DNA from: Clostridiaceae bacterium
GTDB taxonomy: Bacteria > Bacillota > Clostridia > CAYPLH01 > DUMO01
Direction: 5' to 3'
Length of the DNA: 64,000 bases
Assembly: GCA_012839865.1 (NCBI GenBank)
Contig: DUMO01000054.1
Coordinates: 1-64,000 of the forward strand
Part shown: positions 1 through 64,000 of the stretch, piece after piece
How positions within the stretch are numbered: the stretch's first letter is position 1
Layout of the letters: each line of letters starts with the position of its first letter
The notes under the pieces: generated by a model
Databases searched by the model: none
What the model was told of the DNA's origin: nothing
What the model saw: only the letters and a program-made list of their open reading frames with translations
Translations under genes and position numbers: made by a program

Positions 1-283
1 ACAAAAACCCCATTTTACGATAATCTTATCACCGAAAATGGAGTTACTTTTTGAGTAATCAGCTCAAACCAAAACATATATGCTAATTTGGGTATAAATA
101 ACAGCACGACTAATGACAAGCAGAACGAATACAGCTAAGTAATCCAAATTCCGACAACACAACAAAGCCCGTACAATCGGACCATTAAATCAATTATCAG
201 TTAGTTTGAGATTACTTTAAAATCATCGCCGCGCCTCATTTCAATAATAATATATATTATTATTTCATATCTCTTCCTTTTTG
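1..283. other. left-edge non-coding stretch with AT palindrome
   Basis: I see no gene in these 283 bases. The only clear structure is a perfect 22-bp AT palindrome at 243-264, just past the hepT stop codon. It could act as a weak hairpin at the end of the hepT transcript, but it has no GC in the stem and no T-run, so this is a guess. Confidence 0.4.
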
Positions 284-646
284 TCAATTATTTAGAATAT
301 CAAGCTGCTTTATAACTTCGGAACAATAATCTTTCAGTTTCGGAATATCGCTTGTAATAGTTTCCCACAAAATCTCATCATCTATTTTGCCATAGTTATG
401 TGCAACCACATTGCGTAATGCCTTAATTTGTGTCCATGGTATTCCAGTATAGGTTTGTTTGAAATCATCGGTTAGACGTGTGGTTAATTCTCCAATTTGC
501 AGCACACAAAGAGCAGTAGCATTCTTATAAACTGAATCTCGTGAAAACACTGAATAATCTTCTCCAAAACGCTGGATTGTCGCTGAAATTTCGTCGCAAT
601 AAGAAATAATACGACGCAGTACATCGGCGTTTCGGTTAGCCCCCAT
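284..646 (-). CDS. hepT: HepT-like HEPN toxin (DUF86)
   Basis: Predicted HEPN-domain ribonuclease toxin of the MntA/HepT type-VII toxin-antitoxin family, about 120 aa. The HEPN active-site pattern Rx4HxY is present as RNVVAHNY in the C-terminal third. The open frame reaches back to 688, but I chose the ATG at 646 because AGGAGG lies nine bases before it and the protein then begins MGANRNADVL, as expected for the family. It overlaps the 3' end of the antitoxin gene by 11 bases, which suggests translational coupling. In known pairs MntA AMPylates the tyrosine of the HepT motif; that this pair works the same way is inference. Confidence 0.85.
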   Translation of the reverse strand: MGANRNADVLRRIISYCDEISATIQRFGEDYSVFSRDSVYKNATALCVLQIGELTTRLTDDFKQTYTGIPWTQIKALRNVVAHNYGKIDDEILWETITSDIPKLKDYCSEVIKQLDILNN

Positions 647-938
647 ATAAAAGGACCTCCTCCTTCTGTATTTTTCGAAGAAAGTCATCTTCCAAACTAC
701 CTGTTGTCAGAATATCAACTTTCATTTGCAAAGCATTTTCGATTTCCGTATACAGCCCGCATAGTGCGAACATCCCTTTAAGGTATCCTTTATCAATCCT
801 TAAATCAACATCACTGTCTTCGCTAACATCTCCACGAGCATAAGAGCCAAACAAATATACACGTTCTACACCGTATTTCCGTGCAATCGGTTCTATAATG
901 TCCTTTATTTCTTTTATAGTATACTTTTTCGCTGACAT
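636..938 (-). CDS. mntA: MntA-like nucleotidyltransferase antitoxin
   Basis: Minimal nucleotidyltransferase of 100 aa, the usual size for MNT antitoxins. It carries the signature GSYARG followed by SDVDL, the metal- and ATP-binding motif of the DNA polymerase beta-like superfamily. It lies immediately upstream of and overlaps the HEPN gene, the standard antitoxin-first order. Characterised MntA proteins neutralise HepT by adding AMP to a tyrosine. Nothing in the sequence suggests truncation. Confidence 0.87.
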   Translation of the reverse strand: MSAKKYTIKEIKDIIEPIARKYGVERVYLFGSYARGDVSEDSDVDLRIDKGYLKGMFALCGLYTEIENALQMKVDILTTGSLEDDFLRKIQKEEVLLYGG

Positions 939-984
939 AGCTCTTGTCTCCTTTGAACCTTGTAGTATCTATGCTACTTAATAT

Positions 985-993
985 ATTATATCA
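985..993 (-). promoter_or_regulatory. extended -10 promoter of mntA-hepT
   Basis: On the minus strand the sequence reads TGATATAAT, an extended -10 element (TGn-TATAAT), about 45 bases before the mntA start codon. No good -35 is visible, as is common with extended -10 promoters. Confidence 0.5.
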
Positions 994-1059
994 CAGCCTT
1001 TTACCAAAAATCCACTTGAATACCATGACAAAATTACCGAAAACACTTTAAGAAGTACT

Positions 1060-1794
1060 CTAAAGTATCCATTTCTTTTTTATATTCCTCTGGCATAAGT
1101 AAAATAATAATGCAGCAAAGGCCAACATGACAATGATGTTGAATATTATGTCAAATATAGAGTTCCCTGCAATTGTTGCATTAAGTATATCCGTCCCATA
1201 GGTTAGAGGCAGGCAAAATGATATTGGTTTTAATAATTGGGGCAAATTGTTGATTGGTATATACAGGCCGCACAAAAACAGCATCGGAAATCTGAAGAAG
1301 TTTGAAAAGGTTTGGGCTTCGAATACCTCCCTGGCGGATATAGCTATCAGCAAACCCAGCAAGGCAGAGGTAATTGCTATCAAAACAGCTGCAATAACTG
1401 CAATGCCCCAGTCAACTCCGCTTAAGTCCGTGAAGAATGATGCAAAAACAACCGGTACAAAGGCATTGAAGATTCCAAACAAAATCGCTCCCAGGATTTT
1501 GGCAAAGACTAATGTACTTATGCTGACAGGTGCCAATAATAATCTGTCAAATGAGCGGCCTCTCCTTTCAAATGTAATTGTAACTGCAAGCATTGATGTA
1601 GTCCCGAACAATACGCTCATGGCCATTAAACCCGGCAGCAGCCCTAAAATTCCTATGCTGCCCTGTGACCGGACAAGCTGCATCAAGGTCCAGGAAAGCG
1701 GGAAAATAATACCCCAACTTATGTTTGGCGGTTTTAGATAGTAATTTTTAATATCCTTTTTTAATATATTCCAAAATGCAATTGAAGCATGCAT
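1060..1794 (-). CDS. ABC-2 type exporter permease
   Basis: Integral membrane permease of about 244 aa with roughly six hydrophobic segments, in the ABC-2 (drug/daunorubicin exporter) style. The middle carries the family-typical ERRGRSFDRLLLAPVS stretch. Its start codon directly follows the stop of the ATPase gene, with AAGGTGG eight bases before it, so the two are co-translated subunits of one exporter. The substrate is unknown; the Cys-rich ArsR-like regulator at the head of the operon hints at metal or thiol stress. Confidence 0.85.
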   Translation of the reverse strand: MHASIAFWNILKKDIKNYYLKPPNISWGIIFPLSWTLMQLVRSQGSIGILGLLPGLMAMSVLFGTTSMLAVTITFERRGRSFDRLLLAPVSISTLVFAKILGAILFGIFNAFVPVVFASFFTDLSGVDWGIAVIAAVLIAITSALLGLLIAISAREVFEAQTFSNFFRFPMLFLCGLYIPINNLPQLLKPISFCLPLTYGTDILNATIAGNSIFDIIFNIIVMLAFAALLFYLCQRNIKKKWIL

Positions 1795-2760
1795 CTATTT
1801 TCCCACCTTTTCTTTTTCCTTTATCAGCTTTGAGGCTTTAATGCCTGTTACCTTAACAAATACGTCTTCCAGTGACGGTTTTATTTCCTTTGCTTCGTAA
1901 ACGGAAATCCCTTTGTTATCCAATAATTGAAGAATAGGGGACAGGGCAATACGTTCTTTGGATATAATCAGGCATGAATTTTCATCCGGAATTTCAATTC
2001 TGCAATTTGAGAAATTGTCTTCCAATTCTTTCTTTATGCCTTCTATGCCATTATCAAGCTGCAATTTGATTTTATGCTCATGATCCACGCTTTCCATCAA
2101 TTCAGTTACAGTGCCGATCTTTACAATCCTGCCGTTTACAATAAAAGCAATCCTGTCGCAGATTCGTTCAGCCTCCTCAATATAGTGGGTGGTGATAAAA
2201 ATGGTCTTGCCTTGCTTTTTCAAGTCCAATACAAGCTCCCTAATCTGCCTTGCACTTTCAATATCTATTCCTGTTGTCGGTTCATCTAAAAACAATATCT
2301 TTGGATTGTGTATAATTCCGGCGGCAATTGTAAGTTTGCGCTTCATTCCCTTTGAATAGGCTTTAAAAGGGCGTTTCCCGGTTTTGGTTAAATTGAACTG
2401 TTCCAACAATTCCAGTGCCTGTTTTTCACGTTCTTTTTTGCGCATTCCATATAATGAAGCACAAAAGCAGAGGTTGTCGAAGCCATCCATTTCATCATAT
2501 AAATTATTTTCATCAGGAATGACTCCTATGATTTTCTGGACTTTTTTAACATCCTTTATGGCATCAATTCTATCAATCGTTATCTGGCCGCCGGCAGGTC
2601 TGGATAATCCGGTCATCATATTGATTGTTGAAGTTTTTCCTGCCCCGTTTGGCCCCAGAAAGCCAAACACCTCGCCCTGCTTTATACTGAAGGAAACTTC
2701 ATTTACCGCCGGGAATTCACCATATAGCTTTTTAAGATTTGTGACATTGACAATTTCCAT
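1795..2760 (-). CDS. ABC-2 exporter ATP-binding protein
   Basis: Nucleotide-binding subunit of about 321 aa. Walker A is GPNGAGKT, the signature region is YSKGMKRK and Walker B is ILFLDEPTTGID, followed by the switch histidine in TTHYIEEAE. The open frame extends upstream to 2967, but that part overlaps the regulator gene in another frame and is not ABC-like. I therefore start at the ATG at 2760 (MEIVNVTNLKK). It overlaps the end of the arsR-like gene by 29 bases and abuts the permease gene, giving a three-gene operon. Confidence 0.87.
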   Translation of the reverse strand: MEIVNVTNLKKLYGEFPAVNEVSFSIKQGEVFGFLGPNGAGKTSTINMMTGLSRPAGGQITIDRIDAIKDVKKVQKIIGVIPDENNLYDEMDGFDNLCFCASLYGMRKKEREKQALELLEQFNLTKTGKRPFKAYSKGMKRKLTIAAGIIHNPKILFLDEPTTGIDIESARQIRELVLDLKKQGKTIFITTHYIEEAERICDRIAFIVNGRIVKIGTVTELMESVDHEHKIKLQLDNGIEGIKKELEDNFSNCRIEIPDENSCLIISKERIALSPILQLLDNKGISVYEAKEIKPSLEDVFVKVTGIKASKLIKEKEKVGK

Positions 2761-3166
2761 GACTGCCTGAACATCCTTCCTCTCTATTTTCGCCAGGGCA
2801 GAAGGGTTGGACCTTGTTAAAACACTGGGCATTACTTTGTGCGTGACACCTTCTCTTTTCAGAAGATTCACACTCTGTATTTTCATGATCACAAACTTCC
2901 CGCTCAATTGCAGCAAGTTCTTCAATTTTAGAAGAAATTGCCCGCAAAGTGCTCCGGTCAACATCATAATGCATGTAATATCCCTTCTTTACCCCTATAA
3001 GCAGGCCTGCTTCCTTTAGAACTCTTATGTGTTGCGATACAGCCGATTCTGACAAGTCTAGTTTTCTGGACAATGCTCTGACGCAATAGTTTTGCTGCAA
3101 AAGCAATGTTACCATTTTCAGTCGCGTATCATCAGCTATGGCTTTAAGTGCCTTTGATATCTCCAT
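2732..3166 (-). CDS. ArsR/SmtB-family repressor with Cys-rich tail
   Basis: Winged-helix regulator of 144 aa. Residues 1-90 match the ArsR/SmtB fold, with the recognition helix around SESAVSQHIRVLKEAG. The last 53 residues are an unusual tail with eight cysteines (92, 99, 107, 115, 123, 132, 139, 141) spaced roughly every eight residues, plus several histidines. Such a tail could bind metal; that is inference. Start supported by a G-rich ribosome site (GGGGGGA) five bases before the ATG. It leads the ABC-2 exporter operon, which it probably autoregulates through the dyad upstream. Confidence 0.82.
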   Translation of the reverse strand: MEISKALKAIADDTRLKMVTLLLQQNYCVRALSRKLDLSESAVSQHIRVLKEAGLLIGVKKGYYMHYDVDRSTLRAISSKIEELAAIEREVCDHENTECESSEKRRCHAQSNAQCFNKVQPFCPGENREEGCSGSHGNCQCHKS

Positions 3167-3201
3167 AAATATCCCCCCTCAAATCATCTAATTTAGTAGT
3201 T

Positions 3202-3250
3202 ACTTAATCAGATGATATATTTATTTTTTGATTAAGTCAATACTTAATTA
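3202..3250. promoter_or_regulatory. putative ArsR-type operator
   Basis: Perfect 9-bp inverted repeat ACTTAATCA (3202-3210) and TGATTAAGT (3229-3237), with a third half-site-like ACTTAATTA at 3242-3250. It lies 35-85 bp upstream of the regulator start. Spaced AT-rich dyads of this kind are typical ArsR-family operators; binding by this regulator is inferred from position. Confidence 0.6.
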
Positions 3251-3425
3251 AAAAATAATTCTTATAGGAATTTCAGTACACGTAACTTTAAAAATATTAT
3301 AAATACTTGACGGGTGGATAAGAAGAGCTTAAAGTTGATTCGTATCCGGAGAATTATCACTTATCCAAAAAAGTATCATAATTAAAGGAAAGGATCATCA
3401 TATAAACCGGTTTTATTCCCGACAC

Positions 3426-4616
3426 CTATTCACATGCCTTAAAATTATATACCGGCTTTATAATATCGACAATTTCAACGGTGTCTTGTATGTTGTTGAT
3501 GATTTCATCCATGGGCTTGTAGGCCAGGGCACATTCGTCGAGGGTGGACCTGTTAACGGTGGTGGTATATATTCCTTCCATAGTTTTTTGAAACTCTTCC
3601 AGGCTGATGGTTTCCCTGGCCTTTCTCCTGCTCATGAGCCTTCCGGCACCGTGGGGTGCAGAGTAGTTCCAGTCTTTGTTGCCTTTACCGATGCAAATAA
3701 GACTTCCGTCCCTCATGCTTATGGGGATTAACACCTTTTCGCCCTCTCTGGCGGAAATGGCGCCTTTTCGTAAAATCATGCAGTCTAAGTCAATATAGTT
3801 ATGTATAGTCGTGAAATGCTCCTTTATTTCAAGCCCCATTCTGGTTATAATCTCATCAACAATAGCTTTGCGGTTGTACACGGCATACTGCTGGACTATT
3901 TTCATGTCGTGAAGGTAGTTGTAATAGCTTTCTCCCTTAAGGTAGGCTAATTGCTTGCTGATTTTGACGGGATGGATTTTTTCAATTTCCTCCTGTATTT
4001 CATTTTCACGTCCTTCCGCTTTCAGCTTTTTGATTATTTCATTCCTTTGCCTGTTTATATCGGTAAGCTCCTTGTAAGCCAAATCCTGATAATATTCTGC
4101 AACCTGTTTTCCCAGGTGCCTGCTTCCGGAGTGGACAACCAGGTACAATGTCCCGTCGCTGTCCCTGTTCACTTCTATAAAGTGGTTTCCGCCACCCAGG
4201 GTACCAACGCTTAATCTTGCCCTTTTAAGGTCAACGTGATTTCTGCAAATTAGGTTGTCAATATCAACGTTTTCAGTATAAGGATGCTTCTTTCTCCTGA
4301 TGTCAAAGCCTGAAGGGATATGGTCATAGATAATCCTGTCCAGTTTTCCAAAATCAATATCCTTCTGCGAAAGTTTAATGGTTTCCATGCCACAGCCTAT
4401 ATCCACGCCAACCAGATTGGGCACAATTTTATCAGATACCGTCATGGTGGTGCCAATGGTACACCCTGCGCCGGCATGGGTATCAGGCATAATCCTGATA
4501 ATACTGTCCTTTACGAACTCCTGATTGCACAATTCCATGATTTGGGCCAATGCTTCACTTTCTGCATTATCTGTAAATACCTTTGCGGTATTATACTTTC
4601 CTGCAACCTCAATCAT
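3426..4616 (-). CDS. rtcB: RNA-splicing ligase RtcB
   Basis: RtcB ligase of 396 aa joins RNA 2',3'-cyclic-phosphate or 3'-phosphate ends to 5'-OH ends using GTP and Mn2+. Visible motifs in order: DTHAGAGCTIG (45-55), VGVDIGCGM with the metal-binding Cys (69-77), GTLGGGNHFIEV (138-149), HSGSRHLG (162-169), and PHGAGR near 321-326, whose histidine is guanylylated in the family. Start ATG follows AAGGGTG. No archease or RtcA gene is adjacent, so it stands alone here; it probably serves RNA repair. Confidence 0.93.
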   Translation of the reverse strand: MIEVAGKYNTAKVFTDNAESEALAQIMELCNQEFVKDSIIRIMPDTHAGAGCTIGTTMTVSDKIVPNLVGVDIGCGMETIKLSQKDIDFGKLDRIIYDHIPSGFDIRRKKHPYTENVDIDNLICRNHVDLKRARLSVGTLGGGNHFIEVNRDSDGTLYLVVHSGSRHLGKQVAEYYQDLAYKELTDINRQRNEIIKKLKAEGRENEIQEEIEKIHPVKISKQLAYLKGESYYNYLHDMKIVQQYAVYNRKAIVDEIITRMGLEIKEHFTTIHNYIDLDCMILRKGAISAREGEKVLIPISMRDGSLICIGKGNKDWNYSAPHGAGRLMSRRKARETISLEEFQKTMEGIYTTTVNRSTLDECALAYKPMDEIINNIQDTVEIVDIIKPVYNFKACE

Positions 4617-4630
4617 GATTTCACCCTTTT

Positions 4631-5227
4631 TTACTTATCAACTTTCGGAAGCTTTTTCTTGAGTTCTTTAATCTTTACTCCAAGTTCAAAGTCGAAATGA
4701 CCTGCAAGGTAACCCAGCATCGCCGCAACCGGGACTGAAATGCCCGCCAGAATATATCCTGCCGCACCGTTGCCCGCCAAAGGTATAAAGAAGTATACCG
4801 GGCCTAAGACTCCTTTTATTATTGTTGGCTTCAGAATTTCATAAAATTCTCCAAGAGTGATTAATGAAGTGATAAGTATTACAACTCCGATCGGTAATAT
4901 ACCTATAGAACCAAGTATTATTCCTTTAAAAGGGTAGGGATGCATTCCGGTGTATTGCGGCCGTTTTTCCTTATGGGCAAGGGCTTTCATATCGACATAT
5001 ATCAGCAGGGACATCAGAAAAAAAATGAATAATGAAAAAAGAGGAAGCCACTTTGTAAAGCCTTCACCGGTTAAGCTGATGAAAGGATACAGAAAAATAA
5101 GGAACAACAATAGTGATACTAAATAATCAGTGAAAACTTTTAAACCGCCTTTTATATGATTAAGCAAGAAATCCACCCCTTTTAAAGCATGGAGCACAGA
5201 AGAGATACAATAAGGCACCCATGCCAT
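4631..5227 (-). CDS. hypothetical multi-spanning membrane protein
   Basis: Protein of up to 198 aa with about four strongly hydrophobic segments and a basic, lysine-rich C-terminus (KIKELKKKLPKVDK). I recognise no family. The ATG at 5227 has no clear ribosome site. An alternative TTG at the LLNHIKGG segment follows GGGGTGG closely and would remove about 20 residues, so the start is uncertain. It sits 14 bases upstream of rtcB on the same strand and may be co-transcribed. Confidence 0.6.
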   Translation of the reverse strand: MAWVPYCISSVLHALKGVDFLLNHIKGGLKVFTDYLVSLLLFLIFLYPFISLTGEGFTKWLPLFSLFIFFLMSLLIYVDMKALAHKEKRPQYTGMHPYPFKGIILGSIGILPIGVVILITSLITLGEFYEILKPTIIKGVLGPVYFFIPLAGNGAAGYILAGISVPVAAMLGYLAGHFDFELGVKIKELKKKLPKVDK

Positions 5228-5614
5228 AATTATTAAAATTTATGCTGTCTCTTACGAACCTGCCTTACTCCTTATTGTATTATACTATAACTGGAACTTT
5301 TTGAAAAGGCAGTCTAAGCAAAGACTGTAAACAGCTGTATCGGAATGTTGCCGTCCAAAGGTTCCCGGCCAGTCATAGGATACACTATAAGTATACAAAG
5401 CAGCGGTTCAATGAAAAAACAAGTGCTGGTGCAGGGGTAGATGATAGAATAAGGCTCCTGTTCCCATATAATAAAAAAGTCAGCTCTAATATAGCCATTT
5501 AAGGCGAATAGAGCTGATTGCACATGAAAAAAGCATTTATATATATATAATAATATATTTTAGAGTTGATTGCACCTGAAATTATAAGTTTTTAAAAAAA
5601 CCAATATTATAAAT
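5228..5614. other. intergenic region 3' of argB
   Basis: No credible gene. It contains the argB terminator hairpin and a direct repeat: gagctgattgcacatgaaa at 5511-5529 is repeated with two changes at 5563-5581. A 69-codon open frame on the minus strand here lacks a ribosome site and crosses the terminator, so I left it out. Confidence 0.5.
5475..5518 (-). terminator. Rho-independent terminator after argB
   Basis: Minus-strand hairpin with perfect 9-bp arms TCAGCTCTA and TAGAGCTGA (5510-5518 and 5480-5488), an inner GCC/GGC pairing, and a following CTTTTTT tract. It lies about 100 bases past the argB stop. Confidence 0.7.
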
Positions 5615-6529
5615 TTATAATTCCTCCGTGCGGTGATAGGGAACCCGCGCTTTTGCAATCATGGTTCCAATTCCCTTATTGGTGAATATCTCCAATAGTA
5701 TGCAATGAGGTATGCGCCCGTCTAAAATGTGAGTCCTGTTTACTCCTTTTTCGAGGGCTTCAATGCAACCCTTTACTTTCGGTATCATACCGCCGCCTAT
5801 TACTTTCTTCTCAATAAGTTCATAAACTTCGGCAATGGTAAGGACAGAATAGATTTCATTGCTGTCCTTTGACTTTTTAATACCTTCAACATCGGTAAGC
5901 AGCATTAGTTTTTCTGCTTTAAGAGCTGCAGCAATTTCTCCGGCAACGGTATCAGCGTTGATATTGTAACTTTGTCCGTCCTTCCCAACGCCAACCGGTG
6001 CAATGACTGGAATATATTCATCTTTTGCTATGATATCAATTACTTTTGCATTGATATTTGTAATTTTACCCACATAGCCCAGGTCGCACTTCTTGCCGTC
6101 AATTTCCGTTGTATACTGCTCGCATTCAATCAGATTGCCGTCCAGACCGGAAAGGCCTATGGCTTTCCCGCCTTTTAGGTTCAGCATGGACACGATTTCT
6201 TTGTTGGTCTTGCCAACCAGTACCATCTGCACAACTCTCATCGTTTCTTCGTCGGTGACCCTCAGCCCGTTAATAAACTGGCTTGTTACGTTGAACTTTG
6301 AAAGGGCATGGTTGATATCCGGACCGCCGCCATGTACTACAACGGGGTTCATGCCTATGTATTTCAAAAGAGTGATATCTTCCATGACCGAATGCTTCAA
6401 TTCATCGTTAATCATGGCGTTTCCACCGTATTTTATAACTACTGTTTTTCCATACAGTCTTTGGATATATGGCAGTGCTTCTATCAGTATGCCTGCTTTT
6501 TTAATTATTGATTGCATTTGATCCGACAT
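5615..6529 (-). CDS. argB: acetylglutamate kinase
   Basis: Phosphorylates N-acetyl-L-glutamate with ATP, the second step of arginine synthesis. Amino acid kinase fold with [10 protein letters not shown] (the P-loop-like start), VVHGGGPDI, and the C-terminal [15 protein letters not shown] segment. The frame is open to 6580, but GGAAGG five bases before the ATG at 6529 ([11 protein letters not shown]) fixes the start and gives 304 aa, close to the usual length. It is downstream of argC on the same strand across a 224-base gap that holds four hairpin-like units. Confidence 0.94.
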
Positions 6530-6571
6530 AAAAACCTTCCTTTTTTTAATTTTTATATCAATAGAATTATC

Positions 6572-6773
6572 ATCCGGCAATAATCAAATATATAAACCGG
6601 TTGAAGCTTGACTCCTGTTTTTTAACTGTCTCCAACCAGGCACAAACTTAATGCATATTCCTGATTAATTTTCGTTTGAAAGCTTCCACCCAGGCAAAAA
6701 CCAGTTATATTATCCGGGTGAATTTTGCTTAACAGATCCCATCCAGGAATAAATCAAATATATAATCCTGGTG
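6572..6773 (-). repeat. four tandem degenerate hairpin units between argC and argB
   Basis: Four imperfect units start near 6572, 6635, 6687 and 6740, spaced about 52-63 bases. Each has a short GC stem around an AT-rich loop of roughly 20 bases: CCGG/CCGG, CAGG/CCTG, CACCC/GGGTG and CCAGG/CCTGG. The loops of the first and last share ATCAAATATATAA. The unit nearest argC overlaps its stop codon. Function unknown; they could govern processing or read-through in the argC-argB transcript. Confidence 0.55.
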
Positions 6774-7791
6774 ATGCAAGCCCTGTACTCTCCGGCAACC
6801 CTGCAAGTATGTTCAAAACCTGAACAGCCTGACCTGCAGCACCTTTGCCCAGATTATCAATAGCCGACAAAATAATGACTTTGTTCAGCCTCTTATCCAC
6901 CACAAGACCGATATCAATGAAATTTGAGCCTGCTACAAACTTGACTTCCGGCAGTTTGCCTTCGTCCAGTATTCGTACAAAAAACTCATTCTTGTAGTAG
7001 TCCTTGTAAAGGCCAATTAATTCCGATGCAGCAAAATCATTCTTCAAATCTGCATATATTGTACACAGCATTCCTCTTTTCAAGGGAGCAAGATGAGGTG
7101 TGAACGAAACAACAACCTCTTCATTTACAAGCATGCTTATTTCCTGCTCTATTTCAGAGGTATGCCGGTGGGTTGCCACACCATAAGCTTTGAAGTTTTC
7201 GTCCAATTCACAAAACTGGTATGGCAAGTCGGTTTTTCTGCCGGCTCCGGACACTCCTGACACAGCATCAATGACAATGCCCTTTGTAGAAATCATTTTC
7301 TGTGAAATCAGAGGAGCAAGGGCAAGAATCGAGCATGTAGGATAGCATCCCGGGTTTGCAACAAGGGTGGCATTTGAAATTTCTTTTCTATGGATTTCCG
7401 GCAGCCCGTATACAGCCTTTTCATTCAGGTCCGGCAAAACATGCTTTGTTTTATACCATTCTTCATATACTTCAACTTTCTTATATCTGAATAAACCGCT
7501 ATGGTCTATAACTCTTTTTCCCTGACCAATAAGAGCAGGAATTATATCCTTTGAAACATCATCCGCCAAAGCTGTTACGTAAAAATCTGCTTCGGGAATG
7601 TTGCCGGCATCGAACTCTTCACATTTAATATCGGTCAGACCTCTGAAATTGGGGTATACATCGGATAAATATTTCCCGACAAAACTGTGGCTTCCTGCAA
7701 AAGTGAGCTTAAAATCAGGATGGCCCTGCAATAATCTTACAATTTCAATTCCTACATAACCTGTAGCTCCAAGTACAGCTACACTGAACAT
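6754..7791 (-). CDS. argC: N-acetyl-gamma-glutamyl-phosphate reductase
   Basis: Reduces N-acetylglutamyl phosphate to the semialdehyde with NADPH, step three of arginine synthesis. The N-terminal Rossmann motif GATGYVG, the catalytic cysteine motif NPGCYPT (near residue 148) and the C-terminal NLGKGAAGQAVQ segment are all present. Length 345 aa is normal. AAAGGAG precedes the ATG by about ten bases. It is first in the argC-argB unit and is read from a promoter near 8050 carrying ARG-box-like sites. Confidence 0.95.
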   Translation of the reverse strand: MFSVAVLGATGYVGIEIVRLLQGHPDFKLTFAGSHSFVGKYLSDVYPNFRGLTDIKCEEFDAGNIPEADFYVTALADDVSKDIIPALIGQGKRVIDHSGLFRYKKVEVYEEWYKTKHVLPDLNEKAVYGLPEIHRKEISNATLVANPGCYPTCSILALAPLISQKMISTKGIVIDAVSGVSGAGRKTDLPYQFCELDENFKAYGVATHRHTSEIEQEISMLVNEEVVVSFTPHLAPLKRGMLCTIYADLKNDFAASELIGLYKDYYKNEFFVRILDEGKLPEVKFVAGSNFIDIGLVVDKRLNKVIILSAIDNLGKGAAGQAVQVLNILAGLPESTGLASPGLYI

Positions 7792-8027
7792 GTAAACTCA
7801 TCTCCTTTGGTTTTTTCAGCATATTATTGCAACACCGAATGCTGCTATTATAAAATCCGGCATATTGTTTTGCTTGCTATAACTTTGCCAGTCTTTACAA
7901 ATTCCATCATTACCAAAGCAGGTTATATAAAGCATTGTTTGCTATAACTTTGCACCGCTATCATTTGCTCAGGCAGTTTACATAACGCTGCCTGGCAAAG
8001 ATCCCTGCTTACTATAAACTGTTTGAT
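7792..8027 (-). other. argC 5' leader with repeated stem-loops
   Basis: The predicted argC leader of about 235 nt is rich in internal repeats. The minus-strand phrase GCAAAGTTATAGCAA occurs twice (around 7871-7887 and 7930-7946), and CAGGCAG pairs with CTGCCTG around 7970-7996. The style resembles the hairpins between argC and argB. No known riboswitch was recognised. Confidence 0.45.
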
Positions 8028-8061
8028 TTAATAATTATACATTTTGATGCATAAAGATTCA
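8028..8061 (-). promoter_or_regulatory. tandem ARG-box-like operators of argC
   Basis: Two sites resemble the ArgR/AhrC consensus TGAATnnnnATTCA. On the minus strand TGAATCTTTATGCA occupies 8061-8048 and TGTATAATTATTAA occupies 8041-8028. They overlap the -35 and -10 elements of the argC promoter, the arrangement expected for arginine-dependent repression. The match is by eye. Confidence 0.6.
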
Positions 8062-8062
8062 A
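8034..8062 (-). promoter_or_regulatory. argC promoter
   Basis: Minus-strand TTGAAT (8062-8057), 17-bp spacer, TATAAT (8039-8034). This is a near-consensus vegetative promoter, about 240 bases upstream of argC and divergent from the ugpC promoter. Confidence 0.7.
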
Positions 8063-8105
8063 TATGTTTTTGGGAATTTAGATATTTTCATTTATATACT
8101 TAAAG

Positions 8106-8114
8106 TGGTATAAT
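8106..8114 (+). promoter_or_regulatory. extended -10 promoter of the sugar ATPase gene
   Basis: TGGTATAAT, an extended -10 element with no convincing -35. It would give a 5' leader of about 230 nt before the start at 8351. The leader contains CCTGAGGCAGGA and a G-rich stretch around 8200-8216 but matches no riboswitch I know. Confidence 0.5.
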
Positions 8115-8350
8115 ATAAGTCCAGGCATATTATGCTCAACCTATAATGTAAAACCATATATGGCTTTATTGCATGTTTTTCCTGAGGCAGGAGACACCAC
8201 AGGGGAATGCGGGGGCTAGAAATAATGTTTATGCAAAGTTACTAAATAGAAAATTTTAATTTTGTATAAAAGTATACTAGCTCATTAAATGTCTCAAGTG
8301 ATATAGTTATATAGAGGTTTTACGTATAGAATATTTTAGGAGGGGAAAAA

Positions 8351-9469
8351 ATGGCAAGTGTTAAGTTGAAAAATGTTTATAAAAAATACCCCGGTGGGGT
8401 CACGGCTGTCAGCGATTTCAGTCTGGATATTGAAGATAAAGAGTTTATAGTACTTGTTGGTCCTTCTGGTTGTGGCAAAACTACTACTCTGAGAATGATT
8501 GCAGGACTTGAAGAAATTACCGAAGGTGAGGTTTATATCGGTGACAAGTTCGTAAATGATGTAGCTCCGAAGGATAGAGATATAGCGATGGTTTTCCAGA
8601 GCTACGCATTGTATCCTCACATGACCGTTTTTGATAACATGGCTTTTGGATTGAAGCTCAGAAAGACTCCGAAAGATCAGATTAAGAAGAGAGTTCATGA
8701 AGCTGCAAGGATTTTGGAAATAGAACATCTGCTTGACAGAAAACCGAAAGCATTGTCGGGTGGACAAAGACAGAGGGTTGCGTTAGGACGTGCAATAGTT
8801 CGTGAACCGAAAGTTTTCTTGATGGACGAGCCACTTTCAAACCTTGACGCAAAATTGAGGGTTCAGATGAGAACTGAGATCAGCAAGCTGCATCAGAAAC
8901 TGCAAACAACTATTATCTACGTTACACACGACCAGACAGAAGCTTTGACAATGGCTAGCAGGATTGTTGTTATGAAAGATGGTTTCATTCAGCAAGTTGA
9001 CTCACCTCAAGCTCTGTACGAAAGACCTGATAATCTGTTTGTTGCAGGATTTATCGGAAGCCCGCAGATGAACTTCATCAATGTGGTAGCTGAGAAACAG
9101 GGCAATGATATTTACCTGAAGTTCGGTGGCAATTCTGTAAAACTTACAGAAGGAAAAGCCAAGAAACTCGAATCAACCGACTATGTTGGCAAAGAAATGA
9201 TTATGGGTATCAGACCTGAAGATATACATGATGAGGCTGCATATATCGAAACAATGCCTGACGCAGTTATCGACGCAGAAGTAGAAGTTGTTGAAATGCT
9301 TGGTTCAGAAACATTGTTATACATGACAATCGACGGTTCAACTTCCAACCTGATTGCTAAAGTTAATCCGAGAACAAAAGCCAGAACCGGCGATAAGATT
9401 AAGATTGCATTTGATGCAAACAAGATTCATTTGTTCGATAAGGATACTGAAAGGACAATAATGAACTAA
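8351..9469 (+). CDS. ugpC: carbohydrate ABC importer ATPase (MsmK/UgpC type)
   Basis: ATP-binding subunit of CUT1-type sugar importers, 372 aa. Walker A is GPSGCGKTT, signature LSGGQRQR, Walker [13 protein letters not shown], with the switch histidine in YVTHDQTEA; the C-terminal third is the MalK-type regulatory OB-fold. No permease or binding protein is nearby, as for the shared MsmK-type ATPases that energise several importers. AGGAGGGG precedes the ATG. The next gene is a CdaR-like regulator after a terminator. Confidence 0.93.
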
Positions 9470-9535
9470 TGAGCGGCATTTGAGCAACCGATGGAACGGG
9501 ATTCGGTGTGAACACTTAAATTAAGCAAAGTTTTA

Positions 9536-9566
9536 AAGGGCTGTCTAATAAAAGGCAGCCTTTTCT
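9536..9566 (+). terminator. terminator after the sugar ATPase gene
   Basis: AAAGGGCTGTC pairs with GGCAGCCTTTT around an AT loop, followed by T residues. It lies 67 bases past the ATPase stop. Confidence 0.75.
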
Positions 9567-9711
9567 TATCTACAAAATTATCCTTTTAAATAAGTAGAAA
9601 AAGTGTTAAAATACTGTATAGTTAAGCAGAAATATCTTTAATTAAAGGTTTTTTTGGTTTATTGCAGAATATTATTGCTAATACCTTATACCTGGCGGGG
9701 GAGGGGATTAT

Positions 9712-10824
9712 TTGCCTTTCAGAAAATTTCAGCAATTGGCTTATCAAGTGAAGGAAATTACCGGACTTGATGCCGGGGTGATGGATATAAACGGTGATAT
9801 ACTGGCCAGCACTATTGTTTCAGAAGCAGGCAAGACCAGCCCTGTTATTCAGCAGATTCTTGAGTCCAGGAAAAAGATCCAGAGCATTGATGGGATGGCT
9901 TATCAGAAGGTTTATATAAAAAATAAAGTGCAGTATATAGTTTTTATTGAGGATAAAGACGAATTTTCTCTCAAGTACCTTGCGCTTATCGCGTTAAACA
10001 TTTCCAATCTGAAAGAGTTCTATGAAGATAAATACGACAAAGCAAGCTTCATGAAAGATGTGGTTTTCGGGAATACCTCACCCGGTGAAATACTTCAAAA
10101 ATCAAAAGAATTGCACATGGACTATCAGGCATATCGTGTAGTATTCATGATTAAAACCAACAAATCAAAAGAGATATTTACCTATGAAGTAGTACAAAGT
10201 TTGTTCCCGAATAAACTTAAGGATTTTGTCCTTGTTGCGGACGAGGAAACCACACTACTGATAAAGGAAGTCAAGTCTGATAAGGATCAGAAGGGCATAT
10301 TGAAGCTTGGACAGGTGATACTGGACACCCTGAACACTGAACTTATGGTGCAGGCATTTATAAGCGTGGGAACCGTTGTTGACAATATTGCAGATGTGAG
10401 GCGTTCTTATCAGGAGGCCCTGACAGCGCTAACAATAGGAAGGATATTTGAAAGAGACAAGACGTTTTATGATTACAGCAACCTTGGCATCGCCAGGTTG
10501 ATTTATGAGCTGCCCAAACCTTTGTGCAGGCTTTTTCTTGAGGAAGTATTCAAGGATAATGCTTTTGAAGGATTCGATACGGAGACAAACCTTACAATTC
10601 AGAAGTTTTTTGACAACAGTCTGAACATAAGCGAGACTTCAAGGCAGCTTTATATACACAGAAATACGTTGGTATACAGGCTTGACAAGATACAGAAAAT
10701 GACTGGCCTTGACTTGAGAAAATTTGACGATGCAATTATCTTAAAGATAAGCATGCTGGTAAAAATGTATCTTGAAAATGATAATGAAAATCTCCACCTG
10801 TCTCCGAAACATATAACGGAGTAG
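9712..10824 (+). CDS. CdaR/PucR-family transcriptional regulator
   Basis: 370 aa. The N-terminal part resembles a sugar-diacid-recognition sensor domain (AYQVKEITGLDAGVMD), the middle a CdaR GGDEF-like domain, and the end a PucR-type helix-turn-helix (HTH_30) with SETSRQLYIHRNTLVYRL at roughly 310-330. Start is a TTG preceded by GGAGGGG. Such proteins usually activate sugar-acid or purine genes; here it stands between a sugar ATPase and ftsE, so the target is unknown. Confidence 0.85.
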   Translation: MPFRKFQQLAYQVKEITGLDAGVMDINGDILASTIVSEAGKTSPVIQQILESRKKIQSIDGMAYQKVYIKNKVQYIVFIEDKDEFSLKYLALIALNISNLKEFYEDKYDKASFMKDVVFGNTSPGEILQKSKELHMDYQAYRVVFMIKTNKSKEIFTYEVVQSLFPNKLKDFVLVADEETTLLIKEVKSDKDQKGILKLGQVILDTLNTELMVQAFISVGTVVDNIADVRRSYQEALTALTIGRIFERDKTFYDYSNLGIARLIYELPKPLCRLFLEEVFKDNAFEGFDTETNLTIQKFFDNSLNISETSRQLYIHRNTLVYRLDKIQKMTGLDLRKFDDAIILKISMLVKMYLENDNENLHLSPKHITE

Positions 10825-10883
10825 ACATTGCAGGGGGAAGCAAAACACAAAAGAATAATCAAAATACATAAGGAAGTGTAGAG

Positions 10884-11579
10884 TTGGTAGAGTTTTCAGG
10901 CGTAACCAAAAAGTATGACAATGGCACCCTGGCGTTGTCTGATGTCAGCTTTACGATAAATGACGGTGAATTTGTTTTTATAGTGGGACCCAGTGGGTCA
11001 GGCAAGTCAACAATTATCAAGCTTATGCTGAGGGAAGAGGTTGCAACATCAGGCAAGGTGTGCGTTGACGACCAGGACCTTATGTCAATGGAAAAAGAAA
11101 AGATACCGTATTTTAGAAGAAGACTTGGAGTAGTTTTCCAGGACTTCAGACTGCTGCCCAAAAAAACGGTTTATGAAAATGTAGCTTTTGCAATGGAGAT
11201 TACCGAAGCCTTGCCCAAGGAAATAAGAAGAAGGGTGCCTATGGCTCTTGGATTGGTGGGTTTGAGCCGAAAAGCACCTGTTTATCCGAACCAATTGTCA
11301 GGTGGGGAACAGCAGAGGGTTTCATTGGCAAGAGCCATTGTGAATGACCCTGTTCTGCTGCTTGCCGATGAGCCTACCGGGAACCTGGATCCTGAAATTT
11401 CGTGGGAAATCATGCAACTTCTTGAGTCAATAAATAATCGGGGGACTACCGTTGTGGTGGCAACCCATGATAAAAACATAGTTGACCGGATGCAAAAGAG
11501 AGTTATTGAAATTAATAAAGGCAAAATTATCAGGGATCAGCAGAAAGGACTTTACAGCAATGACACTAAGAACGATTAG
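10884..11579 (+). CDS. ftsE: cell division ATP-binding protein FtsE
   Basis: 231 aa ATPase that with FtsX forms an ABC-like complex activating peptidoglycan hydrolases. Walker A GPSGSGKST, signature LSGGEQQRV, Walker B LLLADEPTGNLD. Start is TTG with AAGGAAG upstream. The gene overlaps ftsX and is followed by an M23 peptidase and ctpA, so the whole division-hydrolase module is together. Confidence 0.94.
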   Translation: MVEFSGVTKKYDNGTLALSDVSFTINDGEFVFIVGPSGSGKSTIIKLMLREEVATSGKVCVDDQDLMSMEKEKIPYFRRRLGVVFQDFRLLPKKTVYENVAFAMEITEALPKEIRRRVPMALGLVGLSRKAPVYPNQLSGGEQQRVSLARAIVNDPVLLLADEPTGNLDPEISWEIMQLLESINNRGTTVVVATHDKNIVDRMQKRVIEINKGKIIRDQQKGLYSNDTKND

Positions 11580-12459
11580 ATTTATGATAAAGGAAGGCGC
11601 AGTCAATACATATAAGAACAAATTGATGTCCCTTGCGTCAATTTGCATTGTGTCTGCCTCCCTTGTTATATTTGGGATATTTTTTCTGATTTCTCTCAAT
11701 ATATCGGCTAATATGAAGATTTTCGGGGAGCAGCCAGAGGTGGTTGTTTTTTGCGAACCGGATATGGATGAAGCACAGGCATCTTTGGTGGGAGAAAAAA
11801 TATCTGATCTTGACGAAGTCTCTTCTGTCAGGATGGTTACCAGAAAAGAATATTTTGAGACAGTAAAGGAAATGTTTGAAGGCAACACAGGTTTGCTGGA
11901 AAACCTCGACGAGACGTTTTTACCTGTCAAGTTCAATTTGATGCTGGGAGATTATGAAAAATGTGATGATATAGAAGAGAGCCTGAAGAATATTGACGGA
12001 GTCTGGGATGTGCAGTATCCTAAAAAAGTAGTCGAGTTTATCAGAAGTATTTCATATTGGCTGAGATTTTTAAGTATACTTTTAATAATCGTTTTATTAC
12101 TGATAGCGACTTTTATAATGGAGAATACGATAAAATTAACGGTACATGCAAGAGAAAAGGAAATCAGCATAATGCAGTATATTGGTGCTACAGACGGGTA
12201 CATCCGCTGGCCTTTTATCGTGGAAGGGGTAATTATCGGGTTTGCTGGCGCAATTATTGCATATGCATTTGTAGCGTACGGTTATACCATAATTGCAGAC
12301 AGTTTCAACAACGACATTTTACAAATCGGAATTGAGTTTATAAGGCTGATTGATATTCGAGACATTAGTTTTCTTCTTGTACTGTTGTTCATAATGATGG
12401 GTACTTTGGTTGGTGCCATGGGCAGTTGGATGTCCATCAGAAAATACCTTAAGGTGTAA
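11560..12459 (+). CDS. ftsX: cell division protein FtsX
   Basis: Membrane partner of FtsE, 299 aa. One N-terminal membrane segment, a large extracellular domain (about residues 45-170), then three membrane segments. The frame is open from 11482, but I start at the ATG at 11560 (MTLRTIRFMIKEG), 20 bases inside the end of ftsE, with AAAGGA upstream. The extracellular loop is the part that contacts the hydrolase or its regulator in known systems; the adjacent M23 protein is the likely partner. Confidence 0.93.
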   Translation: MTLRTIRFMIKEGAVNTYKNKLMSLASICIVSASLVIFGIFFLISLNISANMKIFGEQPEVVVFCEPDMDEAQASLVGEKISDLDEVSSVRMVTRKEYFETVKEMFEGNTGLLENLDETFLPVKFNLMLGDYEKCDDIEESLKNIDGVWDVQYPKKVVEFIRSISYWLRFLSILLIIVLLLIATFIMENTIKLTVHAREKEISIMQYIGATDGYIRWPFIVEGVIIGFAGAIIAYAFVAYGYTIIADSFNNDILQIGIEFIRLIDIRDISFLLVLLFIMMGTLVGAMGSWMSIRKYLKV

Positions 12460-12520
12460 CCTTTTATATAGATATAAAATTGGCAATACAGATTATAATA
12501 TCATGAAAGGTTTGAACAAA

Positions 12521-13648
12521 ATGAAAAAATTCTGTTTTTTGCTAATGGCAATACTTATAATTTTGGTTTCAATCATGCCGGTTTTTGCAAATGAGCTGAC
12601 TGACGCAATTAACAGCAAGGACTCAACCGAGGATAAAATTGAGGACGTGAAAAAAGAGCGGGAAGAAAACCAAAGCAAGTTGAACCAGGCCCAACAGGAG
12701 AAAAAGTACATACTGCATCTTGAAGAAGAAGCAGAAAAAGCTTACAACGAAAAACTTGAAGAAATAAAGATGTATGATGAAGAAATCAGAAAATACGAAG
12801 AATCCATAAATGAAGCCTCTGAAAGATACGAAGAGAAATTGGAGCTTTTCAAATCCAGGTTCAGGGTTATGTGCAAAAACACCATGGTATCTTATTTGCA
12901 AATGCTCATTGAATCAAAGAGTTTTGCAGAATTTTTTGAGAGGCTTCAGGTAATCAAGATTATAGTAAAGAATGACAATGAATTGCTGGAAGAGATGCTT
13001 GCGATTCAAAAGGACTACGAGTTTAAGCAAAATATTATTGCAACCGACAGGCTTGTTGTGCAAAATGAATTAAACGACATTTTGAGGTCCCTTGATTCAA
13101 TTAAAGTTTCAAGAGCTGATATTGACAGCAGGATAGATGATATAAACAGCAAGCTCAACCAATTGGAATGGCAGCTGGATGAACTCAACCGGCAGGCGGA
13201 AGAGCTCAAAGGTACAATTAACAAGCTTATAAAGACAAAGGGGATATATGTGGGTGGCAACATGTCCTGGCCGCTGCCAGCATGCCATACCATTGTATCT
13301 GATTATGGAAACCGCCTGCATCCGATATACAAGGTTTACAAAATGCATACAGGCATTGATATAGACGGAAACTATGGAGACAATATAAAAGCTGCCAACA
13401 CAGGTACGGTGATTCTGGCAGAATGGCAGTCGGGTTATGGAAATACAGTAGTTATAAACCATGGAGGTGGAATCACCACACTTTATGGTCATTGTGAGAA
13501 GCTTCTGGTAAAGGCAGGAGACTTTGTTGAAAAAGGGCAAACTATTGCAAAGGTTGGGAGCACGGGATTATCCACGGGTCCTCATTTGCATTTTGAAGTA
13601 AGGGAAAACGGTCAAACCGTGAATCCTCTAAATTACGTAAGTCCTTAA
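12521..13648 (+). CDS. EnvC-like M23 peptidase with coiled coil
   Basis: About 375 aa. Residues 1-25 are a signal peptide (hydrophobic core then VFANE), followed by a long coiled coil rich in Glu, Lys and Gln, then a LytM/M23 domain. The zinc motifs HTGIDID and HLHFEV plus YGH are present, so the peptidase looks active, unlike E. coli EnvC. I start at the ATG at 12521, ten bases after AAAGG. Directly after ftsX, it is the probable hydrolase controlled by FtsEX. Confidence 0.9.
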   Translation: MKKFCFLLMAILIILVSIMPVFANELTDAINSKDSTEDKIEDVKKEREENQSKLNQAQQEKKYILHLEEEAEKAYNEKLEEIKMYDEEIRKYEESINEASERYEEKLELFKSRFRVMCKNTMVSYLQMLIESKSFAEFFERLQVIKIIVKNDNELLEEMLAIQKDYEFKQNIIATDRLVVQNELNDILRSLDSIKVSRADIDSRIDDINSKLNQLEWQLDELNRQAEELKGTINKLIKTKGIYVGGNMSWPLPACHTIVSDYGNRLHPIYKVYKMHTGIDIDGNYGDNIKAANTGTVILAEWQSGYGNTVVINHGGGITTLYGHCEKLLVKAGDFVEKGQTIAKVGSTGLSTGPHLHFEVRENGQTVNPLNYVSP

Positions 13649-13710
13649 CTAAAAGTCTGACATTGCACAAAAATAGTGATATATGACTGTAATGCCTGCA
13701 TTATTTTAAA

Positions 13711-13740
13711 ACCCGGAATTTACTCCGGGTTTATTTGTTT
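13711..13740 (+). terminator. terminator after the M23 peptidase gene
   Basis: ACCCGGA and TCCGGGT form a stem with a short loop, followed by TTATTTGTTT. It lies about 60 bases past the stop and just before ctpA. Confidence 0.75.
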
Positions 13741-13783
13741 GGACATGGGCATATGATATAATAGCAAGGAAGGGGTGTTTAGT

Positions 13784-15019
13784 TTGAATAAAAAACGCAG
13801 GCAAATATTAGGCATAATAATTTTAATGGTTGTCACATCAGTGGTTACCTTTGCAGCAACAACCTCTGTAATTTTCGGGTGGGATTTTTTGAGGCCTCAG
13901 ACTGCAATATACTTTAATCCGAAGGAAATCAACCCTGAAAACATAGCCAAGTTTAACCGGGTTCGAAGCATATTGAAGAATTCGTTTTATGAGTCGGTGG
14001 ACGAGGATGTATTACTGGAAGGCGCCATATCGGGAATGGCAGATTCCCTTAAAGATCCTTATACAGTGTACCTGACCAGAGAACAGATGAGCGACTTTAT
14101 GGAAAAATCCAAGGGAAGCTTTTATGGTATCGGTGTCCTGGTGACAATGGACAAAGACGGCTTGTTGACCGTTGTGGAAACATACGAGGATACACCGGCA
14201 AAAAAGGCGGGCATAATGCACGGCGATAAAATAACCAAGGTTGATGGCGAGGATGTTACCGTAATTAAGGATATAAACGTAATAGTAAGCAAAATTAAAG
14301 GAGAAAAGGGAACAAAGGTAAAATTAACCGTATACCGTTCATCTGAGAATAGATTTATTGATTTCGAAATAATCAGGGACAAGATAAAAAGTACCAATAT
14401 TGAAAGCAAGGTATTGGAAAATGATATCGGATATATAAGGCTAATTGAGTTTGACAGTGAGATAGCTGCATACTTTAATGAGCATCTTGACAAGCTTTTG
14501 GGAAATGGCATAAAAGGTTTGATTATTGATGTCAGAAACAACCCGGGCGGATCATATGACCAGGTTATCAAGGTGGCGGACAGACTGCTTCCGGAAGGTG
14601 TTATTGTATCAGTGAAGGACAGATATGGAGAAGAGGTTTTTGAAAAATCCGATGCAAGAGAACTGGATATGCCGATTGTGGTTTTAGTAAACGGCAACAG
14701 TGCCAGTGCTTCGGAGATTTTGGCCGGGTCCATCAAGGACCATAATAAAGGTATTCTGGTGGGAACAAGAACCTTTGGCAAGGGGCTGGTTCAAAGCCTT
14801 ATAGAACTGGAGGACGGTTCCGGGATAAAGGTGACCATAGCCAGGTATTATACTCCATCCGGAGTATGTATTCATGGACTGGGAATTGACCCCGATGTAG
14901 AGGTGGAATTGCCGGAAGAATACAGGAACATTCATATAACCCAGATACCTGAAGGCCAGGATGTTCAGATGGAAAAAGCAATAAGTATCGTACGTGAAGA
15001 GATAGAAAAGCGGCAATGA
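13784..15019 (+). CDS. ctpA: C-terminal processing peptidase (S41, CtpA/CtpB type)
   Basis: Secreted or anchored serine protease of 411 aa. It has an N-terminal membrane anchor (about residues 6-30), a PDZ domain (about 95-175) and the S41 core. The catalytic pair is visible: the second Ser of NSASASEI (Ser308) and Lys333 in FGKGLVQ. A GTG at 13775 is possible but sits inside the ribosome site; the TTG at 13784 is correctly spaced from GGAAGGGG. CtpB cuts sporulation signalling proteins in Bacillus; its place after ftsEX suggests envelope protein processing. Confidence 0.91.
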   Translation: MNKKRRQILGIIILMVVTSVVTFAATTSVIFGWDFLRPQTAIYFNPKEINPENIAKFNRVRSILKNSFYESVDEDVLLEGAISGMADSLKDPYTVYLTREQMSDFMEKSKGSFYGIGVLVTMDKDGLLTVVETYEDTPAKKAGIMHGDKITKVDGEDVTVIKDINVIVSKIKGEKGTKVKLTVYRSSENRFIDFEIIRDKIKSTNIESKVLENDIGYIRLIEFDSEIAAYFNEHLDKLLGNGIKGLIIDVRNNPGGSYDQVIKVADRLLPEGVIVSVKDRYGEEVFEKSDARELDMPIVVLVNGNSASASEILAGSIKDHNKGILVGTRTFGKGLVQSLIELEDGSGIKVTIARYYTPSGVCIHGLGIDPDVEVELPEEYRNIHITQIPEGQDVQMEKAISIVREEIEKRQ

Positions 15020-15108
15020 AATAATGCAGGGTTAATACCTCCTAAATATGGCAACAATTAATGTATACCATATTAAATGTGCTTATTTTCGAGCCTAGGA
15101 GGGAAAGC

Positions 15109-15282
15109 ATGGCAGATGTCAATGAAAAGTTGAAATATGAAATTGCTGCTGAACTTGGTCTGTCTGAAAAGGTAAAAAAATATGGGTGGAAAAGCCTGAC
15201 ACCCAAGGAAACCGGGCGAATTGGCGGGTTGATTACAAAAAGGAAAAAGCTTATGGAAGAGCAAAAAAGCCGGCAAAATTAG
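15109..15282 (+). CDS. small acid-soluble spore protein, alpha/beta type
   Basis: 57 aa DNA-binding spore protein. It has the germination-protease recognition segment YEIAAELGL and the conserved end GRIGGLITKRKK. I start at the ATG at 15109, six bases after AGGAGGG, rather than at the upstream in-frame ATG at 15061, which has no ribosome site. Length is short for the major SASPs, so it is likely a minor SspF-like type. A hairpin overlaps its stop codon. Confidence 0.88.
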   Translation: MADVNEKLKYEIAAELGLSEKVKKYGWKSLTPKETGRIGGLITKRKKLMEEQKSRQN

Positions 15283-15293
15283 AGCCGGCTTTA
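15265..15293 (+). terminator. hairpin at the end of the SASP gene
   Basis: AAAGCCGGC and GCCGGCTTT form a perfect 9-bp stem whose loop contains the SASP stop codon. The T tract is short, so termination may be partial. Confidence 0.6.
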
Positions 15294-15465
15294 ATGCAGT
15301 GTAACAGAGCAATGTTCGCAGGAGTTGACATGCGGCCGTTGGCTCTACTGATTCCAGGACTCAATGCGTATTGGAGCATTGCCTGCCTTCAGTTTAAACA
15401 TTGTTATAAAACAAAGGGGCTGTCAGGCTGCCTGAAAGTTAAAAAAATACGGGAATGAAGTCAAA

Positions 15466-16224
15466 ATGTATGATAATTTTGCCTATATATACGACAGGTT
15501 AATGAACGATGTTGATTACTCCAATCTGGCAGGTTATATTGAGAGTATTTTTAGAAGGTATGATCTGAAACCCGGGCTTGTTCTTGATTTAGGGTGCGGC
15601 ACCGGCAGCCTGTGCATCGAGTTGTCCAAAAAAGGATATGAAATGATAGGTATTGATTTATCTTTGGACATGCTTGCCTGTGCGCGTCAAAAAGCACTGG
15701 AATGCGAAGAGGATATTCTCTTTTTAAATCAGGACATAACAAATTTTGAGTTGTATGGCACCGTGGGCGCAGTAGTAAGCCTGATGGATACCATCAACTA
15801 TATAACCAACAAACGCTCTTTGGAAAGAACCTTCAAGTTGGTTAAGAATTATCTGGACCCCGGAGGTATTTTTATTTTTGATATAAATACAGCCTATAAG
15901 TTTGAAAATGTGCTGGCGGACAATGTTTTTTACGATATTGGCGATGACGTTTCATATATATGGAAGAATGCGTACAACAGGAAGAGTAAAATCTGCCGGT
16001 TTGACCTGACCTTTTTTGTCAGGGAAGGCGGGCTGTACAGGAAATTTGATGAGGTACATTCTGAACGCTGCTATTCCATTGATGAGTTGAAGGAAATGAT
16101 TGCGGCTTCAGGACTTGATGTCCTTGATGTTTTTGATGACAAAACATTCAATGCTCCAAAGAAGAATAGCGAAAGAGTATTTTTCATATGCAGGAAGGGT
16201 ATTGATGAAGGCCGGGGGGAATAG
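15466..16224 (+). CDS. class I SAM-dependent methyltransferase
   Basis: 252 aa. Motif I is VLDLGCGTGSL near residue 40 and is followed by the acidic end of strand 2 (GIDLS). The N-terminal YDNFAYIYDRLMNDVDY is typical of YqeM-like small-molecule or tRNA-associated methyltransferases. Substrate cannot be told from the sequence. Ribosome site is weak (GGGAATGAAG). The next gene is an MGMT, about 210 bases downstream. Confidence 0.85.
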   Translation: MYDNFAYIYDRLMNDVDYSNLAGYIESIFRRYDLKPGLVLDLGCGTGSLCIELSKKGYEMIGIDLSLDMLACARQKALECEEDILFLNQDITNFELYGTVGAVVSLMDTINYITNKRSLERTFKLVKNYLDPGGIFIFDINTAYKFENVLADNVFYDIGDDVSYIWKNAYNRKSKICRFDLTFFVREGGLYRKFDEVHSERCYSIDELKEMIAASGLDVLDVFDDKTFNAPKKNSERVFFICRKGIDEGRGE

Positions 16225-16435
16225 AGTACTCTTTTTTTTTACACATTGTCTTGAATTATTTGCTGAAGGAAGGGAATTGTACTGTAGAAGCAGGTAAGTG
16301 TGTTAGCGTACTGAAAAAGCCGGTAATATGCGAAAAAACAGGAAGCATGCTAAAAAGAAGCGGGGAAGCCGGACTGCTTTGTACAGTTTGGAAATGTCAG
16401 GTTTTTTCAAAAAGCAGGGGGGGGAACAGGATACC

Positions 16436-16789
16436 ATGGGTTTATTTGAAGAGGTATACGAAGTTGTAAAGAAAATACCGGAAGGAAAGGTTGCAACGTA
16501 TGGGCAGATCGCCAAAATTATTAAAAGGCCCCGTTCTGCAAAAATTGTAGGATGGGCTCTGCACTCCAATCCTTATCCGGGAATAGTTCCCTGTCACAGG
16601 GTTGTAAACAGAAACGGGGAATTAAGCGGTGGCTTTGCTTTTGGGGGTAAAGAAATTCAAAGAAAAATGCTTGAAAATGAAAGAATAAAATTCGAAGAAG
16701 ATGGGATAATAAATCTGAAAAAATATTTATGGAATCCTGAAACAGATAATAACCAAAATGAGTACGTTGACATAAAATCACATGTGTGA
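16436..16789 (+). CDS. short methylated-DNA--cysteine methyltransferase
   Basis: 117 aa protein that is only the DNA-binding/active-site domain of O6-alkylguanine alkyltransferase. The acceptor motif IVPCHRVV is intact (Cys53), so it should be a true alkyltransferase and not an ATL protein, in which Cys is replaced. The frame is open from 16328, but the family match starts at MGLFEEVYEVVKKIPEG; I use the ATG at 16436. A run of eight Gs at 16417-16424 sits upstream and includes the likely ribosome site. Confidence 0.87.
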   Translation: MGLFEEVYEVVKKIPEGKVATYGQIAKIIKRPRSAKIVGWALHSNPYPGIVPCHRVVNRNGELSGGFAFGGKEIQRKMLENERIKFEEDGIINLKKYLWNPETDNNQNEYVDIKSHV

Positions 16790-16863
16790 TAAACTTAGCT
16801 GGTATTGACTGTGACATGTTGATTTGACAAGTCAAGTATTTTTTAGTCTTAGGAGGATTTTCA

Positions 16864-17064
16864 ATGGAAAGAGGAAAAGTTAAATGGTTTAATGCTGAAA
16901 AGGGCTTTGGTTTTATTGAAAGAGAAGGCGGAAGTGACGTTTTCGTTCATTTTTCAGCAATAAACATGGAAGGTTACAAAACTTTGGAAGAAGGAACAAA
17001 TGTAGAGTTTGAAGTTGTTGAAGGAGAAAAAGGACCCCAGGCAGTAAATGTTATCCGAGTTTAA
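16864..17064 (+). CDS. cspA: cold shock protein
   Basis: 66 aa single cold-shock domain with RNP-1-like KGFGFIE and RNP-2-like DVFVHF motifs. It binds single-stranded RNA and DNA. AGGAGG precedes the ATG by seven bases. The leader holds a small dyad TTGACaaGTCAA around 16824-16835. A strong terminator follows. Confidence 0.95.
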
Positions 17065-17092
17065 TTTGAATTCAATATAAACTTCGCCAATT

Positions 17093-17124
17093 GCCCCGAT
17101 TATCCTGGATAGTCGGGGTTTCTC
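17093..17124 (+). terminator. terminator after cspA
   Basis: CCCCGA and TCGGGG with inner TATCC/GGATA pairing form a long stem followed by TTTCTC, 30 bases after the cspA stop. Confidence 0.8.
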
Positions 17125-17450
17125 AATTTCATGGGATGTTAAAAAATTTATCCGGGAAATAAGGCAGCTTTTTTGGACTGGTGAAGATTGTTGCAACCTG
17201 CCTTATGCTGCTTAATCATACAAGAAGCATTAATGCTGTATCGGGAGGGCTTGTATTTGCTGCAATTTATCTGCTGTTCAAAAAGAAAATTTTTTCGCTG
17301 CTGGAACAGCAGATATGACATGTACAGTGGGAAAATGTCGGCAGGGCATCCTGAAACAACGTATACTGGCGGGATTGAGAGCAACATGAAGCTTTTATGA
17401 GCTGTATCAAGCAATATTAATTTAATATTTTAAAAAAGAAGAATTTGTTA
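17125..17450. other. intergenic stretch before the tRNA cluster
   Basis: No supported gene. A 70-codon open frame at 17188-17400 has no ribosome site and a cysteine-rich random-looking composition; I do not count it. Confidence 0.5.
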
Positions 17451-17479
17451 TTGACTTTGAGATTTTATTTTTGTATACT
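17451..17479 (+). promoter_or_regulatory. promoter of the tRNA cluster
   Basis: TTGACT (17451-17456), 17-bp spacer, TATACT (17474-17479). It lies 33 bases before the first tRNA and is a strong vegetative-type promoter. Confidence 0.8.
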
Positions 17480-17511
17480 ATTAAATGTTCGTACCGGAAA
17501 GAACAATAGAA

Positions 17512-17587
17512 GGGCGCTTAGCTCAGCTGGGAGAGCACCTGCCTTACAAGCAGGGGGTCATAGGTTCGATCCCTATAGTGCCCACCA
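17512..17587 (+). tRNA. tRNA-Val (UAC)
   Basis: Complete cloverleaf with acceptor GGGCGCT/AGTGCCC, T-loop GGTTCGATCC and encoded ACCA end. Anticodon TAC at 17545-17547. Confidence 0.96.
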
Positions 17588-17595
17588 TTTAAAAT

Positions 17596-17673
17596 GGCCC
17601 GGTAGTTCAGTCGGTTTAGAATGCCAGCCTGTCACGCTGGAGGTCGAGGGTTCGAGCCCCTTCCGGGTCGCCA
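17596..17673 (+). tRNA. tRNA-Asp (GUC)
   Basis: Acceptor GGCCCGG/CCGGGTC (one G-T pair), encoded GCCA end, T-loop GGTTCGAGCC. Anticodon GTC at 17631-17633. Confidence 0.96.
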
Positions 17674-17726
17674 TTTTTAATCTTAAATATATAGTGTGGG
17701 AGCTCGGTAGAATCCGGTATCCACAA

Positions 17727-17802
17727 GCCCAGATAGCTCAGTTGGTAGAGCAGTGGACTGAAAATCCTCGTGTGGCTGGTTCGATTCCGGCTCTGGGCAC
17801 CA
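17727..17802 (+). tRNA. tRNA-Phe (GAA)
   Basis: Acceptor GCCCAGA/TCTGGGC with encoded ACCA. Anticodon loop CTGAAAA gives GAA at 17760-17762. Confidence 0.96.
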
Positions 17803-17806
17803 AAAT

Positions 17807-17881
17807 GCGGGTTTAACTCAGCGGTAGAGTGTCACCTTGCCAAGGTGAAAGTCGCGAGTTCAAATCTCGTAACCCGCTCCA
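17807..17881 (+). tRNA. tRNA-Gly (GCC)
   Basis: Acceptor GCGGGTT/AACCCGC with encoded TCCA. Anticodon GCC at 17839-17841. A terminator-like hairpin follows. Confidence 0.96.
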
Positions 17882-17890
17882 ATAGAAAAA

Positions 17891-17921
17891 GACTGTTGGC
17901 TTTCTGCTAACAGTCGTTTTT
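17891..17921 (+). terminator. terminator-like hairpin between tRNA-Gly and tRNA-Cys
   Basis: GACTGTT/AACAGTC stem, short loop, then GTTTTT. The tRNA-Cys begins at the very next base, so this hairpin may reduce but not abolish read-through, or tRNA-Cys has another source of transcription. Confidence 0.7.
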
Positions 17922-17996
<75 letters not shown>

Positions 17997-18002
17997 AATA
18001 AG

Positions 18003-18044
18003 AACCTCAACTTTAATACAATAGTATTGGAGTTGGGGTTTTTG
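18003..18044 (+). terminator. terminator of the tRNA cluster
   Basis: AACCTCAACT pairs with AGTTGGGGTT, with AATAC/GTATT inside, followed by TTTTTGC. Confidence 0.8.
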
Positions 18045-18183
18045 CTATTTGTGGTGGAGTTGGCACGTTCTTTTTTCTTCACCGAAATTGTGATGTGAAA
18101 ATTCCGGCGCACTCAAAGTAGCAGATAATTCGATATAAACATATTATGTAGCATAGTCTGAATATTTTTTAGGAGGTATAGAC

Positions 18184-19110
18184 ATGCTTACAAGCTTCGA
18201 TTTTGTGCGCCAGTCACTTGATATACATTTGTTCTTTGCAAGAATAATGAAGGAGCACTCGTTTTTTCTTGAAGCAGGATTTACACCAAAGGATGCAAAC
18301 TTTACCCAACAGGCAGATATGTTCAGGAGAGAGTTTGACAAGCTTCTTGCTGAAGTTGTATCAATTTCCAACGGTGTTGCAAGCCCGGAGGTGCTTCAGT
18401 CAGGGGAGGTAATAACTCCCTTCACACAGAAGGCTGAAATGGCAACCACTTTTTTTACAGGGGTACAGATACCCACCGGCATTACACAGGCGGAAGCAGC
18501 ATTAAGGGGCGGAGGAATGACGGTAATCAATCCAGGACTGGAGCAGAGGGTTTTTGCGCTTAATCAGGCGGCCATACGGCTGATTGCCGATTTAATCAGG
18601 TTTAAGGAAACAATTTTATCTAATGTATTGTCATGTAAAATGTTTACGGTAAATTATCCGCTGCTAATTCTCCATATCATCCGTGAGGCAAAATTATATC
18701 TTGAAACGATACAGAGGCTTCAGCGAAGAATGCCCATTAATCTTGAGAAGGAAGCCCGGGAGCAGGTATTTTTCTGGAACAGGCAAATGGCGGAACATGC
18801 GAAGTTCATTAGGGGATTGCTTGATCCTACGGAAAATGAATTAATCAGTAAAGCCAACGATTTCGGAAATGAATTTGACCAGCTCACTGCCAAGGCAAAA
18901 GCTGCCATGGATTCGACAGCACAGCTGGCAAAAGTTACAGATGCCAGTTTGAAGGCAACCAGGGACTTGAGGGATTTCAAAGCCCAGGGCACAGAGGGAA
19001 TACTGGCATGCAAAATCAGATCAATCATTATTCCTCTGCTGGGTGACCACGTGCTGCGCGAAGCGAACCATTTTATAAGACTGCTGAGAAGCTTTGAAAG
19101 GAAGGCATGA
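18184..19110 (+). CDS. DUF2935 protein
   Basis: 308 aa protein of the DUF2935 family, found in Clostridia and Bacilli. It has two related helical halves; each carries a His and Glu pattern such as DIHLFFARIMKEHSFFLE (residues 13-30) and VFFWNRQMAEHAKFIRG in the second half, which suggests a ferritin-like or metal-binding four-helix arrangement. AGGAGG lies eight bases before the ATG. Function is not established; a role in spores is often assumed from taxonomic range. Confidence 0.82.
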   Translation: MLTSFDFVRQSLDIHLFFARIMKEHSFFLEAGFTPKDANFTQQADMFRREFDKLLAEVVSISNGVASPEVLQSGEVITPFTQKAEMATTFFTGVQIPTGITQAEAALRGGGMTVINPGLEQRVFALNQAAIRLIADLIRFKETILSNVLSCKMFTVNYPLLILHIIREAKLYLETIQRLQRRMPINLEKEAREQVFFWNRQMAEHAKFIRGLLDPTENELISKANDFGNEFDQLTAKAKAAMDSTAQLAKVTDASLKATRDLRDFKAQGTEGILACKIRSIIIPLLGDHVLREANHFIRLLRSFERKA

Positions 19111-19203
19111 GGACTCTCCAGGATTTATGGATAAAATAACAGGGAAATATTATATAATTCATTCATAATCCATAAATCTTTTCTTGTGTAAAGAGGGTTT
19201 TGC

Positions 19204-19779
19204 ATGCTTGGGGGTAAAAAAAAGAAGACTCACAGGAATGGCTCATCTTCAGAAGAAGCTTATAAATTGCTTCAAATGCGGTTGGAATCTGCAACGCAAT
19301 TGGGTTTTTTGAAAGTGATTTCATTTACCAGTGTGGAACAATGCGAAGAGAAGTGGGCATATGTAAGCAGCATAGCAAAAATTATTGCCCGGGAAGGCAG
19401 GAAGATTCTTGTCGTTGACTGTAATATTGATAATTTCAGAATAAAGAAATATTTTGGAATGGAGTTGGAAGGCATACTGGATGAATTAATTCAGCATAAC
19501 GGCAAGAATATATTTGAAGCATCCGGGACGCCAAATCTGCATTTTATCCCCAAAGGCCTGGGACTAAGCGATTTGGACGGAAACCTTGATTTTGAGAAAA
19601 TAGTAAAATTGATTGAAAAAGCAAGAGAAGAATATGATCTTATATTAATTGACTCTCCGATAAAATCCCATACTCTTAATATTATTAATATCGAAGCGGA
19701 AAAGAAACAGGGCAATGAGGCAAAATCCGGCAAGGACAATTGGCAGCCCCCTGACCCCCTTAACAAAAACACAACCTGA
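19204..19779 (+). CDS. degenerate CpsD-like P-loop ATPase
   Basis: 191 aa, aligned by eye with the CpsD/CapB tyrosine-autokinase or MinD-like fold: an N-terminal EEAYKLLQMRLE segment, VISFTSVEQCEEKW where Walker A should be, ILVVDCNID (Walker A') and DLILIDSP (Walker B). The Walker A lysine-serine is missing, and the protein stops soon after Walker B with a low-complexity tail, with no tyrosine cluster. It is probably inactive as a kinase; it may be a decayed gene or a repurposed pseudo-ATPase. No polysaccharide genes are near. Confidence 0.6.
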   Translation: MLGGKKKKTHRNGSSSEEAYKLLQMRLESATQLGFLKVISFTSVEQCEEKWAYVSSIAKIIAREGRKILVVDCNIDNFRIKKYFGMELEGILDELIQHNGKNIFEASGTPNLHFIPKGLGLSDLDGNLDFEKIVKLIEKAREEYDLILIDSPIKSHTLNIINIEAEKKQGNEAKSGKDNWQPPDPLNKNTT

Positions 19780-19829
19780 GGAAGTCAACGAAAGATGGCT
19801 GCAGCAGCATTTTGGCATAATGGTTTATA

Positions 19830-19936
19830 TCGTGGGAGTGTACCTAGGGTTCCGCCGGTGCATGCCGGGCAGGTCCAAGCGGTGCAGGCGAAAGCCACAC
19901 TACCGGGGATAAAAGCCCCATGAAGGAGTCTCACTG
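19830..19936 (+). ncRNA. ykkC-class riboswitch, subtype 2 (ppGpp/PRPP-like)
   Basis: The conserved ykkC core is clear: CTAGGGTTCCG at 19844-19854, a GGTCCAAG segment at 19871-19878, CCACAC at 19895-19900 and GGGGATAAAAGCCCC at 19905-19919. GTGGGA (19832-19837) can pair with TCTCAC (19929-19934), forming the extra P0 helix that separates the ppGpp and PRPP subtypes from the guanidine-I subtype. GTCCAAG rather than GTCCGAG also favours subtype 2. The exact ligand cannot be decided here. It precedes a broken ABC exporter operon. Confidence 0.82.
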
Positions 19937-19958
19937 AACTGCTTCAAGGGGCTTTTTT
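19914..19958 (+). terminator. riboswitch expression-platform terminator
   Basis: AGCCCCATGAAG pairs with CTTCAAGGGGCT, followed by T6. The 5' arm uses the GCCCC of the conserved aptamer core and the loop includes the P0 3' strand, so aptamer and terminator are mutually exclusive. Ligand binding should therefore allow read-through (an ON switch). Confidence 0.82.
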
Positions 19959-20003
19959 ATACCTGTATGGTGCTTAATCATTATCGAAAGGAGAGATCAT
20001 GAA

Positions 20004-20912
20004 ATGAATGTAATTGAAGTCAAGGGACTTAGTAAGACTTTCAAGGTAAAAACCAAGGAAGCAGGCTTAAGAGGAAGCATTTCCACGCTTTTCAGGCCGG
20101 ATTACAAGACTGTGGAAGCGGTTTAGGGTATTGATTTCACAGTCAGTAAAGGTGAAATTCTTGCATTTATAGGGCCAAACGGTGCAGGGAAGTCCACTAC
20201 CATTAAAATGTTGACCGGCATTTTGCACCCGACTTCAGGATACATGAGTGTTCTTGGTCTTGACCCAGGCAAGCAGAGAAAAAAACTTTCGTATAAAATT
20301 GGTAGTGTGTTCGGCCAGAAGTCTCAGTTGTGGTTTCATCTGCCTCCCCTTGATACATTCAAGCTTTTGGGTGTCATATATGAACTGCCTGAGGCAAAAT
20401 TGAAAAAAAGAATAGATTATCTTGTTGAACTGTTTGAAATAGAAGACCTGATGAACATACCCGTGAGAAAGTTGTCTTTAGGGCAGAGGATACGCTGCGA
20501 AATAGCTGCATCATTGCTGCATGAGCCTGAAGTTATTTTCCTGGATGAGCCCACCATTGGCCTGGACATAATAGTAAAAAAGAAAATCCGGGATTTAATT
20601 AAGAAGCTTGCCGGTGAGGAGGAAACCACCATATTCCTGACCAGCCATGATATTGGGGACATCGAGCAGATTTGCCGGCGTGCAATCATCATCAACTACG
20701 GGGAAATAGTATTGGATGAGTCGATAAAAAACTTAAAGTACAATTATCTGCACAAAAAGGTGATCGATGTAAGATTTAATGATATCACCACAGTCCGGAT
20801 ACCAGACGTTGAAGTCTTGAAACAGGCCGACTATTCCGCCAAAATTCAGGTGGACACGAGAAAATGCAACCTGCATGATGTCATGGAGCAATTAATGAAA
20901 AGCGGTAATTAA
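20004..20912 (+). pseudogene. ABC exporter ATPase, nonsense-mutated and 3'-truncated
   Basis: Reads as an ABC exporter ATPase of the large COG4586-like type: start ATG at 20004 after AAGGAG, Walker A GPNGAGKST, signature LSLGQRIR and Walker B VIFLDEPTIGLD. Codon 41 is an in-frame TAG (20124-20126) in the middle of a conserved strand (TVEAV*GIDFTV), before Walker A. The 3' end stops at MKSGN, short of the usual family C-terminus, right at a deletion junction with a permease gene. The region from 20208 is still open, but a functional product is unlikely. Confidence 0.8.
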
Positions 20913-20914
20913 AA

Positions 20915-21418
20915 GGCGGGCTTGACGCATATCTTGTGCAGCCAAAGAATGTGTATATAAACCTGATGTGCTCAAGAACAAGCATCTCGGCATGGGGGGA
21001 CTTGATTTACGGTTATATTTTATTTATAGCCGCCTTTGGATGGAACAAGGTGTTGATATTTACTTTCTTTACGGTATTCGGGGGGCTTCTTATGGGCAGT
21101 GTCTTTGCATCCGCCCATACCATCACATTCTTCACAGGCAGTGCCAATGCTTTTGCCAGAATAGTGTTAAACTTTACCACTACCTTTGCGACATATCCTG
21201 AAGGCATTTATAAAGGTGCTCTGAGATGGATTGTTTATTCCATCATACCTGCCGGGTTTATTGTGTTTTTACCCCGCCGGATATTCAGTGCCTTCACCTT
21301 CAAAAATGCAGCTTTGCTTGTGGCTATAGATATTATATATATATTATTTGGATATTGGTTTTTCCAGGCAGGTCTCAAAAGGTATGAGTCAGGGAATCTG
21401 ATTGTTACGAAATTATGA
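20915..21418 (+). pseudogene. 3' fragment of ABC-2 permease (DUF990 type)
   Basis: C-terminal part of a DUF990-like permease, about 168 codons, where intact proteins are about 260 aa. The frame begins abruptly with GGLDAYLVQPKN at 20915, a conserved internal segment, with no start or N-terminal membrane helices. The partner permease normally encoded between ATPase and this gene is absent. One deletion joining the end of the ATPase gene to the middle of this gene explains both truncations. Four hydrophobic segments remain. Confidence 0.75.
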
Positions 21419-21440
21419 AAGATTGGTGTGACGGTTTGCC

Positions 21441-21878
21441 ATGATTGACGAGCTCAAAAGAAAACTGAGACAGTTGAAAAAATTCGAGCACAAATTAAGG
21501 TTTGAAAATTTTGAACCTTCCGGGCATAAGAAATACATATGGAATGATTTTTTTTCAACGAAGGATGAGAATGACAGTACCGTAAAATATAACCTGAGCA
21601 AATTGCTGAGAATGAACCGCCAGGAAATAAGAGAGGTATTCGATGAGTATTTTTGCAATGTTTATTTTCAGTATTACAAGGAGAACGGAATTATAGAAAA
21701 AAGCATATATGACCCGAAACTGCTTTCAAGCCTGGGACTTCCCCCGGATGCCACCATAAGCTCTATAAAGAGCAGGTTCAGGGAGCTGGCAAAAATACAT
21801 CACCCTGACCACGGCGGCGACAGCAGCAAATTTATAGAGCTGTTTGAAACATACAAAAAGCTGATGGATGGCAGGTGA
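21441..21878 (+). CDS. protein with C-terminal J domain
   Basis: 145 aa. The J domain lies at the C-terminus (about residues 95-145) with the HPD motif at 121-123 (IHHPDHGGDSS), which should stimulate a DnaK ATPase. The first 90 residues are charged, with no known domain. DnaJ usually carries the J domain at the N-terminus, so this is a specialised co-chaperone. Ribosome site is weak. It lies directly after the dead ABC operon and before a palindromic repeat. Confidence 0.75.
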   Translation: MIDELKRKLRQLKKFEHKLRFENFEPSGHKKYIWNDFFSTKDENDSTVKYNLSKLLRMNRQEIREVFDEYFCNVYFQYYKENGIIEKSIYDPKLLSSLGLPPDATISSIKSRFRELAKIHHPDHGGDSSKFIELFETYKKLMDGR

Positions 21879-21932
21879 GGGAAAGGCTTTCTGATATACT
21901 GGCATTGACAGGGATTGCAAACCGCGAATAAA

Positions 21933-22135
21933 GAAATGTATGCAGAACATAACAAGGCTCTTATTTTGAGAAAACCGACGGTTCGCTGAAGGCAAAAATG
22001 CTACCGCTTTTTACTCGCCCTCACAGGCTTAAAAAAAGCTAAAAAAACATCCTGTTTTTTTCACGTATTTTTGCCTTCATCTCACCTGGTTTTCTAACAA
22101 AATAAAGCCAATTGTTATTGTTCTTCATACATTTC
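21933..22135. repeat. 203-bp imperfect palindromic element, family copy 1
   Basis: The ends are near-inverted copies: GAAATGTATGCAGAACA on the left and the complement of TTCTTCATACATTTC on the right. The arms continue through GGCAAAAATG and a matching CATTTTTGCC-like stretch. No coding capacity. Related sequences occur at 53966-54030 and 60449-60544. Looks like a MITE-like or stem-loop repeat. Confidence 0.72.
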
Positions 22136-22237
22136 TTTTTCAATGGTTTTCTGCCTCTCCTGCCCAAATAAGCCTTCATCCTGTGTGTGGTATGATCACT
22201 CGGCCAAGCCCTTGTAAAAAATGCACAAAAAATACAT

Positions 22238-22267
22238 TTGACACGTACAAGCAGTATGGAATATACT
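22238..22267 (+). promoter_or_regulatory. promoter of the NiCo riboswitch/CDF gene
   Basis: TTGACA (22238-22243), 18-bp spacer, TATACT (22262-22267), with an overlapping TATAAT at 22272-22277. It lies about 30 bases before the aptamer. Confidence 0.75.
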
Positions 22268-22302
22268 ATACTATAATAATTAAATAGCTTACTCTATTGG
22301 GG

Positions 22303-22385
22303 TAGATTTTACAGAGCAGGCGATGCATTTTAAAATGCGTGGGGCTGGGCCGTTTGGCAGCAGGATTATTACCTGTGGGACTATG
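22303..22385 (+). ncRNA. NiCo (czcD) riboswitch
   Basis: Four-way-junction pattern of the NiCo class: ACAGAGCAGGC (22311-22321), a GCATTTTAAAATGC hairpin, GCGTGGGGC, a GCC/GGC hairpin, GCAGGA, a short loop, and CCTGTGGGACT. The class senses Co2+ and Ni2+ and controls CDF exporters; a CDF gene follows here, which supports the call. Confidence 0.87.
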
Positions 22386-22412
22386 ATTTAGGTTATAGTT
22401 TCACAGGTTTTT
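22371..22412 (+). terminator. NiCo riboswitch terminator
   Basis: ACCTGTG and ACTAT pair with ATAGT and CACAGGT, followed by a T-rich tract. The 5' arm is the CCTGTGGGACT strand of the aptamer, so metal binding should block termination and switch the exporter on. Confidence 0.82.
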
Positions 22413-22458
22413 GAATATTTGGGGATTAGTGAATTCAAGCTATGAGAGGAAATGTATT

Positions 22459-23340
22459 ATGAGCGATAATTACAGGAAAGTTAAAAGGGTGCTGTGGGCG
22501 ATACTTTTTGCGAATCTTGCCGTTGCAATACTTAAGATTGTCATGGGGGCTGCAATTAAAAGCACCGGTCTTTTGGCAGACGGGTTCCATTCGTTAACAG
22601 ATGGTTCCTCAAACATAGTAGGGCTTATCGGAATTTGGTTTGCCTCAAAGCCTGTTGACAAGGACCATCCTTACGGACATACCAAGTTTGAGATACTGGC
22701 CGGATTGATCATTGCCGGCATGCTGTTTTTTGCTTGCGGAAAAATTGCAACCAATGCTGTTGAAAAGCTTCGAAACCCGGTGGCTCCAAACTTGTCGCCA
22801 TTGAGTTTTTCAGTCATGCTGCTGACTATGATTATTAACATTTTTGTAAGCGTGTTTGAACGCAATGCAGGAAAGAAGCTTGACAGCCTGGTTTTGATAT
22901 CCGACTCCATGCACACAAGAAGTGACATTTATGTAACAATAGGAATATTGGCAATTCTTATAGGGATTAAACTCGGGCTCCCGCCAATAATAGACCCTAT
23001 TGCCTCCTTTATAGTATGTGGTATTATTTTTTGGGCGGCATATAAGATTTTTAAGGATAATAGCGATATACTGCTTGACAAGGCCGTTGTGGATACCGAT
23101 AAAATAAAAAGGATTGCTTTTAGTTTTGAACAGGTTAAGGATGCCCACGATATAAGGAGCAGGGGAACTGAAAATGATTTGTATATTGATATGCATATAA
23201 TGACCGAACCCTGCATGAGTGTGGAAGAATCCCATGAACTGATTCACCTTATTGAAGATAAAATTCGGGAAGAAATTAATCAAAATGTGCAGGTTATAGC
23301 CCACATCGAGCCTTACACCGGAAACGGAAACAGCCATTGA
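22459..23340 (+). CDS. czcD: CDF-family Co/Ni (divalent metal) exporter
   Basis: 293 aa cation diffusion facilitator with six membrane segments and a cytoplasmic C-terminal domain. Metal-site motifs GLLADGFHSLTDG and DSMHTRSD are present, and conserved His in the tail domain (EESHELIHLIEDKI). The frame opens at 22411, but AGAGGAAA before the ATG at 22459 fixes the start. Cobalt or nickel as substrate is inferred from the NiCo riboswitch in the leader. Confidence 0.92.
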   Translation: MSDNYRKVKRVLWAILFANLAVAILKIVMGAAIKSTGLLADGFHSLTDGSSNIVGLIGIWFASKPVDKDHPYGHTKFEILAGLIIAGMLFFACGKIATNAVEKLRNPVAPNLSPLSFSVMLLTMIINIFVSVFERNAGKKLDSLVLISDSMHTRSDIYVTIGILAILIGIKLGLPPIIDPIASFIVCGIIFWAAYKIFKDNSDILLDKAVVDTDKIKRIAFSFEQVKDAHDIRSRGTENDLYIDMHIMTEPCMSVEESHELIHLIEDKIREEINQNVQVIAHIEPYTGNGNSH

Positions 23341-23460
23341 AAGAACATGGCTGTTGATAAGTAAAAAATTTGAAGCATCTGCCTGAAGAACCAAAATGGA
23401 TTAAAGACGAAAACAGGCAATATGCAGGCGATATACAAAGGAGGGAGGTTGCACAAGGCC

Positions 23461-24237
23461 ATGGAAAATAAAATCTTATACAAAAAGAAATACAACATAA
23501 GTTTCAGTGATGTGGACTTTTCCAGAAGATTAAAGCTTAGTGCGCTTTTTGAGTATTTTCAGGATATTGCAAGTCTTGCGGCCGACAGTCTCGGGGTCGG
23601 AATAGAATTACTGGAGAAAAAATATGGTGTTGCATGGGTGCTGATGCGAATATATGTTGAAATTATCAGAACCCCTGCATGGGAAGAGGAAATTACAATA
23701 GAAACATGGCCTCAGCCTCCTGAAAGGCTGGAATTCCAAAGAGACTTTATCGTAAGGGATTCCAATGGGAATATTATTATTAAAGCCATATCAACCTGGA
23801 TAATTTTGGATACAAATTCCCGCAAGATAAAAAGGGCGGATTTTATAGCTGAGGATTATCCTGCAATAGTGCACGAATCAGGCAAAAGCGAGAGAGCTAT
23901 GGATTGCGGCCTGCCAAAACTAAAGGCACCTGAACAGCCGGAGGTTGCATATAGAAAGACTGTTGGGTACAGTGATATCGACTCAAATGAGCATTTGAAC
24001 AATTCCAGATATGTGGACTTTATAATGGATTGCTTTGATCTTGCAAGCCACAAAAAGTATGAGGTTAAGAGTATAGATGTCAATTACATAAATGAAGCTT
24101 TGCCCGGGGATACTATAATCCTTTTAAAAGATGTATCAAAAGCTGAATCCGGGCTTGTGCATATTGAAGGAATTAAAGAAAATGACGGCAAGGTTGTTTT
24201 CAGGTCACAGGTGGGAATTCGGGAAAAACAGCTTTAA
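23461..24237 (+). CDS. acyl-ACP thioesterase
   Basis: 258 aa bacterial FatA/FatB-like thioesterase with tandem hot-dog domains, releasing fatty acids from acyl carrier protein. The second domain carries DIDSNEHLNNSRYVDF, which includes the conserved Asn-His pair. Start ATG at 23461 follows a purine-rich GGAGGGAGG, 12 bases upstream; an in-frame ATG at 23422 is less likely. It is a lone gene in an operon position after czcD. Confidence 0.88.
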   Translation: MENKILYKKKYNISFSDVDFSRRLKLSALFEYFQDIASLAADSLGVGIELLEKKYGVAWVLMRIYVEIIRTPAWEEEITIETWPQPPERLEFQRDFIVRDSNGNIIIKAISTWIILDTNSRKIKRADFIAEDYPAIVHESGKSERAMDCGLPKLKAPEQPEVAYRKTVGYSDIDSNEHLNNSRYVDFIMDCFDLASHKKYEVKSIDVNYINEALPGDTIILLKDVSKAESGLVHIEGIKENDGKVVFRSQVGIREKQL

Positions 24238-24276
24238 ATTTCTTTGCCGCCGCTTTTATTAATTATCCTGAAGGTT

Positions 24277-24525
24277 TTAATATTTTACGTTTTCTCTTTT
24301 TTCCAGTTCCTCAAGAGAATAGGTAATGCATTTTGATGCCCTGCGCTTTTTTGCAGGCTTGTTTTTTTCTGTATCGGGCTTTTCAGCAGCCGGGGGAGAC
24401 TGGTTCTTTTTCTTTTCACTTTCAGCCTTTTTTGTCCCTATAGGCGCGTTTATTGCTTCTTTGCAGCTTTTGTTTGAACACTTTCCGTTAATAATAATGG
24501 ATCCGCATTTGCAAAACTGTGGCAA
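24277..24525 (-). CDS. small zinc-ribbon-like basic protein
   Basis: 82 aa, unknown function. The N-terminus has a CxC...CxxxxC pattern (FCKCGSIIINGKCSNKSC) typical of a small zinc ribbon; the rest is charged and Pro/Lys-rich, ending near SLEELEKREN. Start is TTG with AAAGGAG ten bases upstream; the nearby ATG is out of frame. The spacing and cysteine pattern support a real gene. Convergent with the thioesterase gene. Confidence 0.65.
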   Translation of the reverse strand: MPQFCKCGSIIINGKCSNKSCKEAINAPIGTKKAESEKKKNQSPPAAEKPDTEKNKPAKKRRASKCITYSLEELEKRENVKY

Positions 24526-24717
24526 TCATAATCAACTCCTTTTAAAGATAATTATATCACAGGAGATTTGATTTTATGATTCTAACTGTCAGCAGAATAT
24601 GTACAACCTGTCTTTGAATATCTTATATATGATTGTATTTTACGGGCATTATCAAAAAAAGTTAAAAAAGTCTGCAAAAAAATGAAACTGTTAAGAACGT
24701 TTTTGGAGAGTGATTTT

Positions 24718-25488
24718 ATGATTATTGTTATCAGGAAAAGCAATATTTTGCTTGTAATACTTGCTTTCATACTGGCGCTGCTGGTGTATAGCATTGACTT
24801 CAGCAAGAATCCGGATGTACCGGTTGTAACCAATCCTTACATGGACGGTGAACTCTCCGTTTTGATTGATCCGGGCCATGGAGGAGAGGACCCGGGTGCG
24901 ATAAGTGATTATAGCGGTCTTAAGGAAAAGGATTTAAATCTTGATATATCTTTTAAACTGAAAGCTTTGCTCGAAAATGAAAATGTAAAAGTCATCATGA
25001 CCAGACAGGACGATATTTTGCAATATAATCCCGGCACATCGGGTATTTCAAACAAGCGGGCCCAGGACCTGAGAAACAGGAAAAAGATGATGGATACCGC
25101 CGGGGCGGATATAGTTGTCAGTATTCATTTCAACAAGTTTCAGCAAACCCAATATTATGGAGCCCAGGTTTTCTATCCTCCTGAGTGCCCTGACGGGAAG
25201 AAACTTGCCGAATTCATCCAGTCTGAATTGAGAGCTACGGTTGACCCTGCAAACAAGAGGGAAGCCCTGGTGAAGAAAGACGGCCTTATTATTATAAAAA
25301 ACTGGAAAACTCCAACGGTTATAGTCGAATGCGGGTTTCTTTCAAATAAGAATGAGGAATTGAAAATACGGGATGAGCAGTTCAGGCTTAAAATTGCTGT
25401 TGCCATAAAAGATGGTATTATGAAATATTTCAAGGATAAGAGCGGAGCTTCCTTTGAGGACCATGTGGCCAGTATAATTGAACCATAA
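24718..25488 (+). CDS. cwlD: N-acetylmuramoyl-L-alanine amidase, CwlD-like
   Basis: 256 aa Amidase_3 protein with an N-terminal membrane anchor (about residues 6-26). Zinc ligands and catalytic residues are visible: DPGHGGEDPGA, the Glu in LKEKDLNLD, SIHFNKF and VECGFLSN. CwlD trims stem peptides to make cortex muramic-lactam in spores. The ATG at 24718 follows GGAGAG with good spacing. A second amidase of this family lies at 44952-45719. Confidence 0.88.
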   Translation: MIIVIRKSNILLVILAFILALLVYSIDFSKNPDVPVVTNPYMDGELSVLIDPGHGGEDPGAISDYSGLKEKDLNLDISFKLKALLENENVKVIMTRQDDILQYNPGTSGISNKRAQDLRNRKKMMDTAGADIVVSIHFNKFQQTQYYGAQVFYPPECPDGKKLAEFIQSELRATVDPANKREALVKKDGLIIIKNWKTPTVIVECGFLSNKNEELKIRDEQFRLKIAVAIKDGIMKYFKDKSGASFEDHVASIIEP

Positions 25489-25529
25489 AAAGAGCTGCCC
25501 GAAATGGTTTTTAATAACCGCTATTCTTT

Positions 25530-25550
25530 GCCGGTAATAGACCGGCTTTT
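25530..25550 (+). terminator. terminator after cwlD
   Basis: GCCGG/CCGGC stem around TAATAGA, followed by TTTT, in the gap before the convergent ABC-F gene. Confidence 0.65.
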
Positions 25551-25585
25551 GTGTTGCAATACAAGTGAAAGCAAAATAGAGGCTG

Positions 25586-27499
25586 TTATTCCAGTTTGCC
25601 TGCCAAAAGTTCGCTCCATAAGGCGTACAGGGAATTCAACTTATTGGCCAGCTCTTGTTTTTGTTCATATAAATCCGTCAAGGCTACATGGTCGGCCTGT
25701 ATTGCCGGGTCCATCATTTTTTCCGATATGCTTTCAATTTCCTTCTCTGTCAGATAGATATCAGCTTCGGTATCGCTGAGCCTTTTTTCAAGTTTTCTCT
25801 GCCTTGCGCGCTCCTCCTTTGTTTTTTGATATTCAAGCCTGGAATCGGACAATTTTACCTGAGATTGGCTGTTTTCTGAAAGTTTTAAGTTTTTCCTGTA
25901 TGAAACATAATCGGAATAGTTGCCAAAATAATCAATTATTCCTGAGTTGTTCATCTCCATTATTCTTGTACCCAGTTTGTTAATGAAATACCTGTCGTGG
26001 GATACTGCAAGTATGGTACCGTCAAACTCCTTTAAAGCCGATTCCAGTGCTTCCTTTGACATAATGTCAAGGTGGTTTGTAGGCTCATCCAGCAATAGGA
26101 AATTAGATCCCGACAGCATGAGTTTTGCCAAAGCCACCCGGGATTTTTCTCCTCCGCTTAAAACGGACACTTTCTTGAACACATCTTCTCCAGTGAAAAG
26201 GAATAATGCAAGGGTATCCCGGATTTGTGTATGTGTTAGCTTTTCATTGGTGTTCCACACTTCTTCCAGAATGGTGTTTTCTTCATTCAAGTTCTCCTGT
26301 TCCTGGTCATAATATCCGACTTTTACATTGTGCCCGTATTCGACATTGCCGGCTGTTGCATCAAGGACCCCTGCCAATATTTTAAGAAGTGTGGATTTGC
26401 CGCAGCCGTTTGGCCCTATCAGGAAAACACGTTCATTTTTCCTGATTGTAAAATTAATATCCTTAAACAGAAGCAATGACGGGTACTCCTTGGCAAGACT
26501 ATTTACAAAAAGAACATCTTTTCCGCTTGATACACCGCTTTTAAATTTTATTTTTATTTTATCGGGAGCCTGCCTGGGTTTATCAATCTTCTCCATCCTG
26601 TCCAGAACCTTTTGCCTGCTTCGTGCCGCAATCAAATTCCGCTCCCTGTTCCATTGTTTCTGCTGCTCGATAAAGGCTTCAATTCTGGCAATTTCCTTTT
26701 GCTGCTGTTCATAGTGCTTTTGCTGGATTTCACGGGTCTCGGTTTTCTTTTTTATAAATGCGCTGTAATTACCGGTGTATTCAGTACATTCGCAACCTTC
26801 AAGCTCAATGGTTTTATTGGTGACGGAATCGAGAAAATACCGGTCATGGGAAATAATCAGCAAAGACTTTTTATAGTTCAGCAGAAATTCCTCAAGCCAC
26901 TCTATGGCGCTTATATCAAGATGGTTGGTGGGTTCATCCAACAGAAGCAAATCCGGTTCCGTAAGAAGCAATTTTGCAAGGGCAAGGCGCGTCTTCTGGC
27001 CTCCACTAAGATTTCCGCAGGGCAGATTAAACTGGTTTTCAGAAAATCCCAGCCCCTTTAAAACACCCTTTGCCCGGCTCATGTATTCGTAGCCGCCATT
27101 CCTTGCAAAATTGTAAGAAATGGCATCATATTGCTTTATTAGTGCGTTTAACTCTACCTGATTCTTTTCATTGCTTATCTGAAGCTCCAACTCACGCATC
27201 TTTTTTTCGGTATCGATTAAATCCCTGAATACGGTAAGTATTTCTTCCAATACGGCATTTTCATTTGAGATGCCGTTATCCTGTTCCAGATACCCTATTT
27301 TGCAGCCTTTTGAAATGAATAGGGTACCGTTGTCAGGCTTGTACTTCCCGGTGATTATATTCAGCATTGTAGTTTTACCTGCGCCGTTTACGCCCACAAA
27401 ACCGGCCTTGTCGGTATCATTCAGGCTGAATGTGGCATTGTCAAGCACCTTGTTGGTTCCAAAACTAAAGGATATATTACTGCATTTTAAGACAATCAA
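25586..27499 (-). CDS. ABC-F family ATPase
   Basis: 637 aa with two ABC domains: GVNGAGKTT / LSGGQKTR / LLLLDEPTNHLD, then GPNGCGKST / LSGGEKSR / LLLDEPTNHLD. The linker between them (around the REIQQKHYEQQQKEIARIEAF helix region) is the element that reaches the ribosomal P-site in ABC-F translation factors. The C-terminus is a coiled coil. No membrane segments, so it is not a transporter. I start at TTG 27499, after AGAGGGTG; the frame upstream is not conserved. Resembles YdiF/Uup-type factors rather than antibiotic-resistance types. Confidence 0.88.
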   Translation of the reverse strand: MIVLKCSNISFSFGTNKVLDNATFSLNDTDKAGFVGVNGAGKTTMLNIITGKYKPDNGTLFISKGCKIGYLEQDNGISNENAVLEEILTVFRDLIDTEKKMRELELQISNEKNQVELNALIKQYDAISYNFARNGGYEYMSRAKGVLKGLGFSENQFNLPCGNLSGGQKTRLALAKLLLTEPDLLLLDEPTNHLDISAIEWLEEFLLNYKKSLLIISHDRYFLDSVTNKTIELEGCECTEYTGNYSAFIKKKTETREIQQKHYEQQQKEIARIEAFIEQQKQWNRERNLIAARSRQKVLDRMEKIDKPRQAPDKIKIKFKSGVSSGKDVLFVNSLAKEYPSLLLFKDINFTIRKNERVFLIGPNGCGKSTLLKILAGVLDATAGNVEYGHNVKVGYYDQEQENLNEENTILEEVWNTNEKLTHTQIRDTLALFLFTGEDVFKKVSVLSGGEKSRVALAKLMLSGSNFLLLDEPTNHLDIMSKEALESALKEFDGTILAVSHDRYFINKLGTRIMEMNNSGIIDYFGNYSDYVSYRKNLKLSENSQSQVKLSDSRLEYQKTKEERARQRKLEKRLSDTEADIYLTEKEIESISEKMMDPAIQADHVALTDLYEQKQELANKLNSLYALWSELLAGKLE

Positions 27500-27560
27500 T
27501 TTTCTGCACCCTCTGTTGGATTTTGTTTTATTGTAGCAGACATATGGTTTTACGGCAATA

Positions 27561-27590
27561 TTGACAATAAAATCACAAAGATGGTATAAT
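27561..27590 (+). promoter_or_regulatory. promoter upstream of rex
   Basis: TTGACA (27561-27566), 18-bp spacer, TATAAT (27585-27590) with TGG before it, an extended -10. Predicted start near 27597 gives a long leader before rex. Confidence 0.78.
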
Positions 27591-27596
27591 ACAAAA

Positions 27597-27854
27597 GCAT
27601 AGAATGTGTCTTGTTTCACGGTAACTTTAGGCAAAACCTGAAAAGTCGGAGCAGAAGCCTTAATAAAACCTGGGAGTGCCGTTGTCCGGATTATTATTAA
27701 TGAAGGCTTAACATGTTATCCCAATTGTTTGGTTATACCCGATTCTAAAAAGGCAGGAACCCATATGGGCTTTAGATAGATGTTATGGTGTAAGACAACA
27801 GTAGTTACATACCATTCGTGTTAAACCTGAAATTATTAAAATGAGGTGTATCTT
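27597..27854 (+). other. long structured leader or small RNA upstream of rex
   Basis: About 258 nt between promoter and rex. TGTCTT near its 5' end can pair with AAGACA near 27796, with CAC/GTG inside, and AAGCCTT..AATAA at about 27656-27668 pairs with TTATTA..AAGGCTT at about 27695-27710. This gives a long closing helix and an inner hairpin. I recognise no known riboswitch or 6S RNA signature with confidence. Confidence 0.4.
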
Positions 27855-28517
27855 ATGAATCCAAAGAAAAAAATATCAATGGCGGTTGTTAAACGGTTGC
27901 CCAGATATTACAGATACCTTTCGGACCTGTTGAAACTCGGAATAATAAGGATTTCTTCAAAGGAGTTAAGCGACCGGATGGGAATAACCTCATCGCAAAT
28001 AAGGCAGGATTTGAACTGCTTTGGCGGCTTTGGACAGCAGGGTTATGGATATAATGTTGAAATACTATATAATGAGATTGGGAAAATTTTGGGGCTGGGA
28101 AACAACTATAAGACTGTAATAATTGGTGCAGGAAATATGGGACAAGCCCTTGCCAACTATACCAACTTTGAAAAACGCGGTTACAAACTGGTGGGGATAT
28201 TTGATGTAAGACCTGAAATTATCGGTAAAAAGATAAGAGATATTGAAGTTATGCATATGGACGAGTTTGATGATTTTGTTAAGAAAAACAAGGTCCATAT
28301 AGCAATGATCACAGTTCCCTATGAAAAAACCCCTGAAGTGGCCACAAGAGCTGCCCGGGCCGGGATAAAAGGTCTATGGAATTTTTCTCCCATGGATCTA
28401 AAAATACCATATGATGTGATTATCGAGAATGTTCATCTTAGTGACGGATTGATGGTTTTAGGGTACAGGTTGAATGAAAAGCTGCGGGAGCAAAAGGAAA
28501 ATAAAGAAAAAAATTAA
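27855..28517 (+). CDS. rex: redox-sensing repressor Rex
   Basis: 220 aa. N-terminal winged helix (residues 1-75, with SSQIRQDLNCFGGFG) and a Rossmann domain with IGAGNMGQALANY that binds NAD(H). Rex represses fermentation genes such as adhE when NADH is low. The ATG at 27855 follows GAGGTG with six bases between; a GTG at 27846 is possible but lacks spacing. Not next to any fermentation gene here. Confidence 0.93.
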   Translation: MNPKKKISMAVVKRLPRYYRYLSDLLKLGIIRISSKELSDRMGITSSQIRQDLNCFGGFGQQGYGYNVEILYNEIGKILGLGNNYKTVIIGAGNMGQALANYTNFEKRGYKLVGIFDVRPEIIGKKIRDIEVMHMDEFDDFVKKNKVHIAMITVPYEKTPEVATRAARAGIKGLWNFSPMDLKIPYDVIIENVHLSDGLMVLGYRLNEKLREQKENKEKN

Positions 28518-29047
28518 TTCCAGGACATTTTAACTGAGTTTTCCCTGTGACCAGGGGGCGGTTCTTGTGGTCTTGATTCGCTTCCCTGGTCACTGCATGT
28601 CAGGGCTGATGGATTGAAACAGCCACTAAAATTTTTGAACGGCAACAGGGAGAGCGACATCCTCTCTTCAACGAATTGAGGAGCTTACTTGTGGAAGTCC
28701 GGTGGTTTCCATCTCCAGCGTGTAAAAAATTGAAAAAAATAATAATAATAATGCTGTTCAACAATGAGGGTTTAATGTTATAATATGATTATCTTGCGGG
28801 AAGATGCCTTCCAATTTTTTGTGTGTTTTGCATGGAAAAGCCCTTGCAGCCTATAGAACTCGCAATGAAATATTATTTATTTGTTCTGATTACTCCAGCC
28901 GGATAAAAGAGCATTCAAAAGCTATTTTTATGTTTGGCAGGTTATAAATAAATTATTGAAAAATTTTGAATTATTTTTCTAAATTTTAGGTAAAATAATA
29001 TGAGCAAACAGTATCTGGAAAGGAAAACTTATTAAGGGGGAATTTTT
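28518..29047. other. rex-fusA intergenic region
   Basis: 530 bases without a gene. It has a perfect 10-bp inverted repeat at 28547-28556 and 28584-28593 (GTGACCAGGG/CCCTGGTCAC) with no T-run, then an AT-rich stretch with a promoter and a leader of over 250 nt for the EF-G gene. Confidence 0.5.
28776..28784 (+). promoter_or_regulatory. extended -10 promoter of the EF-G-like gene
   Basis: TGTTATAAT, with a weak TTCAAC 16 bp upstream. A second possible promoter closer to the gene is TTGAAT at 28966 with TAAAAT at 28991 (19-bp spacer). Confidence 0.5.
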
Positions 29048-31135
29048 ATGAAAGCTTATACTACGGATAAAATCCGCAACATATGCTTGATGTCCCATGG
29101 AGGAGCCGGTAAAACCACTTTGGCCGAAGCGATGTTGTATAACTGCGGAGCAATAGAAAGGATGGGTAAAGTAACTGACGGAAATACGGTATCCGACTAT
29201 GACCCGGAAGAAATAAAAAGAAGCATATCCATAAGTACTTCGATAATGCCTTGCGAATGGAAAGGGTACAAGATTAATGTAATTGACACACCGGGGTACT
29301 TTGATTTTGTTGGGGAAGTTATGCAAGGTATTCGTGTTGCCGACGGAGCAGTTATTCTTGTTCACGCCAAAGGCGGAGTTCAGGTTGGTACTGAAAAGGC
29401 ATGGGCTTATGCAAACCAGTATGGCATGCCCAGAATGTTTTATATAAACAAGATGGATGAAGAGCACGCTGACTTTGATGCAACTTACAATCAGTTAAAA
29501 GAAATGTTTGGAGTAGGTGTTGTTGCATTTCAGCTTCCTATCATGGAAAATGGCAAATTCACAGGTGTAGTTGACGTACTTAACATGAAGGCGAAAAAGT
29601 TTGACAGCAGGGGTAATGCCATAGATGCAGAGATTCCTGCGTCATTATTCGATAAAGTGCAGGAAATTAAAGACTCTCTCAATGAAGCAATTGCAGAGAA
29701 TGATGAAGAGCTTATGGAAAAGTTCTTCGGCGGCGAGGAATTCACACCTGAAGAAATAAGCAGAGGCTTGAAAATCGGTTTGAGTGACGGTTCCCTTGTT
29801 CCTGTATTTTGCGGTGCTGCTTTCAACAATCAGGGTGTACAGACTTTGCTGGACGGAATTATAGATTTCATGCCCGCGCCCGATGCCAAAGGCAGTGTAA
29901 AGGCAAAGAAAGCCGGCAGCGGCGAAGATATTGAAGTTAAAGTCGCTGAGAGCGAACCTCTTTCCGCTCTTGTGTTCAAGACAATTGCCGATCCTTTTGT
30001 GGGAAAGATATCTTTATTCAAGGTATACTCAGGAGCACTGAAAGCCGATTCCACCGTGTATAACACAGATAAGGAAAAGACTGAAAAGATTGCCCAGATC
30101 TTTTACCTGCAAGGCAAGGAAAAGATTTCTGCAGCTAAGATTGTGGCCGGAGATATCGCAGCAGTTGCCAAGCTTCAGTTGACAGGCACCAATGATACAT
30201 TATGCGACCAGGCAAATCCGGTTGTTCTTGAAAAGATTTCATTCCCGGAACCTGCAATATCACTTGCAGTTGAACCCAAGGCAAAGGGAGATGAAGAAAA
30301 GATCAGCTCCGGACTTCAAAAATTGCAGGATGAAGACCCAACCTTCAAGGTTGAAGTCAATGCCGAAACAAAGCAGATTTTGATATCCGGTGTTGGAGAA
30401 CAGCATCTTGACGTAGTTGTAAGCAAGCTTAAAGCAAAATTTAACGTGTCGGTTGACCTTAAAGACCCGAAGGTTCCCTATCGCGAAACCATCAGGAGAA
30501 AGGTCAAGGTTGAAGGAAAGCATAAGAAGCAATCCGGCGGACACGGGCAATATGGACATGTATTTATTGAGTTTGAACCGGGAGAACAGGAAGACCTTAC
30601 ATTTGAAGAAAAAATATTTGGCGGTGCGGTTCCCAGGCAGTATTTCCCTGCCGTTGAAAAAGGTTTGCGTGAAAGCATACAAAAAGGTGTACTTGCAGGT
30701 TATCCTGTAGTTAACCTTAAGGCAACCCTGGTGGATGGTTCATTCCATCCTGTAGACTCCTCTGAAATGGCATTTAAAATTGCAGCCAGCCTTGCTTATA
30801 AGAAAGGTATGGAAGAAGCCAATCCCGTGCTGCTTGAACCTATAGCCCATGTTGAAGTATATGTGCCCGACAGCTACATGGGAGATATTATCGGAGACCT
30901 TAACAAACGCCGTGGAAGAATTCTTGGAATGAATCCTCAGGGTGGAGGAATCCAGCAGGTTGTAGCCGAGGTTCCGCAGGCTGAAATGTTCAAATACGCA
31001 ACTGATTTGCGGTCAATGACCCAGGGAAGGGGCCATTTCAAACTCTGGTTTGAAAGATATGAGGAGGCTCCGCCGAACGTTGCCCAGAAGGTTATTGAAA
31101 CAGCCAAGAAGGAGAAAGAGGACGAAGCTGAATAA
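29048..31135 (+). CDS. fusA: EF-G-like translational GTPase (EF-G type 2)
   Basis: 695 aa GTPase with EF-G domain order. The P-loop reads SHGGAGKTTLAEAML instead of the canonical AHIDAGKTTTTER, placing it in the EF-G-2 type subfamily known from Thermus and many Firmicutes; it probably coexists with a canonical fusA elsewhere. Other motifs: DTPGYFDF (G3) and INKMDEEHADF (G4). It is not in a str operon. Role of this subfamily is unclear. AAGGGGGAA precedes the ATG. Confidence 0.88.
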   Translation: MKAYTTDKIRNICLMSHGGAGKTTLAEAMLYNCGAIERMGKVTDGNTVSDYDPEEIKRSISISTSIMPCEWKGYKINVIDTPGYFDFVGEVMQGIRVADGAVILVHAKGGVQVGTEKAWAYANQYGMPRMFYINKMDEEHADFDATYNQLKEMFGVGVVAFQLPIMENGKFTGVVDVLNMKAKKFDSRGNAIDAEIPASLFDKVQEIKDSLNEAIAENDEELMEKFFGGEEFTPEEISRGLKIGLSDGSLVPVFCGAAFNNQGVQTLLDGIIDFMPAPDAKGSVKAKKAGSGEDIEVKVAESEPLSALVFKTIADPFVGKISLFKVYSGALKADSTVYNTDKEKTEKIAQIFYLQGKEKISAAKIVAGDIAAVAKLQLTGTNDTLCDQANPVVLEKISFPEPAISLAVEPKAKGDEEKISSGLQKLQDEDPTFKVEVNAETKQILISGVGEQHLDVVVSKLKAKFNVSVDLKDPKVPYRETIRRKVKVEGKHKKQSGGHGQYGHVFIEFEPGEQEDLTFEEKIFGGAVPRQYFPAVEKGLRESIQKGVLAGYPVVNLKATLVDGSFHPVDSSEMAFKIAASLAYKKGMEEANPVLLEPIAHVEVYVPDSYMGDIIGDLNKRRGRILGMNPQGGGIQQVVAEVPQAEMFKYATDLRSMTQGRGHFKLWFERYEEAPPNVAQKVIETAKKEKEDEAE

Positions 31136-31183
31136 AAGCAGCCTGACTGATGAAAACCGGAAATTTAAATTAAAGTTCAGCAT

Positions 31184-31211
31184 AAAAAAGAGACGAAAGT
31201 CTCTTTTTTTT
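31184..31211 (+). terminator. terminator after the EF-G-like gene
   Basis: AAAAAAGAGAC, loop GAAA, GTCTCTTTTTTTT: a textbook Rho-independent terminator 48 bases past the stop. Confidence 0.9.
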
Positions 31212-31320
31212 GTCAGGTTTGCCGAATAAACCCTGAGGACTCTGCTCAAAAAACACCCGAGGTTTACCTGCCTGGGACATTTCGCCTTTATTACTCTTAC
31301 ATGCCGGGTTTATATGTTTG

Positions 31321-31560
31321 TTATCCAATTACGTTTGTTATTAAATATCTACAATTACCACAAATCTTATGGGAAGACCCATACCCTGCATGCTGAAAGT
31401 AAGGGCAATCATCGAAGCTATGATATTGATTACTTAAAAATTCATCGTCAGGCGCCATCTCGCAAGAACAGTGAAGGGTTTTTGTTCTTGTAATGACACC
31501 AAATACAAGCTCCTTTTGAATGACAAGCTGGCCCCTGCACCCTACGGCATATTTTTTCAA
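31321..31560 (-). CDS. small Cys-rich hypothetical protein
   Basis: 79 aa, not recognised. Cysteines fall in pairs or clusters: HCSC, DDCPYF, and ICGNC near the C-terminus, as in small zinc- or iron-binding proteins. The only start near is TTG at 31560, with no clear ribosome site, so the gene is uncertain. It lies between EF-G and spoIIE, on the opposite strand. Confidence 0.42.
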   Translation of the reverse strand: MKKYAVGCRGQLVIQKELVFGVITRTKTLHCSCEMAPDDEFLSNQYHSFDDCPYFQHAGYGSSHKICGNCRYLITNVIG

Positions 31561-31778
31561 AATTGTTGGAATATTTTATATTTATGTTAACTGCAACCGG
31601 GAAATAGCTTTTGAACAAAAATGCATATACGCTTTTTTTATGACGGCATACTACAATATATTGTCAAAAACTTGCCTGATAAATTGCTTAATTTAATTTT
31701 TCGCAAACCTTTGCATACAGGATATTGGTAATTATTTGGTGATAATTGTCTGGAAAATAACAACGTGCTCTGCGGAAA

Positions 31779-31811
31779 ATGACAAACTTTTTCCGGGCTC
31801 TCCCTTATAAT
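31779..31811 (+). promoter_or_regulatory. spoIIE promoter with 21-bp spacer
   Basis: ATGACA (31779-31784) and TATAAT (31806-31811) are 21 bp apart. The Bacillus subtilis spoIIE promoter is known for a similar abnormal spacing and activation by phosphorylated Spo0A. TGACAAA overlapping the -35 is one base from the 0A-box TGNCGAA; another TGTCAAA lies near 31662. Confidence 0.6.
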
Positions 31812-31871
31812 CTAGATTGCCGTACGAATAGCAGCTTTACAGATGACAAACAAACAGGAGGGTTACGAAAG

Positions 31872-34271
31872 ATGAAAGGGCAGACATTGCCGGATACCAA
31901 TTTTAAAAATATTGCGGAAAGCTATGGGAAAATCAAAGCAAGCAGCATATTAAAAGCAATACTCACCAGGAAAAATTTTTTGCTTGTACTTATCTCATTT
32001 TTAATGGGGAGGGCATCTTTACTTGATGGACTTATGCCCTTCGGCTTTGCATTATTTGCGGCGGCAACAGGCCTTGGCCTGAACAGGCTGGTTATTGCCA
32101 TGGGTCTGGTGCTGGGAATGCTTACAGTACAAGCAGGGGAGCAATTATACATCTCTATGTTTGCAATGATTCTCTTTATTGCATTTGGGTTTGTATTTAA
32201 TCTTAATGACAGCAAGGCAAAATTGAAACATGCTATTGCAGCCTTTTTTTCTGTTGCTGTCCCGGGAATTGCAACAGTATACCTGGAAGGTTTTCTGATG
32301 TATGATTTAATGAGGTTGGTGCTGTATGACTCCCTGGTTTTCTGTCTGGTATTTATATTTAAGTATTCTTTGAGAGCCCTGACGGACATTTCAGGTTACG
32401 GGCTCTTTACAAGCGAAGAGCTCATAAGTATGGCAATTACGGTGGCCCTTTTATTATCAGGGGTTAACAACATTTCAATAGCAGGCATATCGGTAAGAAA
32501 CGCATTGAGTATTTTTATAATACTGGTATTGAGCAACAAGTGCGGTGCCGGAGCCGGTGCATCAATAGGAGTGGCAATTGGTCTCATTATCAGCATTTCA
32601 TCCCCTGCTGCACCGGTAATTATTGGAGTATATGCTTTTTGCGGGCTTCTTTCGGGCATTTTCAGAAACATGGGGAAAATTGGATCCATTCTTGGATTTG
32701 TTTTCGGAAACGCAATTCTCACATTTCACATAAATGGCTCAACAGAAGTGCTGATTCATATAAAGGAAATACTGGCGGGGGCTTTTCTGTTTCTTATAAT
32801 ACCCCAAAAATATCTTGAAGTTTTTTCGGGTTTATATAGAAAAACAGCAGCGGATTTCGGAGAGGATAAACGGGATGGTGGAAAAAGAATCAAGGAAATG
32901 ACCGTGCACAAGCTGAGAAACTTTTCCAGGGCGTTTAAATGCCTTGCCAAAACATATGAGGAAGTGGCCGAGACAAAAACTGTTTCAAGCAAACAAAACA
33001 TATCCATATTGCTTGACAACATTGCCGCCAAAGTATGCAAAGGATGCAATTCCTGCAAGTACTGCTGGGACAGTAATTTTTACAGTACATATCAATCTTT
33101 TTTTCAAATGGTTGAAAAGCTTGAAGCCAGTGGATGGGTTGGCATTGAAGATATGCCGGAAACCTTATCGAAAAACTGTGAACGCCTCAATACCCTGTTG
33201 AATGAAGCCAACAGTTGTTACGAGGTTTTTAAAGTTGATGCGGTGTGGAAGAATAAAGTCAATGAAATACGTGAGATAATATCACAGCAACTGAATGGCT
33301 TATCGGGGCTGATTAAGGGATTGGCAACCGAAGTAAACAGTGATGAAGTTTTCAGAGGAGACCTTGAGTGCCTGATAAGTGAAAACCTGTCCGAAGCCGG
33401 AATAATTGTTGATGAGGTTGTTGTGTTAATCAATAAAACAAACAGGTATGAGGTGCGAATCACCCATAAGGGATGCAAGGGAAGAAGAGACTGCATTAAT
33501 ATCATTGAAAAAAATGTCACAAAAATACTGGGAAGCAAAATGAAAAAGGAACAGTCAAAATGCTACCGGAAGGATGGAAAATGCTTTCTTAAACTGGTGG
33601 AAGAGGAGTTGTTAAATATTACGGTGGGTGTGGCGGCAATACCGAAGGATGGGAAATTGCAGTCCGGGGATTGCTATACTTTTTTGAATACAGGAGAAGG
33701 GAAATTCATCGCTGCGTTGAGTGACGGCATGGGAACCGGATATGGTGCAGAGACTGAAAGCAATATTGTAATCAACCTTCTTGAAGAGCTTGTAGATTCC
33801 GGATTTGATGTGGACACAACCGTAAACATGATAAATTCCATACTTCTTGTAAAGTCCGATAAAGACAATTTTGCCACAATTGACCTTACCGTAGTTGATT
33901 TGCATAGCGGAGAAACGGAATTTGTCAAAGTCGGAGCTGCACCGACCTTTGTGAAGAAAAATGAAAATGTGAGGATAATCAGAAGAGTTTCACTTCCTGC
34001 AGGTATTTTAAGCAATGTGGAGACAGAGCTTATGCGGCATACTGTTAAAAGCGGGGATTTCATAATTATGATGACTGACGGCGTTTATGATTCTTTTGAT
34101 GAAGCGGAGAATAACAGTACCACAATTATGGATTACCTGTCCATGATAAGCACCCGTAACCCCCAGGAAATGGCTGATAATATACTGAATAAAGCCATCC
34201 ACAACAATCAGGACAGGCCCCGGGATGATATGCTGGTGCTTGTTGCCAAGGTGTGGTCCAGGTTGGGATAA
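31872..34271 (+). CDS. spoIIE: stage II sporulation protein E
   Basis: 799 aa PP2C phosphatase that dephosphorylates SpoIIAA and releases sigma-F in the forespore. The N-terminal third is polytopic (about ten membrane segments), the middle is a cysteine-containing cytoplasmic region (VCKGCNSCKYC) and the C-terminal third is the phosphatase with DGMGTGYGAE and MMTDGVYDSF. The frame opens at 31779, but AGGAGGG nine bases before the ATG at 31872 fixes the start. Unlike many genomes, tilS-hpt-ftsH does not follow. Confidence 0.94.
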   Translation: MKGQTLPDTNFKNIAESYGKIKASSILKAILTRKNFLLVLISFLMGRASLLDGLMPFGFALFAAATGLGLNRLVIAMGLVLGMLTVQAGEQLYISMFAMILFIAFGFVFNLNDSKAKLKHAIAAFFSVAVPGIATVYLEGFLMYDLMRLVLYDSLVFCLVFIFKYSLRALTDISGYGLFTSEELISMAITVALLLSGVNNISIAGISVRNALSIFIILVLSNKCGAGAGASIGVAIGLIISISSPAAPVIIGVYAFCGLLSGIFRNMGKIGSILGFVFGNAILTFHINGSTEVLIHIKEILAGAFLFLIIPQKYLEVFSGLYRKTAADFGEDKRDGGKRIKEMTVHKLRNFSRAFKCLAKTYEEVAETKTVSSKQNISILLDNIAAKVCKGCNSCKYCWDSNFYSTYQSFFQMVEKLEASGWVGIEDMPETLSKNCERLNTLLNEANSCYEVFKVDAVWKNKVNEIREIISQQLNGLSGLIKGLATEVNSDEVFRGDLECLISENLSEAGIIVDEVVVLINKTNRYEVRITHKGCKGRRDCINIIEKNVTKILGSKMKKEQSKCYRKDGKCFLKLVEEELLNITVGVAAIPKDGKLQSGDCYTFLNTGEGKFIAALSDGMGTGYGAETESNIVINLLEELVDSGFDVDTTVNMINSILLVKSDKDNFATIDLTVVDLHSGETEFVKVGAAPTFVKKNENVRIIRRVSLPAGILSNVETELMRHTVKSGDFIIMMTDGVYDSFDEAENNSTTIMDYLSMISTRNPQEMADNILNKAIHNNQDRPRDDMLVLVAKVWSRLG

Positions 34272-34378
34272 AAAACCATGTATAATTTGCAAAAAATTAA
34301 CATAAACTACCTTGGAAAAACTAATACTGTTGTGCGAAAGAAAAGTACTGTTGTCATAATTTCGTGCGGAGGCTTTAT

Positions 34379-34735
34379 ATGGTTAACGGGATTTCCAAAA
34401 AAATAGTTGTAATAAAAAATGTGCCGTCCAATATAATAGAGGAAGCAATTTTGATACTCAAAAATGATAACGACAAGTACGAAGCAGCAGCCATAAACAG
34501 TGAAGCGGCCAGGAAGAGAAGAAAATGGAAGAATGAATATCTTCTGAAGGAGGCGGAAGATATAATAAGCGCCTTTATTAAAGAGCATAACATAATGGAT
34601 GGCAGTACCATGAAAAAATTAGATAAAAATGAAACCCAGAATAAAAACAAGAGTTTCATTACCAATACAGTTATCAATTCCGCTTTGGTATGCAGTATTT
34701 TGCTTTTATTATACGTCATAACCAGGATTATATAA
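34379..34735 (+). CDS. hypothetical tail-anchored protein
   Basis: 118 aa. A soluble part (KKIVVIKNVPSNIIEEAILILK at the N-terminus, kept here in part only) is followed by a charged region and one hydrophobic C-terminal segment (about residues 95-115, SALVCSILLLLYVITRII). No family recognised. GGAGG lies six bases before the ATG at 34379. It follows spoIIE by 107 bases and may be co-expressed in sporulation; that is inference. Confidence 0.68.
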   Translation: MVNGISKKIVVIKNVPSNIIEEAILILKNDNDKYEAAAINSEAARKRRKWKNEYLLKEAEDIISAFIKEHNIMDGSTMKKLDKNETQNKNKSFITNTVINSALVCSILLLLYVITRII

Positions 34736-35107
34736 CCGGTGGCTGCATTTATGCATTTTGCCGGTCTGAGTGCTCTCAACTGTTTATATAGGTAGTCGCA
34801 TTATATTTTAATTTATAAGCTCAGAACAAGCCTGTCCATTCATTTTTTTCCGTGAACCGAAATACTATTATTATCATGGCAAGCTTTTTGTCTGCAAGAT
34901 TATATCTCCAGCCTTCTAAACTTTTTTATTCTTGCTGAAGCTGCACAGGTTATACCCTGTTCTATGGTTGGGATAGGCTATGCCAATTGAAGCTTGTGTA
35001 AACAATATGTTATAATTTATAGAGGATCAGGAAATACAATAATAAGATTCCGTATACCATATTTTAAATTTTATGGGGCATTTAAATTAAGTATTTTAGA
35101 GGTCAAA
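34736..35107. other. intergenic region before the ABC exporter operon
   Basis: No gene seen. It holds an ACCGG/CCGGT hairpin at 34735-34766, a near-perfect 16-bp palindrome ACAGGTTATACCCTGT at 34945-34960, and the promoter of the next operon. Confidence 0.55.
34945..35016 (+). promoter_or_regulatory. promoter and possible operator of ABC exporter operon
   Basis: TTGAAG (34987-34992), 18-bp spacer, TATAAT (35011-35016) preceded by TGT. The 16-bp imperfect palindrome at 34945-34960 lies about 27 bp upstream of the -35 and could bind a regulator. Confidence 0.6.
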
Positions 35108-35851
35108 ATGAAAAGTCCGATTATTGAAGTTAAAAACCTGACAAAAAAATATGGTAAGTTCATTGCTCTCAACGATATCAATCTTGAGATTGAAAAAGGC
35201 GAAATATTCGGTCTTGTCGGCCCGAATGCGGCAGGCAAATCCACTTTCATTTCTATCCTTACAGGACTTATCAAGCCTACCGGTGGTGACATTTTTGTAA
35301 AGGGATTCAGTGTTTTGAAGAACAGTTCAAAAATCAAAAGCCTTCTGGGGTATGTTCCCCAGGATGTTGCCCTTTATCCCATGCTGTCAGGGCTTGACAA
35401 CCTAAACTTTTGGGCTGGCATATATGGCTTAAAGGGACAGGAGAAGAAGAAGAGAATCAATGATGTTCTTTCCATAGTTCAACTGGAAGACAGGGCAAGA
35501 CAAAAGGTGGATGAATATTCGGGCGGCATGAAACGCCGGTTGAACATTGCTGTGGCATTGATTCACAATCCTGAAATCATAATCATGGATGAGCCGGTTG
35601 TAGGGGTGGATGTCCTGTCCAAAAAATTCATCCTGGATGCCCTTAAAGATTTGAAAAAAAGTGGCCGCACCATTTTGATTACAAGCCATTATATAAATGA
35701 ACTGGCGGAGCTGTGTGACAGAATTGCGCTGCTGGACAGGGGCAGGATAAAAATGTCGGGCCAGGTTAAGGATATTTTAAAACACTATGGAACTGAAAAC
35801 CTTGAGGAAGTCATGATATCAGTCTTCGGGGGATATCATGATGAAGGGTAG
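35108..35851 (+). CDS. ABC exporter ATP-binding protein
   Basis: 247 aa ATPase of the ABC-2 exporter type. Walker A GPNAAGKST, signature YSGGMKRRL, Walker B IIMDEPVVGVD, switch His in TSHYINELAE. The frame is open from 34994; AGAGGT before the ATG at 35108 (MKSPIIEVKN) fixes the start. First gene of a four-gene unit with a membrane-anchored protein and two permeases. Confidence 0.9.
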   Translation: MKSPIIEVKNLTKKYGKFIALNDINLEIEKGEIFGLVGPNAAGKSTFISILTGLIKPTGGDIFVKGFSVLKNSSKIKSLLGYVPQDVALYPMLSGLDNLNFWAGIYGLKGQEKKKRINDVLSIVQLEDRARQKVDEYSGGMKRRLNIAVALIHNPEIIIMDEPVVGVDVLSKKFILDALKDLKKSGRTILITSHYINELAELCDRIALLDRGRIKMSGQVKDILKHYGTENLEEVMISVFGGYHDEG

Positions 35852-35901
35852 TTTATTTCTGAATTCTGGATAAATAACAGGGTAAACAGGAGAGAGCGGA
35901 T

Positions 35902-37575
35902 ATGAAAAAGAAAGTATTAATTATAATTGTTCTTGTTTTGGCTATAGCTGCCGGGGGAGCGGCTTTATTGCGGACCCTTTTGTATAAGCACCCGATGGAG
36001 CTTTATATTGAAGCTGAAGGAAACTACCTCAATTCTTACATAAATGAGTTGAAGAGTTTATATAAAAATTTCCATGAATACAGTTTGCCGTACCTGTCCG
36101 GAAAATACAATACCGAATATGAGATTTGGGCTGAAGTGAATCCCGAGGGGCTTCCCGGGGAGTTTCAGAACATGGTTTCCCTTTTGAAAAATTTAAGAAT
36201 CAAAGTAAACGCCAATACTGATATGGACCTGGAGGGAGGTTCGGTTCTGGCTTCCCTTTTAATAGGGAATACACCTTTAGCGGACATTCATGCCTATTAC
36301 GACCGTCGGAACCTGTATTTTTCGATACCTGTCATCATGCCTGATACATGGTTTAAAGTGGACAGGGAACATGTTGGTGAAGTTTACCAATTGGTATCTG
36401 AAAGATATGGCATTGAGTTTATAAGGCCCAAATCTGCACCTGCCAAAGCAGGCTTTCACAATGCCTTTTATTTTTCGGAAAGTGATATGGACAGTTTGGC
36501 AAGGGATTACGGTTCTTTCCTCAAATCCTTCCTGAAGGAAGATAATTTAAGTTATGGAAGTACAGCTTCCTACATTGTAAATGATGAAAAAGTAAATGTC
36601 AGGGAAGTGGTTATAAGGCTTAGCCCCGATGAGATTGGCGGGCTGGTGGGGCAGCTTGCAGACAAGCTTGCAAATGACGAAGCTTTTTTGAAAGTTACCT
36701 TTGGGAACCTTTCCTCACTCGTCAATTATCTGGATAACACAGGGATTTTGCAAGCTTTGAAGTTTGTTGATATAAATGACTATAAGAAAACCCTGAACGG
36801 GGCAAATGATCCTGAGACTTTGAAAAAAATGCTGCTTTGGTTCAAAGATGTTTCTTTTAAAGGCGATGCAACAATGAGTGTACTGATTGGACCTAATGGA
36901 AATATTTTAAACAGGACAATTGAAATGCCTGTCAGGATACCGGGCGGAAGTGAATATACCATAAAGCTTGTTTCCGGGAAAAGCAGCATTAAAGAGGAAG
37001 GCAACAGATTTTTTGAGGTCGAGGTTGCAAGCGGGAAGACCGTCAGGTTTGGGGTGAATGAAAGCACCAATAATGCAACCGGGCAGGATGGCCGGGAAAA
37101 AGTTATAAAATTTTGGTATGATGATGGCTTCGTTGAAGAAAACGGCATTATAGAGATAATCGACAATATTGATGAGCTTACGTTGGTGAAAAACAAACGC
37201 ATAAGCTATGAACTTTCAGGTATAGACAAAAGGACAGGCAAAGCTGAAAGCATTAAGGGCTCAATTGAGATTCAGAGGATTGAAAATGACAAGTACAAAA
37301 CCCGGGATGAAAATTTACGTATAACAGCTGACATTGATTTATTTTCAAGAAATCTTGATATTTCTGGACTAGGTTTGAATATTAAGAGCAAAGATACCTT
37401 TGGAATTGAAAAGATTGAACCCTTGGACATAGCCGGAAAAGAAATAATTGTCCTTGACGATTTGACGGAAGAAGGTATAAGCCAGCTTGAAGGCCGGGTT
37501 CTAATGTCCTTCGGCATGTTTTATCTCAAAAACAAGGAACTTTTGGACAGCATAACGGTTTTTTCGGGGCAATAG
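35902..37575 (+). CDS. membrane-anchored extracytoplasmic protein of exporter operon
   Basis: 557 aa with one N-terminal membrane segment (about residues 4-25) and a long hydrophilic remainder without cysteine clusters or known motifs. No lipobox. AGGAGAG precedes the ATG. It lies between the ATPase and the two permease genes, so it is likely an accessory protein of the exporter on the outer face. I do not recognise the family. Confidence 0.72.
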   Translation: MKKKVLIIIVLVLAIAAGGAALLRTLLYKHPMELYIEAEGNYLNSYINELKSLYKNFHEYSLPYLSGKYNTEYEIWAEVNPEGLPGEFQNMVSLLKNLRIKVNANTDMDLEGGSVLASLLIGNTPLADIHAYYDRRNLYFSIPVIMPDTWFKVDREHVGEVYQLVSERYGIEFIRPKSAPAKAGFHNAFYFSESDMDSLARDYGSFLKSFLKEDNLSYGSTASYIVNDEKVNVREVVIRLSPDEIGGLVGQLADKLANDEAFLKVTFGNLSSLVNYLDNTGILQALKFVDINDYKKTLNGANDPETLKKMLLWFKDVSFKGDATMSVLIGPNGNILNRTIEMPVRIPGGSEYTIKLVSGKSSIKEEGNRFFEVEVASGKTVRFGVNESTNNATGQDGREKVIKFWYDDGFVEENGIIEIIDNIDELTLVKNKRISYELSGIDKRTGKAESIKGSIEIQRIENDKYKTRDENLRITADIDLFSRNLDISGLGLNIKSKDTFGIEKIEPLDIAGKEIIVLDDLTEEGISQLEGRVLMSFGMFYLKNKELLDSITVFSGQ

Positions 37576-37718
37576 CTTTATGGCTGCATAACTTTGCTGC
37601 AAATTTATGATGCAAGTCACTTGGATGAAGGCTATCCTGACCGTAGATCAGGTTGCCGGACGGTAAAACAAGTTTTACCGGGGCAATAGTTTAGAAATAT
37701 AAGGAGCATATAGGGGCA
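37576..37718. repeat. hairpins inside the exporter operon
   Basis: The gap before the first permease holds two stem-loops: CCTGA/TCAGG at about 37635-37652 and GGTAAAAC/GTTTTACC at about 37662-37680. No T-run follows, so they may stabilise or process the transcript rather than end it. Confidence 0.45.
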
Positions 37719-38933
37719 ATGTCTGCTTTCGTTTCACTGTTTAAAAACGATCTGAAGCTTTTTATGAAGGACTGGAAGGCGGTACTGCTTTTAATCAGCC
37801 TGCCGGTTCTTTTCATCATGCTTTTTTCATACACTCTTTCGGGTTATATCAACGAAAATGAATTTATAGAGCCCTTTGACATTGCCATTGTGGACAACGA
37901 GAACACCACCCAGACAAGGATGCTTATACGACAGCTTGAGGAAATGGATATATTTCGTAAAATTCTGCTATTGACTGAGGATGCAGCAAAGGAAAAGCTT
38001 GAGGAAAACCTGATTTCATCAATAATCATAATCCCGGAGGATTTTACAACCAGTATATCCCAGGGAATAAACAAGCCAATTAAGGTTATCGGAAACAAGC
38101 TTGCACCTCTGGACTCATATATAGTCCGCAACCTGGTGCAGAGCGCCTGCAACATGGTGTCTTCCGGGCAGAGCGCAATTAATGCGATTTATTACTACAA
38201 CAAGGCGGCGGGGCTTCCAGAAAGTGAACTTATACAGGAATATAATGCTTCTACTGCTTCAATTCTCATGGATGCCCTGGCAAGGGGCAATATTTTCAAC
38301 CGGTATGAAATGGCGGCAGGGCTTGACTTGACGGCCTTTGAGTATTTCACAGCGGCACTGATGACGGTATTTTTAATGCTTGCGGGGCTGCCGGGGTTGA
38401 AAATGCTTGTGACCGAAAGAGATCTTGGGCTATTTGACAGGTTGAAGGTGTCCCCTGTGAAGACATGGCAGATCATAATTTCAAAGTTTCTTGTAACTTT
38501 CATTTTATCTGCGATACAATTTTCAGCGACGCTATTTATTACGCTTTTTGTGTTTAAAAACTATTGGGGCACCAATGTAAAAAACATTATTTTCATTTTT
38601 GCCGCGACGCTGTTTTCAGTGTCCTGCTGGTCAATGTTGGTTTCTTCAATATCACGCACCCCAAAGGCCGCCGACCTGATTGGCAGTCTGGGGATACTGC
38701 TTATGGCTATAATAGGGGGGAATATTTATCCCCTGTCTTCCATGCCTGAAATCATACAGTATTTAAGCAAATTTACCGTCAACCGCTGGGCCATGGAGGG
38801 ATTCATGGCAATATTTTCGGGAAATCCTGCTCTTAAGGTTGGCAACTATGTTCTTCCGCTTTTGTTGTTGGGTGTCTCCATGCTAAGCATTGCTTTTGTG
38901 ATATATTATGCCGGCAGGACTGTTAGGGAGTGA
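37719..38933 (+). CDS. ABC-2 type permease
   Basis: 404 aa. One N-terminal membrane segment (AVLLLISLPVLFIMLFSYT), a large extracytoplasmic domain (about 50-200), then five membrane segments, the NatB/YhaP-like ABC-2 layout. The usual ERDLGLFDRLKVSPV stretch precedes the second half. It overlaps none but is followed five bases later by a paralogous permease, so the exporter is a heterodimer. Confidence 0.88.
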   Translation: MSAFVSLFKNDLKLFMKDWKAVLLLISLPVLFIMLFSYTLSGYINENEFIEPFDIAIVDNENTTQTRMLIRQLEEMDIFRKILLLTEDAAKEKLEENLISSIIIIPEDFTTSISQGINKPIKVIGNKLAPLDSYIVRNLVQSACNMVSSGQSAINAIYYYNKAAGLPESELIQEYNASTASILMDALARGNIFNRYEMAAGLDLTAFEYFTAALMTVFLMLAGLPGLKMLVTERDLGLFDRLKVSPVKTWQIIISKFLVTFILSAIQFSATLFITLFVFKNYWGTNVKNIIFIFAATLFSVSCWSMLVSSISRTPKAADLIGSLGILLMAIIGGNIYPLSSMPEIIQYLSKFTVNRWAMEGFMAIFSGNPALKVGNYVLPLLLLGVSMLSIAFVIYYAGRTVRE

Positions 38934-38937
38934 TTCT

Positions 38938-40155
38938 GTGACGCTTTTGACCGCTGTGTTTTACAAACTGAAAATGATGATAAGTGACAAGATTTTCTTT
39001 ATTTCAATGATTGTCCTTCCTGTTTTTATTATTCTGGCAACAGGATATGCCTTAAGGCATGAAAAGCTTGGAACAATACCCGTTATTATAGTGGATGAGG
39101 ATGTTTCGGCAGACTCCATGCTTTTGATAGACAGGTTAAAAGACAAAGAAGGTATTGAACTTGAAATTTCTGACAGAAGTACGGCATCCCAAAAGCTAAG
39201 ACAAAACAAAGTGGAAGCGGTATTCGTTATTAGAGAAGGTTTTTCAAAAGAACTTCAAAAAAATAACTATACGGGGCTTATTGATTTTATCAAATCACCG
39301 GCATCGTACTCTTCCGATTATGTTTCAGAAATCATTGCAGGAGAAGTCCTCAGAATTTATTCAAGCTATGTGGCTGCCGGAAAGGTTGTCTTAAAATATA
39401 ACCAGATTGGCAAAACCACCGGAGAAGACCTTTTTAACGAAGTACGGAATTTTACAGATACTTTCTGGGAGCCTGAGCCCCTGATGAAAATGGAGTATTA
39501 TGAGCTGTCCGGGAAGGAGTATGACAGGGAAGCTTTCTACATGCCCGCCGCAACAGCCACCTCCGCCGGGATAATTATGGTTTTTATCATGCTGTACATA
39601 CTTTTTTGCAGCGGGTGGCTTGTTGAAGAAAGGACAAACGGGACCCTTAAAAGGCTGGTTGCAGGTGCCAATGCCTTGCTCCTTACTTATGGTGCAAACA
39701 TTATATCCATGTTTATTTCCGGAATGCTTCAGATTTTCATTTTTGCCTGCACCATAAAATTGGTTTTCGGAGTAGTGCTGTTTACGGGCATCCTGTCATA
39801 TATGGTTATGGCGGCATACCTTTTGTCGGTTATATCCATCAGCATGCTGATGTCCTCTGTTTTCAGGACTTCAGCCCAGCTGCAATCCGCAGCCCCTGCC
39901 TTTGCACTTATTACTGGATTTCTGGGCGGGTGTTTCTGGAATTTTGTAAACATTCCTGAAAACATGAAAGCCCTTGCCGCCCTCACACCCCAGGGATGGG
40001 CGCTTTCCGCAATAAACAGGCTTATTGCCAATCCTGATGCAGCCTTAGGAATACAATTGGAATTGATGGTGCTGTTAATTATTCCATTGATTTTACTTCC
40101 ATTAAGTTATATTATTATAAGGACAGGCATGAGGTTTGAGAAAATCAATGCCTGA
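38938..40155 (+). CDS. ABC-2 type permease, second subunit
   Basis: About 405 aa with the same layout as its neighbour: one N-terminal segment, an extracytoplasmic domain, then about five segments; ERTNGTLKRLVAGAN is the counterpart of the conserved loop. I start at the GTG at 38938, seven bases after GGGAG, rather than at an ATG that overlaps the previous gene. The substrate of the exporter is unknown. Confidence 0.87.
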   Translation: MTLLTAVFYKLKMMISDKIFFISMIVLPVFIILATGYALRHEKLGTIPVIIVDEDVSADSMLLIDRLKDKEGIELEISDRSTASQKLRQNKVEAVFVIREGFSKELQKNNYTGLIDFIKSPASYSSDYVSEIIAGEVLRIYSSYVAAGKVVLKYNQIGKTTGEDLFNEVRNFTDTFWEPEPLMKMEYYELSGKEYDREAFYMPAATATSAGIIMVFIMLYILFCSGWLVEERTNGTLKRLVAGANALLLTYGANIISMFISGMLQIFIFACTIKLVFGVVLFTGILSYMVMAAYLLSVISISMLMSSVFRTSAQLQSAAPAFALITGFLGGCFWNFVNIPENMKALAALTPQGWALSAINRLIANPDAALGIQLELMVLLIIPLILLPLSYIIIRTGMRFEKINA

Positions 40156-40296
40156 CAAATATTTGCAGCAACTAACAACCATACAGCAAATTTAAGATTT
40201 GACATATAATATACAAAGGATTTGCCCTATGAGGGTGCTTGTGCAGTACAAGAGAAGGAGATACAAAAAATACGCTGAATATGGAAAAGACGAGGT

Positions 40297-40971
40297 GTGC
40301 TTAAGATACTGATGAAGCTTATTGATGTTTTACTTTTGCCAAAGAAACTTTTTGCCAACCTGAGCGATAAAAAATGGACCCTCTATTTAGGCATTTTTTT
40401 TGTAGGGGCAGTTGATATTTATGTGTATATATACGAAAATTATAAAGTCTTGTTTCTGGACAAATCCACAGCCGGTTTAATTTCGGTACTGGCAGCCGCT
40501 TTGATAATGCTGGTTGTAGTTGGAGTTTTGGACGTATTTTTGTTTTCGTATCCGATTTATGATTTTTGCGAATTTCTTAAAAAGAAATTTTCAAAGGATG
40601 ACAGTGAAAGGGATGGAATTTTCCCGGATTCGGGCAATGCGTCGGTAATAAAAGTCATGAAGGTTTATATTATTGCGCATATACCAATATTGCCGCTTGG
40701 ACTGTTTTCCAACTATATTTATTTCAAAATATCACCTGAGGAACTTACCCCCATGATTATCATGTTTCTTATAATAATTTATGGGATTATTCAGATATGG
40801 TTCAACGGCATCATTGCCTACGGAGTAAGTACTATGTATAATGCCAGATTTGATTTTTCCATTGTTTTGTTTTTGACTATTTTTGTATGGTCGTACCTTG
40901 AAGGCATTGCAATTGAATATATAATAAACAACTGGCTTTTAAAGCTGATATTACAATTTTCGGGTGTCTGA
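40297..40971 (+). CDS. Yip1-like membrane protein
   Basis: 224 aa with about five hydrophobic segments and the general look of the Yip1/YIP1 family (N-terminal LLLPKKLFANL, then membrane segments). The start is unclear: GTG at 40297 is close to the ribosome site, and ATG at 40312 is possible. Follows the exporter permease by about 140 bases and may be part of that unit. Confidence 0.65.
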   Translation: MLKILMKLIDVLLLPKKLFANLSDKKWTLYLGIFFVGAVDIYVYIYENYKVLFLDKSTAGLISVLAAALIMLVVVGVLDVFLFSYPIYDFCEFLKKKFSKDDSERDGIFPDSGNASVIKVMKVYIIAHIPILPLGLFSNYIYFKISPEELTPMIIMFLIIIYGIIQIWFNGIIAYGVSTMYNARFDFSIVLFLTIFVWSYLEGIAIEYIINNWLLKLILQFSGV

Positions 40972-41126
40972 CATGAGCAGTTCCGTGTCATTTTTCCTAT
41001 ACCCTTAAGGTATGGGGCTGTCAACTGCTGCACCCACATAAATAACAAAACGTCACCTGTCATACCAGTGAACGAACTATCCAAACCCAGAAACGCCTGG
41101 CCTCAAAATTACCATTTTGGGCGCCC

Positions 41127-41155
41127 TTGACTAATATTATGGCCTGTGCTAGTAT
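41127..41155 (+). promoter_or_regulatory. promoter of tRNA-Arg
   Basis: TTGACT (41127-41132), 17-bp spacer, TAGTAT (41150-41155), 31 bases before the tRNA. Confidence 0.75.
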
Positions 41156-41185
41156 TATCTTACGATTTAAGTTTATATAAGCTTT

Positions 41186-41260
41186 GTCCCAGTGGCCTAA
41201 TGGATAAGGTAGTGGATTCCGGTTCCACTGATGCGGGTTCGATTCCTGCCTGGGACGCCA
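41186..41260 (+). tRNA. tRNA-Arg (CCG)
   Basis: Acceptor GTCCCAG/CTGGGAC with encoded GCCA, T-loop GGTTCGATTCC. Anticodon loop TTCCGGT gives CCG at 41219-41221. Confidence 0.95.
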
Positions 41261-41271
41261 GGATAATTAAC

Positions 41272-41303
41272 AAAAGTGCGGTATTTTATTACCGCACTTT
41301 TGT
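41272..41303 (+). terminator. terminator after tRNA-Arg
   Basis: AAAAGTGCGGTA and TACCGCACTTTT form a 12-bp stem, followed by TG and more T. Because the arms carry A- and T-runs it may work in both directions. Confidence 0.85.
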
Positions 41304-41392
41304 TATGCACAAGTTGTTTAATCGCTGTTACCGGATTGCGGCTTATAAGCCGCTTTTTCATATAAGGTTCAGATCTGCTTTCCGCCCCGCAA

Positions 41393-41959
41393 TTATTTTT
41401 CTGTTCTTATTGACGAGGTGAGCAATCTTTCTATTCTATCGGTAGCGCCTTCAAAATTATAGAAAAATGGGCTGTAATTTCTGTCAAGGACCAAAAGATA
41501 AGGCTCCTCGTTCATAGGGAAAATGACAAACACTTCGTTAACCTGGGTTATCCCGTAATCGTTAAGCAGAGCATGCTGCACTTTTGCCGGAGGGTCTATG
41601 GGTATTTTAATAATGTAACCTTTATCAGGAAAGGCATTGACTTTCACATACAGGTTTTTTAAATTGTTCAGGTATGAAATGGCAAGGCTTTTTATATCAG
41701 GTGTTACTGCTGATGTTTTTACCACCTCACCTTTAACAATGTCAAATATCTCAATGTTTTTCTGAATGTTACCCGAAGAGGCCAGGAACCTGACAAAGCT
41801 GCTGTTGTCAAGGTTTGCATTGCAGGATATGGCTTTCCGGTCTTCCCTGGAACCCGAACCTGTTAATAAATATATTAAAACCGCCAAAAAAAGGGCAACT
41901 GCAAAAATCAACAAGACGGCAACTCTTATCTGCTTCCGGCTTATGGTAATTATAAACAT
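41393..41959 (-). CDS. hypothetical anchored or secreted protein
   Basis: 188 aa with an N-terminal membrane segment (about residues 13-35, VAVLLIFAVALFLAVLIYLL) and a soluble remainder; unknown family. The ATG at 41959 follows GGGGTG, eight bases upstream, and this ribosome site lies inside the hairpin at 41961-42002. Transcription probably reads through from the citrate-synthase-type gene. Confidence 0.65.
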   Translation of the reverse strand: MFIITISRKQIRVAVLLIFAVALFLAVLIYLLTGSGSREDRKAISCNANLDNSSFVRFLASSGNIQKNIEIFDIVKGEVVKTSAVTPDIKSLAISYLNNLKNLYVKVNAFPDKGYIIKIPIDPPAKVQHALLNDYGITQVNEVFVIFPMNEEPYLLVLDRNYSPFFYNFEGATDRIERLLTSSIRTEK

Positions 41960-41960
41960 A

Positions 41961-42002
41961 AAAACACACCCCATAAAGATATATGAAACGGGTGTGTTTT
42001 TT
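41961..42002 (-). terminator. terminator hairpin containing a ribosome site
   Basis: On the minus strand AAAACACACCC pairs with GGGGTGTGTTTT, followed by T5 and then the ATG of the next gene. It is a plausible terminator for the gene at 42087-43472 and also hides the GGGGTG ribosome site of the next gene. The complementary run of T means it could also act on the plus strand. Confidence 0.65.
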
Positions 42003-42086
42003 ATTACATGAAATTTCTATTAGCTTTTTAAGAGTTTCACATACTTGTTCTTATTCTGAAATCGCAACAAAAAAGATAATTGTTTA

Positions 42087-43472
42087 TCAATAACCAGCTT
42101 TCTTTTCAAACCTGCCAGGGGCTTGTTTTTCAATTATTTCCTCCAACTCTTCGTCGGTAATGGATACAATACGTCCACCCTCAAATTCAGAATCAACCCA
42201 TTCCTTGATTGCAGCCACAAGAGGATCTTTTTTATCAACCTTGGATTCATCATCCAGTTCATAATATGTATTGATCCAATGTGCTATTCCTGCCAGTCCT
42301 GAAAGGTTTGTAATGGCAACCTTCGGCGGACGTTTAAGAATTTTGGTAGTGTCGAATATATTGTATATTTCCTCATCCTTTAACAGACCGTCAGCATGAA
42401 CACCTGCCCTGGTGACATTGAAGTTTTTGCCCACAAAAGGTGTCATGGGAGGTATTTCATAACCTATTTCCTCTTCGAAATATTCTGCAATTTCAGTTAT
42501 AACTGTTGTATCCATTCCGTTTGTGGTTCCCCTGAGGCTTGCATATTCAAAGACCATGGCTTCTGTCGGAACGTTGCCTGTACGCTCTCCTATTCCCAGC
42601 AGTGAGCAGTTGACGGCTGAAGCACCGTAAAGCCATGCTGTAGTGGCATTGACGACACCCTTGTAAAAATCGTTATGGCCATGCCATTCAAGCTGTTCAG
42701 CAGGAACGTCAGAGTAATGCCTGAGCCCGTAAATAATTCCCGGCACGCTTCTTGGCAGTGCAACACCGGGATATGGAACACCATAACCCATAGTATCACA
42801 AGCACGAATTTTTATCGGAATATTGGCTTCCCTGGACAAAGCCATAAGGTCGTTTACAAAGGGAACAACAAACCCATAGAAGTCGGCTCTTGTCAAGTCT
42901 TCCAGATGGCATCTTGGTTTTATCCCATAAGACAGGGCTTCCTTAACAACCGAAAGGTAATGGTCGTGGGCCTGCTTACGGGTAATGTTAAGTTTCTTGA
43001 AAATATGGTAGTCTGAGCAGCTTACCAGAATGCCTGTTTCGTCAATGCCAATTTCCTTAACCAGTTGGAAATCGCTTTTGGTGGCGCGTATCCAAGTGGT
43101 CACTTCAGGATATCTGTAGCCTTTTTCCTTACACTTGTATAAGGCGTTCCTGTCCTTTTTGCTGTAAATGAAGAATTCTGTCTGGCGGATGACTCCATTT
43201 TCCCCGCCAAGCCTGTGAAGCATATCATACAAGTCAACTATTTGTTTTTCTGTATAAGGCACCCGGGATTGCTGGCCATCCCGAAATGTAGTATCTGTAA
43301 TCCAGATTTCATCAGGAACACTCATAGGCACCCTGCGATGGTTGAATGGAACTTTTGGCACCTCACTGTAAGGATAAAGGTCCCTATATAAATTTGGGTT
43401 TTTTATGTCCTGAAGACTGTATTTGTAAGCTTTTTGCTCCAAAGTGTTTGACTTCTTGCTGAATTCCAGCAT
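42087..43472 (-). CDS. (Re)-citrate synthase-type HMGL-like enzyme
   Basis: 461 aa, homocitrate/isopropylmalate synthase superfamily (DRE-TIM). The catalytic DTTFRDGQQS is at residues 60-69 and the metal histidines in EWHGHNDFYKG. Length and an N-terminal extension match the (Re)-citrate synthase of Clostridium kluyveri and its homologues, which make citrate from oxaloacetate and acetyl-CoA in anaerobes without a normal citrate synthase. Homocitrate synthase is the alternative. Ribosome site AGGGGG precedes the ATG. A near-perfect palindrome overlaps the promoter. Confidence 0.78.
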   Translation of the reverse strand: MLEFSKKSNTLEQKAYKYSLQDIKNPNLYRDLYPYSEVPKVPFNHRRVPMSVPDEIWITDTTFRDGQQSRVPYTEKQIVDLYDMLHRLGGENGVIRQTEFFIYSKKDRNALYKCKEKGYRYPEVTTWIRATKSDFQLVKEIGIDETGILVSCSDYHIFKKLNITRKQAHDHYLSVVKEALSYGIKPRCHLEDLTRADFYGFVVPFVNDLMALSREANIPIKIRACDTMGYGVPYPGVALPRSVPGIIYGLRHYSDVPAEQLEWHGHNDFYKGVVNATTAWLYGASAVNCSLLGIGERTGNVPTEAMVFEYASLRGTTNGMDTTVITEIAEYFEEEIGYEIPPMTPFVGKNFNVTRAGVHADGLLKDEEIYNIFDTTKILKRPPKVAITNLSGLAGIAHWINTYYELDDESKVDKKDPLVAAIKEWVDSEFEGGRIVSITDEELEEIIEKQAPGRFEKKAGY

Positions 43473-43632
43473 ATTTCATACCCCCTAAAAAATAAACAGC
43501 AGTGTATGGTGTTATTAAATTATGCGCCTATATGTAACTTTAGATATAATATTTATTAATTAATTTAAACCGGACCGGATTTTTGAATACTTGAAACAGC
43601 TCAAAAATGGACCTTGCACCATACGTGCATTA

Positions 43633-43658
43633 TTGTATAATTGTATACAATTGTACAA
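43633..43658. promoter_or_regulatory. 26-bp palindromic operator
   Basis: A 26-bp sequence equal to its own complement except at one base pair, with a core of TTGTATACAA. It covers the spacer and -10 of the promoter for the citrate-synthase-type gene, so it should repress. The core resembles GntR-family sites, which is a guess. Confidence 0.7.
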
Positions 43659-43668
43659 GGTGAGTCAA
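43640..43668 (-). promoter_or_regulatory. promoter of the citrate-synthase-type gene
   Basis: Minus-strand TTGACT (43668-43663), 17-bp spacer, TACAAT (43645-43640). Predicted start near 43633 gives a 160-nt leader. Confidence 0.72.
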
Positions 43669-43781
43669 TATTTTTTGAATAACTTTTTTTACACCTGCCT
43701 TTTTAGCGGTGATGTTCTGTGGTATCATTATTGATATCTGAAAAGCTCACTTTGGAATGCGGAGGATGACGAGTTTTAAAC

Positions 43782-44747
43782 ATGCAAATCGGCAGTGTAA
43801 CTATTGACAACAGAGTGTTTCTTGCCCCTATGGCAGGGGTGACCGACATGCCCTTCAGGGTGCTGTGCAAAGAACAGGGGGCAGGGCTTGTTTATACCGA
43901 AATGGTAAGTGCAAAGGGAATGCATTACAACAGCGAGAGGACCTATAGGATAGCTGAAATAAATCCGGAGGAGAAGCCCTGTGCAATACAGATTTTCGGT
44001 TCAGACCCGGGAATCATGGCGGAAATTGCAGCAGAACTTAACAACTCTGAAGCTGATATAATTGATATAAATATGGGTTGTCCCACTCCCAAAATCACAA
44101 AAAACGGCGAAGGCAGCGCATTAATGAAAACCCCGGACCTTGCCGGGAAAATTGTGAAATCAGTTGTAAATGCTACTTCGAAACCTGTTACGGTAAAAAT
44201 CAGAATGGGTTGGGATGAAGAGAATATAAACGCTGTTGAAATCGGAAATATTGCCGAGGAAAACGGAGCAAGGGCGGTAACAATACACGGGCGCACCCGA
44301 CAGCAATTTTACAGCGGAAAGGCAGATTGGAGCATTATCAAAAAACTGAAGCAGGCCCTTTCAATTCCGGTTATTGGAAACGGAGATATTTTCAGCCCTG
44401 AGGACGCAGCAAGGATGTTTAATGAAACCGGGTGTGATGCTGTAATGATTGGCAGGGGTGCAAGGGGGAATCCATGGATATTTAAGAGAACCCTTCATTT
44501 TTTGAATACCGGTGTTCTTTTGCCTGAACCTTCCTTTGAAGAAAAAATCAAAACAATCATCCGGCATATGGAGATGCTGATTGATTCTACAGATGAACGG
44601 TTCGGTGTGCTGGAAATGCGAAAGCATATTGCATGGTACCTTAAGGGAATGAGAAATTCATCCTATGTAAAGGACAGGATTTTCAAATTGACAAACAAGG
44701 ATGATATAACAGCTGTCCTCAATGATTATGCGGAAAGTTTAAGATAA
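43782..44747 (+). CDS. dus: tRNA-dihydrouridine synthase
   Basis: 321 aa FMN-dependent enzyme reducing uridines in tRNA D-loops. DusB-like features: LAPMAGVTDMPFR at the N-terminus, DINMGCPTPKI with the catalytic Cys, VTIHGRTRQQ and PVIGNGDI, all of the TIM barrel. The GGAGG upstream is 16 bases from the ATG, farther than usual, but no alternative start fits. Monocistronic, divergent from the citrate-synthase gene. Confidence 0.93.
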   Translation: MQIGSVTIDNRVFLAPMAGVTDMPFRVLCKEQGAGLVYTEMVSAKGMHYNSERTYRIAEINPEEKPCAIQIFGSDPGIMAEIAAELNNSEADIIDINMGCPTPKITKNGEGSALMKTPDLAGKIVKSVVNATSKPVTVKIRMGWDEENINAVEIGNIAEENGARAVTIHGRTRQQFYSGKADWSIIKKLKQALSIPVIGNGDIFSPEDAARMFNETGCDAVMIGRGARGNPWIFKRTLHFLNTGVLLPEPSFEEKIKTIIRHMEMLIDSTDERFGVLEMRKHIAWYLKGMRNSSYVKDRIFKLTNKDDITAVLNDYAESLR

Positions 44748-44951
44748 TCCTCCGGCAGTCAGAAAAACACTTTGATGTGCTTTAAGATGTTTTTTCATCA
44801 CTGAGGCTTTTATTCCATTTATACGAAAAGGGCTATGCCTGAAAGGACCTTGAAAGTGCCGCTCTGAAAATGGCGCAAATAAATTGGCCAAAAGGGAAAT
44901 ATTCCGAAGAATCCTTGACAGAAGCGACATTATGTGTAGCCCTACGCCTTT

Positions 44952-45719
44952 CTATTCTGTTATGGCTGAAAGAGACCTTTTTATGCCCTCTGCAAGGGCG
45001 GTGGCTGCTTTTAATCTGAATTCGTCGGTTTTTAATAATTCCACATCTTTTTTATTTGATAAGAACCCCATTTCAACTATTACAGAAGGCATTTTTGCAA
45101 ATTTAAGCACCGCCAGATCCGTACGGTCATTTATTTTTCTGTCGTTTGTTTCAATGGATTTCATAAGCTCTTCCTGAATAATGCTTGCATATTCAATTTC
45201 ATCCAGATTTCCCTTTTTTAATGCTTTTGAAGGGTAATAAAGAGTTTGTGTGCCTCCTATGCTTGCATCATCATACCAATCGCAATGTATGCTTAAAAAG
45301 AGTGCTGCATTTTTCTCGTTTGCTATTTCAATTCTTTTTACATGATCTACAAACTCGTCTTTTTCTCTGATCATGTAAATATTAATGTTTTCTTCCCTTA
45401 AAATATCACGGAGTTTAAGGGCAATATCAAGTGCAATATCTTTTTCAACCGCGCCATTGTCCGAGCATCCCGGGTCAATGCCCCCATGTCCTGCATCTAT
45501 TACCACCAGCAACGAATCTTTCTCCGAAGAGTCTGTCCCGGATGTTTCTTCCTGTCCCTCCATGGGTCCGCTGTGATTTTCCTGCAAATTATCTTCCTGA
45601 TTTTGACCGGAAAGCCCGTCAAGATTCAGCAGGCTGTTTTCCTGGCTGCACCGTGTAATAAAAACGGAAGAAAAAATAAACATGGATAAAATTAAATTAA
45701 AAAAAACTTTTTTTATCAT
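44952..45719 (-). CDS. secreted N-acetylmuramoyl-L-alanine amidase
   Basis: 255 aa. N-terminal hydrophobic signal (about residues 4-22), an acidic, Gln/Glu-rich linker, then Amidase_3: DAGHGGIDPG, VEKDIALD, SIHCDWYDD and VEMGFLSNK. The Cys after ITR is not a good lipobox (Arg at -1), so a cleaved or uncleaved signal is more likely than a lipoprotein. GGAG is eight bases before the ATG. Second CwlD-family amidase in the window. Confidence 0.85.
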   Translation of the reverse strand: MIKKVFFNLILSMFIFSSVFITRCSQENSLLNLDGLSGQNQEDNLQENHSGPMEGQEETSGTDSSEKDSLLVVIDAGHGGIDPGCSDNGAVEKDIALDIALKLRDILREENINIYMIREKDEFVDHVKRIEIANEKNAALFLSIHCDWYDDASIGGTQTLYYPSKALKKGNLDEIEYASIIQEELMKSIETNDRKINDRTDLAVLKFAKMPSVIVEMGFLSNKKDVELLKTDEFRLKAATALAEGIKRSLSAITE

Positions 45720-46008
45720 TGGTGAACTCCATTCGGTTGATTTAATAAAACAGCTCTGCCAAGTTGAAAGTCTAAGATGCTTTTTTATCCGGCTGCCTGC
45801 GAAAGGTACCGACCATATGTAAACAGCTACAGGTCAATTATAAAAAACTTTTTCCAAAACCACAAGCAGAACATTAATTTTAAATGGGATTTGAGACACG
45901 AAGAACCATCCTCCCAGGTCGCCCCAGGCCACATTAAATGCTTTACTTTTCAAATAATTTAATATAAAATAGGAATATATGTTCGGTATTTAGGAGAGAA
46001 TTGCTAAA

Positions 46009-48291
46009 ATGAATTTGGAGCAAGTTCTGGACAGTTTCAGATATAACGAAAACATTATTAAAAATATAACCCACTGGCATGAGACCCTTCCCAAAGAAGC
46101 CTCTTATGAAGAAATTCCCGATTCTATCGATACTAGGCTCAAAACTGCCTTGCAAAAAAGGGGCATAACGAAACTGTATTCCCACCAGGCGGAGGCTATT
46201 AGACTGGTTAATGAAAATAAGGACATAGTTGTAGTTACGCCTACTGCGTCAGGGAAGACCATGTGTTATAACGTACCTGTGTTGAATGCCATACTTCAAA
46301 ATGACGAATCAAGGGCTTTGTTTATTTTTCCCACCAAAGCCCTGTCCAATGATCAGACTTCAGAGCTTCATGAGATAATAACTGAAGCGGGGATCGACGT
46401 AAAGACTTATACATATGACGGGGATACTCCCCAGACAGCCAGAAAAGCAATCCGCCAGGCGGGCCATATTGTTGTAACCAATCCGGATATGCTTCATGGC
46501 GGGATACTGCCTCATCATACCAAGTGGACAAAGCTTTTTGAAAACCTCAAATTTATTGTGCTGGACGAGGTCCACCAATACAGGGGTGTATTTGGCAGCC
46601 ACCTGGCTAATGTACTGAGAAGGGTTGAGAGGATATGCAGATTTTACGGGTCGAACCCGCAGTATATATGCTGCTCCGCTACCATTGCGAATCCGGGGGA
46701 GCTGGCTTCACGGCTTACGGGCAGGAGTGTCGAAGTGGTGGATAACAATGGTGCACCTACGGGGGAGAAGCACTTTATATTTTACAATCCGCCGGTAATA
46801 AACAAGGAACTTGGAATAAGAAAAAGCTCCACCCTGGAAGCCCAAAGGTTTGCTGAAACCTTTATAAAAAATGACGTTCAAACTATTGTTTTTGCACGGA
46901 GCAGGCTTAAGGTGGAGGTTTTGGTTACCTACCTCAAGGAAATACTTAAAAAGAAAATGAAGAACACTGACAGCATTAGAGGTTACCGTGGCGGTTACCT
47001 GCCCGGTTTAAGGCGCAGCATAGAAAAAGGCCTCAGGGAAGGAAGCATAAAGGGTGTGGTGAGTACCAATGCTCTGGAGCTAGGGATAGATATTGGAAGT
47101 CTGGAAGCCTGCGTAATGTGCGGTTACCCGGGAAATATTGCCAGCACGTGGCAGCAGGCGGGCAGGGCGGGAAGAAAAAATGGGACTTCGGCAGCTGTGC
47201 TGGTTGCAAGCAGCAGCCCTCTGGACCAGTTTATTATAAACAATCCGGATTACTTTTTTAACCGGAACCCGGAATATGGACTAATCAATCCGGATAATCT
47301 GGTTATATTGTATAATCATATCAAATGTGCGGCATTTGAACTTCCTTTTGAAGAGGGAGAGAAGTTTGGGGTTGAAACAACAGAGGAAATACTGGGATAT
47401 ATGGAGGAGGCCAAGATATTAAGACGGGTTGGAAAGCGCTGGCACTGGATGTCGGATGCTTTTCCGGCGGCGGATATCAGCCTCAGGAGTGCTGCAAATG
47501 AAAATTTCATTATTATTGATATAACCGACCCGCAGCGGAAGGTTATTGGTGAGATGGACAGGTTTACTGCCTCGATGCTTTTGCATGAACAGGCAATATA
47601 TTTACATGAGGGAATCCAGTATCAGGTTGAAAAGCTGGACTTTGACGACAAGAAGGCTTACGTCAGGCAGGTGGATGTTGATTATTATACGGATGCCGAT
47701 TTGGCAGTGGATCTTAAGGTTTTGGATGTTTTCAAAGAAGAAAAAAACGGAGATGTGCTAAGATCCTCAGGGGAGGTAATGGTAACCAGCAAGGTCAACA
47801 TGTTCAAAAAAATAAAATTCCATACCCATGAAAATATAGGATACGGTCCTGTAAGACTGCCTGAATTGGAGATGCACACTTCGTCATACTGGGTTGGCCT
47901 TCCTTCCGACATGCAGAATTACATGTCCAGGGAAGAAGCGCAAAACGGACTTCTGGGGCTTTCAAACATTCTCGCCAACTGTGCCCCCATTTATCTGATG
48001 TGCGACCCTGCCGACATCAATGTGGTTCCACAAGTTCGCTCAACATTTACTCAAAGACCGACCGTATACATTTACGACAGCTATCCTGGAGGCGTTGGGT
48101 TTAGTGAAAAGCTGTATGAATTGCACTCGGAGCTTTTCAAGACAGCCCGGGGGCTAATCGAAAAGTGCGGGTGCGAAGCCGGTTGCCCATCCTGTGTAGG
48201 ACCCCTTAATGAGTTTTCCGGTGACGCAAACCCGAAAAAAACCACCCTCAGGTTGATAGATATTGTATTGCAGAGTGAAAGCGGGGCATGA
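46009..48291 (+). CDS. mrfA: MrfA-type DExH helicase with DUF1998 (YprA)
   Basis: 760 aa. Superfamily 2 helicase with Walker A TPTASGKTMCYN, DEVHQY box, SATIANP motif III and QQAGRAGR motif VI. The C-terminus holds a four-cysteine cluster (CGCEAGCPSC) of the DUF1998 zinc domain. In Bacillus subtilis MrfA with MrfB repairs mitomycin C damage. AGGAGAG precedes the ATG. The mrfB-like gene follows four bases later. Confidence 0.9.
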   Translation: MNLEQVLDSFRYNENIIKNITHWHETLPKEASYEEIPDSIDTRLKTALQKRGITKLYSHQAEAIRLVNENKDIVVVTPTASGKTMCYNVPVLNAILQNDESRALFIFPTKALSNDQTSELHEIITEAGIDVKTYTYDGDTPQTARKAIRQAGHIVVTNPDMLHGGILPHHTKWTKLFENLKFIVLDEVHQYRGVFGSHLANVLRRVERICRFYGSNPQYICCSATIANPGELASRLTGRSVEVVDNNGAPTGEKHFIFYNPPVINKELGIRKSSTLEAQRFAETFIKNDVQTIVFARSRLKVEVLVTYLKEILKKKMKNTDSIRGYRGGYLPGLRRSIEKGLREGSIKGVVSTNALELGIDIGSLEACVMCGYPGNIASTWQQAGRAGRKNGTSAAVLVASSSPLDQFIINNPDYFFNRNPEYGLINPDNLVILYNHIKCAAFELPFEEGEKFGVETTEEILGYMEEAKILRRVGKRWHWMSDAFPAADISLRSAANENFIIIDITDPQRKVIGEMDRFTASMLLHEQAIYLHEGIQYQVEKLDFDDKKAYVRQVDVDYYTDADLAVDLKVLDVFKEEKNGDVLRSSGEVMVTSKVNMFKKIKFHTHENIGYGPVRLPELEMHTSSYWVGLPSDMQNYMSREEAQNGLLGLSNILANCAPIYLMCDPADINVVPQVRSTFTQRPTVYIYDSYPGGVGFSEKLYELHSELFKTARGLIEKCGCEAGCPSCVGPLNEFSGDANPKKTTLRLIDIVLQSESGA

Positions 48292-48295
48292 AAGC

Positions 48296-49510
48296 TTGGA
48301 TCTTATAAGAAAGCTTCAGATTTACAAGGAGAGCAATAAAATATCGAGGACCTTTGAAGACCGGGCAGACAGGGATGTCCCGGAAAAGCTGGGAGGTAAG
48401 GTTTGCTCCAATTTTCAGGGGAGTTGTGTTGTCATTGAAAATACTTATCCATTAAGCTATATTCACGGGGGATACCGGCTGGAGGATTTACTCTCGGTGG
48501 ATACCTCCCTCTTGGGTAAAATAAATCATGAGGCCGCCAACAGGCAGATAGATGACTTCCTGTTTTTGGATACCGAAACTACAGGCCTGGGTGGAGCGGG
48601 AACCGTGGCATTTCTGGTTGGAACAGGTTTTTTCCGGCAGGATTCTTTTGTGATAAGACAATATTTCATGCGGGACTATGATGAGGAACCTGCGGTTTTG
48701 GAGGACCTGAATTCTCTTCTTGGAGAATTCGGAGGCTTTGTGACATTTAACGGCAAGTCCTTTGACTGGAACCTTATAGAATCCAGATTTATCTTCAACA
48801 GAATGAAAATGAATCTGAAAAATCCTGTGCATCTCGACCTTTTATACCCCGCCAGAAAAATCTGGAGGTTAAAACTTGAAAGCTGCAGGCTGGTTTCCCT
48901 GGAGGAGAACATACTTGGAGAGTACAGGGTAAATGACATTCCCGGGGAGCAGATACCCGGGGTGTATTTCAAGTTTTTGAATGATGGTGATGTAACCGAC
49001 ATTTTAAGGGTGATAGAGCATAATCGTCTGGATATCATTTCAATGGTTTCTTTGCTTGCCAAAATACTTTCGATTGTTGAAAATCCCGTAAATCAAACAG
49101 ACGGCCTGGCAGAGCTCCTTGGAGTTGCACGAATTTTTGAATCATGCGAAGAAAAGGAAATGGTTATCAGGTGTTATGAAGAATGCATGAAAAATGACAA
49201 CGGTTTCTACGGGGAGACTGCAGCAAAAAAGCTTGGCGGCATGCATAAAAGAGATAAGGATTATGAAAAAGCAGTTGAGTGCTGGGAATATGTGCTGAAC
49301 AGCAAAGGCGGACACAGGATTTCCGCTTTGATTGAGCTTGCCAAGTATTATGAACACAAAGCCCGGGACTATGAAAAGGCTCTTGAGACAGTCCAAAAAG
49401 CCCTTGATATCTGTTTTGAATCAGTATACAGAAATGACAGGATTTTTGAAGACTTGAGGAAAAGAACCGTAAGGTTGAAAAATAAAATAGAGCGGGCTAA
49501 AAATGCATAG
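48296..49510 (+). CDS. mrfB: MrfB-type exonuclease (YprB) with TPR region
   Basis: About 404 aa. N-terminal RNase H-like 3'-5' exonuclease with DTETTG, FNGKSFD and HNRLDI as the acidic metal ligands; C-terminal helical repeats of TPR type (KDYEKAVECWEYVL). I use TTG at 48296, four bases past the helicase stop, nine bases after GCGGGG; an upstream TTG at 48263 would overlap. MrfA and MrfB together form a known interstrand-crosslink-type repair pathway in Bacillus. Confidence 0.86.
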   Translation: MDLIRKLQIYKESNKISRTFEDRADRDVPEKLGGKVCSNFQGSCVVIENTYPLSYIHGGYRLEDLLSVDTSLLGKINHEAANRQIDDFLFLDTETTGLGGAGTVAFLVGTGFFRQDSFVIRQYFMRDYDEEPAVLEDLNSLLGEFGGFVTFNGKSFDWNLIESRFIFNRMKMNLKNPVHLDLLYPARKIWRLKLESCRLVSLEENILGEYRVNDIPGEQIPGVYFKFLNDGDVTDILRVIEHNRLDIISMVSLLAKILSIVENPVNQTDGLAELLGVARIFESCEEKEMVIRCYEECMKNDNGFYGETAAKKLGGMHKRDKDYEKAVECWEYVLNSKGGHRISALIELAKYYEHKARDYEKALETVQKALDICFESVYRNDRIFEDLRKRTVRLKNKIERAKNA

Positions 49511-49611
49511 ATTAAGGTCATCTGCGGGTTTCTGGCCGATTGCCTTAAGTTGCCACTTCATAAGCAATCAAATTTGGTGTTTCAATATTGCAACAATAAA
49601 TCTCAACAAGT

Positions 49612-51111
49612 TTATCGTTTTCTTAACACAGCGCGAAGTACAAGCTTTCCTTTCTTTATAAAGTAACGCAGCCTGGAGAAGAGCTGGAGTCCTTTATATA
49701 CTCTTGCAGCCAGTTTTCTCATCAATCCGGAGTCGCTTCTTTTGGCCAAAAATTTGGATATTGGCCTTGCAAATCTGAACTGTGTCATGTAGATGAGGGC
49801 ATACCAGAAATTGGACACTGGACTGTCGTTTTTATAGCCCCAATACATGTTGTATTGCTCCTGAATTGAACTGTACATGATTTTGTCAAGCTCTTCCCGT
49901 GATAAAACATTCATGTCAATAGCCATATCAACTATATCGGTACCCGGAAGAAAATTCAGGCCGTGAAGCTGAAGCTCGTATGGCAGCTTGAGTTGCAGGC
50001 ACAACTCATAGGTTTGCTTTATATCCTCATCCGTTTCAAAGGGATGCTGGAGCATAAAATCGTAAATAACCTGAGGGACCTTGCATTTTTTCAGGACTTC
50101 GCCTGCTTTGATTATTTCATCCTGTGTTTCCAGGCGGTGAAAAATTACCTTCCGGACTTTTGGTGAACCGCTTTGTATACCCATTACAACCTTGTACAAA
50201 CCTGCGGAGACCAATTTGCTTATAAGCTCCTCGTTTACTTTCAGGGGATGTCCCCAGATTTCAAAGGGAAGCCCGATTTCTTTTTTGTACCTGCTGCTGA
50301 ATTCGTCAATCCATTCCGGGTCGTCGGAAAAAATTTCATCCCAGAAATGAATTACCTTAAGGCCTTTTATCCTGGCTTTTGCATCCTTAAGTTCAGCCAT
50401 TACACTGTTAACGCTTCTGAAACGGACATAATTTCCTTTTCCTTTGTATACACGTTTCAAATTAACCGATGAACAGTATGAGCAAACAAAGGGGCAACCT
50501 CTTGAAGCGGTCAGCTCATAGCTTACCGATTTTAACTGAGGGTCACCCGTAGCTATTGTATTGTTATGAATGAAATATTTATTGTTTCCTCCGACTTCAG
50601 GATAACCGTACTTGTCGATATTTTCGCATAATGGACGGATATCGTTTATATATGTTGCATCGTTTTTTTTGTAAGCAAGATTAAGAATGGAGTTAACTGC
50701 TTTATTGGAGTAAACTGCATGGACAAGTTCGCAAATTGCCTGCTCGCCTTCTCCACGGATTACATAATCGGCGTATTTCAGGCATTTTTCAGGGAAAAGA
50801 GTCGGGAATACACCACCCCACACAAGAGGTATTTTGAAATTTGAAGTTATCATGTCATTGACCTTGTACACTGTCTCCAGGTAAAGAGAGGCCATGACAC
50901 TCAATCCGATGATTCCCGGATTTACCTTCAATATAAGCTCCTTAAGCAGATCAAGTTCTTTTTCTGTGGCAGGTTGGGGCTTTACGCTGTTGAAATCCTT
51001 GAAAAACACCAATACAGTGTCATATCCCGCAGCTGTAAGCGCTTGCTCCAAATATCTGACACCCAGAGCCTTTTTATTATAAAAACCAATCAATAGCACC
51101 GGCCTATCCAT
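49612..51111 (-). CDS. cobalamin-binding radical SAM protein, copy 2
   Basis: 499 aa. N-terminal B12-binding-type Rossmann domain (residues about 1-150), lacking the DxHxxG histidine as in other BchE-like proteins, then a radical SAM domain with CPFVCSYC (CxxxCxxC). Paralogue of the gene at 51308-52792 over its full length. Substrate unknown; related proteins methylate or make C-C bonds in lipids, pigments or natural products. Last of a three-gene minus-strand group. Confidence 0.82.
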   Translation of the reverse strand: MDRPVLLIGFYNKKALGVRYLEQALTAAGYDTVLVFFKDFNSVKPQPATEKELDLLKELILKVNPGIIGLSVMASLYLETVYKVNDMITSNFKIPLVWGGVFPTLFPEKCLKYADYVIRGEGEQAICELVHAVYSNKAVNSILNLAYKKNDATYINDIRPLCENIDKYGYPEVGGNNKYFIHNNTIATGDPQLKSVSYELTASRGCPFVCSYCSSVNLKRVYKGKGNYVRFRSVNSVMAELKDAKARIKGLKVIHFWDEIFSDDPEWIDEFSSRYKKEIGLPFEIWGHPLKVNEELISKLVSAGLYKVVMGIQSGSPKVRKVIFHRLETQDEIIKAGEVLKKCKVPQVIYDFMLQHPFETDEDIKQTYELCLQLKLPYELQLHGLNFLPGTDIVDMAIDMNVLSREELDKIMYSSIQEQYNMYWGYKNDSPVSNFWYALIYMTQFRFARPISKFLAKRSDSGLMRKLAARVYKGLQLFSRLRYFIKKGKLVLRAVLRKR

Positions 51112-51196
51112 TAATTTGTTCCCCCACCCTTTTTCATATCAAAAAAACTCAAACCAACACTACTTTATTTTACTATACTGTTTGGTTATTTACAAC

Positions 51197-51300
51197 TGTC
51201 CCGGAGACCAGGCGGTTCCTGTGGTTCCAGGCCGGGTTGAGGTTTTTCTTGATTCCCCATACATGACCGGGGCGGCTGAACCGGGACGAGGGGGACGGTT
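51197..51300. repeat. GC-rich inverted-repeat patch between radical SAM genes
   Basis: GTCCCGG (around 51198) and CCGGGAC (around 51280) are inverted, and GGTTCCTGTGGTTCCAG and GGGGACGGTTCC lie inside or beside it. Similar phrases (CGGTTCCCGTGGTTG, GGCGGTTCTTGTGGTC) occur near 55185 and 28555. It may be a fragment of a REP-like palindromic repeat. Confidence 0.4.
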
Positions 51301-51307
51301 CCATTCT

Positions 51308-52792
51308 CTATCTCATAGCTCGCAGCAGAAGGCGCCCTTTTTTGTAATAATAGCGCAGGCGGCTTAAAGGCCTGGCCATTTTGCAGAGTTCAATTGCAGG
51401 CCGCATCATTGAATATTTGTCTGCCATGAACCTGGCAACAGGCCTCATGGGGGCAAACTGGGATAAATAAATCAGTGAGTACCAGAAGTTGGATTGTGGT
51501 GTTTTATTGTTAAGGTGCCAATATTTTCTATACTGTTCGTTCATTGGACTGTACATTATTTTCTCCAGTTCTGCTCTGCTCATGATTCCTCTTTCCACAA
51601 CCATTTCCGATATGCCGGTGCCCGGAAAATAATTGAGGGCATGGAGCTGAAGCTCAAAAGGAGGCTCAAGTTTGCTGCACAGAATGTAACTCTCCCTTAT
51701 GTCTTGCTCTGTTTCAAAGGGGTGCTGCAATATAAAATCATATATAACCTGTGGTACTTTGCACTCATTTAAGATTTTACTTGCGTTGAATATGTCTTCC
51801 TGGGACTCGGGCCTGTGGAATATTTCCTTTCTTATTCTTTCTGAACCGCTTTGTATTCCCATTACCGCTTTAAACAGTCCTGCCTTTACCAATTTTTGAA
51901 TTAAATCTTTGCGGACAGTGAGGGGGTGCACCCAGATTTCAAAAGGAAGATCAATTTCCTTTGCATACCTTGATACGAATTCATCCACCCATTCGTCATC
52001 GGAGGGGAATATCTCATCCCAGAAATGAATGAATTTCAAATTGGGAAGCTTGACCCTGGCTTCATTAAGTTCATCCATAATACTTTCGACACTCCGAAAG
52101 CGTATGTAACGCCCCTTGCCTTTGTATATTCTTTTTAAATTGACTGATGAACAGAAGGAACAGGAAAAGGGGCACCCCCTTGATGCGGCAAGCTCATAAC
52201 TCAAAGCTTCCATTTGAGGGTCTTTTCGGATTATCCGGTTGTTGTCAATAAAGAATTTGTTTGCCCCGCCAATTTCAGGGTAGCCATACCTGTCCAGATT
52301 TTGCTCCAGCAAGCGCACATCATTCATTTTGAATGTTCCATTATGCATATATGCAAGGTTTGATATGTTTTCACAGGTTTTTTTATTTATAATTGAATCA
52401 GCCAGTTCGGCCAAGGCTTCCTCGCCTTCTCCGATGATTACAAAGTCAGCATGTTCCAGGCATTTTTCAGGGAACAGGGAGGGATACACACCACCCCAGA
52501 CTATAGGTATTGAAAAGCTGCTTCGCAATGTATTATTAACATGATAAACTGTCTCAAGATATAATGAAGTCATGACGCTAAGACCTATCAGAGAAGGTTT
52601 AAGGGCAGAGACTGTCCGGGTGAGCAGTTCAAGTTCGGCTTTTGTGGTGCTTCCCGGTTTGATGCTGTTGAAACCTTTGAAAAATATTATATTAACCGGT
52701 ATACCATGGGCTGTCAGGGACTTTTCAAGGTACCTTACCCCCAGCGCTTTTTGATTATGAAAGGCTATTAGCAAAACCGAATTGTTATCCAT
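51308..52792 (-). CDS. cobalamin-binding radical SAM protein, copy 1
   Basis: 494 aa with B12-type N-terminal domain and a radical SAM domain with CPFSCSFC. The frame opens at 52927, but GGAGG before the ATG at 52792 (MDNNSVLLIAF) fixes the start. Sequence similarity to the gene downstream is high throughout (LGVRYLE, WGGVYP versus WGGVFP, IHFWDEIF, YDF[IM]LQHPFET, ELQLHxLNxxPGT), so the pair arose by tandem duplication. Preceded by a methyltransferase gene. Confidence 0.84.
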   Translation of the reverse strand: MDNNSVLLIAFHNQKALGVRYLEKSLTAHGIPVNIIFFKGFNSIKPGSTTKAELELLTRTVSALKPSLIGLSVMTSLYLETVYHVNNTLRSSFSIPIVWGGVYPSLFPEKCLEHADFVIIGEGEEALAELADSIINKKTCENISNLAYMHNGTFKMNDVRLLEQNLDRYGYPEIGGANKFFIDNNRIIRKDPQMEALSYELAASRGCPFSCSFCSSVNLKRIYKGKGRYIRFRSVESIMDELNEARVKLPNLKFIHFWDEIFPSDDEWVDEFVSRYAKEIDLPFEIWVHPLTVRKDLIQKLVKAGLFKAVMGIQSGSERIRKEIFHRPESQEDIFNASKILNECKVPQVIYDFILQHPFETEQDIRESYILCSKLEPPFELQLHALNYFPGTGISEMVVERGIMSRAELEKIMYSPMNEQYRKYWHLNNKTPQSNFWYSLIYLSQFAPMRPVARFMADKYSMMRPAIELCKMARPLSRLRYYYKKGRLLLRAMR

Positions 52793-52951
52793 TAAAAATC
52801 CTCCGGTTAGAGAATAACGATTACACACCAAAAAAAATGCCTGTATGCTTAACCTGCCTGATATGCCAATAAAATATTCCTTGTCGCAGGAAAAGTCCTC
52901 AGCAATAAATTTTTGGTTGCTAATCATTTATTATCTAACTAAAGGACAAAA

Positions 52952-53803
52952 TTATTCAGGTTTTTTGAGAACACAGACCACCATTTTTACAAATCCCTCT
53001 TTGATTACAGGTATGCGGGAGGTAAAGGCCAAAAACTTTCTTAAGGGCACCTCCCGGTAGTAATCAATGCTGAAATCCGCATTTTCAAGAATCTTTTGAA
53101 ACCGTGCAATGGTCATTTTATTTATATATGAAATGTACTCGCAGCCGCTTCCGTCTTTTGAAATGCGAAGTTTAATCCGCTCCTGCTCGTCAGGAAGTTT
53201 GCTGACCAGTTCCTTGTATACTTCAATGAGGGTATTCTCGTTAAAGAAAAAATGAACCCAGGGAATGCCTATTGCATCACTAAGATGGGCACCGTAAGGA
53301 TGATAATAGGGAGGAAAATTTATGTAAAGCCTTCCGCCGGGCTTTAGCACCCTGCGGCATTCTTTTAATATTTCTTCCGGGTTTGCCACATGTTCCATGG
53401 AATCATTCATTATTATCGTATCAAAAAAGTTGTCGTCAAAAGACAAGTGTGTTGCATCTCCTACAACAAACCGGAACCTGTCTGAAAGCCCCTTTTCCTG
53501 TGCCAGTTGGTTGGCTTCGATTTCATACTGGGGAAGTATGTCTATGCCGTACACCATGGATGCGCCAAGGGAAGTGTAGTATATGGTCTTTCCTCCTGCC
53601 CCGCAGCCAATATCCAGTACGGTTTTGTCTTTGAAAATATCATCGGCGCTGTAACGCTCAAGATAATATTTGATGGTTTCCCTGCCCTTTTGATACTGCC
53701 AGCGGTTCAATGACATAATGCCTTTGTTTTGAAGGTTCAAAGGATGCTCCGGCAGAGGGAAAACTTTGTTCAGTAATTTGCAGGCTGTTTTTTTAAAGCT
53801 CAT
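52952..53803 (-). CDS. class I SAM-dependent methyltransferase of radical SAM cluster
   Basis: 283 aa with motif I VLDIGCGAGGKTIYY (near residue 61), an acidic GIDILP, and MNDSMEHVANPEEIL, a ubiE-like Methyltransf_11 pattern. The ATG follows AAAGGA. It is first in the minus-strand group with the two radical SAM genes. Together they suggest a small methylating biosynthetic unit of unknown product. Confidence 0.82.
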   Translation of the reverse strand: MSFKKTACKLLNKVFPLPEHPLNLQNKGIMSLNRWQYQKGRETIKYYLERYSADDIFKDKTVLDIGCGAGGKTIYYTSLGASMVYGIDILPQYEIEANQLAQEKGLSDRFRFVVGDATHLSFDDNFFDTIIMNDSMEHVANPEEILKECRRVLKPGGRLYINFPPYYHPYGAHLSDAIGIPWVHFFFNENTLIEVYKELVSKLPDEQERIKLRISKDGSGCEYISYINKMTIARFQKILENADFSIDYYREVPLRKFLAFTSRIPVIKEGFVKMVVCVLKKPE

Positions 53804-54289
53804 ATTTTTTCCTTTTCTCTGAAGTTTATTTTTATATCAAAATTTACTCAGTATATTATATTTCCCCAAAAAATCAATGCTTACATATTGCCTTATTTAA
53901 TAATAAAGCATCATCAAAGCAATTACAAGAGCCTAGCCTAAAGCCCGTGACTTTAGCCACCGTAAATGAAATGTATGCAGAACAATAACAAAATAAAGCC
54001 ATTTGTTATTGTTCTGCATACATTTCATTCAAGTCAGGCTATACCTAAAAAGTAATGATTGATTGTGCAGAGGTGGCAGCAGGGATTCGGTCCTATTGAC
54101 CTGTTTGTTAGTGTTATTATAGAATGATGGTACGAACAGTAAACTTGACAGCATGCTGTAATTTGACAGATTATGCTTCATTCTCCATAAACGCCGTACT
54201 TCATTTGAGATTAAACCATCTTTTGAAAGCATATTATATTTGGAGCAGAATATATTCAAAGCAGCCAAAGTTGGCAGGGAGTGATTAAT
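53804..54289. other. intergenic region with palindrome between methyltransferase and AraC genes
   Basis: No supported gene. A minus-strand open frame at 54029-54268 has no ribosome site and begins in the hairpin region, so I rejected it. The 28-bp palindrome at 53966-54030 is the main structure. Confidence 0.55.
53966..54030. repeat. perfect palindrome, repeat family copy 2
   Basis: 28-bp arms at 53966-53993 and 54003-54030 are exact inverted complements around a 9-base centre (ataaagcca). The arm sequence AATGAAATGTATGCAG matches the ends of the element at 21933-22135. Confidence 0.8.
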
Positions 54290-55201
54290 ATGGGCGAGGT
54301 CTCTTTACCGCGAGCATGGGAAAGCTTGCTTGCTTCAATGAGCTTTTTACCGGTTATAGTAAAAAGCATAGAGAATTATTTCAACTCTGACTGGTCTATG
54401 AACCCAAATCGTCATGACCACTTTGAAATGGTTTATGTAAAAAAAGGTGACGGGATTTTTGAAGTGGCAGGTCAGCCTGTGCCTATTGGACCTAATGATA
54501 TATTAATCATCAAACCTAATCAGGTGCATAAATTGATCGTGAAATCCAAAACAGGATGCCAGTTTATTGTGTTAAGTTTCAGGTTTGCCGGCAAACTCAG
54601 CAAAGAATACTCGGAAATTTCTCTTGAGGACTTTTTGAATTTTGTTCGGGAAAATGAATCCGGAGCTTTTATTGTGCTGAAAGTAAATCAAAAAAACGAA
54701 ATTATTGATCTTTTGAACCGGATCATAAAGGAAAAAGAAAATGACGACATTGGGAGCGAATTCTTAAGGTATCTTTTAATTCTGGAGCTGTTTGTACTCC
54801 TTTCAAGGGCTCTTAAAATGGAGTGGGAAAACAGCATCAAAGGAAAAAGCCTTAAACTGAAAGAGCTCATAAGAATTGCGGTGGAGTTTATTTATAACAA
54901 TTTTGAGCGGGAAATTTCGGTTAAGGACATGGCGAACTACGTCTTTTTGAGCACAGGGTACTTTACACGGGCATTTAAGGAAGAGACGGGCATTACGCCT
55001 GTAAGCTACCTTCGGAAGGTAAGAATCGAAAGGGCGAAAGATCTGTTGGCGGAAACAGACATGAAAGTTGCCGAAATAGCACAAAGTGTGGGCTTTTCAA
55101 ACCAGCAGAGATTCAATGAAACATTCAGGCAACAAGTTAAAATGACTCCCCTGGAATACAGAAAAAGAAACCGTACCCCGAAAAACGGTTCCCGTGGTTG
55201 A
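54290..55201 (+). CDS. AraC-family transcriptional regulator
   Basis: 303 aa. N-terminal cupin-like sensor (about 20-110, with RHDHFEMVYVKKG and PIGPNDILIIKPNQVH), C-terminal AraC double helix-turn-helix (about 215-300, VSYLRKVRIERAKDLL and the GFSNQQRFNETFRQ core). Start at the ATG 54290 with GGGAGTG before it. It lies upstream of leuC, but there is no sign it controls that operon. Confidence 0.87.
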   Translation: MGEVSLPRAWESLLASMSFLPVIVKSIENYFNSDWSMNPNRHDHFEMVYVKKGDGIFEVAGQPVPIGPNDILIIKPNQVHKLIVKSKTGCQFIVLSFRFAGKLSKEYSEISLEDFLNFVRENESGAFIVLKVNQKNEIIDLLNRIIKEKENDDIGSEFLRYLLILELFVLLSRALKMEWENSIKGKSLKLKELIRIAVEFIYNNFEREISVKDMANYVFLSTGYFTRAFKEETGITPVSYLRKVRIERAKDLLAETDMKVAEIAQSVGFSNQQRFNETFRQQVKMTPLEYRKRNRTPKNGSRG

Positions 55202-55293
55202 TAAGCCGGGACAGAGCCGGGGATTAATATCACAAAACATTAAAAAACATAGAATTATTTGTCATAGAAACGTAAGATTGAGCTTTTCCGCAG

Positions 55294-55302
55294 TGGTATA
55301 AT
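55294..55302 (+). promoter_or_regulatory. extended -10 promoter of leuCDB
   Basis: TGGTATAAT with no good -35. It would give a leader of about 200 nt, which is structured. Confidence 0.5.
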
Positions 55303-55308
55303 CTATCC

Positions 55309-55509
55309 CAATAATATTTTGGTTAACCGATACAGGCTTTCGAAGCCGGATTTTATGAAATAAAGACCGCTTTCAGACCCGGCAGGGCGTTTGTGCAAAT
55401 GCAGTTTAATATTATTTCATAGCCATAAAAACCGGGCAGGTTGCGGATACTATTAATTTCTTTTTTTGAGACATGTCGTGAAATAAAAAAGCAATAAGGG
55501 GTTGGTAAT
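55309..55509 (+). other. structured leader of leuC
   Basis: TATGAAATAA (55354-55363) is exactly complementary to TTATTTCATA (55412-55421), enclosing a 48-base region. ACCCGG near 55378 can also pair with CCGGG at 55432, an alternative. A GGCTTTCGAAGCC hairpin lies just upstream. I could not match a T-box: the TGGnACCGCG motif is absent. Confidence 0.45.
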
Positions 55510-56772
55510 ATGGGAATGACAATGACCCAAAAAATATTGGCGGAGCATGCCGGGCTTTCCAGTGTGAGAGCCGGACAGTTGGTAAAGGCAAAGCTTGATA
55601 TGGTGCTGGGAAATGATATTACATCACCCGTGGCAATAAAGGAGTTTATGAAGATTGGCGCAGAGTGTGTTTTTGATACTGAAAAGATAGCAATTGTGCC
55701 TGACCATTTTACTCCAAACAAGGATATCAAGTCCGCTGAGCAGGCAAAATTTATCAGGGAATTTGCATATAAGATGGGTATAAAGAATTATTTTGAAATA
55801 GGCGAGATGGGTGTGGAGCATGCACTTTTGCCCGAAAAGGGGCTTGTTGTATGCGGCGACGTAGTAATCGGAGCAGATTCCCATACCTGCACATATGGAG
55901 CTCTTGGAGCTTTCTCAACCGGTGTGGGAAGCACGGATATGGCAGCAGCCATGGCAACCGGTGAGGCCTGGTTTAAAATACCTGAAGCAATCCGGTTTGT
56001 TTTAAAAGGCAAGCCGGGAAAGTGGGTAAGCGGAAAAGACATAATCCTTCACATTATCGGCATGATAGGTGTTGACGGTGCCCTGTACAAATCAATGGAA
56101 TTTACAGGTGAAGGACTGTCCCATTTATCCATGGACGACAGGTTTGCCATGGCAAACATGGCTATTGAAGCGGGCGGCAAAAATGGCATATTTGATGTCG
56201 ATGAAAAGACAATTGAGTATGTGAAGGAACACTCACGGAAAGCCTATAAGATTTTTACAGCTGATAATGATGCTGAATACGTTGAAGAATATGAAATTGA
56301 CCTTTCGGGGTTAAGACCGACTGTTGCCTTCCCGCACCTGCCGGAAAACACAAGGTCAATAGACGAGGTGGGCGATATAAGGATAGACCAGGTTGTTATA
56401 GGTTCATGCACAAACGGGAGAATAGAGGATCTCAGGATGGCTGCTTTGGTATTAAAGGGCAGAAAGGTGCATAAGGGCGTAAGATGCATTATAATTCCGG
56501 CAACCCAGAAAATATGGAGACAGGCAATGAACGAAGGATTGTTTGAAATATTTATCGATGCGGGAGCAGCGGTAAGTACTCCTACCTGCGGTCCATGCCT
56601 TGGTGGGCATATGGGCATACTGGCGAAAGGCGAAAGGGCTGTTGCCACCACCAACAGAAATTTTGTAGGAAGAATGGGCCATCCCGAGAGTGAAGTGTAT
56701 CTTGCAAGTCCTGCTGTTGCAGCAGCTTCTGCAGTAGCCGGGAAAATTGCCTCTCCTGAAGACCTTAAGTAG
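55510..56772 (+). CDS. leuC: 3-isopropylmalate dehydratase large subunit
   Basis: 420 aa aconitase-family subunit that isomerises 2- and 3-isopropylmalate in leucine synthesis; the size and sequence are of the archaeal/clostridial LeuC type. [4Fe-4S] cysteines lie in GSCTNGR (near 302) and [10 protein letters not shown] (near 362-365); [13 protein letters not shown] is also typical. AAGGGG precedes the ATG by eight bases. Homoaconitase or aconitase activity in a 2-oxoglutarate route is an alternative. Confidence 0.86.
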
Positions 56773-56860
56773 AGAAAATTAATCAACACCCAAGCCTTGC
56801 TTAAAAGATGATTAATACAGCAGGTTTACAAAAAGGTAGAGTGTTAAGGAGTGAAGAACT

Positions 56861-57358
56861 ATGAAAGTAGAAGGAAAAGTCATTAAGTACGGGGACAATG
56901 TCGACACAGATGTCATAATACCTGCGCGGTATCTTAATACATCAGACCCGTCGGAATTGGCAAGGCATTGTATGGAGGACCTTGACAAGGATTTTTCATT
57001 AAAAGCTGAAACATGTAAGATTTTAGTCGCCGGGAAAAATTTTGGTTGCGGGTCTTCAAGGGAGCATGCTCCAATTGCTATAAAGGAGTCCGGTATTGAG
57101 TGCATTATTGCAAAGACCTTCGCCAGAATTTTTTTCAGAAATGCAATAAACATTGGCCTGCCTATTATTGAATGTCCCGAGGCGGCAACTGATATTGAAC
57201 CCTGGGATACGGTAATTGTGAATTTTGAAACCGGAACCATAACCAACGTTACAAAAGGCAGAAGCTATGTGGCAGAAGCGTTTCCGGACTTCATGAAAGA
57301 AATAATGGCAGCTGGCGGGCTGATTGGATATATCAGAAACATGTTTAAAAAGACATAA
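56861..57358 (+). CDS. leuD: 3-isopropylmalate dehydratase small subunit
   Basis: 165 aa partner of LeuC. Contains the substrate-loop region [14 protein letters not shown] and the swivelling [10 protein letters not shown] motif that holds the substrate carboxylate. AAGGAG is ten bases before the ATG. Organised leuC-leuD-leuB with tight spacing. Confidence 0.88.
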
Positions 57359-57371
57359 GGAGTTGAGTCGG

Positions 57372-58427
57372 ATGAAAGTATACAAAATTGGAGTCATACC
57401 CGGGGATGGTACCGGACCTGAGGTTGTGGAGGAAAGCGTAAAGGTTTTGAAGGCTGCGAGCAAAAAATTCGGGTTTTCAATTGATTTTGAATATTTTGAT
57501 TTCGGAGGAGAAAGGTATAAAAAGACCGGTATTATTCTTACAGATGAAGAAATAGAAAAGGTTGCCACAAAACAGGCAGTACTCCTGGGTGCCATCGGGC
57601 ATCCGGATGTAAAGCCGGGAATACTGGAAAGAGGAATTCTCCTGAAATTAAGATTTACTCTTGACCAATATATAAACTTAAGACCTGTCAAGTTGTATGA
57701 GGGTGTTGATACCCCCCTTAAGGATAAAGGGCCGGATGATATTAATTTTGTAGTTGTAAGGGAAAACACGGAAGGCCTTTATACAGGCGCAGGTGGTTTT
57801 TTGAGAAAGGGTACGCCTTACGAAGTTGCAATACAGGAATCCATCAGTACACGTCAGGGAGTTGAACGCTGTATCAGGTTTGCCTTTGAACTTGCCCGTA
57901 AAAGAAACAAAAAGAAAAAGCTGACCTTGTGCGGTAAAACCAATGTATTAACCTACGCCTTTGACCTTTGGGAAAGAACATTTTATGAAGTGGCAAAGGA
58001 ATATCCGGATATACAGACCGACTACTGCCATGTGGATGCTACATGCATGTGGATGGTGAAAAATCCTGAATTTTTTGATGTGATTGTTGCCGATAATCTA
58101 TTCGGCGATATAATCACTGATTTAGGTGCCGCAATACAGGGAGGAATGGGCATTGCAGCCGGTGGCAACATTAATCCCGAAGGTGTTTCGATGTTTGAAC
58201 CTATTGGCGGATCAGCTCCGAAGTATACCGGAAAGCGTATGATAAATCCGCTGGCGGCGATTGCTGCAGGTCAGATGATGATGGAACAGCTTGGCGAGGA
58301 TAAGGCAGCAGATGCAATTGAAAAGGCTGTCATGAAAGCTGTTAAGAATGATATAAAAAGCATGGCGGCAGGCAAGATGGGTTTTGCAACTGACGAGGTT
58401 GGGGACTTGATAGTAAGCTATTTATGA
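57372..58427 (+). CDS. leuB: 3-isopropylmalate dehydrogenase family
   Basis: 351 aa NAD-dependent beta-decarboxylating dehydrogenase. The GAIGHPDVKPGILERG..LLKLRFTLDQYINLRP region is like the actinobacterial-type LeuB; this segment is quoted in parts only. Conserved VADNLFGDIITDLGA metal site and GSAPKYTGK. The frame opens at 57324, but AAGGAG before the ATG at 57372 fixes the start. Isocitrate or homoisocitrate dehydrogenase are possible because a citrate-synthase-type gene is in the window. Confidence 0.8.
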   Translation: MKVYKIGVIPGDGTGPEVVEESVKVLKAASKKFGFSIDFEYFDFGGERYKKTGIILTDEEIEKVATKQAVLLGAIGHPDVKPGILERGILLKLRFTLDQYINLRPVKLYEGVDTPLKDKGPDDINFVVVRENTEGLYTGAGGFLRKGTPYEVAIQESISTRQGVERCIRFAFELARKRNKKKKLTLCGKTNVLTYAFDLWERTFYEVAKEYPDIQTDYCHVDATCMWMVKNPEFFDVIVADNLFGDIITDLGAAIQGGMGIAAGGNINPEGVSMFEPIGGSAPKYTGKRMINPLAAIAAGQMMMEQLGEDKAADAIEKAVMKAVKNDIKSMAAGKMGFATDEVGDLIVSYL

Positions 58428-58454
58428 AATTATCCTCCTTATTAAAAAAAACAG

Positions 58455-58575
58455 CAAGAATTCTCCCGCCTCTAAAACACCTTGCTCACTGTAGTGAGAG
58501 CATAGGCGGGAGATGAATTGCCAGGCATGTTTATCGAACAAAGCCCCCGCCTCTTAGGTTGCGGGAGTACGTCCA
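58455..58575 (+). mobile_element. probable IS200/IS605 right-end or omega-RNA remnant
   Basis: Inverted CTCCCGCCT (58463-58471) and AGGCGGGAG (58504-58512) flank a GCTCACT/AGTGAG hairpin, then ATGTTTATCGAACAAAGC and a CCCGC/GCGGG stem-loop. Layout and the coded phrase FIEQSPRLLGCGS look like the 3' end of a clostridial tnpB overlapping its omega-RNA scaffold. No tnpB or tnpA is present. Recognition from memory of such ends, not a search. Confidence 0.5.
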
Positions 58576-58590
58576 TCAATCAAAAAAAGC

Positions 58591-58634
58591 AAAAAGGTTT
58601 ATTCGCAATAATTGCCTTGAGAATAAGCCTTTTT
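58591..58634 (+). terminator. plus-strand terminator-like hairpin
   Basis: AAAAAGGTTTATTC and GAATAAGCCTTTTT form a 14-bp stem with one G-T pair around 16 bases, ending in a T-run. It may end leuB transcription. Confidence 0.65.
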
Positions 58635-58767
58635 GCAAAAAGATCTTTTCAGCGGCCTGATATAATTGTTGTTCATCTCAAACTCGAACAGGACGCTTTT
58701 TTTATTTTATCGACGCCTGCTTAAACTACATATAAAATGCATCAGCAAAGCTCAAAATTCATTAGCA

Positions 58768-58795
58768 AGAAAAAAGTGAGGCGATCTCCCTCACT
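58768..58795 (-). terminator. terminator of the lexA-like gene
   Basis: Minus-strand AGTGAGG/CCTCACT stem followed by TTTTT, 52 bases past the lexA-like stop. Confidence 0.7.
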
Positions 58796-58847
58796 GTTTA
58801 ACACCGCTCTACAACTCAAAACCTTTAATATTACTGTTTAGGCAACA

Positions 58848-59477
58848 TTAAAAAATGGTGTACTTGCAAATTACCTTTCCTACGATGATTGCTTCGGATT
58901 TCAAAAATTCTTCCTTGCCGAAAAGGTCATCGTCAGCCTTAAGGGTCATCTTTTCAGGGTCCTCATTCTCATAGTAATATCTTAAAAGAGAATGGTTGTC
59001 ATAAAGAACTAAAACTATATCTCCGTCGTCAAGTTCGTATTTTCTGCTTATAACAAGCATGTCATCATAGGATATTTTGTTAAGGCTGTTATCAGGACAT
59101 TTAATAAGAAAGCAATCATCATGTGAATTAAGTGCCATTGGCGGCATAGGCTGATATTTGTTCAAGTTGTATATGCTATACAAATCCTGTATGTTTCTTT
59201 TTGTGACTTTCTTTATCTCAGGGATATAAACCGGTTCGATATAAAGAGAATTGGTAGATACAAGCTGAATAGAACGAGCCATGCCAATTTCTCTCTTAAT
59301 GACACCTTTTTGCTCCAAACGGTTTAAAATTCCCTGTACAGCCCCTGGAGTTTTTTCTCCAAGCATTTCGCCAATTTCTCTGACCGTCGGGGGAATACCC
59401 TTTGATTTTATAAATGTTTCAATTGCTGTGTACACCTTTTTTTGTTTTGAGGTTAGAGTGTTAAATACTGCATCCAT
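58848..59477 (-). CDS. LexA-like repressor with degenerate peptidase domain
   Basis: 209 aa. Residues 1-70 are a LexA-type winged helix (LTSKQKKVYTAIE, PPTVREIGEMLG, GAVQGILNRLEQKG). The C-terminal S24-like domain keeps a serine in the GDSM position (Ser131 in DNSL) but the catalytic lysine of the VKRF motif is replaced (LLRY, Leu165) and no Ala-Gly cleavage site is seen. It probably cannot cleave itself, so it would not be an SOS repressor. Start is ATG 59477 after AGGTG. Confidence 0.78.
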   Translation of the reverse strand: MDAVFNTLTSKQKKVYTAIETFIKSKGIPPTVREIGEMLGEKTPGAVQGILNRLEQKGVIKREIGMARSIQLVSTNSLYIEPVYIPEIKKVTKRNIQDLYSIYNLNKYQPMPPMALNSHDDCFLIKCPDNSLNKISYDDMLVISRKYELDDGDIVLVLYDNHSLLRYYYENEDPEKMTLKADDDLFGKEEFLKSEAIIVGKVICKYTIF

Positions 59478-59812
59478 TGCTACCACACCTTTACTATTGT
59501 AATAAATTATAAAATAACACACTGATTCCCTGTAAATATATAATCTTGGGACAACAATTTTATTAAAGATATAATATCATTTATGTAAACATGATGCAAT
59601 AGGAACTGTCAATATTATAGTATCATTTATTGGCAAAGCTAATATTCATAAGGGTAAAAGCCATGTTGACGCATCCTTGTTTCATACATATTCAGCTCTG
59701 AAACAGTGATAAGGTTTTAGCTTGCCACATCCTTTATGTTAAAGTATAATTTGATTATTGCAAATAACAGGCTTGCAATTTTATGTGAAATTCAGGAGAT
59801 GAGATAATTATT
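59478..59812. other. divergent region between lexA-like gene and folE
   Basis: 335 bases, AT-rich. TATAATATCATTTATG near 59570 is repeated as TATAGTATCATTTATTG near 59616, and both could hold binding sites or -10 elements. I see no CGAACnnnnGTTCG SOS box. Confidence 0.45.
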
Positions 59813-60376
59813 ATGATAGATAAGGAACGTGTGAAGGCCGCTGTCCGGGAGCTTCTTTTGGCAATAGGCGAGAATCCGGACCGGGAAGGTTTGGTTGAAA
59901 CACCCGGCAGGGTCGCAAACATGTATGAAGAAATTTTTGCCGGTTTGTACAAGGACCCCAGGAAAGAAGTTAAAATGTTCAATGAAGCAGAACATGAAGA
60001 AATGATAATTGTAAAGGACATTCCTTTATACTCTGTATGCGAACATCATCTGTTGCCTTTTGTAGGAGTCGCCCATGTCGTATATATCCCCAGAAAAGGG
60101 AAAATCATAGGACTCAGCAAACTTGCAAGGGTAGTTGATATTCTTGCGAAAAAGCCTCAGCTTCAGGAAAGGCTTACCAGTGAAATTGCCGACACACTTA
60201 TGGAAACACTGCAGCCTTTGGGAGTTGCAGTTGTAATAAAAGCGGAGCACCTTTGCATGACAATGCGGGGAATTAAAAAACCCGGGTCAAAAACCATAAC
60301 CTCTGCCTTGAGGGGAACTGTGCGAAAAGATGAAAGAACCAGGCTTGAAGTCATGTCCCTGATAGGACAGGCGTGA
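59813..60376 (+). CDS. folE: GTP cyclohydrolase I
   Basis: 187 aa enzyme converting GTP to dihydroneopterin triphosphate, the first step of folate synthesis. The zinc-site motif [12 protein letters not shown] and the CMTMRGIKK motif are intact, and the [14 protein letters not shown]-like N-terminal stretch is typical (here [14 protein letters not shown]). folP and folB lie 2.2 kb downstream. A terminator follows. Confidence 0.95.
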
Positions 60377-60413
60377 AACGTGATATTTTATAATAATCGG
60401 AATCCCGTACTGA

Positions 60414-60445
60414 ATACAGCGTCGGTAATAGACGCTGTATTTTTA
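60414..60445 (+). terminator. terminator after folE
   Basis: ATACAGCGTC and GACGCTGTAT form a perfect 10-bp stem with a 7-base loop, followed by TTTTTAT. Confidence 0.88.
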
Positions 60446-60448
60446 TAA

Positions 60449-60544
60449 AAGAAATGTGTGCAGCACAATAATAAATGGCTTTATTTTGCTGGAAAACCAG
60501 GTGGGCTGAAGGCAAAAATGCGTGAAAAAAACCTGTCCCACCTG
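60449..60544. repeat. half-element, repeat family copy 3
   Basis: AAAGAAATGTGTGCAGCACAATAA at the left matches the end of the 21933 element in parts, followed by GGCTTTATTTTG and CTGAAGGCAAAAATGCGTG. Only one arm is present; it ends in a CAGGTGGG/CCCACCTG hairpin (60498-60505 and 60537-60544). Confidence 0.7.
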
Positions 60545-60549
60545 AACAA

Positions 60550-61923
60550 TTACTTCGCATATCTCTTGACCATAAACTTATGATGCTTGCTTTCCTGTAT
60601 ATATTTTTCCATGGCAGGTTCAATCTCATGTTTGTTCAAATACCTGAACCTGATGGTTGTATGGTTCTCAAAGCCGTTTTCCAGGACTACTTTCATGACG
60701 GTTTTGTGGTCAACATGGTATTTGTTCATTACCTCCTGGACGGTAATATAATCACTGATAGGCCGGGGTATCAAGGGGTCTCCTCCGAAGTACCTGTCAC
60801 AAAGCTGGGATATGGTTGTAGGATTGCTGTCCAGCTCTTTTGCAATTTCAACGTAGGTCATGCCCTTTTTGCGAAGCTCCCATAAAGTTTCCCTGGAAAT
60901 GTTCTTTTTATCCTGGGCAGCGCTTTTATAAATAAAGCCATAGCTTGCAATAAATTCTTCAATGGACATGTTCCGCAGTTTGGCATGCCTCTTTACATAC
61001 CCGTACAAAACGTTGTTTGAGTGCAGATTATAAATAAACTTGCCCTGGGCAACCTTCGATAATCTTTTTATCATGTTTTCATCAAAATGCCTCTTTTTTG
61101 CTGCCTTGATTTCGTTTTGAAGTTCCTTCCTGTTTTCCTTGTCTCCTATTGTTCTGTAAAGGTAATATTCCTTTGCTTTAAAGGTTGATGATTCAAAAAC
61201 AGTAACAAGCATTGCAGCAAGACCCAGCTTTCTGAAAGCTGAAGTATTTAAAAGCAGGATGTCATCCAATTCAAGGTTTTTATTCTTGAATATTTTATGC
61301 ATGTAATAGAATGCATTTTCCAGAGACTGATCCGATGACCATTTTACCTTATACCTGAAATCAGCAGGATGGAACTTGCCGGGGTAAACAAAATTGAAAA
61401 GCTCATAAATTGACCAGTTGAACCTGGACAGCACATTGTATATTCCATGCTTTTGCAGCCTCTTTTTCCAATCCAGGAGGGGTATATCCCGGACATGGGT
61501 TATACCTTCCCTTTTTACCATTACCTTTACCGCTTCAATTATGTAATTGTCGTTTTCCCACAGCCCATGCTTGCTCCACATCCATTCTGTCAGGATACGG
61601 TCCCTGAACTCATTGGGATATGCATTCTTGAGTATGGCAAGAATGTCATTGTTGAAATTGAGTTGTATCATGCCTGACAGTCTCCAATTGACAAGCTTCT
61701 CTTTAATCTGTTTCAGATTCAGGGTTGGAAGATCGTTGGGACTGAGTCCTTCAAGGGTTTCAAGGCAGTACCTTGTTATAATGGAGCACCGTGTCTTAAT
61801 GCCGTTTGTGTCCTTTTCCTGGACCCAGAAGTTTTTAGGAAAATTACTGCCTGTTTCAAGTACATCTCTATAGGTTGACAATGCTTCAAGCTCAATTGTG
61901 CTTAGTTTAAAAATGTTAATCAT
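60550..61923 (-). CDS. DUF4046-like protein with C-terminal HTH
   Basis: 457 aa, possibly of the DUF4046 group. Repeated Trp- and Tyr-rich units (for example SGMIQLNFNNDILAIL, and GIYNVLSRFNWSIYELF) fill the first 230 residues, and the C-terminus carries a helix-turn-helix (TYVEIAKELDSNPTTISQL, near 373). AGGAG is eight bases before the ATG. No mobile-element signs; a DNA-binding role is inferred from the HTH. Confidence 0.62.
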   Translation of the reverse strand: MINIFKLSTIELEALSTYRDVLETGSNFPKNFWVQEKDTNGIKTRCSIITRYCLETLEGLSPNDLPTLNLKQIKEKLVNWRLSGMIQLNFNNDILAILKNAYPNEFRDRILTEWMWSKHGLWENDNYIIEAVKVMVKREGITHVRDIPLLDWKKRLQKHGIYNVLSRFNWSIYELFNFVYPGKFHPADFRYKVKWSSDQSLENAFYYMHKIFKNKNLELDDILLLNTSAFRKLGLAAMLVTVFESSTFKAKEYYLYRTIGDKENRKELQNEIKAAKKRHFDENMIKRLSKVAQGKFIYNLHSNNVLYGYVKRHAKLRNMSIEEFIASYGFIYKSAAQDKKNISRETLWELRKKGMTYVEIAKELDSNPTTISQLCDRYFGGDPLIPRPISDYITVQEVMNKYHVDHKTVMKVVLENGFENHTTIRFRYLNKHEIEPAMEKYIQESKHHKFMVKRYAK

Positions 61924-62541
61924 ATCTAAACTCCTGTGTTGGTGGTTGTTGTGTCAATATTGGCATAAAAAAGTTGTTTTATATATATATCTGATGATTA
62001 TTAGCTAAAAAGCAAAGTTGACCAACTTTTTCTGCAATTCGTATTACATAAAAGTATAACCATGCCAACCATGATTATATATATATTTACAAAAAACATG
62101 ATTTAATTTATTACGTGAGAAGTTCACCCAATCAGCTTTTTAGCGCAATCATTTGATATTCAGCTATTTTAATTGTAATATTATATTACACTGTGAATCA
62201 AGAGATTTTTTGATACGTCGAATACAATTAATTGCCGTTTTTTTGTACAATTTGCATGAAAAAAATCCTTTTATAATGAAAGTAATTTTCTATTTCCACA
62301 TTGGAAACTATAATTAATGTATTATATAATAAAAATTCAGGGTTTACATGATTATTCTGTTTTTGAAATATATTTGCTTAATGCCCCAGATAACGGGCTT
62401 TTTTGAGAATTATCTTTTGCTGAAGCAACCTTGGCGGTATGACAGATGCTGCATATATATCAAAGAAAGCAGCGGAAGACGGGCAGGAGTTGAATTTTAT
62501 ATGTGAAAGATACTTGGACAAATGTCGAAGGTTGAAAGGGG
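61924..62541. other. AT-rich region upstream of folP
   Basis: About 620 bases with no gene. It has a perfect hairpin AAAGTTG/CAACTTT near 62013-62028, several TATATATA runs, and a terminator-like GCCC/GGGC hairpin with T6 at 62383-62404. TTGGAA with TATAAT 18 bp later near 62303-62332 could be a promoter. Confidence 0.5.
62383..62404 (+). terminator. small terminator-like hairpin
   Basis: GCCC cagataac GGGC followed by TTTTTT, in the leader region of folP. It may be an attenuator-like element or end an unseen short transcript. Confidence 0.5.
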
Positions 62542-63729
62542 ATGATCAAAATTAACGCACGCATAATTGATATTAGCAACCTGAATGAGGCAAAAAGACA
62601 TATAGCCAATATCGGCGCTGATGTTGACGGTCTGGCCTGGCTTGCTCCAAAGGCCGTGCATATTAATATTTTAATTGAAAATGTAAGTTCCTATGCTGCA
62701 AACATTATAAAGCAGGAGATGCTGGGAAAAGGCGGAGACGCCGCAGTACACAGGGGCGTGGTAAGCTGCAGCATAGATAAATCAAATGTGCTCATTATGG
62801 GGACTTACAACCAGTATCTGAAGCTTATTTACAAATTGAAAATGCAGTCCGGGACTTTAAAATTAATTGCAGAGGAGATACAAAAAGTCCTGGAGGTTTA
62901 TAACGTTAAAAAGCAACTGCCTTTTGTTTGCCGGAATAAAAAGCTGCCTGTCGGCGAGCGTACATTGGTTATGGGTATCTTAAACGTAACACCGGACTCC
63001 TTTTCGGACGGAGGAAGTTACACCAGTGTTGAACGGGCTGTGAAAAAAGCCAGGGAAATGTGCGAAGCCGGAGCGGATATAATTGATGTGGGAGGGGAAT
63101 CCACCCGTCCGGGGCATACTCCGGTAGACCCGTTTGTGGAAATAAACCGTGTGCTGCCTGTTGTGGAAAAACTGGTTTCCATGATCGATGTTCCTATTTC
63201 AGTGGATACATCAAAGGCAATTGTTGCAGAAAAAGTATTGGCTGCAGGCGCCCATATCATCAATGATGTCTGGGGGCTTCAAAAGGACCCGGCCATGGCC
63301 GATGTGGTTGCAAAATATGGTGCCGGAGTTATTCTGATGCACAACAGCGAGCAAAAGAAGTACAACGATTTGATGGGAGACATTATACGTTATTTGAGAG
63401 AAAGTATTGATATTGCAATCAAAGCTGGCATTGACCAAAGGGGAATTGTTATTGATCCCGGGATTGGATTCGGGAAAAACCTTGAACAGAACCTGGAGGT
63501 AATGAACAGGCTGGCGGAGCTTAGAACCCTCAATTACCCGATACTTCTCGGGACATCAAGGAAGTCAATAATCGGGGATATACTGGAGCTTCCTGTAAAT
63601 GAACGCCTGGAGGGTACTGCCGCGACAGTGACATTGGGCATCTCAAAGGGCGTCAATATCATAAGGGTGCACGATGTCAAAGAAATGGTAAGAGTTGCAA
63701 GAATGACGGATGCTATGATAAAATTATAG
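62542..63729 (+). CDS. folP: dihydropteroate synthase
   Basis: 395 aa, condensing 6-hydroxymethyl-dihydropterin pyrophosphate with p-aminobenzoate. The catalytic domain begins near residue 135 with GILNVTPDSFSDGG, then DIIDVGGESTRPG and the GIGFGKNLEQN region. The first 130 residues are an extra N-terminal domain seen in clostridial enzymes; its role is unclear. GAAGG lies ten bases before the ATG; followed at 15 bases by folB. Confidence 0.93.
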   Translation: MIKINARIIDISNLNEAKRHIANIGADVDGLAWLAPKAVHINILIENVSSYAANIIKQEMLGKGGDAAVHRGVVSCSIDKSNVLIMGTYNQYLKLIYKLKMQSGTLKLIAEEIQKVLEVYNVKKQLPFVCRNKKLPVGERTLVMGILNVTPDSFSDGGSYTSVERAVKKAREMCEAGADIIDVGGESTRPGHTPVDPFVEINRVLPVVEKLVSMIDVPISVDTSKAIVAEKVLAAGAHIINDVWGLQKDPAMADVVAKYGAGVILMHNSEQKKYNDLMGDIIRYLRESIDIAIKAGIDQRGIVIDPGIGFGKNLEQNLEVMNRLAELRTLNYPILLGTSRKSIIGDILELPVNERLEGTAATVTLGISKGVNIIRVHDVKEMVRVARMTDAMIKL

Positions 63730-63743
63730 CCTGAGGTTTTAAT

Positions 63744-64000
63744 ATGGATGAAATTGTCTTAAAAAATCTAAAATTTTATGGGTATCATGGCTTATACCAG
63801 GATGAGAAAATTTCAGGTCAGACATTTATTGTTGATATAGAAATGAAGGCCGATATCAGAGCAGCTTGTGAATCCGACAGTATCGAAGATACCGTCGACT
63901 ACTCCAAAGTTTATGAAAAGGCAAAACATATTACGGAAAATCACAGATACCAGCTTGTTGAAAAACTTGCGGAGGCAATTTCCCAGGGGATACTTACGGA
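63744..64000 (+). CDS. folB: dihydroneopterin aldolase, 5' part
   Basis: Start of a folate-pathway gene, cut by the window edge. ATG at 63744, 15 bases past folP. The first 85 residues (MDEIVLKNLKFYGYHG... ) have the FolB features: YGYHG near the N-terminus, GQTFIVDIEM and DTVDYSKVYE. Aldolase/epimerase of dihydroneopterin. Confidence 0.9.
   Translation, partial: MDEIVLKNLKFYGYHGLYQDEKISGQTFIVDIEMKADIRAACESDSIEDTVDYSKVYEKAKHITENHRYQLVEKLAEAISQGILT

Follow-up and report, generated by a model that had tools for sequence, protein, structure and literature searches.

What do two adjacent cobalamin-binding radical SAM proteins of a Clostridiaceae bacterium act on, and is the methyltransferase encoded beside them their partner? 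The window analyzed here, positions 1 to 64,000 of contig DUMO01000054.1, contains two such genes (rSAM A and rSAM B) next to a gene for a class I methyltransferase. The original prediction was that the three genes form a compact unit performing paired radical methylations or C-C bond formations.

Genes of the locus

All three genes were found to be real, as originally described: open reading frames, Pfam matches and 58% identity between A and B over 494 residues, far beyond chance, upheld the presence of two full-length paralogues and a methyltransferase on one strand (Table 1). Both A and B exceeded the curated cutoffs of the Pfam B12-binding and Radical_SAM domains. The start of B was set at the ATG at 52792, which follows a GGAGG Shine-Dalgarno sequence; the longest open reading frame is open to 52927. 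The intergenic distance is about 160 bp between the methyltransferase gene and B and 196 bp between B and A; the second gap has a weak promoter-like site as well as an inverted repeat. An AraC-type regulator gene (54281-55201) and leuCDB-like genes (55510-58427) lie upstream in divergent orientation, while genes for a helicase-like protein and for a protein with an RNase H domain are located downstream in convergent orientation.

Table 1. Coordinates of the genes, domains and motifs discussed in the text
Feature	Location	Strand	Remarks
rSAM A	49612..51111	(-)	499 aa; Pfam hits, AlphaFold2 model
rSAM A, B12-binding domain	aa 15-129		Pfam
rSAM A, radical SAM barrel	aa 203-371		Pfam
rSAM A, basic C-terminal helices	aa 431-498		Net charge +17
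rSAM A, CxxxCxxC (C206, C210, C213)	50473..50496	(-)	Expected [4Fe-4S] ligands; invariant in 44/44 family rows
rSAM A, Met73 codon	50893..50895	(-)	Profile alignments, literature positions, 44/44 rows
Inverted repeat GGAACCGTCCCC CTC GTCCCGGTTC	51278..51302	(-)	B-A gap
rSAM B	51308..52792	(-)	494 aa; all 52 family-invariant residues kept
rSAM B, CxxxCxxC (C207, C211, C214)	52151..52174	(-)	Family alignment
Class I SAM-dependent methyltransferase	52952..53803	(-)	283 aa; Pfam Methyltransf_11, 1e-25

The methyltransferase is most likely an accidental neighbor

Of the 391 genomes of the class, 44 had a relative of the methyltransferase (53 to 62% identity), always as a single copy. No such relative was detected at the other 42 rSAM loci and, conversely, none of the 20 methyltransferase regions fetched contained a gene of the rSAM family. 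Adjacency of the two kinds of gene was seen in no other genome examined, and this together with the width of the gaps told against a compact unit. The methyltransferase, which had been predicted to belong with the rSAM pair, proved to have a separate family and a separate genomic context; these findings and the 42 loci led us to reject an operon shared with the rSAM genes. Co-occurrence of the two was observed in three of the seven rSAM genomes of the class, with a P value of 0.03 when the window's genome was included and 0.13 when it was excluded.

One other genome, G260, encodes both proteins on different contigs. Its methyltransferase gene adjoins leuCDB, as in the window, while its rSAM gene is located beside dus and an amidase-like gene, both of which occur near the rSAM genes of the window. 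The simplest reading is that the window spans a junction of two separate neighborhoods, dus-amidase-rSAM and methyltransferase-leu. A further arrangement was seen in a bacterial family, f22, where the methyltransferase gene is flanked by those for a WecG/TagA glycosyltransferase and a transketolase; a DUF5693 protein and a polysaccharide pyruvyl transferase are encoded in the same run. Three methyltransferase homologues seemed to contain an in-frame TAG; this was their true stop codon, and no genuine PylS was found. As the methyltransferase is most likely an accidental neighbor, a three-gene pathway does not follow; the gene is a misleading clue, and the product of the rSAM proteins should not be guessed from it.

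The rSAM proteins are an unnamed Bacillota family

A scan of one genome per species, covering 84,980 species, detected 28 rSAM loci with 46 to 65% identity, every one of them in a Bacillota or Clostridia bin. Three distant relatives (26 to 31% identity) came from other phyla. In directed searches, which counted the window's own genome, carriers made up 7 of the 391 genomes searched for the class and 11 of the 398 for the phylum, so that the family is present in approximately 2 to 3% of sampled Bacillota. Plasmid-borne relatives were distant matches only, with no more than 28% identity among those listed. The B12-binding and Radical_SAM domains of Pfam were present in all 22 aligned relatives, and neither A nor B reached the cutoff of any named NCBIfam model. 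The proteins thus make up an unnamed family of an otherwise familiar kind of enzyme. It is delimited by 52 invariant residues among 44 sequences and by the lack of a named model scoring above its cutoff, and has a high-confidence predicted fold.

Most carriers had one copy; two Oscillospiraceae assemblies had two, at separate loci. In phylogenetic trees, A grouped with a Clostridia contig, L007 (support, 97/94), and B grouped weakly with another, L009 (support, 90/50). As their nearest relatives differ, a recent tandem duplication of A and B was not supported. When A and B were forced together, the test marginally rejected the grouping with 42 rows (p-AU, 0.045) but not with 34 (P = 0.17). The tree placements and these tests indicated that the copies are old, arising either from early duplication or from separate acquisition. 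There was nothing to suggest that B is degenerate, as it keeps every family-invariant residue. Paired reactions were originally suggested; an obligatory pairing of A and B was not supported, given the single copy of most carriers and the differing nearest relatives.

Genomic neighborhoods were proposed at the outset as a means of judging the locus. They revealed no partner common to different lineages. The neighborhoods differ between lineages and consist mostly of housekeeping genes, synteny being limited to the level of lineages: a trio of genes in Tissierellales, ATP synthase-rSAM-DUF1779/YwmB-like-murA in family f135, and accDA-pfkA-pyk-rSAM in genus g312. A dus gene was close to the rSAM gene in the window, in G260 and in two Syntrophomonadaceae contigs. 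A conserved neighbor as a clue to the substrate was rejected, as synteny was confined to single lineages. As originally noted, no precursor gene was apparent nearby, nor were natural-product genes, among open reading frames other than very short ones. No precursor peptide, carrier protein or biosynthetic genes of the kind found in RiPP or natural-product clusters lay beside the rSAM gene, no fatty-acid or ladderane gene cluster was located near the rSAM genes, and no hopanoid or chlorophyll genes were seen in their neighborhood. Riboswitch control of the family was not detected: 16 short rSAM loci gave no match to Rfam, and tRNAs were the sole matches in 12 longer loci. There was also no signal of a link to sporulation, Spo0A being present in 16 of 17 carriers and 15 of 19 controls (P = 0.34).

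Predicted fold and the residue proposed to lie beneath cobalt

Class 1 cobalamin-dependent radical SAM enzymes have an N-terminal five-stranded Rossmann domain for cobalamin followed by a β-hairpin (PMC13331322). The AlphaFold2 model of A (mean pLDDT, 91) has a Rossmann domain of five strands (residues 5-10, 32-37, 67-71, 96-99 and 116-118), a β-hairpin (145-155), a TIM-type radical SAM barrel carrying the invariant cysteines of the CxxxCxxC motif, and a C-terminal helical part. Invariant Met73 follows strand 3 at the predicted place beneath the cobalt, where a conserved residue is expected, although its identity differs from that in published structures. In profile alignments, Met73 was aligned with Asn186 of OxsB and Arg69 of TsrM, both of which are cobalt-facing (PMC13331322). 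TokK has hydrophobic Trp76 at this place, and its methyl group is thought to be transferred as a radical; a hydrophobic residue beneath cobalt has been linked with radical methyl transfer (PMC13331322). The nearest solved folds detected with Foldseek were TsrM (1e-19), MgmA (9e-19), OxsB, AprD4, TokK and CysS. Judged by sequence and predicted fold, A and B are class 1 cobalamin-dependent-type radical SAM enzymes.

Beyond a conserved (T/S)Q(F/Y) motif, nearly all members have a basic tail, with a net charge of +3 to +24 in those measured, in contrast to the protein core, which is mostly neutral or acidic. Such a tail would suit anionic membranes or RNA. Its amphipathicity did not exceed that of shuffled sequences in most members, an observation counted against a lipid methylase.

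Cobalamin supply

CobS is absent from the window's genome, indicating dependence on salvaged corrinoid. This genome has a single cobalamin riboswitch ahead of what read as genes for a BtuFCD-type transporter. It also encodes several further B12-binding proteins; salvaged corrinoid is, therefore, probably available to the host. CobS was present in 5 of 17 carriers versus 13 of 19 controls (P = 0.04 in a small and unmatched sample). If anything, CobS is less frequent among carriers, which was counted against the function proposed below.

Proposed function and rival readings

Radical methylation and C-C bond formation are the standard chemistry of cobalamin-dependent radical SAM enzymes, and this part of the original prediction fits the class to which sequence and predicted fold would assign A and B. 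Most likely, A and B each work by themselves on a common cell component, as radical C-methylases or as C-C bond formers. Such a component was preferred to a cluster-specific natural product because no partner is fixed, one copy is the norm and the C-terminal helical tail is basic. Our specific proposal, for which we see about an even chance, is that A and B, both old and resident in one genome, are stand-alone class 1 radical C-methylases of a common cell component, with a lipid of the membrane or envelope as the most plausible target. By analogy with other enzymes of the class, the proteins would bind cobalamin and would methylate rather than form rings or C-C bonds. A lipid is the favored substrate and is compatible with the evidence, but is the least secure step of the proposal. 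The presence of lipid-related TIGR04072 and HpnJ among the nearest named models was counted for a lipid; that these are not known as methylases was counted against a lipid methylase.

By the same analogy, cob(I)alamin would take a methyl group from SAM, and a [4Fe-4S] cluster on C206, C210 and C213 would cleave a second SAM to give a 5'-deoxyadenosyl radical. This radical would abstract hydrogen from the substrate at an unactivated carbon, and the resulting substrate radical would acquire its methyl group from methylcobalamin, which would sit above the invariant, hydrophobic Met73. A and B would each probably act alone, without a dedicated gene cluster.

Protein or RNA modification is a live rival to a lipid substrate, though rather unlikely to be correct. 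A and B would then C-methylate a conserved protein residue or RNA base in the manner of MgmA, which is among both the closest folds and the closest sequence matches; a stand-alone gene without partners is expected of such an enzyme, and the basic tail could bind RNA. However, a spread as patchy as that of this family would be unusual for a conserved target, and the score on the MgmA model reached only 49 of the 360 bits of its cutoff. It is also unlikely that the proteins are not methylases and instead catalyze ring or C-C cross-link formation, dehydration or rearrangement, as do OxsB, BchE, HpnJ, the proposed ladderane enzymes and AprD4. Among PDB sequences, AprD4 indeed matched the barrel best (8e-12 and 1.6e-10), and TIGR04072 and HpnJ, among the nearest NCBIfam models, represent non-methylating enzymes (PMC13142503). 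All NCBIfam matches were, however, far below the family cutoffs, and function is, therefore, not transferable from them; the hydrophobic residue beneath cobalt is, moreover, associated in the literature with radical methyl transfer (PMC13331322).

We consider it improbable that the family is the missing stand-alone radical methylase or C-C coupler of Bacillota membrane lipids, with the window's two copies acting at different positions and a Met beneath cobalt that is absent from the structures in the review and the MgmA paper. Examples of such activities would be the cross-linking of long alkyl chains or their methylation at mid-chain. The main text of a 2026 study of membrane-spanning lipids in Bacillota mentions neither radical SAM nor B12 enzymes. 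That the methyltransferase and the two rSAM proteins form one biosynthetic unit for a methylated lipid, pigment or small molecule is very improbable, since the adjacency on one strand and the co-occurrence in class genomes are outweighed by the gaps, the lack of either gene at the other's loci and the separate contigs of G260, each with neighbors known from the window.

Family members occur in the culturable Syntrophomonas zehnderi, Thermohalobacter berrensis, Sporosalibacterium faouarense and Sporanaerobium hydrogeniformans, and with a high-confidence fold in hand the question of the substrate is, therefore, directly testable.

Comparison with known families and enzymes

The best NCBIfam match of A was TIGR04072 (rSAM_ladder_B12, lipid biosynthesis), with 107 bits (1e-30), and that of B was TIGR04013 (B12_SAM_MJ_1487), with 97 bits. 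Scores of A and B were 107 and 97 bits for TIGR04072 against a cutoff of 360 bits, and 91 and 97 bits for TIGR04013 against a cutoff of 251 bits. HpnJ (hopanoid biosynthesis) and BchE (anaerobic cyclase) have a similar combination of B12-binding and radical SAM domains, but scores were 70 bits against a cutoff of 578 and 58 bits against a cutoff of 481. Scores on the HpnJ, BchE, MgmA and AprD4 models were all at or below 15% of the cutoffs.

AprD4, a radical SAM 1,2-diol dehydratase (PDB 6fd2), has a similar fold but yielded 47 bits on its model against a cutoff of 500; it is cobalamin-independent and is encoded within an aminoglycoside cluster. The closest fold was that of TsrM, a tryptophan 2-C-methyltransferase (PDB 6wte/6wtf; TM score, 0.62), in which the order of domains is alike. 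Identity to TsrM was, however, 17%, with Arg69 under the cobalt in place of Met73; TsrM is encoded within a thiopeptide cluster and uses no 5'-deoxyadenosyl radical. MgmA, the methyl-coenzyme M reductase glutamine C-methylase (TIGR04014; PDB 9ccb), differs in its methanogen protein target, which is absent here, and in having no hydrophobic residue at the lower axial place, but has a TM score of 0.73 by target length and is itself a B12-dependent radical SAM methylase.

Corrinoid supply of the organism

The only cobalamin riboswitch in the genome of this organism (contig C64:22507-22697) is followed on its 3′ side by genes (L118 1780-5201) that look like those of an ABC transporter of the BtuFCD type, and CobS is absent from the genome. 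On this gene content, the organism seems to rely on corrinoid salvage.

Repeats adjoining the window genes

A near-perfect hairpin lies upstream of the methyltransferase gene (Table). BLAST with this region produced 88 matches at many places in the genome, which marks the hairpin as a dispersed repeat of the MITE or REP kind. An Rfam match of the same interval to mir-2985 fell below threshold and is presumably spurious. The inverted repeat between the two radical SAM genes, B and A, was present as one copy within the window, where none was expected by chance.

Table. Positions of repeats and paired genes
Feature	Position	Location or description
Hairpin, near-perfect, arms of ~30 bp	53962-54032	Upstream of methyltransferase
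Inverted repeat GGAACCGTCCCC-CTC-GTCCCGGTTC	51278-51302	Between B and A
B12-radical SAM gene pair	L035 7965-10872	Adjacent and overlapping, two different proteins
B12-radical SAM gene pair	L036 523-3587	Adjacent and overlapping, two different proteins

Gene neighborhoods of relatives

In four loci of one bacterial family (L073, L074, L075, and L080), the methyltransferase family occupies a fixed position, with a WecG/TagA glycosyltransferase on one side and a split transketolase on the other; DUF5693 and polysaccharide pyruvyl transferase genes are also present. This setting points to a possible link between the methyltransferase family and cell-wall polysaccharide.

The gene directly 3′ of the radical SAM gene in two related bins (L017 and L027) starts 9 bp downstream or overlaps by 4 bp and encodes a secreted-looking protein of 286 to 290 amino acids with no Pfam match, a candidate lineage-specific partner of the radical SAM protein.

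Two distant radical SAM relatives, L035 and L036, come from one Pseudomonadota bin and one Thermodesulfobacteriota bin. Pairing of B12-radical SAM genes is not the rule in the window's own family but may be real in the families of these two loci.
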